NCBI GenBank assembly: GCA_945897085.1
Contig: CAMDEU010000001.1
Coordinates: forward strand, 1-64,000
Direction: 5' to 3'
Source of the DNA: Spirosoma fluviale
Lineage (GTDB): Bacteria; Bacteroidota; Bacteroidia; Cytophagales; Cyclobacteriaceae
Length of the DNA stretch: 64,000 nucleotides
Shown here: piece by piece, positions 1 to 64,000 of the stretch
How the letters are laid out: each line of letters starts with the position of its first letter
Numbering within the stretch: position 1 is the first letter of the stretch
The notes under the pieces: generated by a model
The model's database searches: none
Told to the model about the DNA's origin: nothing
The model's input: the letters and a program-made list of their open reading frames with translations, nothing else
Position numbers and translations under genes: made by a program

Positions 1-2093
1 TCGTTTTCCCCCTTGTTTTTTGCGGGCCACATCCAGTTGGCAGAAAGGGAAATTCCCTTCAATCCATCTGTGATTGGGGCAAAGATCAAATTGGTCAGTG
101 CTTCGGCAATGGCCAATCGGCTGCCAGCCTCTGGGTTGGCCAATGCAGCCACAGGGGCATGACCGATGGAGGTGGCGATGCCTTTTTTGCCTGTGAAATC
201 TAGCGCCATCACCCCAACATCGTTGAGGGGTAGTTGAATCTCACCGACGGTTTGCTGGGTAGCTACCCGTCCAGTTACGGAGCGATCTACCTTGTTGGTC
301 AACCAATCCTTACAGGCTACAGCTTCCAGCTGAAGGACCTCTTTGAGGTAGGTGGTAAGCAGCTCCTCTTGGTAGGCTGGTTCGGAAAAATTTGATCCTT
401 TTCCACTTTTGTCTTCAAGAATGGTTTTTGGGGAGGAGCCAAATAGATAATTCAAGTTCAAATCTACAGGCTTTTCCCCGGTTTGCTGGTTTTCAAATTT
501 GAAGTGCATGTCTCCTGTGGTCTCACCCACCACGTAGAATGGAGCACGCTCGCGCTCGGAGAGTTGTTGCAATAAGGGGATGTCTTTTTTACCTACCACT
601 AGACCCATGCGTTCTTGGGACTCGTTGCCGATGATTTCTTTGGCTGATAGGGTAGGGTCGCCTACGGGGAGTTGATCAATGTGAATGGTGCCGCCTGTGC
701 TTTCGACCAATTCGGAGAGGCAGTTGAGGTGTCCACCAGCGCCGTGGTCGTGGATGGAGACGATGGGGTTGTTTTCGCTTTCGGCCATGGCACGAATCAC
801 GTTGGAAACGCGCTTTTGCATTTCCGGATTGGAGCGTTGGATGGCATTGAGTTCGATGGCATTGGATAGCTCACCCGTATTCAAGGAAGATACTGCTGAT
901 CCACCCATCCCGATGCGGTAGTTGTCACCACCCATGATGACGATCTGGTCACCGGCTTTGGGTTCCGCTTTCTTGGCGTACTTGGCATTGGTAAATCCTA
1001 CGCCTCCTGCAAGCATGATGACCTTGTCGAAGCCATGTTGCTTCTCGTTTTCCTCATGTTCGAAGGTGAGTACTGAGCCAGCGATGAGGGGTTGGCCAAA
1101 TTTATTTCCAAAGTCAGAGGCTCCATTGGAGGCTTTGATCAGGATGTCCATCGGGCTTTGGTAGAGCCAAGGGCGTGCGGGGAGATTTTTTTCCCAGCTT
1201 CGTCCTGCTTCTGACCTAGAGTAGGAAGTCATGTATACCGCTGTACCGGCTAGTGGGATTGAAGCCGTGCCTCCAGCAAGGCGGTCACGGATTTCACCAC
1301 CTGCACCCGTAGCGGCACCATTGAAGGGCTCCACTGTGGTGGGGAAGTTGTGTGTTTCTGCTTTGAGGGAAAGGACGGTGTCGATTTCTCGAGGTTCAAA
1401 AAAATCAGGTTGATGCTGCGTTTTAGGAGCAAATTGTTGAATGCGTGGTCCATGTACAAATGCCACATTGTCTTTATAGGCCGAAGCAATCCGATTGGGA
1501 TGTCGTTTGGAGGTTTCCTTGATCAATTGAAAAAGTGTCATCGGCTTTTCTTCTCCATCGATGATGAAGGTACCGTTGAAGATCTTGTGTCGGCAGTGCT
1601 CGGAGTTGACTTGTGAAAAGCCAAATACCTCCGAGTCGGTGAGCGATCGTCCAAGTTGTACAGCAACCTGGTTGAGGTAATCCACTTCTTCTTGGCTTAG
1701 TGCAAGGCCTTCACTTTTGTTGTAGGAAGCAATGTCTGTAATTGCTTTGACTGGCTCGGGTTGGAGGTGAATGTCAAAAACCGCTTGATCCAAGCCTTCG
1801 TAGGCTTTTTGGAGCATGGGATCGATCTGCTCACCTGGGTGAAGTGGAATGAATTCTTCGATTCGCTGAATTCCTAGGATACCCATATTTCCTGTGATTT
1901 CTACCGCATTTGTAGACCAGGGGGTAATCATTTCCTTTCGGGGGCCGGAATAGAGACCGCTTAACCTTGTGTCTTGAATCGCCTTGGCTTCACCAAAAAG
2001 CCAACAAAGTTTGTGTAGGTCTTCTGCGTGTAACGGTTGAGGTGCTTGAACTCCGTATACGAGTTTTTGAGGGGATTCAAAGAAGAAAATCAT
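1..2093 (-). CDS. purL: Phosphoribosylformylglycinamidine synthase (PurL), partial; C-terminus lies beyond the left edge
   Basis: Reverse-strand translation from ATG at 2093 reads MIFFFESPQKLVYGVQAPQ...SEVFGFSQVNSEHCRHKIFNGTF...LKAETHNFPTTVEPFNGAATGAGGEIRD...GMGGSAVSS, which are PurL motifs. It is absent from the ORF track because no stop codon lies inside the window. Confidence 0.95.
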   Translation of the reverse strand, partial: MIFFFESPQKLVYGVQAPQPLHAEDLHKLCWLFGEAKAIQDTRLSGLYSGPRKEMITPWSTNAVEITGNMGILGIQRIEEFIPLHPGEQIDPMLQKAYEGLDQAVFDIHLQPEPVKAITDIASYNKSEGLALSQEEVDYLNQVAVQLGRSLTDSEVFGFSQVNSEHCRHKIFNGTFIIDGEEKPMTLFQLIKETSKRHPNRIASAYKDNVAFVHGPRIQQFAPKTQHQPDFFEPREIDTVLSLKAETHNFPTTVEPFNGAATGAGGEIRDRLAGGTASIPLAGTAVYMTSYSRSEAGRSWEKNLPARPWLYQSPMDILIKASNGASDFGNKFGQPLIAGSVLTFEHEENEKQHGFDKVIMLAGGVGFTNAKYAKKAEPKAGDQIVIMGGDNYRIGMGGSAVSSLNTGELSNAIELNAIQRSNPEMQKRVSNVIRAMAESENNPIVSIHDHGAGGHLNCLSELVESTGGTIHIDQLPVGDPTLSAKEIIGNESQERMGLVVGKKDIPLLQQLSERERAPFYVVGETTGDMHFKFENQQTGEKPVDLNLNYLFGSSPKTILEDKSGKGSNFSEPAYQEELLTTYLKEVLQLEAVACKDWLTNKVDRSVTGRVATQQTVGEIQLPLNDVGVMALDFTGKKGIATSIGHAPVAALANPEAGSRLAIAEALTNLIFAPITDGLKGISLSANWMWPAKNKGEN

Positions 2094-2531
2094 ATCCTTG
2101 GGCGGGTAAGTTGCAAAGGTAAGAATTTGGGTTTTAGATCGTAAAAAGTAGGGCTAAGTTTTTACTTTTTGACATGGGTTTTCCAGAGGTTAAAGGATGA
2201 ACTTCGGTGGGGCAGTTTTGAAATTCATTTGCTGCTAAGTTTCATATTTTTTGATTGGCCTTTCAAAAGGAAATTTTTTGAAGAAATGTTTGGGTTGAAC
2301 TACTCATTCTGGAGCATTCCATCTGTTGAACTAAAATTTTGTAAGGCAACTTTTATTCAAAATAATTATTTAGTAAAAAATGATTTTACGTATTTAAATT
2401 TTAAAAATAGATTTTAAACAGAATAAAAAACCAAATTATATACCTAAGAGACATATTTTTAGAATTTTATTTTGGATAAAAACTATGGAAACTTTAAACA
2501 TAAAAATAGTTTCCTTAGTTTTATAATTCAA

Positions 2532-3152
2532 ATGAAGAAAGTAGTGGAGACAAGGAAACGAATTTTAGAGATAGCTACGGAGCAGTTTGCACGCTTTGGT
2601 GTGCGCACGTTTACGATGGAGGACCTGGCGAGGCAGGCGGGAATTTCTAAAAAGACCATTTATCAAGAGTTTGAAGACAAGAAGGATTTAGTGAATGCTG
2701 TTTTTGTCTCCATTTTGGAAGAAGATCAGCAGAAGCTTTCTTTTATCTTAGAACAGGGAGATGGCGTCATCGAGCACCTGGTTCAGACCTCCCGAATGAT
2801 GCGTGATCGGCTTACCTCAATCAATCCACTTGTGATCCTAGAGGTACAGAAATATTATCCAGAGGCCTGGAAGCTTTTTGAATCTTTTAAGGATCAAACG
2901 ATTCAAAAAGACTTGGTCAACGTATTGGAGCTTGGAAAAAAGCTGGGGTATTTCCGAGCCGAAATTGATTCTCGCGTGCTGGCCAAAGTGAGATTGAGCC
3001 AAATCACTACTGCCTTTGACCCGAGAAATTTTGCAGATCCAGAATACAACCTGCTTGAAGAGCAACTGGTAATTCTGGACCACTTTCTTCATGGCATTTT
3101 TACGGATAAAGGAAGACAAGCATTTTTAGTACAAAAAGACCTATTGAATTAA
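2532..3152 (+). CDS. TetR/AcrR family transcriptional regulator
   Basis: MKKVVETRKRILEIATEQFARFGVRTFTMEDLARQAGISKKTIYQEFEDKKDLV is a typical TetR N-terminal HTH. It sits directly upstream of an RND efflux operon. The start is moved from the TTG at 2472 to the ATG at 2532. Confidence 0.93.
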   Translation: MKKVVETRKRILEIATEQFARFGVRTFTMEDLARQAGISKKTIYQEFEDKKDLVNAVFVSILEEDQQKLSFILEQGDGVIEHLVQTSRMMRDRLTSINPLVILEVQKYYPEAWKLFESFKDQTIQKDLVNVLELGKKLGYFRAEIDSRVLAKVRLSQITTAFDPRNFADPEYNLLEEQLVILDHFLHGIFTDKGRQAFLVQKDLLN

Positions 3153-3164
3153 ACCAACTAGTAT

Positions 3165-4523
3165 ATGAAAAACTACCTTCTCCTAACGCTCTTTTTAGGG
3201 CTGAGTGGTACTCCTGTTGCAGCGCAGCAGGTAGTTACCCTTAGTCTCTCTGAAGCAGTAGACTATGCCTTGGAAAACAATCCGGCTACTAAAAATGCCC
3301 GATTGGAACTCCTCATTTCCAAGGCTACGATTAAGGAAACGTTAGCCCGAGGCCTGCCTCAGATCAATGGGGCTTACAATTTGGATTACAATCCTAAAAT
3401 CCCAGTGGTTTTCCTACCAAACCAGCCTCCGTTTGGAGATCCATCTAATCCTAGCGATGTGATTCCGGCTCGATTTGGAGTGAGTTATTCTTCTGGTCTC
3501 GGGGTAACTGTAAGCCAAATGATCTTTGATGGTTCCTTTTTTGTAGGCCTACGCGCGTCCATAACCCTCCTTGAATTGACTAATAAGGATCTGAAGAAGG
3601 CAGAAATTGATGTAGTGGAGAACGTGAAGAAGGCGTATTTTGGGGTTTTGGTCAACCAGCAGCGAATTCGTCTTGCAGGAGCCAATTTATCCCGTATCGA
3701 TACCCTGCTCAAAGAAACTACTGCACTCAACGAAGCTGGTTTTGTAGAAAAAATAGATGTCTCTCGAGTACAGGTCCAGCGTAACAATACCTTTACTCAG
3801 GTTCAGCGTAGCCAAACGGCCTTAGAAATTAGCAAACAAATATTGAAGCTACAGATGGGCATCCCCATCGAATACGAGGTTGAGCTGGTAGAAACCTTGC
3901 AAGATTTGTCTACCAAGGAGGCACTTGTTCAATTATTGGGAGAGGAGGGATCCGACCGCATCGAAATTGAACAGGTAGCCACTCAAATTACGCTAGTGGG
4001 GCTAGACCTGAAAAATAATGTCAGCCAGTACATGCCTAAGATTAATTTTATAGGAAATGCACGTAGAAGCGGGGCGGGCAATGAACTGGATAGGGTCTTT
4101 AATAAGTCCAACTGGTTTGGCAGCTCCCTGGTGGGTGTAAGCATGTCGGTGCCCATTTTTGATGGATTTTCCAAGGCAGCTCGAATTCAAAAAAATCGCG
4201 TGCAGCTCACCCAACTTGAAAACCAACGCTCGTTTTTGAAAGAATCTTTTAATAGCGAATTGTATGCAGCCAAAGCAAATCTTCGCAACGATTTGAATAT
4301 CCTGGAGGTGCAAGAAGCCAATTTGCAATTGGCCACAGAGGTCTACCAAATTGCGCGCATCAAATACAAAGAGGGGATTGGTTCCAACCTAGAAGTGGTG
4401 AATGCCGATGCCTCTTTGATAGAAGCAGAAATTAATTACCTCGGAGCACTCTACGATGGATTGATTTCAAAAATAAATCTTGAAAAAGCCCTTGGGGTAT
4501 TGCAGACTGATTTGACTAACTAA
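3165..4523 (+). CDS. TolC family outer membrane efflux protein
   Basis: Signal peptide followed by LSLSEAVDYALENNPATKNARLELLISKA and repeated TolC-like helical regions; operonic with MFP and RND genes. Confidence 0.93.
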   Translation: MKNYLLLTLFLGLSGTPVAAQQVVTLSLSEAVDYALENNPATKNARLELLISKATIKETLARGLPQINGAYNLDYNPKIPVVFLPNQPPFGDPSNPSDVIPARFGVSYSSGLGVTVSQMIFDGSFFVGLRASITLLELTNKDLKKAEIDVVENVKKAYFGVLVNQQRIRLAGANLSRIDTLLKETTALNEAGFVEKIDVSRVQVQRNNTFTQVQRSQTALEISKQILKLQMGIPIEYEVELVETLQDLSTKEALVQLLGEEGSDRIEIEQVATQITLVGLDLKNNVSQYMPKINFIGNARRSGAGNELDRVFNKSNWFGSSLVGVSMSVPIFDGFSKAARIQKNRVQLTQLENQRSFLKESFNSELYAAKANLRNDLNILEVQEANLQLATEVYQIARIKYKEGIGSNLEVVNADASLIEAEINYLGALYDGLISKINLEKALGVLQTDLTN

Positions 4524-4552
4524 ACCAACATTTTCCTTTATTACTCATTCCT

Positions 4553-5683
4553 ATGAAATCACTACTAACCTTTGCCTCTTTACTGCTCCTTTCCATTGGA
4601 GTAGCCTCTTGCACAGGCAACGACCTTGATGCAAAGAAAGCTGAATTGGAAGGCTTAAAAAGTCAACTTTCAGAAATTACTACTCAAATCAAGGCCTTGG
4701 AAGCAGAGCTAATTGCAGCTGATCCAGCCTTTGCTGCTGCAGCTAAAAAGTCCTTGCTAATCACGACAGTGGCTGCTACAAAGGGAGACTTTACCCACTT
4801 TGTGGAAGTTACCGGCTCAGTGCTCTCCAAGAAAAATGTCAATATAAGCGCCGAAACAGGCGGTAGAATCCTCGATATCCCCGCTATTGAAGGAATGCGT
4901 ATGAGCAAAGGACAGGTACTTGCTAAAATTGATTCCGAATCGATTCAACGAAGCATTGAGGAGTTAGAGAATAACCTCTCCCTTGCGCGGACAGTTTTTG
5001 AAAAGCAGGATCGCTTATGGAATCAAAAGATTGGTACAGAAATCCAGTACTTGGAGTCGAAAAGTCGAAAAGAGGGATTGGAAAAAAGTCTAGCCTCTTT
5101 GCGAACTCAAATGGCTAAAGCTGCGGTTCGTGCTCCATTCAATGGTACCGTTGAAACAGTTCGCGTTCGCGTAGGTGAATTGGTGCAGCCTGGTTCACAG
5201 ATGTTTCAATTTGTAGGCGAGAGTGATTTATTTATTGAGGCAGACATTTCTGAAAGTTATATTGGGGTATTGGCAAAGGGCGATTCAGTAGAAATCACCT
5301 TCCCCTCCATCAAAAAAACCATCACTACTAAGGTGTCTGCTACGGGGTCCATTATCAATCCCAACAACCGAACATTCAAGGTGGAGGTGTTTCTTCCTAG
5401 CCTTCCAGAGGTGAAGCCCAATATGATTTCCGTATTGAAAATACAGGATTATAAAAACAAGGAGAGCGTTATCGTTCCATCCCACTTGATTTTGGCTGAT
5501 ACCAAAGGAGACTACCTTTTTGCAGTTGAAAATGGGGTAGCAAAGAAAAAGTATGTGAAGCGAGGTTATACCTCAGGAGATCAAACAGAAATCGTGGAAG
5601 GCCTGACTGGTACCGAGGTTTTGGTAGACAAAGGATTCCGTGAAGTGGGAGATAATTTTAGTGTAAACGTAGCTAAGCAGTAA
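4553..5683 (+). CDS. Efflux RND transporter periplasmic adaptor (MFP) lipoprotein
   Basis: Lipobox (SIGVASC), coiled-coil, VTGSVLSKKNVNISAETGGRI and KAAVRAPFNGTVETVRVRVGELVQPG are typical HlyD/AcrA motifs. Confidence 0.93.
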   Translation: MKSLLTFASLLLLSIGVASCTGNDLDAKKAELEGLKSQLSEITTQIKALEAELIAADPAFAAAAKKSLLITTVAATKGDFTHFVEVTGSVLSKKNVNISAETGGRILDIPAIEGMRMSKGQVLAKIDSESIQRSIEELENNLSLARTVFEKQDRLWNQKIGTEIQYLESKSRKEGLEKSLASLRTQMAKAAVRAPFNGTVETVRVRVGELVQPGSQMFQFVGESDLFIEADISESYIGVLAKGDSVEITFPSIKKTITTKVSATGSIINPNNRTFKVEVFLPSLPEVKPNMISVLKIQDYKNKESVIVPSHLILADTKGDYLFAVENGVAKKKYVKRGYTSGDQTEIVEGLTGTEVLVDKGFREVGDNFSVNVAKQ

Positions 5684-5685
5684 AC

Positions 5686-8600
5686 ATGGATATCCCTCAA
5701 AAATCCAAAACAATCCGTGAGTTTGGATTGTCCAGCTTTAGCGTGGACAATTCTACGTCGGTCATCATTCTGACGTTAATCATTACGGTATTGGGTTTGG
5801 GTGCTTACCGCACCATGCCCAAGGAAAGTTTCCCGGAAATCGTCATCCCAACAGTATATGTAGGCACTCCTTATCCAGGCAACTCGCCCGTGGATATGGA
5901 GAACCTGATTACACGACCTATTGAAAAGCAGTTGAAGTCCTTGAATAATGTGAAGGACATCAAGTCTACCTCGGTGCAGGACTTCTCCTCCATTGTGGTT
6001 GAGTTTACCCCTGGAGTAGAGCTTGCCAAAGCCATACAAGACGTAAAAGACGCGGTAGACAAGTCAAAAAGTGAATTGCCAACCGACCTGGATCAGGAAC
6101 CCAACGTGCAGGAGGTCAACACCTCCGACTTTCCAATCATGAACGTCAATATCTCTGGACCCTATTCAGAGCAGGAATTGAAGCGTTATGGGGAATATCT
6201 TGAAGATGCCATCGAGAAGCTCCCAGAAATTTCCAAGGCAGACCTTGCGGGAACCGTAGAGCGTGAGATTCAAATCAATGTGGATCCCTACAAAATGGAA
6301 TCCATGGGAGTAAGTTTTGGTGATATTTCTGGAGCAATCCAGAGCGAAAATTTGACCGCTTCTGGCGGTAGCATCAAGAATGGAGACTTTGAACGCACGC
6401 TTCGCGTAGATGGAGAATTTACCAGTCCACAGGATTTGGAGGAAATTATCGTCAAAACAGACCAGCAGAAAATTGTGTATTTGAAGGATGTAGCCGAGAT
6501 CAAGGATACCTTCAAAGACAGGACTTCTTATGCGCGTAGCAAAAATCTTCCTGTGATCACGATCAACGTGGTCAAGCGAAGTGGAGAAAATTTGCTGGAT
6601 GCTGCAGACAAAATCAAAGAGATCATTGAGACTACGAAGGCCAATCGATTCCCTGAAAATGTAGAGATTTCAATTACCAACGATCAAAGTAAGCAAACCA
6701 GAACTCAGGTAAGTGACTTGGAAAACTCCATTATCTTTGGAATCATCCTAGTGGTCTTGGTATTGATGTTTTTTATGGGTTTCCGAAATGCCCTTTTCGT
6801 TGGATCGGCCATTCCTTTGTCCATGTTTATTTCCTTCCTAATTCTAGATGCCTTTGGTATTTCTTTGAATTTGATGGTTCTATTCTCTCTCATTCTTGCA
6901 TTAGGAATGCTCGTAGATAATGGAATCGTGGTGGTGGAAAATATTTACCGCATGATGCAAGATGGCAAGCCAGCCGTCCAAGCAGCTAAAGAAGGTGTTG
7001 GGGAAGTAGCTTGGCCTATCATTACTTCTACATTAACTACTCTAGCAGCGTTTTTACCCTTGATATTTTGGGATGATTTGATTGGGGAGTTTATGAAGTA
7101 TCTTCCCATTACCCTCATCATTGTTTTGTCGGCATCCTTGTTTGTAGCCCTGGTCATCAATCCTGTGATGACGGCGATGTTCATGAAAATTGAAGACATG
7201 ACCCAGGAAAAGCCAAGGAAAAACTCCTTGAGAATTGTTGCATTTCTGGGCCTACTCGCATTGGTATTTTACCTGATGGGTTGGAATACGCTTGGATCAC
7301 TTTCCATTGTATCTTCTTTGCTAACACTATTGTATATCTCCTATCTAAGAAGAGCTGTGGGATGGTTTCAAGCGGTATTTTTAGAGAAGCTTGACAATAG
7401 CTATGAAGCGCTATTGACTTTTGCTCTGAAAGGGAAAAACCCCACTAAGTTTCTTTTGGCGACCTTACTCCTTTTTGTGCTATCCATTGTATTGTTTGGG
7501 ATCCGATCTCCAAAAGTTCTATTCTTTCCTGACAATCAACCCCAATTGGTCAATGTCTTCGTTGAGTTTCCGATGGGAACGAGTGTCGAAGCTACCAATA
7601 CCTTTGTGGATAAAATGGAGGATGAAGTGGTTACAGAATTGGAACCTTATGGAGGGATTATTGAATCGGTAATCACCCAAGTAGGAGTGGGTACCAGTGA
7701 TCCGACGCAAGGACCAAGCATTCAATCTACGCCGCACAAGGCAAAAATCACCATTGGATTTGTTGACTACATCTTCCGTGAAGGAATTGATACCAATGAG
7801 GCTATGGAGGTGATTCGTGAATTTGTTAAAAATTATCCAGGGGTACTCATAACTGTAAACAAACAAGAGAACGGTCCTCCGGTAGGAAACGCGGTAAACA
7901 TTGAGTTTGTGGGCGAGAATTACGACCAACTGATTGCTTATGTAGATGAATCCAAGGTCTTTTTGGAGTCCAACTCTATTCAAGGATTGGAAGAGCTAAA
8001 GACGGATCTGTCGTTGGGAAGTCCAGAAGTAGTGGTTCGTATCGATCGCGAAAAGGCAAAAAGATTTGGATTGTCAACTTCAAGCATAGCAATGGAGTTA
8101 CGAACTTCTCTATTTGGAGCTGAGGTATCGAAGTACAAGGAAGGGGAAGAAGATTATCCCATTACCCTTCGTTTGGATCAAGATTCTCGCTACGATATCA
8201 ATACCTTGATCAACAAGAAAATTGGGTTTCGAGACAAATTTGGAGACAAGCGTGAAGTTCCGATTTCTGCAGTAGCAGACATTCAGTATGGCTCTACTTA
8301 TGGATCGGTGAAAAGAAAGGACTCGGAGAAAGTAGTAACCATGTTCTCCAACGTGCTAGATGGATACAATCCTACGGAGATTAACGGCCAAATCAAGGAT
8401 GTGATGGCAGCTTTTCCTGTACCAGAAGGGATTACTGTGAAGTTTACCGGGGAGCAGGAGGAACAAGCCAAGTCACAAGCTTTCTTGCTGCGTGCTCTTG
8501 GAATCGCAATTGCATTGATTTTCTTAATCATTGTTGCTCAGTTCAACTCTGTGGTCAGCCCCTTTATCATCATGTCCTCGGTTCTATTTAGTACCATCGG

Positions 8601-9084
8601 AGTGTTCTTGGGCTTGGTGATTTTCAACATGGACTTTGTAGTCATCATGACCGGTATTGGAATTATTTCCTTGGCAGGTGTGGTGGTAAACAATGCGATT
8701 GTATTGATTGATTACACTGACTTGGTTCGGGTAAGAAAGCGCGAGGAATTAGGTATCCAAAAAGGAAATTACCTAGCACTTCCTGATTTAGTGGCAAGTA
8801 TTGTGGAGGCTGGAAAAACAAGACTTCGTCCTGTACTCTTGACCGCCATCACGACGGTCCTAGGATTGATCCCGTTGGCTATTGGAATGAATATTAATTT
8901 TGCGACCCTACTCAGCGAATTTGACCCCCAGTTCTATGTAGGAGGCGATAATGCAGCCTTCTGGGGACCTATGGCATGGACCGTAATATTTGGGTTAACC
9001 TTTGCGACAATCATTACGTTAGTACTAGTTCCAGTGATGTATTTGCTTACGGATAAGCTTGCTATTAAGCTTCGTAGGTCCTAA
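5686..9084 (+). CDS. Efflux RND transporter permease, AcrB/HAE-like
   Basis: 1132 aa with MPKESFPEIVIPTVYVGTPYPGNSPVDMENLITRPIE, LALGMLVDNGIVVVENIYR and LRPVLLTAITTVLGLIPLAIG. Confidence 0.95.
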   Translation: MDIPQKSKTIREFGLSSFSVDNSTSVIILTLIITVLGLGAYRTMPKESFPEIVIPTVYVGTPYPGNSPVDMENLITRPIEKQLKSLNNVKDIKSTSVQDFSSIVVEFTPGVELAKAIQDVKDAVDKSKSELPTDLDQEPNVQEVNTSDFPIMNVNISGPYSEQELKRYGEYLEDAIEKLPEISKADLAGTVEREIQINVDPYKMESMGVSFGDISGAIQSENLTASGGSIKNGDFERTLRVDGEFTSPQDLEEIIVKTDQQKIVYLKDVAEIKDTFKDRTSYARSKNLPVITINVVKRSGENLLDAADKIKEIIETTKANRFPENVEISITNDQSKQTRTQVSDLENSIIFGIILVVLVLMFFMGFRNALFVGSAIPLSMFISFLILDAFGISLNLMVLFSLILALGMLVDNGIVVVENIYRMMQDGKPAVQAAKEGVGEVAWPIITSTLTTLAAFLPLIFWDDLIGEFMKYLPITLIIVLSASLFVALVINPVMTAMFMKIEDMTQEKPRKNSLRIVAFLGLLALVFYLMGWNTLGSLSIVSSLLTLLYISYLRRAVGWFQAVFLEKLDNSYEALLTFALKGKNPTKFLLATLLLFVLSIVLFGIRSPKVLFFPDNQPQLVNVFVEFPMGTSVEATNTFVDKMEDEVVTELEPYGGIIESVITQVGVGTSDPTQGPSIQSTPHKAKITIGFVDYIFREGIDTNEAMEVIREFVKNYPGVLITVNKQENGPPVGNAVNIEFVGENYDQLIAYVDESKVFLESNSIQGLEELKTDLSLGSPEVVVRIDREKAKRFGLSTSSIAMELRTSLFGAEVSKYKEGEEDYPITLRLDQDSRYDINTLINKKIGFRDKFGDKREVPISAVADIQYGSTYGSVKRKDSEKVVTMFSNVLDGYNPTEINGQIKDVMAAFPVPEGITVKFTGEQEEQAKSQAFLLRALGIAIALIFLIIVAQFNSVVSPFIIMSSVLFSTIGVFLGLVIFNMDFVVIMTGIGIISLAGVVVNNAIVLIDYTDLVRVRKREELGIQKGNYLALPDLVASIVEAGKTRLRPVLLTAITTVLGLIPLAIGMNINFATLLSEFDPQFYVGGDNAAFWGPMAWTVIFGLTFATIITLVLVPVMYLLTDKLAIKLRRS

Positions 9085-9117
9085 TCATCCCTGTTTAGGT
9101 TGGTGGTTTTTTTGATC

Positions 9118-9156
9118 AAACCCTTGGAACATTGTTTCAGGGGTTTTTTCGTTTTT
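9118..9156 (+). terminator. Intrinsic terminator after the RND operon
   Basis: aaacccttggaac-att-gtttcaggggtttttt hairpin (with G-U pairs) followed by a T-rich tract. Confidence 0.7.
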
Positions 9157-9210
9157 TTCTTAAAAACTGAGCTATTTTTTTAGATTTGTGACTCCATAGA
9201 CCCAAAAGAG

Positions 9211-9726
9211 ATGCAAGAATTAAAATGGTATGTGATGTACACCCGTTCTCGGGCGGAAAAAAAAGTTGCCGACATGCTGGTGGAGGAAGGGGTAGAAGTG
9301 TACTTACCCATGGTGGAGGTACTGAGACAATGGTCTGACCGGAAAAAAAAGGTGCAGAAGGCCTTATTCAACGGCTATGTTTTTGTTAAAACCAATCGGA
9401 ATAACCTTTGGAACTGCTTAAAAATTCCTGGAGCAGTGAAATTTGTTCACTTTTCTGGAGAGCATGCGATCATTCGTGACGAGGATCTTGAAACCATCCA
9501 ACGTGTCGTTGCTACGGGTGTGGCGATAGAAACTGACGGTTCGGAGATTAGCCCAGGAGAAAAAGTAAAGGTGATTGGCGGATCACTGGAGGATATGGTT
9601 GGGGAGTGTATCGAAAAAGGAAACAAGGATTACTTCCTAATTCGAATTCCGGGCATTTACCAAAACTTGTTGGTGAGCATCCCGCGTAAGTTTTTGCAGG
9701 TGATCCAAGAGCAGGTGATCGGCTAA
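9211..9726 (+). CDS. NusG-like (UpxY-type) transcription antitermination protein
   Basis: WYVMYTRSRAEKKVADMLVEEGVEVYLPMVEVLRQWSDRKKKVQKALFNGYVFVK is a NusG N-terminal domain; GEKVKVIGGSLEDMVGECIEKGNKDYFLIRI is KOW-like. Confidence 0.88.
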   Translation: MQELKWYVMYTRSRAEKKVADMLVEEGVEVYLPMVEVLRQWSDRKKKVQKALFNGYVFVKTNRNNLWNCLKIPGAVKFVHFSGEHAIIRDEDLETIQRVVATGVAIETDGSEISPGEKVKVIGGSLEDMVGECIEKGNKDYFLIRIPGIYQNLLVSIPRKFLQVIQEQVIG

Positions 9727-9788
9727 CGGGACCAGGCTTACTTTAGCTTGCATTGGAATAGCTGGATTTAGCTAATTCTAAAGATTTT

Positions 9789-9980
9789 TCAGCCCATGCC
9801 TTCAAAGGCATTCTGTACCTCATCCTCAGTTTTTCGGAGCTTTGCTCTACAAAACTTAACCAGTTCAGCAGCCTCTTTTACCAGTTCAGCTAGTGTATCC
9901 ACATTGCTGCTTCCTTCCTCGAGCTGTGCCAAAATAGCCTCCAGCCTTTGCATGGCTTGGGTATAGGTGTAGTCTTTCAT
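9789..9980 (-). CDS. xseB: Exodeoxyribonuclease VII small subunit
   Basis: YTQAMQRLEAILAQLEEGSSNVDTLAELVKEAAELVKFCRAKL; overlaps the xseA stop by ATGA. Confidence 0.93.
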   Translation of the reverse strand: MKDYTYTQAMQRLEAILAQLEEGSSNVDTLAELVKEAAELVKFCRAKLRKTEDEVQNAFEGMG

Positions 9981-11284
9981 TTATTTTCTAGTTGAGTGAT
10001 GGTGCTATTGATTTTTTGATGCTGCGTATAGGTGGTTAAGGAATCTCCCTCCTCGAGTTGAATGAGCTGAATTGGAAGTCCTTTTGATTCCGTTCGCGTA
10101 TATCCTTTTTGAAATAAGTTTATAGGATCCAATTGGCGGATGCTAATTTCCTGGTGATCTATTTTTTCACGCTGAAGTTTGAGAAAGCGTTGCATTTCTT
10201 TCTTTAGGAGCACGATTTTCTGATCCAAATCTCCATTCTCATGTTTGGTGTGGCTTTTCCCCGAGTGAAGCATTCTAGCTTGGTAGCTGGTGACTTTGTC
10301 TAATTCTCGGGATAGCTGCTGCTTTACTAGTCCTTTGATTTGCAAGGCTACCTCCTGGACTTTGGCATTTTCTTCCTTGAAGGTGTTTCTAGTTATCCAA
10401 TCGAGGCGCTGGGCACCAAGTCCAAGTTGTTCTTCAAATTCCCGAAAGCTGGAAAGTACAAACTCAGCTACTGCGGTTGGAGTTTTTAAACTGGTATGCC
10501 CCACCAAATCGGCGATGGTTTCGTCCCGTTCGTGGCCTATGCCTGTAAATAGTGGGAGAGGAAATTTGGCAATGGTTACAGCCAGTTGGTAGTCGTCAAA
10601 GCAGTCCAGGTCTAGCTGTGCCCCACCTCCACGAATCAGCACCACAGCATCTAGCTGCAGACGCTCTGCTTGTTGCCCCACTTGTTCCAATGCGGCAATA
10701 AGGTTGGTTACCGCTTCATTTCCCTGCATGAGCGAAGGGAAAAGCCTGTGGTAGACTTGGTAGTGGTAGGGGTTTTCCTCAAGTTGATTGATGAAATCTC
10801 CGTATCCCGCTGCCGTGGCGCTCGAGATCACTGCGATACGTTGGATTACAGGAGGTAGGGGTAATTTGGCATTGTGTCCTATCCATCCTTCGCTACTGAG
10901 GCGGGCTATGGTTTCTTGTCGCAAACGAGCACGCTCACCTAAGGAGAAAGAGGGGTCGATGTCTTTTACATTGAGGCTTAGGCCATAGACAGGGTGGAAG
11001 GTCACGCTCGCCTGCGCCAAAACCTTCATTCCGTTTTTGAGGGTAGTTCCGGTGACGGATTCAAATTTACTCGCAACAGTTCGGTAGGTAAACTGCCAGA
11101 GATTGGCTCTAATTTTTGCTTGTATTTGTGTGCCTTGTTTTTCTACTAATTCAAAGTAGACATGTCCTTGTGGCGCTTGTCTGAAATCCGACAGTTCACC
11201 CACTACCCAGTAGACCGGTTCGAGTTCCGTTTCCAGTACCTGCTGGATGTGCTCGGTGAGTTGAAGAACGGATAGTGAGGGCAT
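9977..11284 (-). CDS. xseA: Exodeoxyribonuclease VII large subunit
   Basis: VYWVVGELSDFRQAPQGHVYFELVEK and ALVLIRGGG-like, GIGHERDETIADLVGHTSLKTPTAVAEFV motifs. Confidence 0.95.
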   Translation of the reverse strand: MPSLSVLQLTEHIQQVLETELEPVYWVVGELSDFRQAPQGHVYFELVEKQGTQIQAKIRANLWQFTYRTVASKFESVTGTTLKNGMKVLAQASVTFHPVYGLSLNVKDIDPSFSLGERARLRQETIARLSSEGWIGHNAKLPLPPVIQRIAVISSATAAGYGDFINQLEENPYHYQVYHRLFPSLMQGNEAVTNLIAALEQVGQQAERLQLDAVVLIRGGGAQLDLDCFDDYQLAVTIAKFPLPLFTGIGHERDETIADLVGHTSLKTPTAVAEFVLSSFREFEEQLGLGAQRLDWITRNTFKEENAKVQEVALQIKGLVKQQLSRELDKVTSYQARMLHSGKSHTKHENGDLDQKIVLLKKEMQRFLKLQREKIDHQEISIRQLDPINLFQKGYTRTESKGLPIQLIQLEEGDSLTTYTQHQKINSTITQLENK

Positions 11285-11288
11285 GAAC

Positions 11289-12149
11289 TTAGCGTGGTAG
11301 CGCCTGATGAATTTTATTGCTGAGATCCTTGCTTGCTCGAAGCAAGGGTAACCTTACCTGATCCGAGCTAAGAATACCCTGGTGAAGTAAAAGATTTTTT
11401 AAACCAACGGGATTTCCTTCTTGGTACATCAGGCTATTCAGTTCCAAAAGGGAGTAGGCAGCTTCCATAGAGGCTTTAGGATCTCCTTCGATCAGTATCT
11501 TGAAGGTAGCTGGAATGGCATTGGCCAAGACCGAAATCACCCCACTTCCACCGATGCTTAAAATGGGCTTGGTGAGGAGGTCATCGCCGGAGAGGAGCAA
11601 AAAATCCTTCGGCATGGAGGCGGCGATCTGCATGCATTGCTCTAAGTTTCCACTTGCCTCCTTGATGCCTACAATATTTGGGTGGTGCGAAAGGGTAAGG
11701 GTGGTGCTCGCATTCAAGTTGGACATGGTGCGACCCGGAATGTTGTATAGCACTAGCGGTACTGGGGAAGCATCGGCCAGGGCTTTGTAGTGGGCAATAA
11801 TCCCATCTTGGGTAGGCTTGTTGTAGTAGGGGCTTACGGAAAGAATACTTGCTACTCCATAAAATTCAGTGGCTTCGATTTCCTCCAGAAGCTTTTGGGT
11901 GGCATTGCCACCGAGTCCTAGCATGAGAGGTACGCGTCCGCTGTTGTATTCTACGCAAGCTTGAAGAACCTGAGCTTTTTCTGAGGTACTCAAGGTGGCG
12001 GCTTCGCCAGTGGTGCCCAGGGCAACAAGGTAATCTACCCCGCCCGAGATGACATGATCGATGAGGCGTTTTAAGCTTTCAAAATCGATGCGTTGGTCCT
12101 CTAGAAAGGGGGTGACAAGTGCTACTCCAATACCTTTGAATGCGTTCAT
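11289..12149 (-). CDS. dapA: 4-hydroxy-tetrahydrodipicolinate synthase
   Basis: GIGVALVTPF, GTTGEAATLS, SVSPYYNKPTQDGI, LYNIPGRT, GIKEASGNLEQ motifs. Confidence 0.95.
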   Translation of the reverse strand: MNAFKGIGVALVTPFLEDQRIDFESLKRLIDHVISGGVDYLVALGTTGEAATLSTSEKAQVLQACVEYNSGRVPLMLGLGGNATQKLLEEIEATEFYGVASILSVSPYYNKPTQDGIIAHYKALADASPVPLVLYNIPGRTMSNLNASTTLTLSHHPNIVGIKEASGNLEQCMQIAASMPKDFLLLSGDDLLTKPILSIGGSGVISVLANAIPATFKILIEGDPKASMEAAYSLLELNSLMYQEGNPVGLKNLLLHQGILSSDQVRLPLLRASKDLSNKIHQALPR

Positions 12150-12438
12150 TTAGATGAATTTAAAGACTTGACAAATATAGTGTTAAAGAGGAGTTCTTTC
12201 TCCCAAAAATTATTTTGCATTTTAGGTTCAGATTTAGTTCTATCCTAGCAACAAAGTCAAGCACTTTTTTTTACTTAAATTTCAAAAGCTCAAGATGTTA
12301 ATAATGATTGGATTTGAAAAATGTAGATTGGAACGAAAAAAAAATAAGCAGGTGCTACTAAAGCCTGTGATTCGTTTTTTTAGGAATAAATGCCCTAAAT
12401 TTTAGTTAAGTTTGATTTTAAATACTCCCTAAAAGGCT

Positions 12439-13710
12439 TTGGAAATTGTAATTATTTTATTGCTTGTATTGTTAAATGGCATTTTTGCCATGGCCGAGCT
12501 ATCCCTTGTTTCCTCGCGAAAGTTCAAGTTGGAGAGCCTGAAGAAGCAGCGAAAGTTGGGTGCTAAGGAGGCCTTGGCTCTTTCAGAGAACCCAACCAAA
12601 TTCATATCCACGGTACAAATAGGAATCACGCTCATTGGCGTTTTATTAGGTGTATACGGGGGGAAAAACATCACGGATGACTTGGAATCCATGCTGCAAC
12701 AGATCCCCTTTTTGCAGCCTTATGCGAATACCCTGGCAGTAGGTTTGGTGGTGTTGTTGATTACCTACCTTTCCATTGTTCTGGGTGAGTTGTTTCCTAA
12801 AAGACTCGGGATGACCTTTCCAGAGCAGATTGCAATACGTGTGTCCAAGCCAATGATCTGGTTGTCCAAGTTAACCAGCCCTTTTGTTTGGCTACTGACA
12901 ATCTCCAATGATTTTTTACTTTGGGTTTTTCAAATCAAGCGAACTTCGGACAGTAAAATTTCCGAAGAAGAGCTCAAGGCGATGATCAAAGAAAGTGCAG
13001 AGGGAGGGGAAATTATGGATATTGAACAGGATATCGTAGAGCGCGTTTTTGAATTGGGGGACCGAAGAATCAATACCTTACTCACGCACCGCAGTGAGTT
13101 GGTGTTTTTTAACAGCACCGATTCGGAAGAGATGGTTCGGAAGAAAATCAGTGAAGAAAAACATTCCGCTTATCCGCTTTGCAAGGAAGGTGATTTGGAT
13201 CAAATCATCGGGATTGTGCTGGTGAAGGACCTTTTTGATTCCAGTCTTAAGGAAGAGTTTGAATTAAAAAAAATTGCGAAGCCCCCACTTTTTTTGAATG
13301 AAAGTATGTTTGCTTACCAAGCCTTGGAATCCTTTAAGGCGCATCGTCTTCATTACGGTTTGGTGATCGATGAGTACGGGGTCACTGTGGGGATGGTAAC
13401 CATGGATGATGTGGTGGACGCCCTGGTAGGGGAGGCCACGGAATTGGACCAAACGGATTACCAAATCGTGGAGCGAGAAGATGGTTCTTGGTTGATTGAT
13501 GGACAGTATTCCTTAATCGATTTTGAGAAGTATTTCGATTTTGAAATAACCTATCAAAACAAAAATTTTACCACTTTAGCAGGCTTAATCCTTCATCAAA
13601 GTGGGTCCATTCCGAATGTGGGAGATACTGTTGTCGTAGAGAAACTTCGGCTTGAGGTCATTGATAAAGACGGGCAACGGATCGATAAGGTGCTGGTAAG
13701 CCGGATCTAA
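12439..13710 (+). CDS. CorC/HlyC-family CNNM transmembrane/CBS domain protein
   Basis: EIVIILLLVLLNGIFAMAELSLVSSRKFKLESL, CNNM domain, CBS pair and C-terminal transporter-associated domain; TTG start. Confidence 0.9.
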   Translation: MEIVIILLLVLLNGIFAMAELSLVSSRKFKLESLKKQRKLGAKEALALSENPTKFISTVQIGITLIGVLLGVYGGKNITDDLESMLQQIPFLQPYANTLAVGLVVLLITYLSIVLGELFPKRLGMTFPEQIAIRVSKPMIWLSKLTSPFVWLLTISNDFLLWVFQIKRTSDSKISEEELKAMIKESAEGGEIMDIEQDIVERVFELGDRRINTLLTHRSELVFFNSTDSEEMVRKKISEEKHSAYPLCKEGDLDQIIGIVLVKDLFDSSLKEEFELKKIAKPPLFLNESMFAYQALESFKAHRLHYGLVIDEYGVTVGMVTMDDVVDALVGEATELDQTDYQIVEREDGSWLIDGQYSLIDFEKYFDFEITYQNKNFTTLAGLILHQSGSIPNVGDTVVVEKLRLEVIDKDGQRIDKVLVSRI

Positions 13711-13799
13711 GGCACCAATCCTCAAAACACTTTGGATCTAAAGATTTCAGAATTTCTCTAGCCTCTTTTTTTTGGATTTAAAGATCCCTTGTATTGGAT

Positions 13800-16343
<2,544 letters not shown>

Positions 16344-16479
16344 TTATTGGATTGACAACAATTGTCTGTGTAGGGATTTTATCAGCAGGAAGACTTACAG
16401 GCTTCCCTTGAATTTTCTATCTTTGTGGGCTAGTTTTAGAAAAAGAATTTGTTTTTTCTGGGAGCGATACAAGACCTAC

Positions 16480-18540
16480 ATGAGCAACACCAAATTTAAA
16501 CGATATACCGTTACCTCAGCATTGCCTTATGCGAATGGACCACTTCACATTGGTCACCTGGCAGGTTGCTATATTCCGTCTGATATTTATGTACGCTACT
16601 TGCGGTCCCAAGGAAGAGATGTCGCCTACATCTGTGGCTCCGATGAGCATGGCGTAGCGATTACGATCAAGGCAGCTAAGGAGGGAAAGACGCCTCAACA
16701 GATTGTGGATTATTACCATGAGATGATGAAGGGGAGTTTTGAGCAATTTGGGATTAGCTTCAACCATTACTCCCGTACTTCTGCTCCCATCCATCACGAG
16801 ACGGCTCAGGAATTTTTTACGAATTTGCATCAGAAAGGAGAATTTTTAGAGCAGACCACCGCTCAATATTACGATGAGGAGGCGGATCAGTTTCTTGCTG
16901 ACCGCTACATCGAAGGCACTTGTCCTAAATGCAGCAACGAAAACGCCTATGGAGATCAGTGCGAAAAATGTGGCACCTCCTTGAGTCCCACTGATTTAAT
17001 TCGACCCAAATCGAAATTGAGTGGGCGTACGCCAGTTCTAAAGGAAACCACCCACTGGTTTTTGGACTTGGCGCGCTACCAGGATTTTTTGAAAAAATGG
17101 GTTTTAGAAGAGCATGGGGACGATTGGAAAAACAATGTCTTGGGCCAATGCCGCTCTTGGCTAGAAGCAGGAGATGGACTCCAAGCAAGATCCATGACAC
17201 GAGATTTGGATTGGGGTATTCCAGTTCCTCTTCCTAGTGCCAAAGGGAAGGTATTGTATGTTTGGTTTGATGCTCCGATTGGCTATATCTCGGCTACCAA
17301 GGAGTGGGCAAAAGAAAAAGGAATTGATTGGGAGCCTTACTGGAAAGACAAGGATACCAAACTAGTTCACTTTATCGGCAAGGATAATATTGTGTTCCAC
17401 TGCATCATTTTTCCGGCTATCTTAAAAACCCATGGAGGGTATGTTCTTCCGGACAATGTACCTGCAAATGAGTTTTTAAATTTGGAAGGAGACAAGATCT
17501 CTACTTCCCGAAATTGGGCTGTGTGGCTCCATGAATACTTGGAAGAATTTCCAGGGCAGCAGGATTTACTTCGGTATGTGCTAACCGCCAATGCACCTGA
17601 GACGAAGGATAATGATTTTACTTGGAAGGATTTTCAAACGAGAACCAATTCGGAATTGGTAGCTATCTATGGCAATTTTGTGAACCGGGCCGTGGTGCTC
17701 ACGCAAAAGTTTTTTGACGGGATTGTGCCTGCTCGCGGAGAATTGCGAGGGATTGATCTGGAAGTTATCCAGGAGCTTGAAGGTTTTCCAGAAAAAATAG
17801 CCGCTTCAATTGAACGTTTTCGTTTCCGAGAAGCCCAGGGCTTGATGATGGATTTGGCCCGAATGGGAAATAAGTACTTGGCAGATACCGAACCTTGGAA
17901 AGAAATAAAAACAGATGTTTCTCGAACCGAAACCATCTTAAATATTGCACTCAATGTAGCGGCCAATTTGGCCATCCTATCTGAACCATTCTTACCTTTT
18001 ACCGCCCAAAAGCTGTACCGCACCTTTGGGATGCAAGCCACTACCTGGGCGGATGCGGGAAATGGAAATTTGATTCAATCAAATCGAGCTTTGGGGGTGA
18101 TTGGACTCCTTTTTGAAAAAATTGAAGATGAAATAGTCGAGAAACAAATTCAGAAACTTGTAAACGCTAAAAAAATGAATGAAGCTGCAGACCTCCCAGT
18201 TCCTGCGATGAAGGAGCTGATTACTTACGATGATTTTGCAAAGTTAGATATGCGAGTGGTAACGGTCTTGGAGGCCGAAGCAATGCCCAAATCCAAAAAG
18301 TTGTTGAAGTTGAAAGTGGATATTGGCTTAGGGCACCGCACTGTCTTGAGCGGTGTTGCCGAGCATTTTGATCCCGCGTTTTTGGTGGGCAAGCAAGTGA
18401 CCATGTTGATTAACTTGGCTCCTCGAAACATGATGGGAATCGATAGTGAGGGAATGATTTTGATGGCCGCAGATAAGGATGGAAAACTCAAGTTGCTCCA
18501 ACCGCATGAGGGTACTTCACCAGGATCAGTAATTTCCTAA
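16480..18540 (+). CDS. metG: Methionyl-tRNA synthetase
   Basis: [29 protein letters not shown], CxxC Zn knuckle, and C-terminal tRNA-binding domain ([17 protein letters not shown]...). Start set at [11 protein letters not shown]. Confidence 0.96.
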
Positions 18541-18554
18541 GGAGTAGCAAGGCA

Positions 18555-18590
18555 CAAAAAAAGGAGACAAGTTCTTTGTCTCCTTTTTTT
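18555..18590 (+). terminator. Intrinsic terminator downstream of metG
   Basis: aaaaaaaggagacaa-gttc-tttgtctccttttttt: near-perfect stem with T-tract. Confidence 0.85.
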
Positions 18591-18627
18591 GTGTGTATCA
18601 AGGTGAGCTTTCTATCCTTTTTAGACT

Positions 18628-19401
18628 TTAATTGGATTTCACAGCCCCTTTAGGCATTTCAAATAGATCAGAATCGAGTTCCTCTTTGACTAAAAATACA
18701 TCTGAAAAGCTAGTTTGGTAGCGTATTTTTTTACTGGAGTCATTTTCGATTTGGAAACCGGTGATCACTCTTGGGAAGATCAAGCCACCTGCGTCTCGGT
18801 AGTCTTCGTATTTCAAGGCTTCCTGCACCTGATTGCCTTTGTCGTAGAAAGTCACTGCAAATAGCACCCAGGCCAACTGGCCAGTAGTCGGGTCGATCAA
18901 AAGTTCATATCGGTTTGACGGTCCTAATAGTTTCCCATCTTTCACTTTTGCTTCCAGTGTTGGATAACTGATTCCATTGAATACTCTGTTATCCAATGGG
19001 GTGATGGTCACCAAGGTATCGGTAAGCGTATAGGGGATACTGAGAAATGTCGAATACAAGTTGTGGTAAAAGCGGACCGAATTTCCGGGAAAGGCTTGAC
19101 GATTGGGGCTTATCCAAACTTTTTCACCGTCATTTCCGGCTTGAAAAAGGTCTGCATCGATGCGCACCTTACCCTCTCGGAGATCGAGGTAATGATTTTC
19201 CCATTCTAGGGTAGTTTCATGCACCATCGCAAAGGATAAGGACTTGGCATCCACCCACTGTTTCCAATCTCCGTGTGCTTCCAAAAGTTTTTTAAAGTGT
19301 TCGGGCTGCTGCAGTCGGGGATCAGGCCCTTGATTTTTTTCTTCACAGGAGAATAGCGTCAAAAGAAGGAAGGCTGGAAAAAGAATTTTAGACAAATTCA
19401 T
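18628..19401 (-). CDS. Conserved lipoprotein of unknown function (DUF6503-like by general appearance)
   Basis: MNLSKILFPAFLLLTLFSCEEKNQ signal peptide with lipobox; beta-rich body (LREGKVRIDADLFQAGNDGEKVWISPN). Family name is tentative. Confidence 0.7.
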   Translation of the reverse strand: MNLSKILFPAFLLLTLFSCEEKNQGPDPRLQQPEHFKKLLEAHGDWKQWVDAKSLSFAMVHETTLEWENHYLDLREGKVRIDADLFQAGNDGEKVWISPNRQAFPGNSVRFYHNLYSTFLSIPYTLTDTLVTITPLDNRVFNGISYPTLEAKVKDGKLLGPSNRYELLIDPTTGQLAWVLFAVTFYDKGNQVQEALKYEDYRDAGGLIFPRVITGFQIENDSSKKIRYQTSFSDVFLVKEELDSDLFEMPKGAVKSN

Positions 19402-19560
19402 AGCGGTAAAATTTTCTAAATATACCAAAACAGGGAAATGTTCATCGATTTTGATTCGTGATTATCCTATGGTGGGAGCAAATTTAAAAAAAAAGTAGGG
19501 GAGGTATTCGAAGAAATAAAAATCTTATTTAGATTTGTTCCAAATAAAAAATAAGTACTT

Positions 19561-20769
19561 ATGTGGAAGCAAATCCGCCAATTCCTAAATGACATTCACC
19601 TGTATGCTGGCTTGCTCTGTTCAGTAGTAGTCATTGCGGTATGTTTTACGGGTACACTTTACGTCTACAACACAGAAATACGCGAATTTTTTGATTCAGA
19701 GAGGTATTTTGTTTCAGGACAAGGCAACCTCAAAACACTAGAGGAGTTAAAATCTGGCCTTCAACCGCTTGAACATGGCAAGTTGGTCGGTGTCACGAAA
19801 TACCAGGATTCCGATAGGACAGTACAGTTTCAAGTGAAAGCGGAAGGCGAGGAGAAAGCAACTACCTATTTTGTAGATCCCTATACTGGGAAAATTTTGG
19901 CAGACAACACCAAGAAAACCTCATCCGAAGAGCTGATGGGCTACGTATTTTCAATGCATCGCTGGCTTCTCTTGGATAAGGTGGAGACACCCCTACTAGA
20001 AAGTATGACCAACCAAGAATTGGGTCGCTTGATCAATGGAATAGCGACATCCTTGTTTCTGTTAGGAGTGCTTACGGGAATTTTCCTTTGGCTTCCCAAA
20101 AAAGCAAAAAATTGGAAGCAAGGATTGACTGTGAAATGGTCTGGTAATTGGAAGCGAATCAACCATGACCTGCACAATGCCTTGGCTTTTTACTCGTTCA
20201 TTGCACTATTTATCATGGCAGTGACGGGTCCGTTCTGGTCCTTTGGATGGTACAAGACCGCTTGGCAAAAAACCTGGGACACCTACCAAGCTCCCAAAGA
20301 GGAGAAGAAGGAGGATAAATCCAAAGAATCGAGTACCAGCGAGCAGGTTGTAGAAGATTCTACGGCTATTCCTGAACCCCTAGTAATCTCTCTTGATGAA
20401 GTCCTCGCAGCAGCAAATCAGCACTTGTCTTACTCTGGCGTGATCAAACTTACTTTTCTAGAGGAGCCACAGGGCGATTTAGCGATAAGTAAGTCTCGAA
20501 CAGGCTTTTTTGCGAGAGCCGGAGCTGATCAACTGAAGTTAAATGCACAAACCTTGGAATTAAAGGAGAAGGTGTTATTTGGAGAACTTCCGGTTCGCCA
20601 ACAGATTGGAAAGTCTGTGAAGGCCTTGCATACGGGAGAGATTTTTGGCCAATTCACCAAATTCCTTTGGGCTTTAGCCTGTGCAATAGCGACTTCACTT
20701 CCCATTACAGGAACCATGATCTGGTTGAACAAGCGAAAGAAAAAGATAGGAGCCAAAAGCGAGCAATAA
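19561..20769 (+). CDS. PepSY-associated TM domain protein
   Basis: IHLYAGLLCSVVVIAVCFTGTLYVYNTEIREFF, TTYFVDPYTGKIL, SMHRWLLL, GIATSLFLLGVLTGIFLWLPK and FYSFIALFIMAVTGPFWSF. Confidence 0.88.
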   Translation: MWKQIRQFLNDIHLYAGLLCSVVVIAVCFTGTLYVYNTEIREFFDSERYFVSGQGNLKTLEELKSGLQPLEHGKLVGVTKYQDSDRTVQFQVKAEGEEKATTYFVDPYTGKILADNTKKTSSEELMGYVFSMHRWLLLDKVETPLLESMTNQELGRLINGIATSLFLLGVLTGIFLWLPKKAKNWKQGLTVKWSGNWKRINHDLHNALAFYSFIALFIMAVTGPFWSFGWYKTAWQKTWDTYQAPKEEKKEDKSKESSTSEQVVEDSTAIPEPLVISLDEVLAAANQHLSYSGVIKLTFLEEPQGDLAISKSRTGFFARAGADQLKLNAQTLELKEKVLFGELPVRQQIGKSVKALHTGEIFGQFTKFLWALACAIATSLPITGTMIWLNKRKKKIGAKSEQ

Positions 20770-20891
20770 CCCAAGTAAATCCTTTGCTAGCTAGCAGACA
20801 AAGTCCACCTAGGCTTACTTGGCGGCAGGTGATCAGCTCTTTTTTTTAGCGGATATCGTGAATTTCCCAAAAAATAAGGAAAATTTACAGC

Positions 20892-20990
20892 ATGAGAATT
20901 CTCGTAGTAGAAGGTAAAAAGGGGATATCCGGAATAGGATTGGCCTCAGCAAGTCATAAAAAATTGACTCAAGAATTCGTTAATGAATAA
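20892..20990 (+). pseudogene. Probable relic of an OmpR-family response regulator N-terminus
   Basis: ATG ORF MRILVVEGKKGISGIGLASASHKKLTQEFVNE*; the first 13 residues resemble the receiver N-terminus M(K/R)ILVVEDEKGIS, then similarity is lost. Confidence 0.45.
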
Positions 20991-21122
20991 TCCTTTACGA
21001 GTGAGAAGGAGAAGGAAAGTGGCTTCCGGTTGGACTGTAATAAGCCTCTTTTAGAAAAAATTAAGCATAGATTAAGGTAGAACTAGGCTAAATTCTTCAA
21101 TATTGTAGTTAACCTAACCACT

Positions 21123-24100
21123 ATGCTTGACCGGATTATACAGTGGAGTATTTCACACAAATTCATCGTTGCCCTTTTTATTGCAGCTTGGATTGGATTC
21201 GGGCTGTATGCCTTAGCCAACTTGCCCATCGGTGCGGTACCTGATGTGACCAACAACCAGGTTCAAATCATCACTACCTCTAGAAATCTGGCCACGGAAG
21301 ATGTAGAGAAATTTCTTACCTATCCTATCGAACTGGAGATGGCCAACCTTCCAGGAATCAAGGATATTCGTTCCATTTCCAAGTTTGGTCTTTCGGTGGT
21401 GACCTTGGTATTTGAGGAGGATTTAGGTACCTACTTGCCCAGGCAATTGATTGCAGAACGCCTCAAGATCGCTGAAGAAAGAATTCCAGCAGGGTTTGGC
21501 AAACCCTTTATGGGTCCTATTTCCACAGGACTTGGAGAAATCTACCAATACATCATCGACGTCAAGCCTGGATACGAAGACCGATACAGCATCACTGACC
21601 TGCGTACGATTCAAGACTGGGTAGTGCGCCGCAACCTGTCCGGCATCGAAGGGGTCATCGAAGTCAATACCTGGGGAGGCTACCTCAAAGAGTACGAAGT
21701 GGCCATCAATCCAGAACGACTCAAGGCCATGGAGGTAGACTTGGCAGCTGTTTATGCCGTGCTGCAGCAAAACAATTCCATTGCTGGAGGTAGCTACATT
21801 GAAAAAACCAACGAGAGCTTTTTTATCCGTGGAGAAGGGCAAGTCAAGAGTTTGGAGGACATCGAAAACATCGTGGTGGAGCTTCGTAATGGGAGCCCCA
21901 TTTATGTACGAGATCTGGCTGAAGTAAAGTTTGGATATGCCAACCGATTTGGAGCCGTTACAGCCAATGCCCAAGGAGAGAAAGTGCTGGGACAGGTAAT
22001 GATGCTCAAAGGTGCCGATGGCAAAGGGACCATTGACCGAGTAAAAGCAAGGATTGCAGAAATGGAAACTACGCTTCCAGAAGGGATTGTTATCAACGGA
22101 TTTTTGGATCGCTCCGAACTCATTGGCCGGACGACCTTCACCATCGTGGAAAACCTGCTTTTAGGCTGCCTCATCGTGGTTTTTGTAGTGGTCTTGTTGC
22201 TGGGCAACCTTCGCTCAGGGCTCGTAGTGGCCTCAGTTATCCCCTTGAGTTTGTTGTTTGCCTTGTCCATGATGTATTTGTTTAACGTGGATGCTAACTT
22301 GATGAGTTTGGGGGCAATTGACTTTGGTATCATCATCGATGGCGCAGTTATTATCGTAGAGTACATCGCTTACCAGTTTAGCAAGTCATCGGAAGCTTTC
22401 GTGGGGCTCACTAAACAAGAAAAGCAGGTTGAAAAAGATAGAATTTCCTTCACTGGATCTTCTAAAATGATGCATTCGGCTATTTTTGGGCAGATCATCA
22501 TTATCATTGTCTTCATTCCCATTCTCTCCCTTTCAGGGGTGGAAGGTAAAATGTTTCGTCCCATGGCAGAGGTATTTAGTTTCGCCTTGATCGGAGCCAT
22601 GATCTTGGGACTTACCTATGTGCCAGCAGTCTCTGCAATTTTTCTCAAATCGAGCGTTCCAGGTCCCAAAAATATCTCGGTCCGATTACTACATTTTTTA
22701 AATCAAGTCTATAAGCCGGTATTGCATTGGGCTTTTGACCACAGCAAAGCAGTACTTATAGCTGCAGGAAGCCTTCTAGTGGCTGTTGTACTCATTTTTT
22801 CAAGCATGGGTTCGGAGTTTGTACCCACCTTGGACGAAGGAGATTTTGTAATTCAGCCTGTATTGAAGACAGGAACTACCTTAACCAATACGGTAGAGAC
22901 CATTACCGAGATGGAGCGAATTCTTATGAAATTCCCTGAGGTAAAGCAGGTAGTGACACGTATCGGCGCAGCAGAAATTCCAACTGATCCCATGTCTATG
23001 GAAGAAAGTGACGTGATTGTCACCTTACATCCTCCTAGCGAATGGACCACTGTCGAGACCAAGGATGAGTTGGCCGAGGAGTTTAAAAAGGCTCTGACAG
23101 CGATTCCTGGTCTGGATTACGAGTTTACCCAGCCAATAGAAATGCGCTTCAACGAGTTGATTACTGGAGTACGAGCTGATTTAGCGATCAAAGTGATTGG
23201 AGAAGATCTCGATGTGTTGTTGCAGACGGCTGAGGAAATTGAATCCGCTATCCAGGGGGTAGAAGGAGCTGCAGATATCATTCTTGAAAAAGTGGATGGA
23301 CTTCCTCAGATGAAAATCGAATACGACCGCGCCAAAATAGCCAAGTATGGCTTAAATGTGGAGGCAATCAACCAGGTAGTTACCATGGGCTTTGCGGGGC
23401 TCAGTGCAGGAACAGTCTTTGAGGGAGAGAAGCAATTTGATTTGGTGATCCGCTTTGATAAGCCCTTCCGAAAAGATATCGAACACATCGAGAATGCAGC
23501 CATTCAGTTGCCCATGGGAGGAAGTATTCCCCTCTCCGAATTAGCCAAAATCACCTATACCAAGGGTCCTGCTAAAATTTCGCGAGACAACACCCAGCGC
23601 AGGGTAGTGGTGGGAGTGAATGTCCGAAATCGAGATCTTCAATCTGTGGTGGACGATATACAAGCGATTGTAAAAACCAAAGTCACCATTCCGGAGGGCT
23701 ACCGAGTGGATTACGGAGGGCAGTTTGAAAATTTGCAGCAGGCAAGAAACCGACTCCTAATCGCAGTTCCAGTAGCACTCATCCTAATTTTTGTGTTGTT
23801 GTACTTCGCTTTTTCTTCCGCTCGAGATGCCTTTATGATTTACACGGCGATTCCGTTTTCAGCCATCGGAGGAGTGGTATTGCTTTGGCTTCGGGATATG
23901 CCGTTCAGTATTTCTGCTGGCGTAGGATTTATTGCACTTTTTGGCATTGCGGTGCTCAACGGCATTGTGATGATTGAACATTTCAAATCCATGGCAGGGA
24001 GGTTTACCTCAGTTCGAGAATTGGTGATGGTGGGGGCTGCTGAGCGTTTGCGTCCCGTCCTTCTTACGGCATCGGCTGCGGCCTTGGGATTTTTACCGAT

Positions 24101-24248
24101 GGCGCTCTCTGGTTCTGCCGGTGCGGAAGTGCAGCGTCCCTTGGCTACAGTGGTGGTTGGGGGCTTGATTTCGGCTACTCTTTTGACTATGTTGCTACTG
24201 CCAGTACTGTATGTGTGGTTCAGCAACCATAAAAAAATCAACCAATGA
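21123..24248 (+). CDS. CusA/CzcA family heavy-metal efflux RND permease
   Basis: LPIGAVPDVTNNQVQIITTSRNLATEDVEKFLTYPIE, GAIDFGIIIDGAVIIVEYI and MALSGSAGAEVQRPLATVVVGG are HME-RND hallmarks. Confidence 0.95.
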   Translation: MLDRIIQWSISHKFIVALFIAAWIGFGLYALANLPIGAVPDVTNNQVQIITTSRNLATEDVEKFLTYPIELEMANLPGIKDIRSISKFGLSVVTLVFEEDLGTYLPRQLIAERLKIAEERIPAGFGKPFMGPISTGLGEIYQYIIDVKPGYEDRYSITDLRTIQDWVVRRNLSGIEGVIEVNTWGGYLKEYEVAINPERLKAMEVDLAAVYAVLQQNNSIAGGSYIEKTNESFFIRGEGQVKSLEDIENIVVELRNGSPIYVRDLAEVKFGYANRFGAVTANAQGEKVLGQVMMLKGADGKGTIDRVKARIAEMETTLPEGIVINGFLDRSELIGRTTFTIVENLLLGCLIVVFVVVLLLGNLRSGLVVASVIPLSLLFALSMMYLFNVDANLMSLGAIDFGIIIDGAVIIVEYIAYQFSKSSEAFVGLTKQEKQVEKDRISFTGSSKMMHSAIFGQIIIIIVFIPILSLSGVEGKMFRPMAEVFSFALIGAMILGLTYVPAVSAIFLKSSVPGPKNISVRLLHFLNQVYKPVLHWAFDHSKAVLIAAGSLLVAVVLIFSSMGSEFVPTLDEGDFVIQPVLKTGTTLTNTVETITEMERILMKFPEVKQVVTRIGAAEIPTDPMSMEESDVIVTLHPPSEWTTVETKDELAEEFKKALTAIPGLDYEFTQPIEMRFNELITGVRADLAIKVIGEDLDVLLQTAEEIESAIQGVEGAADIILEKVDGLPQMKIEYDRAKIAKYGLNVEAINQVVTMGFAGLSAGTVFEGEKQFDLVIRFDKPFRKDIEHIENAAIQLPMGGSIPLSELAKITYTKGPAKISRDNTQRRVVVGVNVRNRDLQSVVDDIQAIVKTKVTIPEGYRVDYGGQFENLQQARNRLLIAVPVALILIFVLLYFAFSSARDAFMIYTAIPFSAIGGVVLLWLRDMPFSISAGVGFIALFGIAVLNGIVMIEHFKSMAGRFTSVRELVMVGAAERLRPVLLTASAAALGFLPMALSGSAGAEVQRPLATVVVGGLISATLLTMLLLPVLYVWFSNHKKINQ

Positions 24249-25450
24249 ATCTTCTCAAGAAAGGCATAAGCCTGCTGCTCCTATTTCTACTATGCCCCAT
24301 CGTCGCATCCTGGGCACAACAAGCAAGCCCCCTGACCTTGGAGGAGGCATTAGTATTAGCAGAAAAGCAAAACTTGGGTATCCAAGCAGCACAAAAGCGG
24401 TTAGCGGCTGCAGAAGCCCTGACTGGTTCCGCATGGACCTTGGAGAAAACACAAGTATATCATGCTCAAGACCAGAACGACATTGCTGAAAATGGAGTAT
24501 TCAACCGTGTTTGGGGTGTACGTCAGCGATTCGAGATGCCTACCGTTTACAGCACATCCAAAAACCTACTAAAAACAGTACAGAATCAGGAGGAGGCACG
24601 CTTGCAATTGGATATTCGAGACTTAAAAAAGGAAGTGAGTTTGGCTTTTGTAAACGCGCAGTATTGGATGGAGTTGGAAGGTAATTACAATTTTTTGGAC
24701 AGTCTCTACTCGGCTTTTGCAAATGCGGCTTCACGTCAACTCGAGACCGGTGAGGTTTCCTTATTGGAAAAGCTATCTGCGGAAAGCAAGAAGTTGGAAA
24801 TAGGGTTGCGCAGCAAGGAAGCAAAAAGTGAGAAATCGAATGCGTTGATGCGATTGGCAAGCCTGTTGGGAATGGAGGGTGAAATTCAGATTTCTACTAC
24901 TCCGGTGGTATTGAATTCAGGAATGCCTCAAGACATGCATCCAGGCCTTTCTTGGATAGAAGCAACCAAAATGCAAGCCAAGTACCAGACCCAAGTGGAG
25001 CAGCAGTACTTGTTGCCCGATGTAAATATGAACTTGTTTCGAGGCACCAATTTAGCAGCAGGCTCCAAAATCTATCCAGGTTTTGAGGTAGGAGTGGGCA
25101 TTCCCTTGTTTTTTGGAGCCCAAGCCGCCAAGATAAAGGCAGGAAAACTAGTTCAGGAGCAAGTAGGATTGGAAGCAGACAATTTTCAATTGCGCTTGGA
25201 CAATCAAATTGCAATCCTGCAAAATAAGTTGGCACAACAGGGACAGGTAATCCACTACTTTGAGCAGGAGGGCATGCGACTCGCAGATCAATTGCAGGTC
25301 CAAGCCACTCGCTCCTTTTCAGAAGGAGAAATCGATTTTCTACAGCATGTGCAATTGATAGAAAATTCACGATCCATTCGTCTCCAGTACTTACAAGCGA
25401 AGCGGGACTATTTAATCACTCAACTCGAACTTATTTACCTAAATCCCTAA
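24245..25450 (+). CDS. TolC family protein of the heavy-metal efflux operon
   Basis: Signal peptide and LTLEEALVLAEKQNLGIQAAQKRL; start overlaps the permease stop. Confidence 0.9.
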   Translation: MNLLKKGISLLLLFLLCPIVASWAQQASPLTLEEALVLAEKQNLGIQAAQKRLAAAEALTGSAWTLEKTQVYHAQDQNDIAENGVFNRVWGVRQRFEMPTVYSTSKNLLKTVQNQEEARLQLDIRDLKKEVSLAFVNAQYWMELEGNYNFLDSLYSAFANAASRQLETGEVSLLEKLSAESKKLEIGLRSKEAKSEKSNALMRLASLLGMEGEIQISTTPVVLNSGMPQDMHPGLSWIEATKMQAKYQTQVEQQYLLPDVNMNLFRGTNLAAGSKIYPGFEVGVGIPLFFGAQAAKIKAGKLVQEQVGLEADNFQLRLDNQIAILQNKLAQQGQVIHYFEQEGMRLADQLQVQATRSFSEGEIDFLQHVQLIENSRSIRLQYLQAKRDYLITQLELIYLNP

Positions 25451-26586
25451 TGAAATCTAGTTCAAAAATACTTTTAACGCCTGTTTTGATTTTGTTTCTG
25501 CTGACCTCCTGTACCAAAAAGGAAGATGGTATTGAGGTGAGTGAAGCACCAAGCGAATCCACTGAAATTCAACTGACGGAGGAACAATTTCAAACCATGA
25601 AGATGGAGTGGGGCCCATTGCACACTGGAGAGTTTTCAGAAGAAATTCAGGTGCAGGGCACCGTACAAATTCCAGTGGAAGGGATGCGAGAAATCACAAC
25701 CTACTTTGGAGGCTATGTTCAAGATCTGAAATTGATTGAAGGGCAGGAAGTCCGAAAGGGTGAAGTGTTGTTTACCTTGGAGAATCCTGATTTTCTTCGT
25801 TTGCAACAAGATTTTCTCGAGATAAATAGTCAATTGGCCTACCTCAAAGCAGAATGGGACAGACAAAAGACCTTGGCGCAGGAACAGATTTCGGCGCAGA
25901 AAAACTTCCTAAAAGCTGCGGCTGACTACGAAGCTGCTTTGGCTAAAACCCAAAGTTTGAAAAAGCAATTGGCGATGATTGGGATCAATTCGGATGGGTT
26001 GACACCAGCTACCATGCGGAGTAAAATTTCTGTTACCTCTCCAATCTCGGGATTTGTTGTGGAGGTAGTGGCTGTTCCAGGACAATTTTTACCTTCAGCA
26101 GCCAAGGCTCTTGGCTTGATCAGTAAGGAACATATTCATGTGGAGTTGGTACTTTTTGAGAAGGACGCGAGCAAGGTTCATATGGGTCAAGTAGTTGAAT
26201 TTACCAGTCCTGACCGCCCGGATGAGGTGCTCAAGGCAAAGATAAAAGTTGTAGGCAAGTCCATCAATGCCCAACGACAGATCAACGTGCATGCGGACCT
26301 GCTGGATGAAAAGGAGGAAGCAAAATTGACCCCGGGTATGTTTTTGCAAGCTAGAATTCAACTTGATCCCCAACGGTCTTTGGCTGTTCCTGAAGAATCG
26401 ATCATTGAAGTAGGGAAGGACCACTATATATTGATTCAAAAAGCGAAATCTAATGATTCCTATACTTTGCAGAAAATAAAGGTTATTCCTGGAGCCAAAG
26501 GCAAGCATTACCGAGCAATCTCCACAGCCTCAGCCTTAGATTCTACAGCTGTAATCTTGGTAAAGGGAGGGTTTAACCTGCTTTAA
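25450..26586 (+). CDS. Efflux RND transporter periplasmic adaptor lipoprotein (CusB-like)
   Basis: LLTSCTKKED lipobox; GYVQDLKLIEGQEVRKGEVLFTLENPDFLRLQQDFLE; ISVTSPISGFVVEVVAVPGQFL. Confidence 0.9.
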   Translation: MKSSSKILLTPVLILFLLTSCTKKEDGIEVSEAPSESTEIQLTEEQFQTMKMEWGPLHTGEFSEEIQVQGTVQIPVEGMREITTYFGGYVQDLKLIEGQEVRKGEVLFTLENPDFLRLQQDFLEINSQLAYLKAEWDRQKTLAQEQISAQKNFLKAAADYEAALAKTQSLKKQLAMIGINSDGLTPATMRSKISVTSPISGFVVEVVAVPGQFLPSAAKALGLISKEHIHVELVLFEKDASKVHMGQVVEFTSPDRPDEVLKAKIKVVGKSINAQRQINVHADLLDEKEEAKLTPGMFLQARIQLDPQRSLAVPEESIIEVGKDHYILIQKAKSNDSYTLQKIKVIPGAKGKHYRAISTASALDSTAVILVKGGFNLL

Positions 26587-26592
26587 TCATAT

Positions 26593-28380
26593 TTATTTTA
26601 AATCAGTAGGAGCTTTATAGTCTATTTGATGGTAATCGATCAAGTTTCCTTCCAAGGTGTAGGTTCGGAGTTCGAATACTTCTTTGGTTAAGGTAACGGT
26701 ACCGTAATGATGTCCTCGATATGTTTTTGCGCTAAATGGAACTCGGTTAGGCGCGAAATCCTCTAGATTTCCTCCCATTCCCCCAAGTTGAAAGTAAGTA
26801 ATTCCCTTGGCAGTGTTTACCTGATCTTCCCAAATAGGAAAGGTTCTCATGTAGGTATGAAGGTGTCCAAAAAAGAACACTTTTACTCCTTCTTTTTCAA
26901 GAAGGGATACTAAATCTTGAAACTTTCGATCGCCATAGGTACTTGGGCCGCTCCAAGTGTTGCCATAATCGTCTTCATCTGCAGAATATGGCGCGTGATG
27001 CATCAACACCACTTTCCAATGAGCAATACTTTTTTGAAGTTCATTTTGTAACCAAATGTACTGGCTACCTCCTTTTTGGAGATTTTTGGGTTGGTTTGAA
27101 TCTAGAATAAAAAAATCTCCAAGCCCATAGCTAAGTGCATAATATCCTTTTTCTTCCGCCTGGGGATGGTAGTAATTGAACCAGTGCAAGTCTCCTTCCC
27201 CATTTCCAGGAACAGGTAGGTTAGGGATTCTAGAGTAGAGTGCTGAGCTCCCAGGAAAAAATTCTTGGGTCCACTGCCACTTTTGTTTTTTCTGACCCCC
27301 GTCAGTGAGGTCACCGAGGTGGATTGTAAAGTCTACGCGCTCGTCCCAAAGTAGGGAGCCAATTTTTTCATTGATTTGTGGGCGAGCTTCTGTATCGGAG
27401 ACTACGCCAAAAACAATCGGTTGGTGTGTTGAAGGAGCAGTCCGAAACGTCAAAGGACCGGACTTTAGAATTTTCCCGGAGGAGTCTTGTGCGTGTAGTT
27501 GATAAAAATAAGGGGTACCTGGTTGTAGGTTTTCGATTTGAGGACTATATAGATTTTCTTTTACAGGCAAAAGGAAGGTCGAATCTTTTAGGGGTAGGGA
27601 AGTACCGTATTTAAGATATACTTGTGCTTTTCGATCCAATTCAAAGGTGATTTGCATCCCTGTGTTCTTGAGCGGGAAAAGGTAGGGTTCAGCCAGAAAA
27701 TGGAAGCTGTTTGGAAAGCGAAGGCCTTTCTTTTTCCACTCTTGATGATTTTGAAAGCGTTGTTGAATTTGCTTCTCGGTGAGCGCAAGCTCAAAGTAGC
27801 TAAGGTGCTTCACCCAATGGTCTAGACTCATTTGTGGTTCCTGCTGAAGGTAGGATTGAAGCAGGAGCTTACCTTTCTCAGGAGAGAGCTGCTCTTGTGA
27901 GATTTGTGTTCCATTTTCCCAGACCGTTAGCCTGCCATTTTCAAGGGTAAGTACTAAATGAGTGAAATACTCTTCCCAAAATTGCTGTGCTACTTCTCGG
28001 TTGTCTAAGTTCCATTTTTCATTCCAATGGCCAAGAAGTGACTTTTTTCCTAAAAAAACCTCAAAACCTATGGGTTGGTTGATGTGCTGCATCAGCCAAA
28101 ACTCTAGTGTAAATGTAGATGCTCCAGTTACTAGGGAATCGGTAGGCAATTGATATTGGGCGGAGAGGCGCTGGTTTATCCTCGGAACCAGGGGTAGCGC
28201 TTGCCTGTTTTCAAAAGGCCGCAGGCTTAGGCTATCTTGAAAAAGTGGGCTTTGTGCATTCCTTGGCAGGCCAGGATTGGGCCAAAACCATTTTTCCCAA
28301 CTAGGGGTTTGACCCATGGAAAGGGTGGAAAAGTGAAGAAAAATTACGAATACTGTAAGTTGGAAACTTTTCATGGCCAT
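26593..28380 (-). CDS. Metallophosphoesterase with N-terminal LamG/ConA-like and Fn3-like regions
   Basis: GVVSDTEARPQ, HLGDLTDGG, PVPGNGEGD, VVLMHHAPYS and FFGHLHTYMRTFP metallophosphatase motifs; upstream LamG-like strand pattern (FTLEFWLMQ...LTVWENGTQISQ). Confidence 0.85.
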   Translation of the reverse strand: MAMKSFQLTVFVIFLHFSTLSMGQTPSWEKWFWPNPGLPRNAQSPLFQDSLSLRPFENRQALPLVPRINQRLSAQYQLPTDSLVTGASTFTLEFWLMQHINQPIGFEVFLGKKSLLGHWNEKWNLDNREVAQQFWEEYFTHLVLTLENGRLTVWENGTQISQEQLSPEKGKLLLQSYLQQEPQMSLDHWVKHLSYFELALTEKQIQQRFQNHQEWKKKGLRFPNSFHFLAEPYLFPLKNTGMQITFELDRKAQVYLKYGTSLPLKDSTFLLPVKENLYSPQIENLQPGTPYFYQLHAQDSSGKILKSGPLTFRTAPSTHQPIVFGVVSDTEARPQINEKIGSLLWDERVDFTIHLGDLTDGGQKKQKWQWTQEFFPGSSALYSRIPNLPVPGNGEGDLHWFNYYHPQAEEKGYYALSYGLGDFFILDSNQPKNLQKGGSQYIWLQNELQKSIAHWKVVLMHHAPYSADEDDYGNTWSGPSTYGDRKFQDLVSLLEKEGVKVFFFGHLHTYMRTFPIWEDQVNTAKGITYFQLGGMGGNLEDFAPNRVPFSAKTYRGHHYGTVTLTKEVFELRTYTLEGNLIDYHQIDYKAPTDLK

Positions 28381-28479
28381 ATGATTTTGGTCAAACCTAG
28401 GCAATCACTGTTTACTTTATGTGAACAAGGAATTAAGTTTCATGATGGATGCCTTTCAGAAGTATTATTCCATTTTTGA

Positions 28480-28512
28480 TTGGCAACCTTTATTTATAGA
28501 ACGCTAAATTTG
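28480..28512 (+). promoter_or_regulatory. Bacteroidota-type promoter (TTG -33 / TAAATTTG -7)
   Basis: TTG at 28480-28482, 22-nt spacer, TAAATTTG at 28505-28512, ending 5 nt before the ATG of the GNAT gene. Confidence 0.5.
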
Positions 28513-28517
28513 CACAG

Positions 28518-29195
28518 ATGAATCACTCTTTAGACAATCCAATTTGGACAGCTTTGAATTCAGGTGTTGTCCCCTATGTTTTCCGGAGAGGCAACGCAGT
28601 GTTTATTGATCGAAAAATGGGATTCTTTGCTGGGCTTCCCAGCTATGAGGTCGAGCAATTGGATCAGTTGTATGCTGTGATGGATCCAGGGATGCGGGTG
28701 ATCTTATTTACGCCTGATTTTTTGGAATTTGATGCCAAATGGAAGGTGCGCAATGACAATGCCTTGTTGCAGATGGTCTTCGAAAGTCCTTCAATCAACT
28801 TGCCCCTAGATTCAAACATTCGGGCACTTGGTGCGGCAGATGTCCCCGATATGTTGGCCTTAACTCAGTTGGCCAAGCCTGGACCATTTTTAGAAAACAC
28901 GATCGATTTTGGAGGGTATTTCGGGTATTTTGTGGAAGGAAGACTGGTTTCCATGGCAGGAACTCGCTTGGCGGCAGGTCCCTACACCGAAGTGAGTGCA
29001 GTTTGCACGCATCCCGAGTTTGTGGGGAGGGGATTGGCGAAACTCGTTTTGCCCCAAGTAGTGAATTACATCCAGCAACGCCATCAAATCCCTTACCTTC
29101 AACTTTACCCAGACAACCTACCTGCCTACCGATTGTATCAAAGATTGGGATTTGTGGAGCGAACAAATATGCGCGCGTATTCCTTGGAAAAGTAA
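28518..29195 (+). CDS. GNAT family N-acetyltransferase (FR47-like)
   Basis: VSAVCTHPEFVGRGLAKLVLPQVVNYI...PYLQLYPDNLPAYRLYQRLGFVERTNM acetyl-CoA-binding motifs. Confidence 0.88.
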   Translation: MNHSLDNPIWTALNSGVVPYVFRRGNAVFIDRKMGFFAGLPSYEVEQLDQLYAVMDPGMRVILFTPDFLEFDAKWKVRNDNALLQMVFESPSINLPLDSNIRALGAADVPDMLALTQLAKPGPFLENTIDFGGYFGYFVEGRLVSMAGTRLAAGPYTEVSAVCTHPEFVGRGLAKLVLPQVVNYIQQRHQIPYLQLYPDNLPAYRLYQRLGFVERTNMRAYSLEK

Positions 29196-29318
29196 AGAGG
29201 CTGAACTCATTTTTTTCAAAATAGTTTCCTGGCCTAAGGTTATATCTAGATTTTGAAACTCTCTTTAGAAAGTAATTTAGCATCCATTTTGGGGAAAAAT
29301 TACCATTCATACCCTTCT

Positions 29319-29462
29319 CCCTTCCATTCGAAGGGCAAAGCTTTTCACTTTAATTTGAAAGGATCTCGGTTCCTAGATAAGAAAAGCACATTTCTGAGGG
29401 GGCATTTTCGCAATCCACGAAAAGCCTTGACTTGAAGGGGATGCTTTCCCTTCAAGTTAAGG
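29319..29462. repeat. Series of four consecutive inverted repeats/hairpins in the GNAT-ssb intergenic region
   Basis: CCCTTC-cattc-GAAGGG (29319-29335); CTTTTCA/TGAAAGG (29341-29362); GGC(a)TTTTCG-caatcca-CGAAAAGCC (29401-29426); CCTTGACTTGAAGGG-gatgcttt-CCCTTCAAGTTAAGG (29425-29462). The last may terminate ssb. Confidence 0.6.
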
Positions 29463-29479
29463 GCCATTGTATTCCCATC

Positions 29480-29827
29480 CTAGAGTTCCTTTGGTTTCTT
29501 GTCTAAGAGGAGAAACTCATGGACGATCACCTCAGTAATGAGTTTTTTATCTCCATTTTTATCCGTGTAACTCCGGTTGGTCAACTTGCCTTCCACCGCA
29601 ATTTCGGATCCCTTATCGGTAAATTTGGCTAGGTTTTCCGCAGGCTTATCCCAAATCACCAGGTTATGCCAAATGGTTTCCTCTACCCGCTCTCCCTTTT
29701 GGGTCTTGTAGCTTTCATTGGTGGCAAGCGACACATGACCTAGGAATTTGCCCGACTCGAGCTGCTTGAGATCTACTTTGGCACCCAAGTGCCCGATCAA
29801 CTGAACTTTGTTTTTTAATGCATTCAT
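29480..29827 (-). CDS. ssb: Single-stranded DNA-binding protein
   Basis: MNALKNKVQLIGHLGAKVDLKQLESGKFLGHVSLATNESY...WHNLVIWDKPAENLAKFTDKGSEIAVEGKLTNRSYTDKNG, a canonical SSB fold. Confidence 0.93.
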   Translation of the reverse strand: MNALKNKVQLIGHLGAKVDLKQLESGKFLGHVSLATNESYKTQKGERVEETIWHNLVIWDKPAENLAKFTDKGSEIAVEGKLTNRSYTDKNGDKKLITEVIVHEFLLLDKKPKEL

Positions 29828-30018
29828 GTAGTAAAAAATTGAGGTGAAACATGACCAATCCTTAAGCGGATTAGATTGAAAAATTAATACACTAAACTCG
29901 AAAAGAAATCTTACAAAAACTGCGAGATAAGTAATTAAAATCGTTTAAAAATGCTTTAAATCAAAATTAAAGAGAATTGGAGCTTGGAAAAATCGGTACG
30001 AATGAATCAAAAAATAAA

Positions 30019-31323
30019 CTAGCTCTGCCGCTTTCCTACCCAATACAAGATAGAGCCGATCCCTACAAAAATAGCCGTCATCCAAATCGATTGGCTACTT
30101 ACTTGGAGCATGAGCCAAAGGCATGCCCCAATCCCCAAAACAGGAATTGCATAGCCCCCTTTCAAGATAAATCTTCCTTCCCCACGAAACTGAGGTCTGA
30201 GTTTGGGTATAGCCGCACAACTCATGCCATACAAAAATAATCGGGACAGCACGGTCATCGCGGCCAACACAGTAAACGAACCAAATGCAGCCAATAAAAA
30301 GGCAGCAATACCAAAAAACACGACCGAGTTAGCAGGAGTTAAATACCGGCTGTGAACCTCTCCAAACCAGCGGGGTAGCGATTTTTCCAAGGATAGGGCA
30401 TAGGTGACTCGGGTAGCGGAAAACATGGAGCTGACCAAGTTGGCAAGTACCGAAGCGGCAACCCCTACCATCAATACAATAGCACCGACAGGCCCAAAAA
30501 GTGTTGCTGACACATCCAGCAAGGGAGTTTTGGAGTTGGCAAGATCGGGCACCGCAGCCTGCGATACGAGTTGGATCATCATGTACAAGACAGCCACTAC
30601 GGCCAAACCCAGCAACAATCCCAAAGGCATGTCGCGCTCGGGACGCTTGGCCTCACCCGCGGGCACTACCGCTCCCTCAAATCCAACAAAGGCATAGATT
30701 AAAAGTAAGGCAGCAGCTCCCAAATTCTCTGAGGCTGGGATGGAACTCTCAAAACTAGGAATCACTTCCGAACCCAAAAGGATAAACCCTCCGAGCGGAA
30801 GGAGGATCAGCACCGCAAACTTGATAACCGTAAACAGGGTCATGGAGCGTATCGATTCGATCGACCCAAGCACATTGATCACACTCAGTCCCACACAAAT
30901 CACCGCTAAAGAAATAATCCTTCCCGTACCCGTACCTGCCCCATCAATAAAATAGGCGATGGAATCAGTAAGCAGTACCGTGTTGGCAGAGAAGGAAATT
31001 AATCGGGCCAAGTAATACAGCCAGCCCCCTTGGAACCCTACAAAAGGGCCAAATGCCAAGGTGCCGTACCGGATCGGCCCACCCGTGCCTCGGAAATAGC
31101 TTCCCAGTTCAGCGAAGCACAAAATAATCGGTAAGATCAAGAGCGCACAAAATGCATAGACGAGTATGCTGTACTCTCCAGCCAAGGCTGCTGCCCCACT
31201 GGGTAAGCCAAAAATTCCAGCTCCAATCAAGCCATTGACTACAAGCATCCAAATACCCCAAAGCCCTAGATTTCGAGGGAGCTTTTCTTCAGTGCCAGAT
31301 GTATCAGGTGGGGATGGGGTCAC
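30019..31323 (-). CDS. APC family amino acid permease
   Basis: GLWGIWMLVVNGLIGAGIFGLPSGAAALAGEYSILVYAFCALLILPIILCFAELGSYF; multiple TM segments. Confidence 0.9.
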   Translation of the reverse strand: MTPSPPDTSGTEEKLPRNLGLWGIWMLVVNGLIGAGIFGLPSGAAALAGEYSILVYAFCALLILPIILCFAELGSYFRGTGGPIRYGTLAFGPFVGFQGGWLYYLARLISFSANTVLLTDSIAYFIDGAGTGTGRIISLAVICVGLSVINVLGSIESIRSMTLFTVIKFAVLILLPLGGFILLGSEVIPSFESSIPASENLGAAALLLIYAFVGFEGAVVPAGEAKRPERDMPLGLLLGLAVVAVLYMMIQLVSQAAVPDLANSKTPLLDVSATLFGPVGAIVLMVGVAASVLANLVSSMFSATRVTYALSLEKSLPRWFGEVHSRYLTPANSVVFFGIAAFLLAAFGSFTVLAAMTVLSRLFLYGMSCAAIPKLRPQFRGEGRFILKGGYAIPVLGIGACLWLMLQVSSQSIWMTAIFVGIGSILYWVGKRQS

Positions 31324-31394
31324 TTAAACCGGTTTTACGCTTGAAAATTAAAGAATAATGGAGCTGATAAGATCAAGATTTGTTTTTGAAGTAC

Positions 31395-32363
31395 TTATTT
31401 CTTCCAGTCCAGCACTTCCATGCTGCTCAGTTCGGGTCCTCCACCTCGATTGGCAGAACCGGCATGAACCCAGATTTTTCCATTTAAATACGCGGTGCCT
31501 GTGCCGTGTCGACCCTGTAGGAGATTGGGTAGCTTGCTCCAGGTATTGCTTCGGGTATCAAGAACTTCTACCTCTGCATGAGAGGTTCCTTGAGCAGAAC
31601 TTTCACCATTCATGACCACCAAATAGGGACCAATTCCCAAATTGGAGTTTCCAGCCCGCAGTGTGGGTAGCTCGGTTTCCAAAGTGGACCAAGTTTCTGT
31701 CTTAAAATCAAAAACATCCACCTCTTTGTTGGTTAGCTCAAGCACCTTGCCAATCTTGGCATAGGAGGTTCGTCCCCCAGCGAGGTAAAGTTTGCCTTCT
31801 ACCAATGCAGCACTGACATGATCTCGGGCTCTTGGTGCACTCGGTAGAGATCTCCAAGTTCCTATTTTTGGATCTAGCTCATCAAACCAGCGTACAAAGC
31901 CATCGAAGTGCCCGTCTTGGATTCCACAAACCATGTAGATTTTATTTTGGCGAACGACAACTCCTGCAGAACCTCTTTCCCTGTTTTTTGGAAGTGCAGG
32001 TCCCTCTCGCCAGGCTTTGGTTTTGGGATTGAATATCAGAATGTTTGGAATTGGGGTTTCATGCGGATAATTGCCAGTTAGTGCGCCTACAATCCAGAGT
32101 TCATCTTGAAAGGATACTGCTTGAAAATGGTGTATTTCCATGGGAGCATCTGCCAGCTTCACCCAGGTATTCGTTTGGGGATCATATTCCTCGACCGGAC
32201 GAACTCCCCGTCCTCCTAAGGCATACAACTTACCTCCAGAGGCCACAAAAGAACTTTCATGTCGAGCAATGGCCTCGGTTTTTGCAGATACAGCAGTCCA
32301 AAGGTCCTGAGCTTCCGCTTGAAGCGAGCCCAATAAAAGAAAAACTAAAATGAATCGTAGCAT
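31395..32363 (-). CDS. Secreted Kelch-repeat beta-propeller protein
   Basis: Signal peptide; repeated Kelch blades (GGKLYALGGRGVRPVEEYDPQTNTW, EGKLYLAGGRTSY, NGKIWVHAGSANRGG). Confidence 0.9.
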   Translation of the reverse strand: MLRFILVFLLLGSLQAEAQDLWTAVSAKTEAIARHESSFVASGGKLYALGGRGVRPVEEYDPQTNTWVKLADAPMEIHHFQAVSFQDELWIVGALTGNYPHETPIPNILIFNPKTKAWREGPALPKNRERGSAGVVVRQNKIYMVCGIQDGHFDGFVRWFDELDPKIGTWRSLPSAPRARDHVSAALVEGKLYLAGGRTSYAKIGKVLELTNKEVDVFDFKTETWSTLETELPTLRAGNSNLGIGPYLVVMNGESSAQGTSHAEVEVLDTRSNTWSKLPNLLQGRHGTGTAYLNGKIWVHAGSANRGGGPELSSMEVLDWKK

Positions 32364-32472
32364 GGCAATAAAATAGGTTAGGTGATCAAGTTATGAAAAG
32401 ATTTTATACGAAACCTAACCAGCCAAGTAAACCTAAATTGATCTGTTTTTGAACCAATGCCAAGAAGGATTT

Positions 32473-33321
32473 CTACTTTCCGAAATCCAAAATCCCACGT
32501 ATGGCGTTGATTTCTTCCATTTCTTTTTTCAACCCCTCGCCATCTTCCGCAGCGATTTTTTCACGGAAGGCACTGAGATTTGCAATATATCCATCCAAAG
32601 AAGCCAAGACATTCTCCTTGTTTTCAATAAAAATGGGTGCCCACATGTCAGGGCTAGATTTGGCAAGGCGAACGGTGGAGGAAAATCCAGACCCCGCCAT
32701 ATCAAATATGTTTTTCTCGTCTTCCATTTTTTGGAGTACGGTTTTTCCCAGCATAAAGGAAGTCAAGTGAGAAAGATGGGATACATAAGCCAAGTGCCGG
32801 TCATGTTCTTCTGGATCCATAAACCGAAGTTTCAAGTTTAGGGCATCAAAGAGGCGATAAGCTTTTTCTTTCAGGTGCAGGTCTGTCTTTTCCATCTCAC
32901 AGAGGATCATCACTTTTCTATCCAAAAGCTCCGCATTTGCTGCCTTAGGACCTGAATATTCAGTTCCCGCGATGGGGTGAGCAGCGAGGTACTGGGATCT
33001 TTTGGGGTGCGATGCTACCAAACTGCAAAGTTTTGACTTGGTAGATCCCAAATCAAATACTAAAGTGTTTGGACCGATTTGATCTAAGGTCTTCAGAAGT
33101 AAATCCCCTAGACTGTTGGCTGGGGTAGCTAAAATCACCAGGTCTGTATCGGTATCGGGTCCGGAAGCCACTTCTGAAATGATGCCCAATGCAAGCGCAT
33201 CTTGGAGGTGCTGGGGGTTAGTATCCTGACCAGTAAGCAGGAGGTCTGGGAATTTTTGTTTGGCAGCGAGGGCAAAGGATCCTCCCAAGAGGCCTAATCC
33301 AATCAAATGTATTTTTTTCAT
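32473..33321 (-). CDS. tyrA: Prephenate dehydrogenase
   Basis: IHLIGLGLLGGSFALAAKQ, HPIAGTEYSGP, and HLAYVSHLSHLTSF motifs; position in the aromatic operon. Confidence 0.92.
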   Translation of the reverse strand: MKKIHLIGLGLLGGSFALAAKQKFPDLLLTGQDTNPQHLQDALALGIISEVASGPDTDTDLVILATPANSLGDLLLKTLDQIGPNTLVFDLGSTKSKLCSLVASHPKRSQYLAAHPIAGTEYSGPKAANAELLDRKVMILCEMEKTDLHLKEKAYRLFDALNLKLRFMDPEEHDRHLAYVSHLSHLTSFMLGKTVLQKMEDEKNIFDMAGSGFSSTVRLAKSSPDMWAPIFIENKENVLASLDGYIANLSAFREKIAAEDGEGLKKEMEEINAIRGILDFGK

Positions 33322-33322
33322 G

Positions 33323-34477
33323 CTAGGGAGTAGGTTTGATGCGGTTGATGGCTTCTAAAATTTTAAATTCTTGGAGGCATAAGGAAATTCGGACAAAGGC
33401 ACTTCCCTCTGTCCCAAAAATTTTCCCTGGCGTAATAAAGATGCTTTTTTCATACAGCAACTGGTCCACCAATTCCTCAGCAGAGGCTCCTTCCGGCATT
33501 TTGCACCAGACAAATAGTCCAGCAGCTTCTCGATCATAGGTCAATCCCAAATGATCAGCAAGAGTCCAAACCAACTTACGGCGGGCAGTATAGATTTCAT
33601 TTTGTCGGTCAAACCAGCCTTTTTCGAGTGAAAGAGCTGCAATTGCACCTTTTTGAAGTCCCAAAAACATGCCCGAATCCATGTTGGATTTGACTTTTAA
33701 TGCAGCATCAACCCATTCCGATTTTCCACAGAGCATGCCCACGCGCCAGCCCGGGATATTGAAGGTTTTACTGAGTGAGTTGAGTTCTAGGCCTACCTCC
33801 TTGCCTCCAGGCAGGGCTAGTAAACTCGTAGGAGAGGGGTTTAAAATATGGCTGTAGGGATTGTCGTGAACAAGCAAAATATCCTGCAGCTGTGCAAAGG
33901 CAATCAGTTCCAAAAGTAGTTCCTCCGAGCCTGCAGCTCCGGTAGGCATGTGTGGGTAATTGATCCACATCATTTTTACCTTGCTCAAATCTAGCTGTTC
34001 GAGTTCCTCCAAATTAGGTCGCCCCTGCCTGCTCAAATCCAAGTTGTAAAAAATAGGGATTGCTCCAAGGAGTTGCGTGACTGCTGCGTAGGTAGGGTAA
34101 CCCGGATTCGGGATCAACACCTGATCTCCCGGATTGAGAAAGGCCATGCTGACTTGAAAAACTCCTTCTTTCGAACCCATCAAAGGGAGAATCTCAGCAT
34201 TGGGATCCAGCTGCACCCCAAATGCATTTTCATAATATGCAGCCATGGCCGCTCGCAAATGAGCGATACCTTGATACCCTTGGTAGCCGTGGGTCTGCTC
34301 ATTGTCAGCCGTAATTTTTAAGGCTTCAATCACGCTACGGTCGGGTGCGAGATCGGGTGAACCAATTCCTAAATTTAGGATTGGCTTTCCTTCTGCGATC
34401 AGGCGATTGACCTCCCGTAGCTTGGTAGAAAAATAGTATTCATCTACCCCTTCAATTCGTGTTGCAAATCCCTTCAT
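33323..34477 (-). CDS. Pyridoxal phosphate aminotransferase class I/II (probable aromatic/prephenate aminotransferase)
   Basis: LNLGIGSPDLAPDRSVIEALK, NPGYPTYAAVTQLLGA, INYPHMPTGA, NSLSKTFNIPGWRVGMLCG; ATGA overlap with pheA. Confidence 0.9.
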   Translation of the reverse strand: MKGFATRIEGVDEYYFSTKLREVNRLIAEGKPILNLGIGSPDLAPDRSVIEALKITADNEQTHGYQGYQGIAHLRAAMAAYYENAFGVQLDPNAEILPLMGSKEGVFQVSMAFLNPGDQVLIPNPGYPTYAAVTQLLGAIPIFYNLDLSRQGRPNLEELEQLDLSKVKMMWINYPHMPTGAAGSEELLLELIAFAQLQDILLVHDNPYSHILNPSPTSLLALPGGKEVGLELNSLSKTFNIPGWRVGMLCGKSEWVDAALKVKSNMDSGMFLGLQKGAIAALSLEKGWFDRQNEIYTARRKLVWTLADHLGLTYDREAAGLFVWCKMPEGASAEELVDQLLYEKSIFITPGKIFGTEGSAFVRISLCLQEFKILEAINRIKPTP

Positions 34478-35292
34478 CCTTTTCTGCTCCTATATTCTCC
34501 AAAAATTTTTAAGTCACCATATCCCGCTTTCATTTGCTCCACTGCTTCTTGGTAGGCCTGCTCGGCTGCAAATTCCGCATCGATAAAAAAGGCATAATCC
34601 CAGGGTTTGTCCATCAAAGGGATGGATTGAATTTTACTCAAATTCAGGTTTTTATCTGCAAGCATGGTCAATAGCTTGGCCAATCCTCCCGCTTCATTGC
34701 GGATGGTAATCTTGAAGGAAACCTTGTTGGGGGCTTCCTTTTGGTTTGTTTTTTCCTTTGTTAGAAATATAAACCGAGTAAAATTATCTTGTACGGTTTG
34801 GATATGTGGCGCTAGAATCTCTAATCCATAGGTAGCAGCCGCGATTTCGCTTGCAATGGCCGCAACTCCCAGTAGTCGCTCCTCCCGGATTCGCTTGGCT
34901 ACCGAAGCGGTGTCTAAGTCATCAATCAGTTGAATTTGAGGATATTGGGAGAGGAAGGTCTTGCACTGCAGCAAAGCCATGGGATGGGAGCGAACCTCGG
35001 AAATATCGGCAATAGTTTGCCCTGGCAATGCCATGAACTGATGGGAAATGGGCAAGTAGTATTCCTCATGAATAAACAGTTCATAGCGATCTATCAGATC
35101 GTAATTCGGTAAAATAGCACCTGCAATGGAGTTTTCTATGGCCATAATGCCCACTTCCGCTGCACCTGAGGCTACCGACTTGGCTACCTCTTCGAAGCTC
35201 ATGAAAGGGAGAACCTGGGCCTCTTTCCCATAATTCAATAGGGCTACTTGGTGGTGGAAGGATCCAGGAATTCCTTGGATAGCTATATTCAT
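34474..35292 (-). CDS. pheA: Prephenate dehydratase
   Basis: MNIAIQGIPGSFHHQVALLNYG, VGIMAIENSIAGAILPNYDLI, DNFTRFIFL, then ACT domain (ISFKIT...AGGLAKLLTMLADKNLNLSKIQSIPL). Confidence 0.93.
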   Translation of the reverse strand: MNIAIQGIPGSFHHQVALLNYGKEAQVLPFMSFEEVAKSVASGAAEVGIMAIENSIAGAILPNYDLIDRYELFIHEEYYLPISHQFMALPGQTIADISEVRSHPMALLQCKTFLSQYPQIQLIDDLDTASVAKRIREERLLGVAAIASEIAAATYGLEILAPHIQTVQDNFTRFIFLTKEKTNQKEAPNKVSFKITIRNEAGGLAKLLTMLADKNLNLSKIQSIPLMDKPWDYAFFIDAEFAAEQAYQEAVEQMKAGYGDLKIFGEYRSRKG

Positions 35293-36542
35293 AGGATGCC
35301 TGGTGTATAAGATTCTTGGGAAATACCTACCAACCCTACCTGCTTCCAAAAGCTTGGGTAGGACTTGTTGACTACTTCTGGGTCTTCAATCCTTACTTTG
35401 GTTTTCGTAACCAATGGCATAAAAGCCATGGCCATACGGTGGTCATCGTAGGTGTGAATTTGCACTAGTCTCGGCATTGTGACCGATGGGATCACCTGAA
35501 AAGTGTTGGTTGCTATTTCTCTCAATTCGGCATTAAACCTTGCCAATTCCTGCTGCAAGGCATGGATTCGATCTGTTTCCTTGATACGCAAACTTTCTAG
35601 CCCTGTAAATACGGTGTTTTGTCCCAAAATAGCACAGGTAACTGCTACTGTCTGAGCCAAATCAGGGCAGTGGCTAAAGTCCCAGCTTTTTAAACCGCTG
35701 ACCATTTTCTTTTCCAAGAGCAATCCTCCTTCTTGAAAAGTACTGCGAATACCCAAATTCTCCATGATCTCCACAATGGCCGCATCTCCTTGGAGACTTT
35801 TTTCTTTCAGCCCTTCTAGGAAAAGGGATCCTTCATCCGCACAGGCCAACAAGCTAAACCAGTAGCTTGCTCCCGACCAATCGCTCTCTACCGCAAAGTG
35901 GGTGGTTTTGTAAGGTTGAGAATTAATTTTAATGGTAGCACCTTCCCAGCTGTACGCAATTCCAAATTGGGCCATGAGCTGCAGGGTCATTTCGACATAG
36001 GTACGGCTACCAACTTTGCCCTCGAGTTCAAGCTCCAACCCGAGAGGAAGTAGGGGAGCGATCATCAAGAGTGCCGAAATGTATTGACTGGAGACATCTC
36101 CGCGAATCCTAATTTGATTGGTGAGTTGTTCAGGCAATCCTTTTATAGCAAGAGGAGGATAGCCCTCGGTACCTAGGTAATGTATCTCAGCTCCTAGGCT
36201 ACGCAAGGCATCCACCAAAATACCGATGGGGCGCTGGCACATCCGTGGAGTGCCAGTCATTACTTTTTGTTGATTGGTGACTGCTACGAAAGCAGTTAAA
36301 AAGCGCATCGTGGTGCCTGCATCTAGCACATCAAAAACAGCCGGATTGGTGTGCAGCAGCCGGATCATCGTTTGGGTATCACGCGCCTCCGCCAGATTCT
36401 TAATCGTATTTTCTCCTTCTGTCAAGGCATCAATTACCAATGCACGGTTGGATTCGCTCTTGGAGGAGGGTAGGGGGATCGAGACCCGGGAGAACTCACT
36501 TTTTTGCGTTAGCTGTAAAAGCTGTATTTTTTGATAATCCAT
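35289..36542 (-). CDS. aroA: 3-phosphoshikimate 1-carboxyvinyltransferase (EPSP synthase)
   Basis: LPSSKSESNRALVIDALTEGENTIKNL, DAGTTMRFLTAFVAV, GDVSSQYISALLM, LRIKETDRIHALQQEL, YDDHRMAMAF. Confidence 0.95.
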   Translation of the reverse strand: MDYQKIQLLQLTQKSEFSRVSIPLPSSKSESNRALVIDALTEGENTIKNLAEARDTQTMIRLLHTNPAVFDVLDAGTTMRFLTAFVAVTNQQKVMTGTPRMCQRPIGILVDALRSLGAEIHYLGTEGYPPLAIKGLPEQLTNQIRIRGDVSSQYISALLMIAPLLPLGLELELEGKVGSRTYVEMTLQLMAQFGIAYSWEGATIKINSQPYKTTHFAVESDWSGASYWFSLLACADEGSLFLEGLKEKSLQGDAAIVEIMENLGIRSTFQEGGLLLEKKMVSGLKSWDFSHCPDLAQTVAVTCAILGQNTVFTGLESLRIKETDRIHALQQELARFNAELREIATNTFQVIPSVTMPRLVQIHTYDDHRMAMAFMPLVTKTKVRIEDPEVVNKSYPSFWKQVGLVGISQESYTPGIL

Positions 36543-37585
36543 TAGGCCAAGTGCAATTGTTGGTAGTAGATGATCGCATGTTTGATCTCTTCAGGGGTCA
36601 CGGGGATGTTGAAGCTGCAGTCCCCAAGGGTAGGCAGTAAGGAAAAAAGTTGCGTATTCCCTTCGTTTTTTTTGTCTTGGGCACAGAGGTCTAAAATCGC
36701 ATCCAGATTCTCGGTGTTCAAGTCCACTTTTCCAAATACCTGGAGCAACTTGTGGCTTAGCTCGTTTAGTTCTTCAAAGCTTAATCCTATTTTTTCAAAA
36801 GATAAAAATCCCTCTGCGATCATCCCGAGTGCAATGGCCTCTCCATGGAGGAGCGGATTGGAACTAGTGAGGTAAAAGGACTCTACCGCATGACCGATGC
36901 TGTGTCCAAAATTGAGAATTTTTCGAAGCCCAGCTTCTTTGGGGTCTACCTCTACCACTGCTTTTTTAATTCCTACGGAATGCCGAATTACCCGAGTCCA
37001 GTCTTGTTGCTCCCAGTCTTTTGAGGGCAAGGCTCTAAAGAAAACCACATCTCGGATTAGTCCATGTTTGATTACCTCTGCATAGCCAGATCGAAGTTCA
37101 CGCTGGGGAAGGGTAGCAAGGAAAGCAGGGGCGATTAGGACTTTTTCAGGAAGTTGAAATACCCCTAGGTGGTTTTTAAACCCCATGAAGTCTATCCCTA
37201 GTTTCCCGCCAACACTCGCATCTACCTGAGAAAGTAGGGTAGTAGGAATAGTCAAAAATGGAATCCCTCTTTTGTAGACACTCGCGCAAAATCCCCCCAT
37301 ATCGCCAATCACTCCACCACCTAAATTGATGACTAGCGCCTGTCTGTCAAGCACTGCTTCTGTCATTGCTGTCCAAATGATGGAGCATGTTTCCAAGGTT
37401 TTGTGCTGCTCCCCTGCAGGTACTGTAATGTGGAGGACATCTGAAAGTAAAGCATCCTGAATCAAGGGCAGGCAATGCTCACGGGTATTCACATCCGTAA
37501 GCACCACCACTTTGGAATAGCTTCGAGCCCGAAGCACCTCTGCGAGTGAATTTTGAATGTCAGTTGTGAAGAGTACGGTTTCCAC
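36542..37585 (-). CDS. aroB: 3-dehydroquinate synthase
   Basis: VINLGGGVIGDMGGFCASVYKRGIPFLTIPTTLLSQVDASVGGKLGID and LNFGHSIGHAVE...HGEAIALGM. Confidence 0.95.
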   Translation of the reverse strand: METVLFTTDIQNSLAEVLRARSYSKVVVLTDVNTREHCLPLIQDALLSDVLHITVPAGEQHKTLETCSIIWTAMTEAVLDRQALVINLGGGVIGDMGGFCASVYKRGIPFLTIPTTLLSQVDASVGGKLGIDFMGFKNHLGVFQLPEKVLIAPAFLATLPQRELRSGYAEVIKHGLIRDVVFFRALPSKDWEQQDWTRVIRHSVGIKKAVVEVDPKEAGLRKILNFGHSIGHAVESFYLTSSNPLLHGEAIALGMIAEGFLSFEKIGLSFEELNELSHKLLQVFGKVDLNTENLDAILDLCAQDKKNEGNTQLFSLLPTLGDCSFNIPVTPEEIKHAIIYYQQLHLA

Positions 37586-37618
37586 AGATCAAATTGGTCT
37601 AGGAGGTAAAATTAGCAG

Positions 37619-37650
37619 CCTTCCCGCTATCGATGGAATAGCGAGGAAGG
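37619..37650 (-). other. Intercistronic stem-loop between the DAHP synthase gene and aroB
   Basis: CCTTCC(T)CGCTAT-tccatcg-ATAGCG-GGAAGG on the minus strand: 12 bp with one bulge, no adjacent U-tract. Confidence 0.55.
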
Positions 37651-37656
37651 GTTATT

Positions 37657-38754
37657 TTATTTTTGGATTGGCTCCACTTCCCGAAGTTGTCTTTCTTGAC
37701 GCTTTACAGACTCCTCATGGATGCAATAGAGCAATTCTTTCATGAATTTCTCACTCAGTTGCTTTTTGACTCCCTTTTCAGTTCTGGAGTCCATCACATC
37801 TTTCCATCGGTCTGATTGAAATACAGTTAAGTTATGCTCACGTTTGTGAGCTCCAATCTGATCAATTACAGAAAATCGTTCTTGTAAAATATCCAAAAGC
37901 TGATCGTCTAAATGGTCTACTGCGCGCCGTAGATCAAATAATTTTTCATCAGGCTTCATGTTTTCCAAGGACTGCTTGAATTCGATCGAATCAATCATTT
38001 CCTTCAGTCGACGTGGAGTTACTTGCTGCTTAGCGTCTGACCAAGCTTTGTCAGGATCGTGGTGGGTTTCAATCATCAAACCATCCAAGCCAAAGTTCAT
38101 GGCGCTTTGGGCAACCTCTAGCAAGCCGTCTCTACGTCCTACAATGTGTGAAGGGTCGTTGATTACTTCCATCCCTGTCCACTCCCGCTTCAGATGAATG
38201 GGCATAGACCAGTTGGGTTTGTTGCGGTAACGCTTGTCGTAAGCATCTGAAAATCCACGGTGAATCGCTGCTAGCTTGGTGATGCCTACGGCATACATGC
38301 GTTCCAGAGCCCCCATCCAAAGCTCCAAATCTGGGTTCATAGGATTTTTGACCATCACCGGAATATCTACTCCACGAAGAGCCTCTGCAATTTCTTGCAC
38401 TGCAAATGGATTAACCGTAGTACGCGCCCCAATCCAAAGGATGTCTATTTTGTGCTTAAGCGCCATCTCCACATGAGCGGAATTACCTACTTCAACAGTA
38501 ACAGGGATATGGAGCTCATCGCGAACAATCTCCATCCACTTCAATCCTTCCTCTCCAACTCCTTCAAAAGAACCTGGTCTTGTCCGTGGCTTCCAGATCC
38601 CTGCTCGAAATACCTGAGGGATGAATTGATTTTCCTTCATCTCGGAACAGATTTGTGCAATCTGTTCGGGAGTTTCTGCAGAGCAGGGGCCTCCGATGAT
38701 CATTGGGTTGCTGAGACCAAGTCCCCAGTCTTTAATTTGCTTGTGCGGCTTCAT
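37657..38754 (-). CDS. Bifunctional DAHP synthase / chorismate mutase
   Basis: MIIGGPCSAETPEQIAQICSEM...RAGIWKPRTRPGSFEGVGEEGLKWM (DAHP synthase) plus C-terminal LFDLRRAVDHLDDQLLDILQERFSVIDQIGAHKREHNL (AroQ chorismate mutase). Start set at MKPHKQ (38754) because the longer ORF spans a terminator. Confidence 0.94.
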   Translation of the reverse strand: MKPHKQIKDWGLGLSNPMIIGGPCSAETPEQIAQICSEMKENQFIPQVFRAGIWKPRTRPGSFEGVGEEGLKWMEIVRDELHIPVTVEVGNSAHVEMALKHKIDILWIGARTTVNPFAVQEIAEALRGVDIPVMVKNPMNPDLELWMGALERMYAVGITKLAAIHRGFSDAYDKRYRNKPNWSMPIHLKREWTGMEVINDPSHIVGRRDGLLEVAQSAMNFGLDGLMIETHHDPDKAWSDAKQQVTPRRLKEMIDSIEFKQSLENMKPDEKLFDLRRAVDHLDDQLLDILQERFSVIDQIGAHKREHNLTVFQSDRWKDVMDSRTEKGVKKQLSEKFMKELLYCIHEESVKRQERQLREVEPIQK

Positions 38755-38771
38755 AGTACCTACGGTTAAAT

Positions 38772-38803
38772 AAAAAAAGCCCAACTCTTTCGAATCGGGC
38801 TTT
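38772..38803 (-). terminator. Intrinsic terminator (attenuator) in the leader of the aromatic operon
   Basis: Minus strand AAAGCCCGATTC-GAAA-GAGTTGGGCTTTTTTT: 12-bp stem (2 G-U), GAAA tetraloop, U-tract, ending 18 nt before the start codon. Confidence 0.85.
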
Positions 38804-38819
38804 CTGTTGTTATGTGTTT

Positions 38820-38915
38820 TTAGTTTTTGGCTAGACAATACACAGCTCCGATTCGATTCTTCTGTCGAAAGTAAAAGTAAAAGAAGCTAAAATAGATCGC
38901 GGCTGTGATGAACAT
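38820..38915 (-). CDS. Phe/Tyr-rich attenuator leader peptide (MFITAAIYFSFFYFYFRQKNRIGAVYCLAKN)
   Basis: ATG at 38915, TAA at 38822-38820; 8 of residues 8-16 are Phe/Tyr (YFSFFYFYF); immediately upstream of the terminator and the DAHP synthase gene. Too short for the ORF track. Confidence 0.8.
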   Translation of the reverse strand: MFITAAIYFSFFYFYFRQKNRIGAVYCLAKN

Positions 38916-38946
38916 GTCGTAAATGTAACCGGCTATTTTTTAAAAG

Positions 38947-38954
38947 CAAAATTA
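38947..38954 (-). promoter_or_regulatory. Candidate -7 box (TAATTTTG) for the leader transcript
   Basis: Plus-strand CAAAATTA, i.e. TAATTTTG on the minus strand, ~31 nt before the leader ATG; no clear TTG at the expected -33 spacing. Confidence 0.35.
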
Positions 38955-39089
38955 TTTTTAGCAATGAAAATTATCATTTCTTCAATGGATCAGTGTTAAC
39001 TTTTACAATATTTCAATTTACAGATATAAATTCACGTTAAGCAGAATATTATTTTTTGAATTAGCCATAATTAAAAATAATAGTTTCAA

Positions 39090-39341
39090 TATATTATTTT
39101 TAATAGTTAAGGATATTGGCTTGGTGCTAGTTCTGGATTTCCATACACCCGCTCGGATAAGCGATATACCATTATCAGCCAACTGGCTTACTGTAGATTC
39201 GAGCTGCTCCGGAGTTTCTACACTGCAGGGCCCTGTAATGATAAAAGGGGTAGCTGATGTGGAATTTTCTGAGAATGGGAAAAGTTGTTTTATACCTGGG
39301 TTCATGCCTGAAAAACCACTAGGAAGCATCCAAAGTTTCAT
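39090..39341 (-). pseudogene. Truncated DAHP synthase N-terminal fragment
   Basis: MKLWMLPSGFSGMNPG...TPFIITGPCSVETPEQLESTVSQLADNGISLIRAGVWKSRT matches DAHP synthase N-terminal motifs (GPCSAE...RAGIWKPRT), then runs into unrelated AT-rich sequence. Confidence 0.75.
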
Positions 39342-39439
39342 TAGCTAAGAAAAATCCAATCTTTTTCCCCTACCTAAATCCCAAACAAAACCTAAGTGAC
39401 TCTGTTTTTCTACTATCTTTGCCCCCATAATTGCGCGCT

Positions 39440-40615
39440 ATGCCCGTCAAACCCACTATTTCTTTTGAGAATTTGGAAGTAGCCTTTGCTTCCAAGAGTA
39501 ATGCAGAACTTCGTAAGATGTATCTGATTTTTGCTACTCTCAATAATTACTTGGTTTCTAGCATTGGTATCAAGCTGGCAAATTTGGGGTTTCAATTGCA
39601 CCTACCAATAAAAGGGATTCTCAAACAAACGATGTTTGGACATTTTTGTGGAGGCGAGACTATTGCTGAATGTGTTTTGGCTTGCCGTCAACTAGCAAAC
39701 TATGGAATTCATTCTATTTTGGACCTTTCCGTAGAAGGAAAAGGAGATGAGGCCAGCTTTGAAGCCACTACAGAAGAAATCAATCAAACCATGGTAGAAT
39801 CTGCCAAGACGGATTACATGCCCTTTGGGGTGTTTAAGGTAACCGGACTTGGGGATTATAAAATCTTGGAAAAAATCCAATCAAATCAAACACTAACTCC
39901 TGCTGAGCAAGAAGCATTTGCACGTCTAGAAGGACGAGTGGATCGCCTATGCAAGACTGCACATGACTTGGGCTTAAAAATTCTTGTAGATGCCGAAGAG
40001 AGTTGGTTCCAAAATGTAATCGATGACCTTGCCTATAGCGCCATGGCCAAGTACAACACCAAACGCTGTGTGGTCTACAATACCTACCAAATGTATCGCC
40101 ACGATTCACTAGCTCGTTTGAAAAAAGCACATCAGGAGGCTCAAGCTCAAGGATATGTATTTGCAGTGAAGCCTGTGCGCGGTGCTTACATGGAGAAAGA
40201 AAGAGCTAGAGCCCAAGTAGAAGGATACTTAGATCCCATACAGCCCACCAAGGCTGCCACGGATCAGGATTACGATGCAGCAATCCAATATTCGGTTGAA
40301 AACCACATTCACCTCGTCTGTGCCACGCACAACGAAAAGAGTAGTGTAGCACTTGCCGAACTGATGGAGCGTCATGGTATTACTGCTGACTCCGAACTGG
40401 TATTTTTCTCACAACTCTTTGGAATGAGTGATTCCATCTCCTTCAACCTTGCGAGTGCGGGCTATCGTGTGGTGAAATATGTTCCTTACGGTCCAGTAGA
40501 AAAAGTAATGCCATACCTAAGTAGGCGCGCATCCGAAAACTCCTCTATAGCAGGTCAAAGCAGTCGGGAGTTTGAACTCGTCCGCAAAGAGATGAAGCGG
40601 AGAAGAATGAATTAA
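39440..40615 (+). CDS. Proline dehydrogenase
   Basis: GILKQTMFGHFCGGETI, ILDLSVEGK, ILVDAEESWFQ, VYNTYQMYRHDSL, AVKPVRGAYMEKERARA and YVPYGPVEKVMPYLSRRASENSS. ATG at 39440 preferred over TTG at 39431. Confidence 0.93.
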   Translation: MPVKPTISFENLEVAFASKSNAELRKMYLIFATLNNYLVSSIGIKLANLGFQLHLPIKGILKQTMFGHFCGGETIAECVLACRQLANYGIHSILDLSVEGKGDEASFEATTEEINQTMVESAKTDYMPFGVFKVTGLGDYKILEKIQSNQTLTPAEQEAFARLEGRVDRLCKTAHDLGLKILVDAEESWFQNVIDDLAYSAMAKYNTKRCVVYNTYQMYRHDSLARLKKAHQEAQAQGYVFAVKPVRGAYMEKERARAQVEGYLDPIQPTKAATDQDYDAAIQYSVENHIHLVCATHNEKSSVALAELMERHGITADSELVFFSQLFGMSDSISFNLASAGYRVVKYVPYGPVEKVMPYLSRRASENSSIAGQSSREFELVRKEMKRRRMN

Positions 40616-40653
40616 TAGAGAAATAGAAACCTAATAGTAGAACCGACAATCCC

Positions 40654-42360
40654 ATGCAACTTTTAAGCGAACAGGAACTGGAACGAAGAAAAGACCGAGA
40701 GGAACTCTATTCCTTAGGTATCAACCCGTATCCTGCCGAGTCTTTTGTAATCAATGCTACTGCGGATGACATCCACAAGAACTATGAAAATAGTAAAACG
40801 GATTACAAGGATATCTCCATAGCAGGGCGATTGATGAGCCGTAGAATTATGGGCTCAGCTTCATTCGCTGAGATTCAAGATTCCACGGGTAGGTTACAGA
40901 TCTATGTGCGCAGAGATGATATCTGTCCTGAGGATAACCCAGAGTTTTACAATACCGTTTTCAAAAAACTCTTGGGAATTGGGGACTTTATCGGTGTCAC
41001 AGGGTACATCTTCACCACCCAAACAGGAGAGATCTCCTTGCACGTGACCAAACTTACGGTTTTGTCCAAGGCAGTAAAACCACTTCCTATTGTAAAAAGA
41101 GATGAGGAGGGAACCATCTACGATGGATTTACCGATCCAGAGCAGCGCTACAGACAGCGCTATGTGGATTTGACCGTAAACCCAGATGTGAAAAAGACTT
41201 TTGTAACCCGCTCCAAAATCATCTCCAACATGCGTCGCTACTTTGATGACCATGGATGGCTAGAGGTGGAAACACCAATCCTTCAGGCAGTCCATGGTGG
41301 AGCCGCAGCGCGACCTTTCCAGACGCACCATAATACGCTTGATATGCCTCTTTTCTTGAGGATAGCCAACGAGCTCTACCTGAAGCGATTGATCGTGGGT
41401 GGATTTGATGGGGTGTACGAGTTTGGTAAAATGTTTCGAAATGAGGGTATGGATCGTACCCACAACCCAGAGTTTACCTCCATGGAAATCTATGTGGCCT
41501 ACAAAGACTACATCTGGATGATGGAAATGGTGGAGCAGTTACTTGAAAAAGTTACCCAGACCATTCATGGTATCACGCAGGTTTCGGTTGGAGGCAAAAT
41601 AATTGATTTTGCCGGCCCTTATCGCCGATTGACCATGTTTGACTCGATCAAGGAATATACGGGTGTAGATGTCAGTGAACTCGATGAAGAGGGTCTTCGG
41701 AAGGTCTGCGCTCAATTGAAGATTGAGGTAGATACCTCCATGGGCAAGGGCAAATTGATCGATGAGATCTTTGGAGCCAAGGTGGAAGCAAATTTAATTC
41801 AACCGACTTACATTACGGATTATCCGATCGAAATGACGCCTCTTGCCAAAAAGCACCGAAGCAAACCTGGTTTGGTAGAGCGCTTTGAGCTGTTTGTAAA
41901 TGGCAAAGAAATCGCCAACGCATACACCGAGCTCAATGATCCGATCGATCAGCGCGAGCGCTTTGAGGAGCAGTTGAAGCTTGCTGCTAGAGGAGACGAC
42001 GAAGCAATGGCCATGGATGAAGATTTTCTTCGTGCCTTGGAATACGGGATGCCGCCTACCTCTGGGCTAGGAATTGGTATCGACCGCTTGACCATGCTCT
42101 TAACGGATAATTCTACCATACAGGAAGTGTTGTTTTTCCCTCAGATGCGTGCAGAGAAAAAGGCTGTTGAACTGACAGAAGAGGAGAAGCAACTCCTAGA
42201 ACTCTTGAAAGCCAAGCATCCTGCTTCCTTACCTGAATTAAAAGTGGAAAGCGGTTTGAGTGGAAAAAAATGGGATGTTTCAATCAAAGGACTGACCCAA
42301 AAAGGATTGGTAAAAGTGACCAAAGAAGGGGAAAGCCTACTCGTAGATCTTTTGGATTAA
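40654..42360 (+). CDS. lysS: Lysyl-tRNA synthetase (class II) with C-terminal extension
   Basis: GRLMSRRIMGSASFAEIQDSTGRLQIYVRRD, FRNEGMDRTHNPEFTSMEIYVAY, GLGIGIDRLTMLLTDNSTIQEVLFFPQMR; about 60 additional residues follow. Confidence 0.96.
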   Translation: MQLLSEQELERRKDREELYSLGINPYPAESFVINATADDIHKNYENSKTDYKDISIAGRLMSRRIMGSASFAEIQDSTGRLQIYVRRDDICPEDNPEFYNTVFKKLLGIGDFIGVTGYIFTTQTGEISLHVTKLTVLSKAVKPLPIVKRDEEGTIYDGFTDPEQRYRQRYVDLTVNPDVKKTFVTRSKIISNMRRYFDDHGWLEVETPILQAVHGGAAARPFQTHHNTLDMPLFLRIANELYLKRLIVGGFDGVYEFGKMFRNEGMDRTHNPEFTSMEIYVAYKDYIWMMEMVEQLLEKVTQTIHGITQVSVGGKIIDFAGPYRRLTMFDSIKEYTGVDVSELDEEGLRKVCAQLKIEVDTSMGKGKLIDEIFGAKVEANLIQPTYITDYPIEMTPLAKKHRSKPGLVERFELFVNGKEIANAYTELNDPIDQRERFEEQLKLAARGDDEAMAMDEDFLRALEYGMPPTSGLGIGIDRLTMLLTDNSTIQEVLFFPQMRAEKKAVELTEEEKQLLELLKAKHPASLPELKVESGLSGKKWDVSIKGLTQKGLVKVTKEGESLLVDLLD

Positions 42361-42380
42361 TAAAATCCCCATTCAATAAA

Positions 42381-42416
42381 ATCAAAAAGGCCTCGCACAT
42401 GCGGGGCCTTTTTGAT
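42381..42416. terminator. Bidirectional intrinsic terminator between lysS and the DUF4197 gene
   Basis: ATCAAAAAGGCC...GGCCTTTTTGAT inverted repeat with flanking A and T runs between convergent genes. Confidence 0.85.
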
Positions 42417-42430
42417 TGGTAAGTATTTGT

Positions 42431-43180
42431 TTATTTCTTCTGCGTGTCTGCAAAGCCAAAAACTTTTTGAAGCAAGGGGCTGGACCTTAAGTTGCTATTT
42501 TTCCGAAGTGCTAATTCTTCTTTGGCGATCTCCACAAATAAGCCCTGAAGTGCTTTTTCGGTCACATAAGCGGTTAGGTCCGTATTCACGGGCTTAACCA
42601 AAGGGATTTTATTGTAGCGAGACATGACCGTTTCCCAATGGGCTGTGGCACCTACTTTTTGCAGACTTGCTTGAATGGGAGGTGCAAATTTAACTTTCAA
42701 TCCATCCGTGGTGCTTTGCTGTAGGTAGTCGGTAGCGGCACGCTCTGAGCCCAGAAGAATACCTTGAACATCCTTAAAGGTCATTTCTTTGATGGCTTGG
42801 GTGAAAAGGGGGCGTGCCTCCTTTACTGCGTCCTCTGCTGCCCTATTCAAGCTGGTGATGAGCTGATCACAGAGGTTGCCCAAACCAATTTTTCGTAAGC
42901 TGCGCTCCACTTGAATGGCTTCTTCAGGAAAAGGAAGTTTGATGGCGGGGTTCCCTAGAAATCCATTTTCCAAGTTTAGTCGATCCACGCTCAAACCAGT
43001 TCCTTTTTCCAAAGCTTCCTTAAGGCCATTGGCCATTTCAGCTGGGGAAGGATTGGAAGAACCTCCTGTGGCTGTACTTACCTTATCGAGCACCTTTTTA
43101 AGTTGCGCTGAAGCTATAGTGGGTAAGAAAACAATTGCAAAAAAGAGCCAAAAGCAAATCGGAAGGATGCGGAAATTCAT
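42431..43180 (-). CDS. DUF4197 domain-containing protein
   Basis: Signal peptide, then MANGLKEALEKGTGLSVDRLNLENGFLGNPAIKLPFPEEAIQVERSLRKIGLG. Confidence 0.85.
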   Translation of the reverse strand: MNFRILPICFWLFFAIVFLPTIASAQLKKVLDKVSTATGGSSNPSPAEMANGLKEALEKGTGLSVDRLNLENGFLGNPAIKLPFPEEAIQVERSLRKIGLGNLCDQLITSLNRAAEDAVKEARPLFTQAIKEMTFKDVQGILLGSERAATDYLQQSTTDGLKVKFAPPIQASLQKVGATAHWETVMSRYNKIPLVKPVNTDLTAYVTEKALQGLFVEIAKEELALRKNSNLRSSPLLQKVFGFADTQKK

Positions 43181-43252
43181 AGCAAATGTTTTAGAAGTTA
43201 GGGATGTGGTATTCCTAACGAAAATAAGGACTCGAAAGGTTTATTTCTGAGC

Positions 43253-45958
43253 TTAAAAATCAAAGAAGGTTCTTCTTCTGGAGACTTTTAGGTCTTGCAA
43301 GATGCTTGACTTGACGCGTATGTCAATGTTGTAGGAGGTAAATCTTCCAAACGGAACCCAGTTGACATTCATCTGCCAACAGTGGAGATCCCTTGCAATG
43401 CCAATCATGGTTTGTGTGATTTCCTTCGAGTCAAAATTATATCCTGTATTAAAATTGACCTTCCATTTTTCAGAAATAGAAAGATCACCACTGATATTCA
43501 TTGCCTGGGTGATGTTGGTAGTGTTGTTGACTTGGCGGGCATAAGCAAGGTTATAGCCTACGGTAAGGTTCCACGGAATGTCCCAATCGATGTATTGGCT
43601 CGGATCTGCTACGATGCGATTGATTTCATTTTCGACAAAGGCATTCATGGCACCCCCTCGCTGGATAAAATCCTGTGTTAACTCATCACGCACCTCACCA
43701 GGATTCTTGCCATTTTGTGGATTCAGTGATGCATTTAGGTTTAAGGAGGCACTTCTAATGGTTCCAATTCCCTGTCCCTTCTTCCAAGCAAATTCCTTGC
43801 TACTGCTGTAGCGCACTGTTCCATCGGATTCAAGGGAAGAAAGCGTAGCATAGGGATCAATGGTACTATTTACGTTGACGGATAGCTTTTGCTCAAATAA
43901 GGTCGTTCGCGCAGAGATTTGAATTGGAGAGAGCTGGAAAGAGTCTGCAGCAAAGTTGTAGGCGGTATTGAAGTTGAAGGATTCCAACAAAGGAATTTTC
44001 TTGAATTCCCCTTCGGTACTGTCCGTCTGTGTTTTGATTTTGGCTTCCACTACATTTCGAAGACCCAAACTTAAGGCTCTAGACTCTCCAAGCGGTGCAT
44101 CTCCGAAGATTAAGCCTTGATGTCTCGAAAATCGAGCGATTCTTCCAGATTTATCTGTCTGAATTTCCTGGTAGTAGCCGTAGGCGGGATCTGAAAAGTC
44201 AGGATTGAAATTGAAAGCAAAGGTAGGGGCCATGTGGTGGCGGATTGTTTGCAATTTGCCCGATGGCTTGAAGTTGTAAAAGCCATAAAAGTTGGTGTTC
44301 ATCGCAAAGGAGGTATTGTAGAAACCTACCCGATTAAATCCATCCTCCTTTACCTGTCCTACCTTTTCAGTGGTGGAGTTGTAGCTGTAATTGTAGCGTT
44401 GCATGTACCAGAGTTCGGTGTAGTTGGCAGAGGCAGTACCAGTAAAATACTTAAATAAAGAGAAATTAGAACTTATCGGGATGGTATTTCTTGCTCCATT
44501 GTTGCCGTTTTTTAACAGTAAACCGAAGTTATCCAAGTTGAAAGGGATGGTTTCTGGTCCATCCACAGGAGAGGCTTGGCCAAAGGTATTGATGCGGTTT
44601 GTAATGGAATTTTGGAGGTTAAAATTCCAGGCAACATTTAAGGTTTTTAAAGGTTCAAACTTTACGTTTTCAAAGGGATTTTGTCGATTCATGTTGATCC
44701 CGATGGTAGGTAAGTCTAGTCGAACTTCCCCAGTCTGCACACTTTGAGAGTGGCGGAGGTTGGCTGACATGGAGAAGGGTGTGCCTGCAAAAGTTTTGGA
44801 GTAGGAAATATTCGAGCTTAGATCCCCTGTGACATTATTGGCGAAGTTGTTGGGGTTGATGACATTATTGAAGTAGCTCGTGGAGCCAGCATTCACCGAA
44901 GCAGAGAATCTGCCTGTTCCTCGTGTAATCGGACTATGGTTCCACTGTACCCGGAAAGTATTGTAGTTGAGCGGAATGAGTTCCGTCTCTGGGCTGATAA
45001 ATTTTTGAAAGTCCATGTTAAACCCTCCACTGTAGCGATATTTCTTGGTGTACATGGATTGGGATTTTATCCCCCAGCCTCCTTTGGAATACACGTCCCC
45101 TGTCACACGAAGGTGGATGTAATCGTTGAAAGCAAAGTAATAGCCTAGCTCTCTCAAGCTCAATCCACGAACTTGCTCTCGACCATAAGAAGGAAAAATT
45201 ATCCCTGACGCCTTCTCTTCGGGGGTGTCAGGAATCAACCCAAAAGGCAATCCGAGTGGGGTAGGAATGCCATTAAAGTACAGGTTGAAGGGTCCTGATA
45301 CGACTTGCTTTCCGGAGATGGATTTTATCTTTGAAGAGGAAATGTGCCAATGCGGCTTGGTCAGCTTACAAGTGGTGTAGTAGCCATGTTCTAGAAAAAC
45401 GCTACCATCCTCAGTTTTCTTGATTGTCTCTCCACGAAGCACGCCATCTTGCTGCTCAGTGACCACATCTTTGATGATCGCTTTTTGAGTTTTGAAATTG
45501 TAGCGCATCTCCTTTCGAATCTCGTAGACCGAGTTGCCATCCTTGAAGAATGGATTGCCAGAAACTACTCCCACGCTATCTGCTATACCGTAGGCGTAGA
45601 GTTCTGAATTTTTCCAGTCGATGACGATGCGGTCAGCATCTAACCGCATTTTTCCATATTCAAACCAGGCTTTTTTGTAGAGGTAAACCTTGTTTTCTGT
45701 AAAGTCTGTAATGATACTATCCTCTGCGTAATATAGAATTTCAGTTTCAATATCACTTTTAGGCACATTTTTTGCCGAGTCAAGAAGTGCGAGCGTATCT
45801 TGCTTTGCCAGGGTGGTATCTCCCCTTGGCGCTGAAGCTGCGATCGGGGAGGTAGCCCTCCTTTCTCGCTGAGGTCGAGTAGTTTGCTGCGCTGATGCGC
45901 TAAGGTTGACGCACCAACTTGCAATCAGGACTAAAAAAAGAACTCTGAAACTCGTCAC
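43253..45958 (-). CDS. LptD-like outer membrane protein (LPS assembly family)
   Basis: Signal peptide, OstA-like N-terminus (LYKKAWFEYGKMRLDADRIVIDWKNSELYAYGIAD), SSSKIKSISGKQVVSGPFNLYFNGIPTPLGLPFG, and a long beta-barrel. Confidence 0.85.
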   Translation of the reverse strand: MTSFRVLFLVLIASWCVNLSASAQQTTRPQRERRATSPIAASAPRGDTTLAKQDTLALLDSAKNVPKSDIETEILYYAEDSIITDFTENKVYLYKKAWFEYGKMRLDADRIVIDWKNSELYAYGIADSVGVVSGNPFFKDGNSVYEIRKEMRYNFKTQKAIIKDVVTEQQDGVLRGETIKKTEDGSVFLEHGYYTTCKLTKPHWHISSSKIKSISGKQVVSGPFNLYFNGIPTPLGLPFGLIPDTPEEKASGIIFPSYGREQVRGLSLRELGYYFAFNDYIHLRVTGDVYSKGGWGIKSQSMYTKKYRYSGGFNMDFQKFISPETELIPLNYNTFRVQWNHSPITRGTGRFSASVNAGSTSYFNNVINPNNFANNVTGDLSSNISYSKTFAGTPFSMSANLRHSQSVQTGEVRLDLPTIGINMNRQNPFENVKFEPLKTLNVAWNFNLQNSITNRINTFGQASPVDGPETIPFNLDNFGLLLKNGNNGARNTIPISSNFSLFKYFTGTASANYTELWYMQRYNYSYNSTTEKVGQVKEDGFNRVGFYNTSFAMNTNFYGFYNFKPSGKLQTIRHHMAPTFAFNFNPDFSDPAYGYYQEIQTDKSGRIARFSRHQGLIFGDAPLGESRALSLGLRNVVEAKIKTQTDSTEGEFKKIPLLESFNFNTAYNFAADSFQLSPIQISARTTLFEQKLSVNVNSTIDPYATLSSLESDGTVRYSSSKEFAWKKGQGIGTIRSASLNLNASLNPQNGKNPGEVRDELTQDFIQRGGAMNAFVENEINRIVADPSQYIDWDIPWNLTVGYNLAYARQVNNTTNITQAMNISGDLSISEKWKVNFNTGYNFDSKEITQTMIGIARDLHCWQMNVNWVPFGRFTSYNIDIRVKSSILQDLKVSRRRTFFDF

Positions 45959-46020
45959 CCGTGCTTTCGCTTTTAGTATTTTTGAAATTAATTTCGTGTA
46001 AAGTTAACTCGATTGCCCTC

Positions 46021-46821
46021 ATGGAAAGATTTAATACCAAAAAAAATCTGTTAAGGTTTCTTATCCTCGTTCCTTTTTTATTCGGCGGATTTATTCCGAA
46101 TGATACAATGATGCCTGCTTTTCGGATGCGTAAAATCGTATTGGATGCGGGCCACGGAGGGAGCGATCCAGGAAATATTGGTTCCAAAGCAAGAGAAAAA
46201 GACATCAACTTAGCCGTAACCTTATTGGTAGGTAAGTACATCAAAGAAAATATGCCTGATGTGGAGGTGATCTACACTAGAAAGGATGATAGTTTCCAAA
46301 CGGTTAAACAGCGGCCCAACATTGCCAACGTCAACAAAGCGGATCTATTTGTTTCCATCCACTCCAATGCAGCTGCCAACAAGACGGCTTTTGGTACTGA
46401 AACTTTTGTGATGGGGACAAAATATGCAGAGGCTAATTTTGATATTGTTAAAAAGGAAAACTCAGTAATCCTGCTTGAGGAAAACTACAAGGAAGAATAC
46501 GAAGGTTTTGACCCCACCTCTCCAGAATCATATATGATGTTTAACCTGATGCAAAAAGCCTATATGGGGAATAGCATTACCCTAGCAGATCATATTGAAG
46601 GTCAATTCCGAGATAAGGTAGGCCGAAAAAGCCGTGGGGTAAAGCAGGGCCCATTTTGGGTGCTTTGGACGCCTTCCATGCCCAGCGTCTTGGTGGAGCT
46701 TGGCTTCTTATCCAATACGGAAGAAGAGCGCTTTTTGATAACCAAAGAAGGGCAAGAGTACATGGCTTCGGCGATTTATCGCGCCATCAAAGACTACAAA
46801 AATGAAATCGAACTGAATTGA
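46021..46821 (+). CDS. N-acetylmuramoyl-L-alanine amidase
   Basis: KIVLDAGHGGSDPGNIGSKAREKDINLAVTLLVG, FVSIHSNAA, PSVLVELGFLSNTEEERFL Amidase_3 motifs; start set at MERFNTKK. Confidence 0.93.
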   Translation: MERFNTKKNLLRFLILVPFLFGGFIPNDTMMPAFRMRKIVLDAGHGGSDPGNIGSKAREKDINLAVTLLVGKYIKENMPDVEVIYTRKDDSFQTVKQRPNIANVNKADLFVSIHSNAAANKTAFGTETFVMGTKYAEANFDIVKKENSVILLEENYKEEYEGFDPTSPESYMMFNLMQKAYMGNSITLADHIEGQFRDKVGRKSRGVKQGPFWVLWTPSMPSVLVELGFLSNTEEERFLITKEGQEYMASAIYRAIKDYKNEIELN

Positions 46822-46838
46822 TTTTTTCTGTAATCTTG

Positions 46839-46872
46839 CAAAAAACCTTCTTGGATTCAGGAAGGTTTTTTT
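46839..46872 (+). terminator. Intrinsic terminator downstream of the amidase gene
   Basis: aaaaaaccttcttggattcaggaaggttttttt hairpin with T-tract. Confidence 0.8.
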
Positions 46873-46942
46873 TATAAATTGAACCAACAATTCCGGTAGC
46901 AAATCTTCTACTCGGGACATCCAATCCACTTGATTTTAATCC

Positions 46943-47779
46943 ATGCTTTCCCCTTCTCAACTTGATGCATTGATTTCCCTCCTGGACGACTCGGACTGGG
47001 AGGTGAAGCACCATGTGCGAGAAAAATTGATTGCCTTGGGTGCGGAGGTGATACCTGTACTCGAACAAAAATGGGAGGAAAGCTTTAACCCGGTACTACA
47101 GAAGGAATTGGAGGATCTCGTCCATGACCTACAGTTTGGATTGGTGAAACAGCGATTGCAAGATTGGAAAGATTCCGAAAATCAGGACCTGCTGGAAGGG
47201 CTCTGGATCCTCAATACCTACCAGTATCCAGATTTGGAATTAGAAACCTTGACGGCATCTATTCATCAACTCTATGTAGAGGCTTGGACCTATTTTTCTC
47301 CTGACTTGCAGGCCTTAGACCAGGTGAAAATCCTGAACCATGTCTTGTTCAAGCAGCTCCAATTTTCTGGAAACACCAAAAATTTCCATTCCCCGAGCAA
47401 TAGCATGCTTTCTATGGTGCTGGAATCAAAAAAAGGAAACCCCATCAGCTTGTGCAGCATCTACCTGCTGGTCGCTAAGAAATTGGATTTACCTATTTAT
47501 GGGGTCAATCTCCCGAACCTTTTTGTATTGATCTATACTCAAGAAGATTCGGGTTTCTACATCAATGCATTTAACAAAGGGGTGATTTTTTCAAGGGAAG
47601 ACATTCAAAATTTCTTGGAACAACTAAAAATTGACCCACAGCCCGCTTTTTTTGAGCCATGCAGCAACTTGGCGATTGTCTTGCGCTTCCTAAAAAATCT
47701 TGCCACTGCTTTCGAAAAATTAGGTGAAAGCGATAAAGTAGATGAAGTTCAGGAGTTGTTGGACATTCTAGCCCATTAG
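46943..47779 (+). CDS. SirB1/transglutaminase-like protein
   Basis: LNHVLFKQLQFSGNTKNFHSPSNSMLSMVLESKKGNPISLCSIYLLVAKKLDLPIYGVNLPNLFVL matches the SirB1 N-terminal pattern. Confidence 0.85.
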   Translation: MLSPSQLDALISLLDDSDWEVKHHVREKLIALGAEVIPVLEQKWEESFNPVLQKELEDLVHDLQFGLVKQRLQDWKDSENQDLLEGLWILNTYQYPDLELETLTASIHQLYVEAWTYFSPDLQALDQVKILNHVLFKQLQFSGNTKNFHSPSNSMLSMVLESKKGNPISLCSIYLLVAKKLDLPIYGVNLPNLFVLIYTQEDSGFYINAFNKGVIFSREDIQNFLEQLKIDPQPAFFEPCSNLAIVLRFLKNLATAFEKLGESDKVDEVQELLDILAH

Positions 47780-48360
47780 TAGGTTCGGATATTGCATCCT
47801 ACCGCTCTCACTTGGGGAACCGCAGGTTTTTCTCCCCGCAGTACTTGAATCAACGCCATTTCAAGGTATTTTTCAGTTACGGCCCCTTCTACTTGTGGAT
47901 TATTGTCAATCGCACCTTTATAGACTAGCTCGGGACCAGTTTTGCCTGGCACCAGCAGAATTACCTCCGGAATTTTACTCACTTGGAAAAGTTGGGCCCA
48001 CTCTTGCTCTCCATCAATCAGATAAGGCATGTTAAGTCCGCTTTCATCTATGTAGGTACGCAGACGGCTTTGTTCAGACTCTGTTGGTTGTGCCTGTGGA
48101 TTGACAAGTGCAAATCCCATTCCTTGAGTTTGAAATTTATTTACTAGTGATTTGATGCGGTTTTCGTACAGTTTGGCAAATGGACAGGAGGGATCATGAA
48201 AAATGAGGACTACTCCTTTTTCATTTGCTAAGTTGGGCAAGGTTTGAAGGATACCGCTAACTGCATCCGTAGCAGAAAGTTGGTTGTATGTTTGACTAAA
48301 GGAGACCGAGTTGAGTCCAAATATGAGAAGCAGGCAGGCAAAGACTAGTTTCATGTGCAT
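47776..48360 (-). CDS. Thioredoxin/AhpC-TSA family redoxin, exported
   Basis: Signal peptide; VVLIFHDPSCPFAKLYENRIKSLVNKFQ...MGFALVNPQAQPTESEQSRLRTYIDESGLNMPYLID. Confidence 0.8.
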   Translation of the reverse strand: MHMKLVFACLLLIFGLNSVSFSQTYNQLSATDAVSGILQTLPNLANEKGVVLIFHDPSCPFAKLYENRIKSLVNKFQTQGMGFALVNPQAQPTESEQSRLRTYIDESGLNMPYLIDGEQEWAQLFQVSKIPEVILLVPGKTGPELVYKGAIDNNPQVEGAVTEKYLEMALIQVLRGEKPAVPQVRAVGCNIRTY

Positions 48361-48376
48361 TGGGACGAAATCCATA

Positions 48377-49006
48377 CTACCAAATGGTATAAGTTAAGAT
48401 ATGGGTTTCATTTCGTTCTATCTGCACGTTGTAGTGGTGATCTTTAAAATCTGTCCCATGAATTTTGCCCTTGATCAAGGTTGCATCTGGAGCAAAAGGT
48501 TCCAATAAGATGTTGTCGCGTAAGGACACCCCTTTTTTTCCATGACATTTAAAAATGGATTCCTTTGCGGACCAGGCCATGGTGTAATGGGCAGGCTGCG
48601 GTTGAAGAAACTCCAACTCGCTTTCTGCTAAAAAGCGGGTCCCGATCCGAAGGATTTTTTCTCGGATTACTTCTATATCAATTCCCACTGGAAGCTCTCG
48701 GTGGTATATAGCTGCTGCATAGCCGCGGGTATGAGTTAAAGACACAAATCCTTGCCCATTCATGGGGTGTGACTTCCCATGCTCGTCCTTAAAAAAGCCT
48801 GGGTAGGGGATCTGGAGGAGTTCCAATGCTTCCTGAATGGCAAGTCTAGCTGTGCCCCATTCCTTTTTTCTTTCTGGGTGAGAAATATTGGCAAAGGAAA
48901 GTTTTTCTCGAAAACTTAAAAATTCTAAATCCTTTTCTGACAGTGAATCGATTATCTTCACTGACAAGGCTGAGGAAGAATCAATTTTTCCTATTTTTGT
49001 TTGCAT
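48377..49006 (-). CDS. 4'-phosphopantetheinyl transferase superfamily protein
   Basis: FVSLTHTRGYAAAIYHRELPVGIDIEVIREKILRIGTRFLAESEL...MAWSAKESIFKCHGKKGVSL. Confidence 0.9.
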   Translation of the reverse strand: MQTKIGKIDSSSALSVKIIDSLSEKDLEFLSFREKLSFANISHPERKKEWGTARLAIQEALELLQIPYPGFFKDEHGKSHPMNGQGFVSLTHTRGYAAAIYHRELPVGIDIEVIREKILRIGTRFLAESELEFLQPQPAHYTMAWSAKESIFKCHGKKGVSLRDNILLEPFAPDATLIKGKIHGTDFKDHHYNVQIERNETHILTYTIW

Positions 49007-49044
49007 AGGCCCTAAAGGCGCAGCTAAGAGTGAGTTTCGAAGAT

Positions 49045-49965
49045 ATGTCAAAAATCCTAGTAAAAAAATTAAATACCCTTACTGGACACAATGACAGCAT
49101 ATATGCATTGAAAGAAGGCGCTGATCCTCGCTATTTTTATACGGGTGCCGGTGATGGGATGGTGGTAGAATGGGATTTAGATCATCCAAAAGATGGGGTC
49201 TTGCTTGCCCGACTTCCGCACTCGGTCTACGCACTAGAAGTAGATCCAAAGCGGAATTTTTTGATTGTAGGTCATAACTACGAGGGGATCCACGTGATAG
49301 ATTTGGAAGAAAAGAAGGAGAGCTGGAATTTAAAATTGAGCTCAGCTGCTATTTTTGATTTAAAGGTCTTTGGAGACGAACTATTTGTAGCGACAGGGGA
49401 TGGGGTTCTTATTGTGGTTGATATGCAAATGAGGGCAGTGAAAAGACAGGTGAAGCTTTCTTCCAAATCCATTCGAGTACTTGCCATTGCTCCTGAAAAA
49501 AAACACTTAGCCTTGGGCTTTAGTGATCACAGTATTCAGGTGCTAGATCTCGCTGCTGATGCTGTACCCATTGCCCGTCTTGAGAGTCATAGCAATTCGG
49601 TTTTTGCGTTGGGATACAGTCCTGATGCCAAAATACTCGTCTCAGGGGCAAGAGATGCCTGTTTAAAATTTTGGAGCACAGACCACTATTTACTCGAGGA
49701 AAATGTAGTGGCACATTTGTATGCTATTAATTATTTATCTTTCCGTGAAGACGGTAAATACTTAGTGACTTGTTCGATGGATAAATCACTAAAAATTTGG
49801 GAGATGACAAGTCGCAACCTAGTTAAAGTTATTGATAAGGCTAGGAATGCAGGTCACGGAACCTCTATAAATAAAGTCTTTTGGAGTACCTATTCTGGTG
49901 TTATTGTTTCGGTTTCAGACGACCGAGCTATAGCTATTTGGCAAATTGAAGCACAAAACCTATGA
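49045..49965 (+). CDS. WD40 repeat protein
   Basis: LTGHNDSIYALKEG...YTGAGDGMVVEWDLD, LVSGARDACLKFWSTD, LVTCSMDKSLKIWEM, VSVSDDRAIAIWQ repeats; ATG at 49045 preferred over GTG at 49030. Confidence 0.92.
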   Translation: MSKILVKKLNTLTGHNDSIYALKEGADPRYFYTGAGDGMVVEWDLDHPKDGVLLARLPHSVYALEVDPKRNFLIVGHNYEGIHVIDLEEKKESWNLKLSSAAIFDLKVFGDELFVATGDGVLIVVDMQMRAVKRQVKLSSKSIRVLAIAPEKKHLALGFSDHSIQVLDLAADAVPIARLESHSNSVFALGYSPDAKILVSGARDACLKFWSTDHYLLEENVVAHLYAINYLSFREDGKYLVTCSMDKSLKIWEMTSRNLVKVIDKARNAGHGTSINKVFWSTYSGVIVSVSDDRAIAIWQIEAQNL

Positions 49966-51065
49966 AAATTTCCCCTACGGCCATTCGGCAAAAAGCATTT
50001 GAAACCTCTTTTAGAGGTTATGAAAAAAAACAAGTCGCAGAATTCCTTGAGGAGATGAGTGTGGCTATGGAACAGGTCAACCAGGAGAACTTGGAGTTAA
50101 GAAGCCGCTTGCAACAAGTAGAGGGGGAATCTAAGCGTCTCAAGGATGTGGAAGATTCCCTATTTCGAACGCTTAAGACTGCTGAGGATACGGGGGCTGC
50201 CATCATTACGGAGGCTACCGAGGCTGCTGATCAAATAATTGCAGAGTCGAATCAAATTGCTGAACAAACTACCAAAGAGGCACAGCGCTATGCTGAGCAA
50301 TTGGGAACCTATTCCCAAGAGCAAGCAAGATTGATTACCCAGGCAGCAGAAGAAAATGCAAAAGAAGCCATGCGGGCATTGTCCGAAAACCTAAAGGGAC
50401 TAATCAAAAGTTATGAAGGCCTAGTTGAACAGCGGGAGGCCTTGGTTAAAAGCTTACGCCGGTTTTCAGAAGACGCATTAAATCAAATTGAACTTTCCGA
50501 AACGCATTTCTCTCGAATTGATGCCAAAGCTTACCTTCGCACTGCTGAAGAACTAACTCGCTCCAATTATTTTTCCGCAGCAAATTCAGCTGCGCTTGGA
50601 ATAGCAGTCAATCTAAGCTCAAATCAACCTGAAGAAGCGGTAGCAGAGCAGGAAGAAGAAGCTGAGCCGGTGCTAAGTGAAGAAAAAGAGGAGCTTGCGA
50701 GCAACTTTTCCGAGGAAGTCATCCAGGATGATTTTGTATCAGCCGAGGAAAACAGTTCTTTTCATGAAGAAGAACTTGTTTCAGAAGTTAAAGAGGATTC
50801 AGTTGAAGAATTGGCATTCGAAGCTGATGAAGACGAAGAATTTGTAGAGGAGGAAGAGTTAATTGAAGATGAGGGAGTTGAAGAAGAAAATGAAGGGGTA
50901 GAAGAGGAGTTGGAGGAGGAAGATGAGCCTGAAGTGCCCTCTGAAATCCAAACTGAAGTAGCGAACATGGAAGCACCTGAGGAACCTACCTCCGAGGTAG
51001 AGGATAAAAAGAAGCAAGAGGAGGACAAACCTTCCTCAGGGTCATTTTTTGATCAATTTGACTGA
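49962..51065 (+). CDS. DivIVA-domain protein with acidic C-terminal tail
   Basis: MKISPTAIRQKAFETSFRGYEKKQVAEFLEEMSVAMEQVNQENLELRSRL is a DivIVA N-terminal motif; coiled coil, then a Glu/Asp-rich tail ending GSFFDQFD. Confidence 0.88.
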   Translation: MKISPTAIRQKAFETSFRGYEKKQVAEFLEEMSVAMEQVNQENLELRSRLQQVEGESKRLKDVEDSLFRTLKTAEDTGAAIITEATEAADQIIAESNQIAEQTTKEAQRYAEQLGTYSQEQARLITQAAEENAKEAMRALSENLKGLIKSYEGLVEQREALVKSLRRFSEDALNQIELSETHFSRIDAKAYLRTAEELTRSNYFSAANSAALGIAVNLSSNQPEEAVAEQEEEAEPVLSEEKEELASNFSEEVIQDDFVSAEENSSFHEEELVSEVKEDSVEELAFEADEDEEFVEEEELIEDEGVEEENEGVEEELEEEDEPEVPSEIQTEVANMEAPEEPTSEVEDKKKQEEDKPSSGSFFDQFD

Positions 51066-51430
51066 TGGGAAAAGTAGTGCTGGAGGGGATGGAGTTTTTT
51101 GGGTACCATGGCGTGTATCCTGAAGAAAATGTGCTGGGAAACCGGTTTACGGTAGACTTAGAACTTCATACCAATTTTAAGGTGGCCATGGAGACGGACC
51201 GTCTCGAAGGGACTATCGACTATGAGCAACTCTATAATCTTGTAAAAACTCGAATGGACCAACGTGTCAAGTTGCTCGAGCATCTAAGCTACGGCATCAT
51301 TCAGGACATCCGAGCAGCTTATCCTGAGGCACGCCAACTCCGGATAACGATCAAAAAGCAGCAGCCTGCCATTGGAGGCTTGGTTGATTTTTCTGGGGTA
51401 ACACTTTCCTATCCGGAAGATTTTTCCTGA
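51065..51430 (+). CDS. folB: Dihydroneopterin aldolase
   Basis: VLEGMEFFGYHGVYPEENVLGNRFTVDLELHTNF...TIDYEQLYNLV...LEHLSYGIIQDI. Confidence 0.93.
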   Translation: MGKVVLEGMEFFGYHGVYPEENVLGNRFTVDLELHTNFKVAMETDRLEGTIDYEQLYNLVKTRMDQRVKLLEHLSYGIIQDIRAAYPEARQLRITIKKQQPAIGGLVDFSGVTLSYPEDFS

Positions 51431-51437
51431 ATAAGTC

Positions 51438-51893
51438 ATGTATACCCGAGCGGAACTATCAAAAATCCGAACGGAGTTTTGGATAACTTTTGGGCAATAC
51501 ATGAAGCCCGTTCCCAATGCGCAAGGGAGGAGAACCAATTGGCCTAATTACAAGACAGGAGTAAAGGATATTTATTTCCGCATGCGTGCAGAGCGCGATT
51601 ATGCAGCGATTGCCATCGAATTGGGACATGCTGATTTAGAAATGCAGGAGTTGGTGCTGGACCAATTTGGTCAACTTAAAAAAATCTTTGAAGGATGCTT
51701 GCAGGAGGAATGGAACTGGAAGTTGCATGTGGCGAATGACATGGGTCAAATCACTTCCAAAATCGAATGTGTTTTAGAAGGGGTCAATGTCCTCAATTCA
51801 GAAGATTGGCCTCGAATCATTTCTTTTCTCAAACCGAGAATAATTGCCTTGGACGACTTTTGGGATCAGGTAAAACCCGTATTTGAAGAGTAG
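51438..51893 (+). CDS. DUF4268 domain-containing protein
   Basis: FWITFGQYMKPVPNAQGRRTNWPNYKTGVKDIYFRMRAERDYAAIAIEL. Confidence 0.85.
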   Translation: MYTRAELSKIRTEFWITFGQYMKPVPNAQGRRTNWPNYKTGVKDIYFRMRAERDYAAIAIELGHADLEMQELVLDQFGQLKKIFEGCLQEEWNWKLHVANDMGQITSKIECVLEGVNVLNSEDWPRIISFLKPRIIALDDFWDQVKPVFEE

Positions 51894-51929
51894 TAATTTC
51901 TGGTTGCAGCAGGGCTTTAAAAAAGTAAA

Positions 51930-52244
51930 TTAAAGGTCGTGTCGCTTAGGAATACTTGGGTTAGTAAACGTGAATCCTCTCGCTTCATCGCCCTCAAAAA
52001 AATCTAATTGCATCCCCATCAAAAACATGAGGTGTTTTTTCTCAATGAGTACTGGAATACTTTGAATTTCAAAGCGCTGGTCTTCAGGCTTTTTTTTATC
52101 AAAACCTAGGGCAAAAGCCATCCCCCCACAACCACCACCTTTGACGCCTACCCGCAGAAAATAATCTTCGGGAATATTCTTGGTAGCCATGATGTGCTTG
52201 ATTTCAAGCTCCGCTTTGGGCGTTATTTCGATGGGAATCAACAT
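51930..52244 (-). CDS. A-type iron-sulfur carrier (HesB/IscA family)
   Basis: ITPKAELEIKHIMATKNIPEDYFLRVGVKGGGCGGMAFALGFD; the second Cys motif is not evident. Confidence 0.85.
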   Translation of the reverse strand: MLIPIEITPKAELEIKHIMATKNIPEDYFLRVGVKGGGCGGMAFALGFDKKKPEDQRFEIQSIPVLIEKKHLMFLMGMQLDFFEGDEARGFTFTNPSIPKRHDL

Positions 52245-52355
52245 GTAATTTAAAGCAACAAGTGTGTGGATTAGTTCAACTTGATTTGTAAACTTACTCG
52301 TTTACTCAGTTTTTTGGCAACAAAGAATTGCAGATATTCGAATTAAAATTTAGAC

Positions 52356-52877
52356 ATGACTTACCTTCTCGAACTTTTAAAAATACTTCTTCCTGCTACC
52401 GCAGTTCTATATGGGATGTATTTGGTGGTAGTTTCTTTTTTATCCAAGGAAAAGGAAAAATTAAAGTTGGATCTACGAAGCCAGCAAGCGAATCTGGTTC
52501 TTCCCATTCGGCTTCAGGCGGCCGAACGGCTTTGCCTCCTGCTGGAACGTATTACGCCAGCTCAAGTGATCCGAAGGGCCATTCCTGGACAGTTTTCTGC
52601 GGAAGAACTGCATCATCACCTCATCTCAGAAATCAGAGAGGAGTTTAACCACAATGCCAGCCAGCAGGTGTACTTCTCTGAAGATACCTGGGATGCAGTA
52701 CGAATTGCAGTAGAAGAGGTGATCTCCCGCATCAATGTGAGTCGCCAACAATTGAATGAATCCGCTTCCGGTGTAGACTTGGCAAAGGTGGTATTGACCC
52801 AGTCCTTTGACCGGAAAAACGACCCGATTGCCTTGGCTATTCGCAAAGTGAAGACGGAAGTCAGTGTCTATTTTTAA
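52356..52877 (+). CDS. Conserved hypothetical membrane-anchored protein
   Basis: N-terminal TM followed by a helical domain (LVLPIRLQAAERLCLLLERITPAQVIRRA...); clear ORF, intergenic flanks. Confidence 0.75.
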   Translation: MTYLLELLKILLPATAVLYGMYLVVVSFLSKEKEKLKLDLRSQQANLVLPIRLQAAERLCLLLERITPAQVIRRAIPGQFSAEELHHHLISEIREEFNHNASQQVYFSEDTWDAVRIAVEEVISRINVSRQQLNESASGVDLAKVVLTQSFDRKNDPIALAIRKVKTEVSVYF

Positions 52878-52970
52878 ACTATAATTCACCAAAAAAATAC
52901 GATCAAGTACTACAGAATTGGAGTTAGTAGTTTGAAAACACGATTTTTTAAACCAATTCCAAAATACCTG

Positions 52971-53078
52971 ATGGATCAGCATGCAGCCTTTAAGAAAAAT
53001 TCAGAAAGCCGATCCTATTCAGATTTTTTGGAAGAAGGGCATCTTTGGTATGCCAAAAACAAACAGAAAGACCTCTAA
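52971..53078 (+). CDS. Small ORF, 35 aa (MDQHAAFKKNSESRSYSDFLEEGHLWYAKNKQKDL); may start at TTG 52932
   Basis: In-frame from TTG 52932 (MKTRFFKPIPKYLMDQHAAF...) or ATG 52971 to TAA 53078; protein-like composition; below the ORF-track cutoff. Confidence 0.5.
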   Translation: MDQHAAFKKNSESRSYSDFLEEGHLWYAKNKQKDL

Positions 53079-53116
53079 AGTGAAATCTATCCTTTAATTT
53101 CTTCAACTTTGATTCC

Positions 53117-53836
53117 ATGACTATTGCTTTGATTTCTGGAACTTCGGGATTAGTAGGGATGCAGCTCCTGCATCAACTCCTTCGTAATTCTGTATATAGC
53201 TATGTGATCAGTGTAGGGCGAAGGAGCCTTGCCTTGAAGCACGAGAAATTGCTCCAAATCGATGGGGACATGCCTAAATTAACTACTTGGGCCTGGGAAG
53301 ATAAAATCAATGCGCAGTCTTTGGGAGGAGCATACCATACTTTGGTGTTGGCCTTGCAAGAAAAAAAGGTGACCGTACATGCTTTTTGTTGCTTGGGCAC
53401 GACCATTAAGCAGGTGGGCTCCAAGGATAAATTTTATGCAGTGGACCACGATTTGGTGCTTGAATTTGCTTCTTGGTCCAAGAAACTAGGGGCTTCAAAG
53501 TTTTTATATGTCTCTGCGATGGGAGCTAATCCCCAATCTTCTATTTTTTATAACCAAGTAAAAGGCAAGACGGAAGAGGATTTAAAGGCAATTGGATTCC
53601 CATATTTAGGTCTATTTCGTCCTTCCTTGTTATTGGGAGCTCGCCATGAATTTCGTTTTGGTGAACAAGTGGCCACCTTTTTTATGATGCCTTTGAGTTG
53701 GCTGAAGCTTGGAAAAAATATTCGCCCCATTCGGGACCATGTAGTTGCCAAATCTTTGGTTAATGTGGCGCTAAGCGATTCAAAAAGCAGTATGGACTGC
53801 TTTTTATCTGGTAAAATGCAAGAATTAGGAGCATGA
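53117..53836 (+). CDS. NAD(P)-binding Rossmann-fold protein (atypical SDR, HTATIP2-like)
   Basis: IALISGTSGLVGMQLLHQLL, HAFCCLGTTIKQVGSKDKFYAVDHDLVLEFASWSKKLGASKFLYVSAMGANP. Confidence 0.88.
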   Translation: MTIALISGTSGLVGMQLLHQLLRNSVYSYVISVGRRSLALKHEKLLQIDGDMPKLTTWAWEDKINAQSLGGAYHTLVLALQEKKVTVHAFCCLGTTIKQVGSKDKFYAVDHDLVLEFASWSKKLGASKFLYVSAMGANPQSSIFYNQVKGKTEEDLKAIGFPYLGLFRPSLLLGARHEFRFGEQVATFFMMPLSWLKLGKNIRPIRDHVVAKSLVNVALSDSKSSMDCFLSGKMQELGA

Positions 53837-54285
53837 TTGCAGTGATTCAACGAGTTTCAGAGTCCTCGGTGACCATCGATGGAAAAGTCAAATCCAAAAT
53901 TGGAACAGGACTGTTGGTTCTTTTGGGAATCGAAGAGGCGGACGGGAAGGAGGACCTCGAATGGCTCGCAAAAAAAATAGTCAACCTTCGCATTTTTCCA
54001 GACGAGCAAGAAGTGATGAACAAGAGTCTACTGGATGTGGGCGGAGAGCTATTGTTGGTATCGCAGTTTACCCTGCATGCAAGTACCAAAAAGGGCAATC
54101 GTCCATCTTACATTAAAGCAGCACGGCCTGAGATCGCCCTACCCTTGTACGAGGAAGCGATCAGGGTCCTAGCCGTAGAATTAGGGAAATCCATCAGCAC
54201 TGGAACCTTTGGTGCAGATATGAAAGTGAGCCTGATCAATGATGGGCCTGTTACCCTGATCATGGATACCAAAAACAAGGTTTAA
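53833..54285 (+). CDS. dtd: D-aminoacyl-tRNA deacylase
   Basis: MIAVIQRVSESSVTIDGKV...GLLVLLGIEEADG, LLVSQFTLHASTKKGNRPSYIKAARPE, TGTFGADMKVSLINDGPVTLIMDT. Confidence 0.96.
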   Translation: MIAVIQRVSESSVTIDGKVKSKIGTGLLVLLGIEEADGKEDLEWLAKKIVNLRIFPDEQEVMNKSLLDVGGELLLVSQFTLHASTKKGNRPSYIKAARPEIALPLYEEAIRVLAVELGKSISTGTFGADMKVSLINDGPVTLIMDTKNKV

Positions 54286-54320
54286 TACAACTCCAAATTT
54301 TAAGGAAGTGAGGCCGTAGC

Positions 54321-55349
54321 TTAGAAGTGCTTCCAGCCCTGGGCTTTGATTTGTACCGCAGTACCGCTTTTGGTAACCAGGAATTTCCCTTCTTCTGCTT
54401 TCGTGATATGCCCAATAAAATGCACATCAGGATGCTTTTCCAGTTTGGCAAAATCCTTTTGGTCAATCGTAAATAGCAATTCATAATCCTCTCCACCATT
54501 CATCACACAGGTGATGGGGTCGAGGTTGAGTTCGACGGCTGTATCAAAGGTTTGCTTGTCAATAGGCAGCTTATCCTCGTAAATCGTAGCTCCAACATTC
54601 GAAGCCTTGCAGAGGTGAAAAATCTCAGATGCCAGCCCATCGGAAATATCGATCATGCTGCTCGGTACCACGTCTAGTTCTCGGAGCTCGTGGATGATGT
54701 CCATGCGGGCATCGGGACGAAGTTGACGTCCTGTAACCACCGTATATTTCTCCAGTTCTGGCTTCATTTCTGGATTGGAGAGGAAAACCTGCTTTTCTCG
54801 TTCTAGAATCTGAAGTCCTACCAGTGCCGCACCGAGGTCGCCGGTTACGCAGAGAATATCATTTACTTGGGCCCCTGAGCGGTAGGAGAGTTGCTCTTTT
54901 TTGGCCTGACCCATAGCTGTGACGGAAATCACGAGCCCAGAACGGGAGGCGGTGGTATCGCCTCCAACCAAATCTACTCCATACTGCTCACAAGCGGCAT
55001 ATATTCCTTCGTAGAGTGCTTGAACTGCTTCTACTGAAAATCGATTGGATAAGGCAATACTGACCGTAATCTGGGTAGGAATGGCATTCATAGCAGCAAT
55101 ATCTGATACATTCACCGCTACAGCCTTGAATCCCAGGTGAGGGAGGGGAGTGTAGGCAAGGTCAAAATGTACCCCTTCCAAAAGTAAATCGGTACTTACG
55201 ACAGTCACTTGATCGCCAGCATCGAGTACTGCCGCATCGTCACCGATTCCCTTAAGTGTAGATGGATTTTTGACTAGTGCACCTTTGGCGAGCTGCTCAA
55301 TTAAGCCAAACTCTCCCAATTCACTTATTTCAGTTCTTTTCTCAGACAT
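54321..55349 (-). CDS. thiL: Thiamine-monophosphate kinase
   Basis: GIGDDAAVLDAGDQVTVVSTDLLLEGVHFD, KAVAVNVSDIAAMNA, VDLVGGDTTAS, IDISDGLASEIFHLC, NGGEDYELLFTI. Confidence 0.95.
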   Translation of the reverse strand: MSEKRTEISELGEFGLIEQLAKGALVKNPSTLKGIGDDAAVLDAGDQVTVVSTDLLLEGVHFDLAYTPLPHLGFKAVAVNVSDIAAMNAIPTQITVSIALSNRFSVEAVQALYEGIYAACEQYGVDLVGGDTTASRSGLVISVTAMGQAKKEQLSYRSGAQVNDILCVTGDLGAALVGLQILEREKQVFLSNPEMKPELEKYTVVTGRQLRPDARMDIIHELRELDVVPSSMIDISDGLASEIFHLCKASNVGATIYEDKLPIDKQTFDTAVELNLDPITCVMNGGEDYELLFTIDQKDFAKLEKHPDVHFIGHITKAEEGKFLVTKSGTAVQIKAQGWKHF

Positions 55350-55397
55350 GCTTTTTGTAGTTGTAGCAGTAAAGGCTATTGATAATTTGGAGGTGCT

Positions 55398-55814
55398 TTA
55401 GAGTTTTTCTGGGTTGGGATTTGTTTGACACAATTCCACCAACACCCCGTTGGTACTGCGCGGATGCAGAAATACCACGATTTTGTTATCGGCACCTTTT
55501 TTGGGAACCTCATTTAAAATCTCAAAACCTTCGGCTTTCAGTCGGGACATTTCGGCATAGATATCTTCCACATCAAAGGCAATGTGGTGGATCCCTTCGG
55601 ATTTTTTTTCGATGAATTTGGCGATGGGAGAATCAGCTCTGCTAGCTTGAAGCAATTCGATTTTGGTGTCGCCCACTTGAAAAAAACTTGTTTCAACACC
55701 CTCAGCCGCAACTGTCTCTGATTTATAAGGAGGGTTTCCCAGGAGCCGCTGAAAGAGTTCGTTGGATTTTTTTAGGTCAGCGACCGCAATTCCAAGATGT
55801 TCGATTTTCCTCAT
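55398..55814 (-). CDS. mce: Methylmalonyl-CoA epimerase
   Basis: IEHLGIAVADLKKSNELFQRLLG, FFQVGDTKIELLQ, EGIHHIAFDVEDI, GVLVELCQ. Confidence 0.92.
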   Translation of the reverse strand: MRKIEHLGIAVADLKKSNELFQRLLGNPPYKSETVAAEGVETSFFQVGDTKIELLQASRADSPIAKFIEKKSEGIHHIAFDVEDIYAEMSRLKAEGFEILNEVPKKGADNKIVVFLHPRSTNGVLVELCQTNPNPEKL

Positions 55815-55906
55815 GCCATTAATTTGTATCTTTGTTTGAATCTTTTTCTCCCGTAGGTAGTTTAACGGGGAAGAAGGAACAAATCAAAGTGTAAAGATAT
55901 AAAGAT

Positions 55907-56233
55907 ATGATCACCGTTTCTGACAAAGCCAAAGAGAGAATTCTTGAATTGAAAAAAGAAGAGGGGAGAATGGAGCAAGAGAACATTCGTGTATCTGTGA
56001 AAGGAGGAGGCTGTTCTGGTTTGATGTACGAGTTGGGCTTCGATGCGCAATTGGTAGACAGCGACCATGTATTTGAGGACAAGGGCGTCAAAATTTTGGT
56101 AGACAAAAAAAGCCTCTTGTACTTAGTGGGTACGACTTTGGAATTTTCCGATGGGCTAAATGGCAAGGGATTTCAGTTTGTAAATCCCAATGCTAACCGT
56201 ACCTGTGGATGTGGTGAAAGTTTCTCCGTCTAA
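55907..56233 (+). CDS. A-type iron-sulfur carrier (IscA/HesB family)
   Basis: ITVSDKAKERILELKKEEG...VKGGGCSGLMYELGFD...GFQFVNPNANRTCGCGESFSV with the conserved Cys and CGCG motif. Confidence 0.92.
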   Translation: MITVSDKAKERILELKKEEGRMEQENIRVSVKGGGCSGLMYELGFDAQLVDSDHVFEDKGVKILVDKKSLLYLVGTTLEFSDGLNGKGFQFVNPNANRTCGCGESFSV

Positions 56234-56254
56234 GCGATCAAAAACATAAACACT

Positions 56255-56282
56255 AAAGCAGCTTCCACGAGCTGCTTTTTTT
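56255..56282 (+). terminator. Intrinsic terminator downstream of the IscA-family gene
   Basis: AAAGCAGC-ttccacga-GCTGCTTTTTTT. Confidence 0.8.
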
Positions 56283-56369
56283 ATGTGCAATCTCAAAATA
56301 TATCTTCTTGCTTACCCCATTTTTTAGGGCATTGCTTACCTTTACTCTCGAATAATCCGACACACCCCA

Positions 56370-57464
56370 ATGGAAACACCCATCAAAACCATCCCTTTAA
56401 ATGATCTTCACGCAGCTTTAGGAGGTAAAATGGTTCCTTTTGCAGGCTACATGATGCCAGTTCGCTACAGTTCAGATATGGAAGAACATCTTTGCGTTCG
56501 TCAAGGAGTAGGGGTATTTGATGTTTCCCACATGGGTGAATTTTTTGTAGAGGGGCCTCAGGCTTTGGCACTGATTCAGAAAGTTACCTCCAACGATGCG
56601 TCCACTTTGGTGATCGGTCAGGCCCAGTATTCCTGCTATCCCAATGAAGTCGGAGGAATCGTAGACGATTTGATTGTGTACAAAATGGAGGAGGAGAAGT
56701 ACATGCTGGTGGTCAATGCCTCTAATATCGACAAGGATTGGGCATGGATTTCAAGCCATAATACGATGGGCGCAAGGCTTCGCAATGCATCCGAGGACTA
56801 TTGTCTTTTTGCTGTACAGGGACCTAAGGCTGCTGGAGCCATGCAGCCGTTGACGTCGGTGTCGCTAGCAGATATCAAGTTTTATCATTTTGAAATCGGC
56901 GACTTTGCGGGCATCTCGGACGTGATTATCTCAGGAACAGGCTATACGGGTGCTGGAGGATTTGAGATTTATGTTAAAAACGCCGATGCAGAGCGAGTTT
57001 GGAAAAAGATTTTTGAAGCAGGTGCTAGCTATGGCATCCAACCTATAGGGCTAGGTGCTCGAGATACGCTGCGCTTGGAGATGGGCTATTGCTTGTATGG
57101 CAACGACATCACCGATACCACTTCACCCATTGAAGCAGGATTGGGTTGGATCACCAAATTCACCAAGGACTTCACAAATTCCGAAGCATTGAAGCAACAA
57201 AAAGAAGCAGGGGTAAGTCGCAAGTTGGTAGGATTTGTCATGCAGGAGCGTGGTATCCCTAGAGGGCATTACCCAATCGTGGATGCTGCTGGAGAGGTGA
57301 TTGGAGAAGTTACTTCCGGTACGCAGTCTCCTAGTATGGGACTTGGAATTGGGATGGGTTATGTTCAAACCGGCTACAGCAAGGTGGGAACGGAGATTTA
57401 CATCCAGATCCGAAACAAAAACCTAAAGGCTCAAATAGAAAAATTCCCTTTATACAAAGGATAA
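56370..57464 (+). CDS. gcvT: Glycine cleavage system T protein (aminomethyltransferase)
   Basis: [76 protein letters not shown]. Confidence 0.96.
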
Positions 57465-58177
57465 TGCGATCCATTGAAGTTTGCTTTAGTCCAGAGCTGA
57501 TCCACTTACACGAGGTAACCGGTAAGTTGGTGGTCGTTGTGGATATTTTTAGAGCAACTTCTACCATGGTGTCTGCTTTGGCCCATGGCGTTACGGAGAT
57601 TCTGCCTTTCGCAGATTTGGAAGCCTGTAGAGCGATGCAGAGCCAAGGTTATCTTATTTCTGGAGAGCGTAATGGACTTACTGCGCCGGGATTTGAACTG
57701 GGAAATTCCCCAGTAGCCTATATTGATGGAAAGTATGCAGGCAGGAAACTAGCGATGACAACTACCAATGGTACGGTGGCCCTCAAAAAATCCAAAGGTG
57801 CTGCAGAAATTTTGATTGGGGCTTTTCCGAACCTTCAAGCCACAGTAACCTACATCCAATCTCGAGATTTGGATGTGTTGATTCACTGTGCAGGCTGGAA
57901 GGGACGATTTAATTTGGAAGATTCGCTTTATGCGGGTGCATTGGTTCAAGCGCTTGGAGAAAGCCATTCCAACCGAGAAGACGGAGCACTTGCCATGGGA
58001 TCTTTGTTTTCCCTAGAAGGTGAAAATTTGGCAACTTACCTGTCGCAGGCTTCCCACGCCAAGCGCTTACAAAATCATGGTATTGAGACTGATATTGATT
58101 TTTGCTTGAGTCTCAATCTGTGCCAGCTAGTGGTAAGGGTAGCTGAAAATGGGGCCTTACGCATAATTGAAGGGTAA
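57464..58177 (+). CDS. 2-phosphosulfolactate phosphatase family protein (ComB-like)
   Basis: VVVDIFRATSTMVSALAHGVTEILPF, LISGERNG...GFELGNSP, MTTTNGTVAL motifs. Confidence 0.9.
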   Translation: MRSIEVCFSPELIHLHEVTGKLVVVVDIFRATSTMVSALAHGVTEILPFADLEACRAMQSQGYLISGERNGLTAPGFELGNSPVAYIDGKYAGRKLAMTTTNGTVALKKSKGAAEILIGAFPNLQATVTYIQSRDLDVLIHCAGWKGRFNLEDSLYAGALVQALGESHSNREDGALAMGSLFSLEGENLATYLSQASHAKRLQNHGIETDIDFCLSLNLCQLVVRVAENGALRIIEG

Positions 58178-58181
58178 CGCA

Positions 58182-58544
58182 TTAATTTGGTTTCCGCAAT
58201 TTTTCATTTTCTTGGTGACGGGTTAAATCTCGGCTATTTTTCTTCTCCAAGTTCTTCATCAAAGCCTCCGTTAAGTTAACGCCTGTTTGGTTGGCAAGGC
58301 AAATCAGCACCCAAAGTACATCGGCCATTTCGTCGTCGAGTGCGCGGCCCTTGTCCGACTCTTTGAATGACTGTTCCCCATAGGTTCGAGCCATGATTCT
58401 GGCCAATTCCCCCACTTCCTCCATCAGTAAAGTCATGTTGGTCAGTTCATTGAAGTAGCGTACGCCCACAGTCTGAATCCAATTGTCTACTAATTTTTGC
58501 GCTTCATTGAGCGTAAGATCATTTTTTTCCATAAGTTCAGTCAT
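58182..58544 (-). CDS. MazG-like nucleotide pyrophosphohydrolase
   Basis: LMEEVGELARIMARTYGEQSFK...ALDDEMADVLWVLICLANQTGVNL: the EExxE...ExxD pattern. Confidence 0.88.
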   Translation of the reverse strand: MTELMEKNDLTLNEAQKLVDNWIQTVGVRYFNELTNMTLLMEEVGELARIMARTYGEQSFKESDKGRALDDEMADVLWVLICLANQTGVNLTEALMKNLEKKNSRDLTRHQENEKLRKPN

Positions 58545-58571
58545 CTATTCAAATATAAAGAGCCAGCGCCT

Positions 58572-58955
58572 ATGAATCCCAAACCTAGCAGCGTGGAAGA
58601 GTATTTTTCTAGGTTTCCCCCAGAAATCCAACCCAAATTAACCCAAATAAGAGTGCTATTGAAGCAGACCTTACCCGAGGCAGAAGAAGTCATCAGCTAC
58701 CACATGCCAGCATTTAAAACCAGCGAAGTGTTGGTGTACTATGCAGCTACCAAAAGTCATCTCGGTTTTTATCCTACCTCCTCTGGAGTTTCCAATTTTA
58801 AGGAAAAATTGGCCGGTTATGTGACTTCAAAGGGGGTTATTCAATTTTCGTATGGCGAAGAATTGCCGGAGCAACTTATTGTTGCAATTGCTCAGTTTCG
58901 TGCTCAGGAGGCCATAGAAAGAGCTGCGGCAAAGAAGAAAAAGAAACTCAAGTAA
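58572..58955 (+). CDS. DUF1801/YdhG-like protein
   Basis: SSVEEYFSRFPPEIQPKLTQIRVLLKQTLPEAEEVISYHMPAFK...YYAATKSHLGFYP; start set at MNPKPSS. Confidence 0.88.
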   Translation: MNPKPSSVEEYFSRFPPEIQPKLTQIRVLLKQTLPEAEEVISYHMPAFKTSEVLVYYAATKSHLGFYPTSSGVSNFKEKLAGYVTSKGVIQFSYGEELPEQLIVAIAQFRAQEAIERAAAKKKKKLK

Positions 58956-60216
58956 GGATTTGTTTTAAAGCAACTACAAACGCGTCTAATTCATCTTTGG
59001 TATTGTAGACATGAGTGGATACGCGAATGGCATTCACGCCTCCTTCAGGTACCTGCCGAATTCGAAATCCTGCTTTGCCCAATGCGTTGCCACAGGTTTG
59101 GTAGCTCATATTTTTAGGCCGGAAAGAAAGAAGTGAGATTCGTGATTCCTTTTCCACAGGGGTGAGGATATCTAGTTTGGAATTCATTTCAGAAAGCCCA
59201 TCTAGCAGGTGCTGGTTGAGGGTTCTGAGCCTGGTTTCGATGTTGGCTTTGCCTATTTTCTCATGGAATTCCGCGGCTGCCACCATACCTACGGCTAGGG
59301 ATCTGCTTTGGGTGCCGTAGTCAAAGCGCCTCGCGGACGGTACATAGCCTGCTAGGGTAGGGGGATTCACGGTCATGTTCCATCCTGTATCCGAATGCCC
59401 TCCAATCATAAGTGGGCGAACTTTTTCAAGTGCGGCCTCTTTAACATATAGAAATGCGGTGCCACTAGGACCCAACATCCATTTGTGGAAGCAACCTGCA
59501 TAAAAATCACAGCCCAGTGCATGGAGGTCTAGATTAAAGGTTCCTGCCCCATGTGCCCCATCTATCGCAGTGAGAATCCCGTGAGTTTGGGCTAGTTTGC
59601 AAATCTCCTGAATAGGAAATACCAGCCCTGTGGTGCAGGTCACATGGGGCAGGGCAATAACTTTAGTTTTGGGATTAATTAATTTTTGAACTTCAGTCAA
59701 ATTCTCTTCTTGTGTCGCTTTAGGTTCAAGAGTTCGAAGGACAATGCCATCGTATTTTGCTCTATTTAGCCAAGGGAGTGCATTTCCAACATGCTCGTGC
59801 GTAGTGAGTATGACTTCGTCTCCAGACTGCAGCGGTATGCCCCAGGCCAGGATATTGATTCCCTCCGTGGTGTTGTGTGTGATGGATAATTCCGTAGGTT
59901 GGATGCGGAGAAATTGAGCAAGCTGGATTCGCTCTTGATCCGAGTTTCCATATTCCCCGCTGGTATTGATGTCTCTATTACTTTTTTCTAGGGCATCGAG
60001 TACCGAAAAGGGTGCAGGGCCAAAGGTACCGTTGTTGAGGTAGATGCGGTCAGTGGTGAGGGGGAATTGGCTCCTTATTGCTTTCCAATAAGCTTCATCC
60101 TGCACAATGCCCGAAGGAAAAGGCGGTCTTTCCTCTTGAGGAAATGAAAATCCAGTTAGGGTGGGTAGGCTTAATCCTAGCCCTAGGTGTTGGATAAAGG
60201 TTCTTCGGCTGCTCAT
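58948..60216 (-). CDS. Aminotransferase class V-fold PLP enzyme with Tat-like signal
   Basis: MSSRRTFIQHLGLGLSLPTLTGFSFP N-terminus; IYLNNGTFGPAP, THNTTEGINILAWGI, AIDGAHGAGTFNLDLHALGCDFYAGCFHKWMLGPSGTAFLY. Confidence 0.9.
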   Translation of the reverse strand: MSSRRTFIQHLGLGLSLPTLTGFSFPQEERPPFPSGIVQDEAYWKAIRSQFPLTTDRIYLNNGTFGPAPFSVLDALEKSNRDINTSGEYGNSDQERIQLAQFLRIQPTELSITHNTTEGINILAWGIPLQSGDEVILTTHEHVGNALPWLNRAKYDGIVLRTLEPKATQEENLTEVQKLINPKTKVIALPHVTCTTGLVFPIQEICKLAQTHGILTAIDGAHGAGTFNLDLHALGCDFYAGCFHKWMLGPSGTAFLYVKEAALEKVRPLMIGGHSDTGWNMTVNPPTLAGYVPSARRFDYGTQSRSLAVGMVAAAEFHEKIGKANIETRLRTLNQHLLDGLSEMNSKLDILTPVEKESRISLLSFRPKNMSYQTCGNALGKAGFRIRQVPEGGVNAIRVSTHVYNTKDELDAFVVALKQILT

Positions 60217-60350
60217 GGGTCGCTTCTAAAGGAGTAAACTAATGAATATCAGCCGAATTTGGAATCCGTTGATCAAGTTTTCTAGTTTCTCAGGTTGCGC
60301 GTTAGTTTGAGGCTGTATTAACCAATCGCTCTGGGTCGGCCTTGCTGCTC

Positions 60351-61829
60351 TTATTCTCCAAGCTTAAGGCAATGATCTATGCAGGCGGGCACATCCTGAT
60401 CGTAGTGACTGACATAGATCAGAGTCATCGGCGAATGAAGTAGGATTGTTTGGAGGGTTTCTCGAAAAAGTTGGCGCTGTTGTTCGTCCATCCCCTGAGA
60501 GGCCTCATCTAGGATAAGGAGTTGCGGGTTTTTGATCAAAGCTCGGGCGAGGAGGGCCCAGCGCTGCTCTGCAAGGGTTAATCCGTGAAAATACCGATCG
60601 GATAGGTGCTGTAGCTTAAAGAAATCCATCCAAGCCTTTGCTTGGCTTTCTTCCTGCTGACTTGCCTTTCTATACAATCCCATGGTGTCTGTCAATCCCG
60701 AGAGGATGACTTTCTGTAGGCTCTGGTTTCTTGGAAAGAAGCGTCCTAGCTCGGGAGCTACAAATCCTATGGGCCGCTTGAGGTCCCAAATGCTTTCGCC
60801 TGTTCCCCTTTTTTTACCAAAAAGGGAGAATTTTTGAGAATAGGCTTGTGGGTTTTCTCCGATCAGCAAACTGATAAGCGTCGATTTACCGCTCCCATTT
60901 TGTCCAGAAAGCCTCCATAGCTCCCCGGCTTCCACTTTCCAACTGAAGCTGTCTAGGATTAGCTTATCTCCATAGCGGATGCTGACTTGATCTAGTTCTA
61001 CTACGCGGCCTTCTGATCGAGGAATAGCTGGAAGGAGCTGCGGAAGTAGGGATAGGTCCCAGGGTAAGTTAAATTCGGATGCACTGGGGAGGATGAAATC
61101 CTTCCGCTCCCAGGTGCGGAGACTCCCATTTTCTGCTAGTTGAGCCACCTGGGTGATTTGGGAGGGAATCTCGTGGGAGTTGGTCGTGAGCAGGACATGT
61201 ATGCCTTGGCGGATACATTCTTCCAAAAAATCCCCAAAGGCACTTCTACTTTCTTGATCTAGTCCGGTTAGAGGCTGGTCCATTAGGAACATTTTCGGCT
61301 GTCTTAATAAGCCTAAAGCGAGAGATAAGCGTCTCGTTTCCCCATTGGAAAGAGCTAGTACGGAACGCTCAAGTAGCGGTTGTAATCGAAGGAGTTCTGC
61401 TACTTTTTTAATGGTCCAAGGCCCAGGAATGGAGGGGCTGTTTTTATGGAGGTAGGCGCTTACCGTTAGCGTATCATCTACTGCTTCACTGTTGAAGCGC
61501 TGTTGGTAGTAAAAATTCTGGAGGCCAGCCGTGTTTCGAATTTGATAGTCCTGTGAGATCAGCGCCATCAAGTCACGGAAACTATAGACCTGACCCTCCT
61601 TATTTTTTTGTTGAGTATACGTTGCCGAAAAGGGCCTGTCAACGGTTCCTTTTTGTAGGAGAGTTCTCCCAAGAAGGGTTTCTAAGAATCCTGTCAACGC
61701 CCTACCTGAATCTCCAAATACCGCCCAATGTTCGCCCTGCTTCCAGGTGAAGTGGAGGTCTTCAAAGAGTGTAGCTCCTCGATAATTGACCTGCGCAGCT
61801 ACGACTTGAAGGAGAGTTGGGTCGGACAT
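60351..61829 (-). CDS. Twin-NBD ABC ATP-binding protein (ModF-like architecture)
   Basis: Two ABC domains: NBD1 with LSNGETRRLSLALGLLRQPKMFLMDQPLTGLD, NBD2 with LSGQNGSGKSTLISLL and LLILDEASQGMD. Confidence 0.88.
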   Translation of the reverse strand: MSDPTLLQVVAAQVNYRGATLFEDLHFTWKQGEHWAVFGDSGRALTGFLETLLGRTLLQKGTVDRPFSATYTQQKNKEGQVYSFRDLMALISQDYQIRNTAGLQNFYYQQRFNSEAVDDTLTVSAYLHKNSPSIPGPWTIKKVAELLRLQPLLERSVLALSNGETRRLSLALGLLRQPKMFLMDQPLTGLDQESRSAFGDFLEECIRQGIHVLLTTNSHEIPSQITQVAQLAENGSLRTWERKDFILPSASEFNLPWDLSLLPQLLPAIPRSEGRVVELDQVSIRYGDKLILDSFSWKVEAGELWRLSGQNGSGKSTLISLLIGENPQAYSQKFSLFGKKRGTGESIWDLKRPIGFVAPELGRFFPRNQSLQKVILSGLTDTMGLYRKASQQEESQAKAWMDFFKLQHLSDRYFHGLTLAEQRWALLARALIKNPQLLILDEASQGMDEQQRQLFRETLQTILLHSPMTLIYVSHYDQDVPACIDHCLKLGE

Positions 61830-61974
61830 GTGGTGGAGGAATGCGGAGATTTAAGCAAATAGATTCAATGATTTTGATTCAATTTAATTTTTAAAACCAG
61901 TCGAAGTAATTTTATATTAAAAACGGATTTTTAGTTAATTATTTATTTGTGATTCAAGTGAATTAGAATCTTTT

Positions 61975-62352
61975 TTAATCAATTGGATACGGAATAAAGA
62001 CAAAGCTGGTAAAGGCTCCATCCATCACAAATAAGCAACAAAATTCGTCGGGGTCCTTGTAGTTTTTGGTGAAGTCTTCGAGTCCCTCTTCTGCAATCAG
62101 GGTACGCTGCACAAACTCATCCACGTAGGTGATGAAGTAGTTCCAATCCAAGTCTTTTTCGGCTTTGCCGATAAAGATTTTTCCGATGGGTTGCATGTCT
62201 TTGCAAATAGGGAAAATAGGAAAGTTAGAAAATCCCTTGGACCGTACTTGGTAGGAGGCCTCTTTGAGTATATCACAGACTTTGACAAAGTCGCTGGTGA
62301 TCGTACCTAGGTATTTCCCACTCAGTTCGGGATCATTGAAATCAGAGATCAT
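61975..62352 (-). CDS. Conserved hypothetical protein
   Basis: Complete ORF MISDFNDPELSGKYLGTITSDFVKVCDILKEASYQV..., ATGA overlap with the rlmD-like gene. Confidence 0.75.
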   Translation of the reverse strand: MISDFNDPELSGKYLGTITSDFVKVCDILKEASYQVRSKGFSNFPIFPICKDMQPIGKIFIGKAEKDLDWNYFITYVDEFVQRTLIAEEGLEDFTKNYKDPDEFCCLFVMDGAFTSFVFIPYPID

Positions 62353-63755
62353 GGCTTTAGGGTTAGTCGTACCACATTTTCTACATGGTAGGTTTGAGGA
62401 AACATGTCTACAGGCTGCACCTTTTCTACCTGATAGCGCTCACCCAATAAGGCTAGATCTCGAGCCTGGGTGGCAGGATTGCAGGAAACGTATACAATTA
62501 CTGGGGCAGCGATTTGAAGAAGCATTTCAATGACTTTTTCGTCCATTCCTGCCCGAGGAGGGTCGGTGATGATCAAATCTGGTTTGGCATGGTTTGCTAT
62601 AAATTCATCGTTCAGGATATCCTTCATGTCACCCGCATAGAAGAGGGTGTTTTCAATCCCATTCAGCTGAGAGTTGAGCCGGGCATCTTCAATGGCTGCA
62701 GCTACATATTCCACCCCTATAACTTGTTTTGCCTGCTTGGCCACAAAGTTGGCAATGGTACCCGTGCCGGTGTAGAGATCGTATACCACCTCATCTCCTT
62801 GGAGCTGCGCAAATTCGCGTACGACCTTGTAGAGTTCGTAGGCTTGGTCAGAATTGGTTTGGTAGAAGGATTTGGGTCCGATCCGAAACCGTAATCCTTC
62901 CATTTGCTCCTCGATGTAGGGGAGGCCTGAAAAAGTTACTAGGTCTAAATCATTGAAAGTTTCGTTGCCTTTGGTATTGATCACATAGAGTAGGCAAGTT
63001 ATTTCGGGGAAAGTCTCCTTCAAAAAGGTCATTACCTTAGAAATTGACTCTGGGTCATTTTCTCCAAATTGAACAATGACCATCGTTTCTCCCGTACTGG
63101 TGGTACGAATAATCAGGTTACGAAGTACTCCTTCCTGATTGCGGATTGCGTAGAAGGAAATTCCATTTGCTCGGGCAAAAGTTCGAAGGCCATTTCGTAC
63201 TGCATTGGAAATACCACCCTGCAAGTAGCAGTGCTCGATATCGATGATTTTATCAAACATCTTTGGGATGTGAAAGCCCAAAGCGTTGCGTTCAAATTCT
63301 TGGTCTGAGTCGATTTCCTCGCGAGTGAGCCAGCGGGAGTTTGAAAAAGTAAAATCTAGTTTGTTGCGGTAGTACTGGGTATTCGCAGAGGCTAGGAGCG
63401 GAGCAACTTCCGGAATAGGTACTTTGGCGATCCGTTCAAACTGATCCACCACCTGTTGCCGCTTGTATTGCTGTTGAAGTTCGTAAGTGATGTGCTGCCA
63501 TTTGCAGCCACCACAGGTTCCAAAATGAGCACAAAAAGGTTCGATTCGGTCTTTGGAGTAGGAGTGGAACTTCACCACTTCCCCTTCCATAAATGAGCTT
63601 TTGCCTTTGGTAATCCGCACATCCACCACATCTCCAGGGGCGACTTGATTCACAAACACCACCTTTCCCTCGTGGTAACCTAGGCACTTGCCTTCTGTAG
63701 CAATCCGTTCGATGGTCAGGTCGGTGATGACCTTATGTTTCATTTTTCTTGACAT
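62349..63755 (-). CDS. rlmD: 23S rRNA (uracil-5-)-methyltransferase, RlmD/RumA family
   Basis: TRAM domain, CAHFGTCGGCKWQHITYELQ Fe-S motif, VVYDLYTGTGTIANFVAKQAKQVIGVEYV, DPPRAGMDEKVI, YVSCNPATQARDL. Confidence 0.93.
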   Translation of the reverse strand: MSRKMKHKVITDLTIERIATEGKCLGYHEGKVVFVNQVAPGDVVDVRITKGKSSFMEGEVVKFHSYSKDRIEPFCAHFGTCGGCKWQHITYELQQQYKRQQVVDQFERIAKVPIPEVAPLLASANTQYYRNKLDFTFSNSRWLTREEIDSDQEFERNALGFHIPKMFDKIIDIEHCYLQGGISNAVRNGLRTFARANGISFYAIRNQEGVLRNLIIRTTSTGETMVIVQFGENDPESISKVMTFLKETFPEITCLLYVINTKGNETFNDLDLVTFSGLPYIEEQMEGLRFRIGPKSFYQTNSDQAYELYKVVREFAQLQGDEVVYDLYTGTGTIANFVAKQAKQVIGVEYVAAAIEDARLNSQLNGIENTLFYAGDMKDILNDEFIANHAKPDLIITDPPRAGMDEKVIEMLLQIAAPVIVYVSCNPATQARDLALLGERYQVEKVQPVDMFPQTYHVENVVRLTLKP

Positions 63756-63885
63756 TGCCGTAAAATTAGGAAAAAAGGGACAGGTTTAGACCAAATTCTC
63801 CAAGCGAGGTACGCTTTGATCCCACAATTTGCCTGCTTAGGCCTTTGTTTCTAGCATTTTTCTATCTTTAGGACTAAATAAGGGT

Positions 63886-64000
63886 ATGAACTATACGAAT
63901 AAAGTGGTACTTATCACAGGAGCCACCTCAGGAATAGGAGAGGCCTGTGCAGCTGCATTTGGTGCAGCAGGCGCCAAGCTAGTCATCACAGGAAGGAATC
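63886..64000 (+). CDS. Short-chain dehydrogenase/reductase, partial at the right edge
   Basis: MNYTNKVVLITGATSGIGEACAAAFGAAGAKLVITGRN contains the SDR TGxxxGIG motif; runs off the window. Confidence 0.93.
   Translation, partial: MNYTNKVVLITGATSGIGEACAAAFGAAGAKLVITGRN

Follow-up and report, generated by a model that had tools for sequence, protein, structure and literature searches.

Vitreschak (2004) and Lopatovskaya (2010) reportedly list attenuators in Bacteroidetes/Chlorobi. According to a survey from 2010, leader-peptide systems were known only in Proteobacteria and Actinobacteria before its own report from Firmicutes (PMC2965389). The proteobacterial attenuators (pheA, trp, his and ilv leaders; PMC1183508 for the model) have a leader ORF with control codons, a terminator and an antiterminator that exclude one another, and a 1:2 protector, all placed just before the operon. 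The S. meliloti trpL attenuator, whose transcript begins at the leader AUG, is a precedent for a leaderless leader-peptide system, but it is alphaproteobacterial, concerns Trp and has another promoter and sequence (PMC7298713). The main text of a study of Flavobacterium psychrophilum reports clues that amino-acid operons are attenuated through leader peptides, and describes a structured 5' element before pheA that is conserved in Flavobacteriaceae and has no Rfam match (PMC9723704); for this element it offers neither a leader sequence nor a codon run or an alternative pairing, and it does not extend the element to Cyclobacteriaceae or to DAHP-synthase-first operons. The Bacteroid-trp RNA (RF01692, PMC2864571) is likewise a cis-regulatory leader of Bacteroidota, but for Trp and not for Phe/Tyr. 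Its covariance model has no match in the window (the whole stretch of DNA analysed here, 64,000 nucleotides long) or in the genome to which the window belongs. A match in an Algoriphagus-genus genome (locus L288, positions ~1524-1660) contains a KYWWWHSY leader, MKTIANKYWWWHSYSFQKEV, followed by a terminator, and is, judging by its sequence, a Trp attenuator of the same layout as the leader studied here. The presence of Bacteroid-trp with a leader peptide in the same genus makes leader-peptide attenuation already a theme in Bacteroidota.

The locus under study is the leader of a six-gene aro/phe/tyr operon whose genes all run in one direction (Table 1). From aroB onward adjacent genes overlap or almost touch, and no terminator as strong as that of the leader was found between the operon genes. 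The leader is very probably a ribosome-mediated transcription attenuator that senses the charging of tRNA-Phe as well as tRNA-Tyr and has the whole common-pathway-plus-Phe/Tyr operon under its control. An earlier note on this DNA had proposed a Phe/Tyr attenuator over an aromatic operon, and this reading is now supported by conservation, by replacement of the stems and by the content of the six genes. The leader has in common with the proteobacterial attenuators all the parts listed above. It differs from them in that Phe and Tyr would be sensed together over a whole common-pathway operon, in a probably leaderless mRNA in the Cyclobacteriaceae lineage, in having no Shine-Dalgarno sequence, and in unrelated stem and leader sequences.

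Table 1. Positions of the operon genes and leader features in the window.
Feature	Position	Strand	Basis or remark
DAHP synthase-chorismate mutase, first operon gene	37657..38751	-	Pfam DAHP_synth_1 + CM_2; NCBIfam
aroB, 3-dehydroquinate synthase	36542..37585	-	TIGR01357 above cut-off
aroA, EPSP synthase	35289..36542	-	TIGR01356 above cut-off
pheA, prephenate dehydratase (PDT + ACT)	34474..35298	-	Pfam PDT
class I/II aminotransferase, probably aromatic	33323..34477	-	Pfam Aminotran_1_2; substrate inferred from context
tyrA, prephenate dehydrogenase	32473..33321	-	NF006307 above cut-off
TTTG of probable -33 promoter element, 3' half of TAATTTTG box	38947..38950	-	19-nt spacing to -7 box, 70/76
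probable -7 box TACATTTA, consensus TAnnTTTG, 4 nt before leader AUG	38920..38927	-	71/76
predicted transcription start zone, leaderless or nearly so	38915..38918	-	position of the -7 box
leader peptide ORF	38820..38915	-	31 codons, Phe/Tyr at codons 8-16
control codons 8-16 (Y F S F F Y F Y F)	38868..38894	-	bases 1+2 nearly fixed; base 3 mostly C/T synonymous
segment 1 (CACAGCCGCGAT)	38896..38907	-	partner of segment 2
segment 2 (TCGAATCGGAGCTGTG)	38841..38856	-	pairs with segment 1 (protector) or segment 3 (antiterminator)
segments 3+4, intrinsic terminator AAAGCCCGATTC-GAAA-GAGTTGGGCTTT	38776..38803	-	segment 3 = 38798-38790; U-run to 38772

The leader ORF encodes the peptide MFITAAIYFSFFYFYFRQKNRIGAVYCLAKN and has eight Phe/Tyr codons in its run of nine (Y8 F9 F11 F12 Y13 F14 Y15 F16), corresponding to the two end products of the operon. 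Among short ATG ORFs (9-50 codons) on either strand of the 64-kb window it is the only one with at least 6 F/Y in 9 codons, the runners-up having 5. Dinucleotide shuffles of the 360-nt region of the leader reach 8 F/Y in 0/2000 cases and at least 6 in 14/2000. An alignment of 51 leaders separates two halves of the ORF: in the Phe/Tyr codons the first two bases are kept and third-base variation is mostly synonymous, and nearly every base is fixed in the codons CGA-ATC-GGA of the motif RIG, which belong to the antiterminator strand. Synonymous drift in the run together with the fixed CGA-ATC-GGA shows that selection acts on the codons in the first half of the ORF and on the RNA in the second.

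This double selection bears on the alternative that survives best, although it is very improbable, namely that the product of the leader has a function of its own, either as a small membrane peptide or as an arrest peptide sensing something besides Phe/Tyr supply. The peptide is hydrophobic, its tail RIGA.YCL is kept across Cyclobacteriaceae leaders, and the trpL peptide has a role in trans in S. meliloti (PMC7298713). Class-wide, however, only the richness in F/Y is kept while order, length and tail change freely; within the family the third bases of RIG are fixed, as RNA pairing predicts, and the controlled genes make Phe and Tyr.

The leader region folds better than its shuffles (z -3.06), and the best fold consists of the terminator and a helix of CACAGC..CGAT with ATCG..GCTGTG (38907-38896 with 38852-38841) that brackets the Phe/Tyr run. 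The bracketing helix, absent from the earlier note, is the classical segment 1:2 protector. The terminator separates the leader ORF from the first gene, and 20 nt remain from the end of its U-run to the ATG of DAHP synthase (38751). The antiterminator, exclusive with it, would form between TCGAATCGG (38856-38848) and CCGATTCGA (38798-38790), which are exactly complementary. Re-reading of the locus thus bears out the 31-codon ORF with its eight Phe/Tyr codons, the intrinsic terminator behind it and the exact match of a leader segment to the terminator 5' arm, all first pointed out in that note, and corrects its distance of 18 nt to the DAHP synthase start. Predicted energies across all 51 aligned leaders are about -8 to -16 kcal/mol for 1:2, -14 to -19 for 2:3 and -16 to -20 for 3:4.

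The promoter is assigned differently from before. Downstream of the box TAATTTTG (38954-38947), which had been taken for the -7-like element, comes another conserved one, TACATTTA (38927-38920), at a distance of 19 nt. Among 76 distinct upstream regions of Cyclobacteriaceae, 71 have TAnnTTT(G/A) at a distance of exactly 4 nt from the AUG, and 70 of the same number of distinct orthologous regions have TTTG spaced 19 nt from the -7 box, these counts being based on a leader ATG picked by script, which in three of the exceptions is a wrong, later in-frame ATG. TAnnTTTG and TTTG are given as the -7 and -33 consensus of the primary sigma factor of Bacteroidota (PMC7366714, PMC9723704). Given the conserved TTTG-N19-TAnnTTT(G/A) ending 4 nt before the AUG, we dropped TAATTTTG as -7 box in favor of the proximal one; it more likely is part of the -33 region and carries the TTTG of that element. 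Since the -7 box ends 4 nt before the AUG, transcription should start 0-3 nt before it, and the leader mRNA of Cyclobacteriaceae is probably leaderless or nearly so, as predicted from the position of the box. Such short 5' untranslated regions are rare in the phylum, with 5.5% of leaderless transcripts indicated for F. psychrophilum and ~3.7% shorter than 10 nt for B. thetaiotaomicron (PMC7366714, PMC9723704). Leaders from beyond Cyclobacteriaceae mostly have the box, if one is found at all, 14-33 nt from the AUG, which confines the leaderless state to one lineage.

We favor the following sequence of events. RNA polymerase would start no more than a few bases from the leader AUG, the first ribosome would probably load on the leaderless 5' end, and coupling of transcription and translation on the leader is assumed for Bacteroidota. 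When either Phe or Tyr is short, the ribosome should stall at codons 8-9 and cover segment 1; segment 2 could then pair with segment 3 to build the antiterminator, and the operon would be read. When both amino acids are plentiful, the ribosome would run through, covering segment 2 while it is in codons 18-26; after its passage the 1:2 helix would occupy segment 2, and with segment 2 occupied 3:4 would form and end transcription ahead of DAHP synthase.

The effect of ribosome position was computed in a masked-folding model with an assumed footprint of 15 nt on each side of the ribosome. When codons 8-9 occupy the A site, 1:2 is blocked and 2:3 forms once segment 3 is out, in agreement with the original idea that a stall on the Phe/Tyr run frees a segment for the antiterminator. 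A ribosome at codons 18-26 blocks 2:3. The companion idea, that a ribosome at the stop codon masks the antiterminator segment, is abandoned because segment 2 is left uncovered there under the 15-nt footprint. Masking from the stop codon is the layout of trp-type leaders and is not required of every attenuator; leaders of the L164 type have the stop codon within or beside segment 2. In the present leader the stop codon is too far from segment 2, so that this segment must be held by the 1:2 helix or by a ribosome that has not yet left codons 18-26. In the model 2:3 beats 1:2 at equilibrium once segment 3 is out, and termination in the fed state must therefore be kinetic, with 1:2 forming first.

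A protein search gave 80 orthologous loci, mostly from Algoriphagus and also from Belliella, Echinicola, Cecembia, Aquiflexum, Mongoliitalea, Rhodonellum and others. The leader with its Phe/Tyr run, the RIG motif and the terminator are present in 79/79 loci with readable upstream DNA; the locus left outside this count, L062, has just 198 nt upstream, which carry an insert. Small related inserts separate the attenuator terminator from the DAHP synthase start in L062 (1-198), L082 (3390-3500) and L028 (near 1455); they have ATGAAA near both ends and CATGCGAGATTCCATGTGACC in common. In the family alignment, changes on both sides of helices 1:2 and 3:4, counted jointly, amount to 20 cells versus 7.7 in shuffles, none of 500 shuffles reaching 20. 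At column pair 18/82 of the 1:2 helix, AU is changed to GC in 11 sequences of the 51-leader alignment. Helix 2:3 is almost invariant in Cyclobacteriaceae and has no covariation of its own, as expected for a strand that must pair with two partners.

The same alignment yields no aptamer-like conserved domain outside the leader ORF and the stems. This speaks against a riboswitch, a T-box or a protein-dependent terminator next to an incidental ORF, a reading less probable still than that of a functional peptide. Other RNA devices do control Phe and Tyr in other phyla, but searches of the window and 12 related loci gave no cis-regulatory Rfam match (leader, riboswitch or T-box) at gathering score, and up to E = 10 only low-scoring unrelated families.

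Upstream of the leader, positions 39018-39341 of the minus strand hold the degenerate 5' part of what was a second DAHP synthase. A match to this paralogue occupies that place in 25/80 relatives (24 near-complete, 1 partial), which identifies the copy of the window as a decaying remnant. Inspection by eye showed no leaders ahead of the second DAHP synthase. Its presence in some relatives and its remnant here could mean that the terminator belongs to the upstream gene and does not regulate the operon; this has hardly any probability, as most loci lack the paralogue and still keep leader, promoter and terminator, and the F/Y leader with its own promoter sits between the two genes.

The distribution beyond the family was assessed in pheA upstream regions of genomes across class Bacteroidia, sampled without reference to the leader in order to avoid circularity. 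The run, defined as at least 6 F/Y in 9 codons within the last 360 nt before pheA, is found in 31/46 loci, versus 0.57% of shuffles and 0/46 antisense strands, a descriptive count because the loci are not phylogenetically independent. Alignment of orthologous leaders, proposed earlier as a check, therefore finds the Phe/Tyr run kept throughout the family and in these loci of the class. In several of the 15/46 loci without the run a same-strand gene ends close upstream, so that pheA is probably internal there. Three further census loci have Trp-containing runs (..TYFWFYP..). In loci L230, L233 and L249 the run is mixed (TYFWFYP) and the stem is another one, CGGGAGG pairing with CCTCCCG; in this group Trp codons may contribute, to judge from the run. 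The leader is placed at the head of the operon whichever gene comes first, DAHP synthase, aminotransferase or pheA, and the Flavobacterium pheA element (PMC9723704), as far as its published main text describes it, is probably of the same family as the pheA-first leaders. The 31 census-type leaders add up to 142 F and 111 Y, and 26 of them have at least 3 F and at least 2 Y. Similar usage of the two amino acids and these minimum numbers in 26/31 point to a dual sensor.

Support for helix 2:3 is drawn, at the level of sequence, from these loci more distant than Cyclobacteriaceae. Complementarity between the leader 3' end and the terminator 5' arm exceeds that of shuffles in 50/58 leaders at p<0.05 and in 42/58 at p<0.01, counts that are again descriptive for want of phylogenetic independence. 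Stems have been replaced yet remain complementary: GCCGGGACT with AGTCCCGGC, GAAGCGGGA with TCCCGCTTC, and CGGATCGGGTTT with AAGCCTGGTTCG (wobbles). The earlier expectation of covariation in both stems thus holds for 1:2 and 3:4 within the family, while for 2:3, almost invariant there, its place is taken by the replaced stems. By shuffling, 1:2 is significant in just 12/58 leaders, and its signal is weak outside Cyclobacteriaceae. The weaker matches of the covariance model R1 led to relatives in other genera and families with different, still complementary stems; because of this replacement R1 recovers the family and misses distant relatives, and the pheA census took its place. Many of its weak class-wide matches resemble background terminators and several, at 37-49 bits, are real. 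No Phe/Tyr leader with a terminator was found at the order-level DAHP synthase loci L117-L130, in part because the operon may begin with a gene other than DAHP synthase there. In L124, from another Cytophagales family, a Tyr/Trp-rich short ORF, MYPTIAKYYYCNKSLGYYWWRWQAYGYLLTARFSR, is located upstream of DAHP synthase (~1740-1847), and a clear terminator was not seen.

The G051 group (loci L258-L287, L241 and L228), a genus of the same order with GC-rich genomes, has a Phe/Tyr leader upstream of pheA in 30/30 loci fetched, so that AT-richness is not the explanation. The region is AT-rich and TTT and TAT codons are common in it, but chance, by which T-rich intergenic DNA would happen to encode F/Y codons ahead of an ordinary terminator, has a negligible probability and is refuted already by conservation, besides the 8/9 run absent from 2000 shuffles, the census rate of 67% against the shuffles and antisense strands, the mostly synonymous variation in the run and the same architecture in this genus.

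The attenuators described here are of a known kind, but in the searchable literature we found no account of the family itself, of how widely it occurs, or of its dual specificity, replaced stems, leaderless start and tandem arrangement. We consider it likely that they form a so far undescribed family of Bacteroidota, spread through the class, in which leader peptides sense both Phe and Tyr; its members would be leaderless in Cyclobacteriaceae, would stand in tandem in one genus or more, and would work in bacteria that manage without Shine-Dalgarno initiation. The novelty put forward in the earlier note is thereby narrowed: leader-peptide attenuation clues, the pheA element in the main text of PMC9723704 and the Trp leader of RF01692 were known from Bacteroidota, and what stands is a family absent from Rfam. 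It provides a sequence-level account of how a whole bacterial class probably controls aromatic amino acid synthesis. If true, a class-wide attenuator family implies close coupling of transcription and translation in Bacteroidota, and offers a natural test of this coupling in bacteria whose ribosomes do not rely on Shine-Dalgarno sequences.

Leaders in the GC-rich genus are often duplicated. Two serial leader ORFs, each with its own terminator, are present in 17/30 loci, and two more loci have two leader ORFs and one detected terminator. To our knowledge, tandem leader-peptide attenuators were not known before. The leaderless and tandem versions would indicate that the attenuator layout is flexible. 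L223, a locus from another family, appears to have two leaders too.
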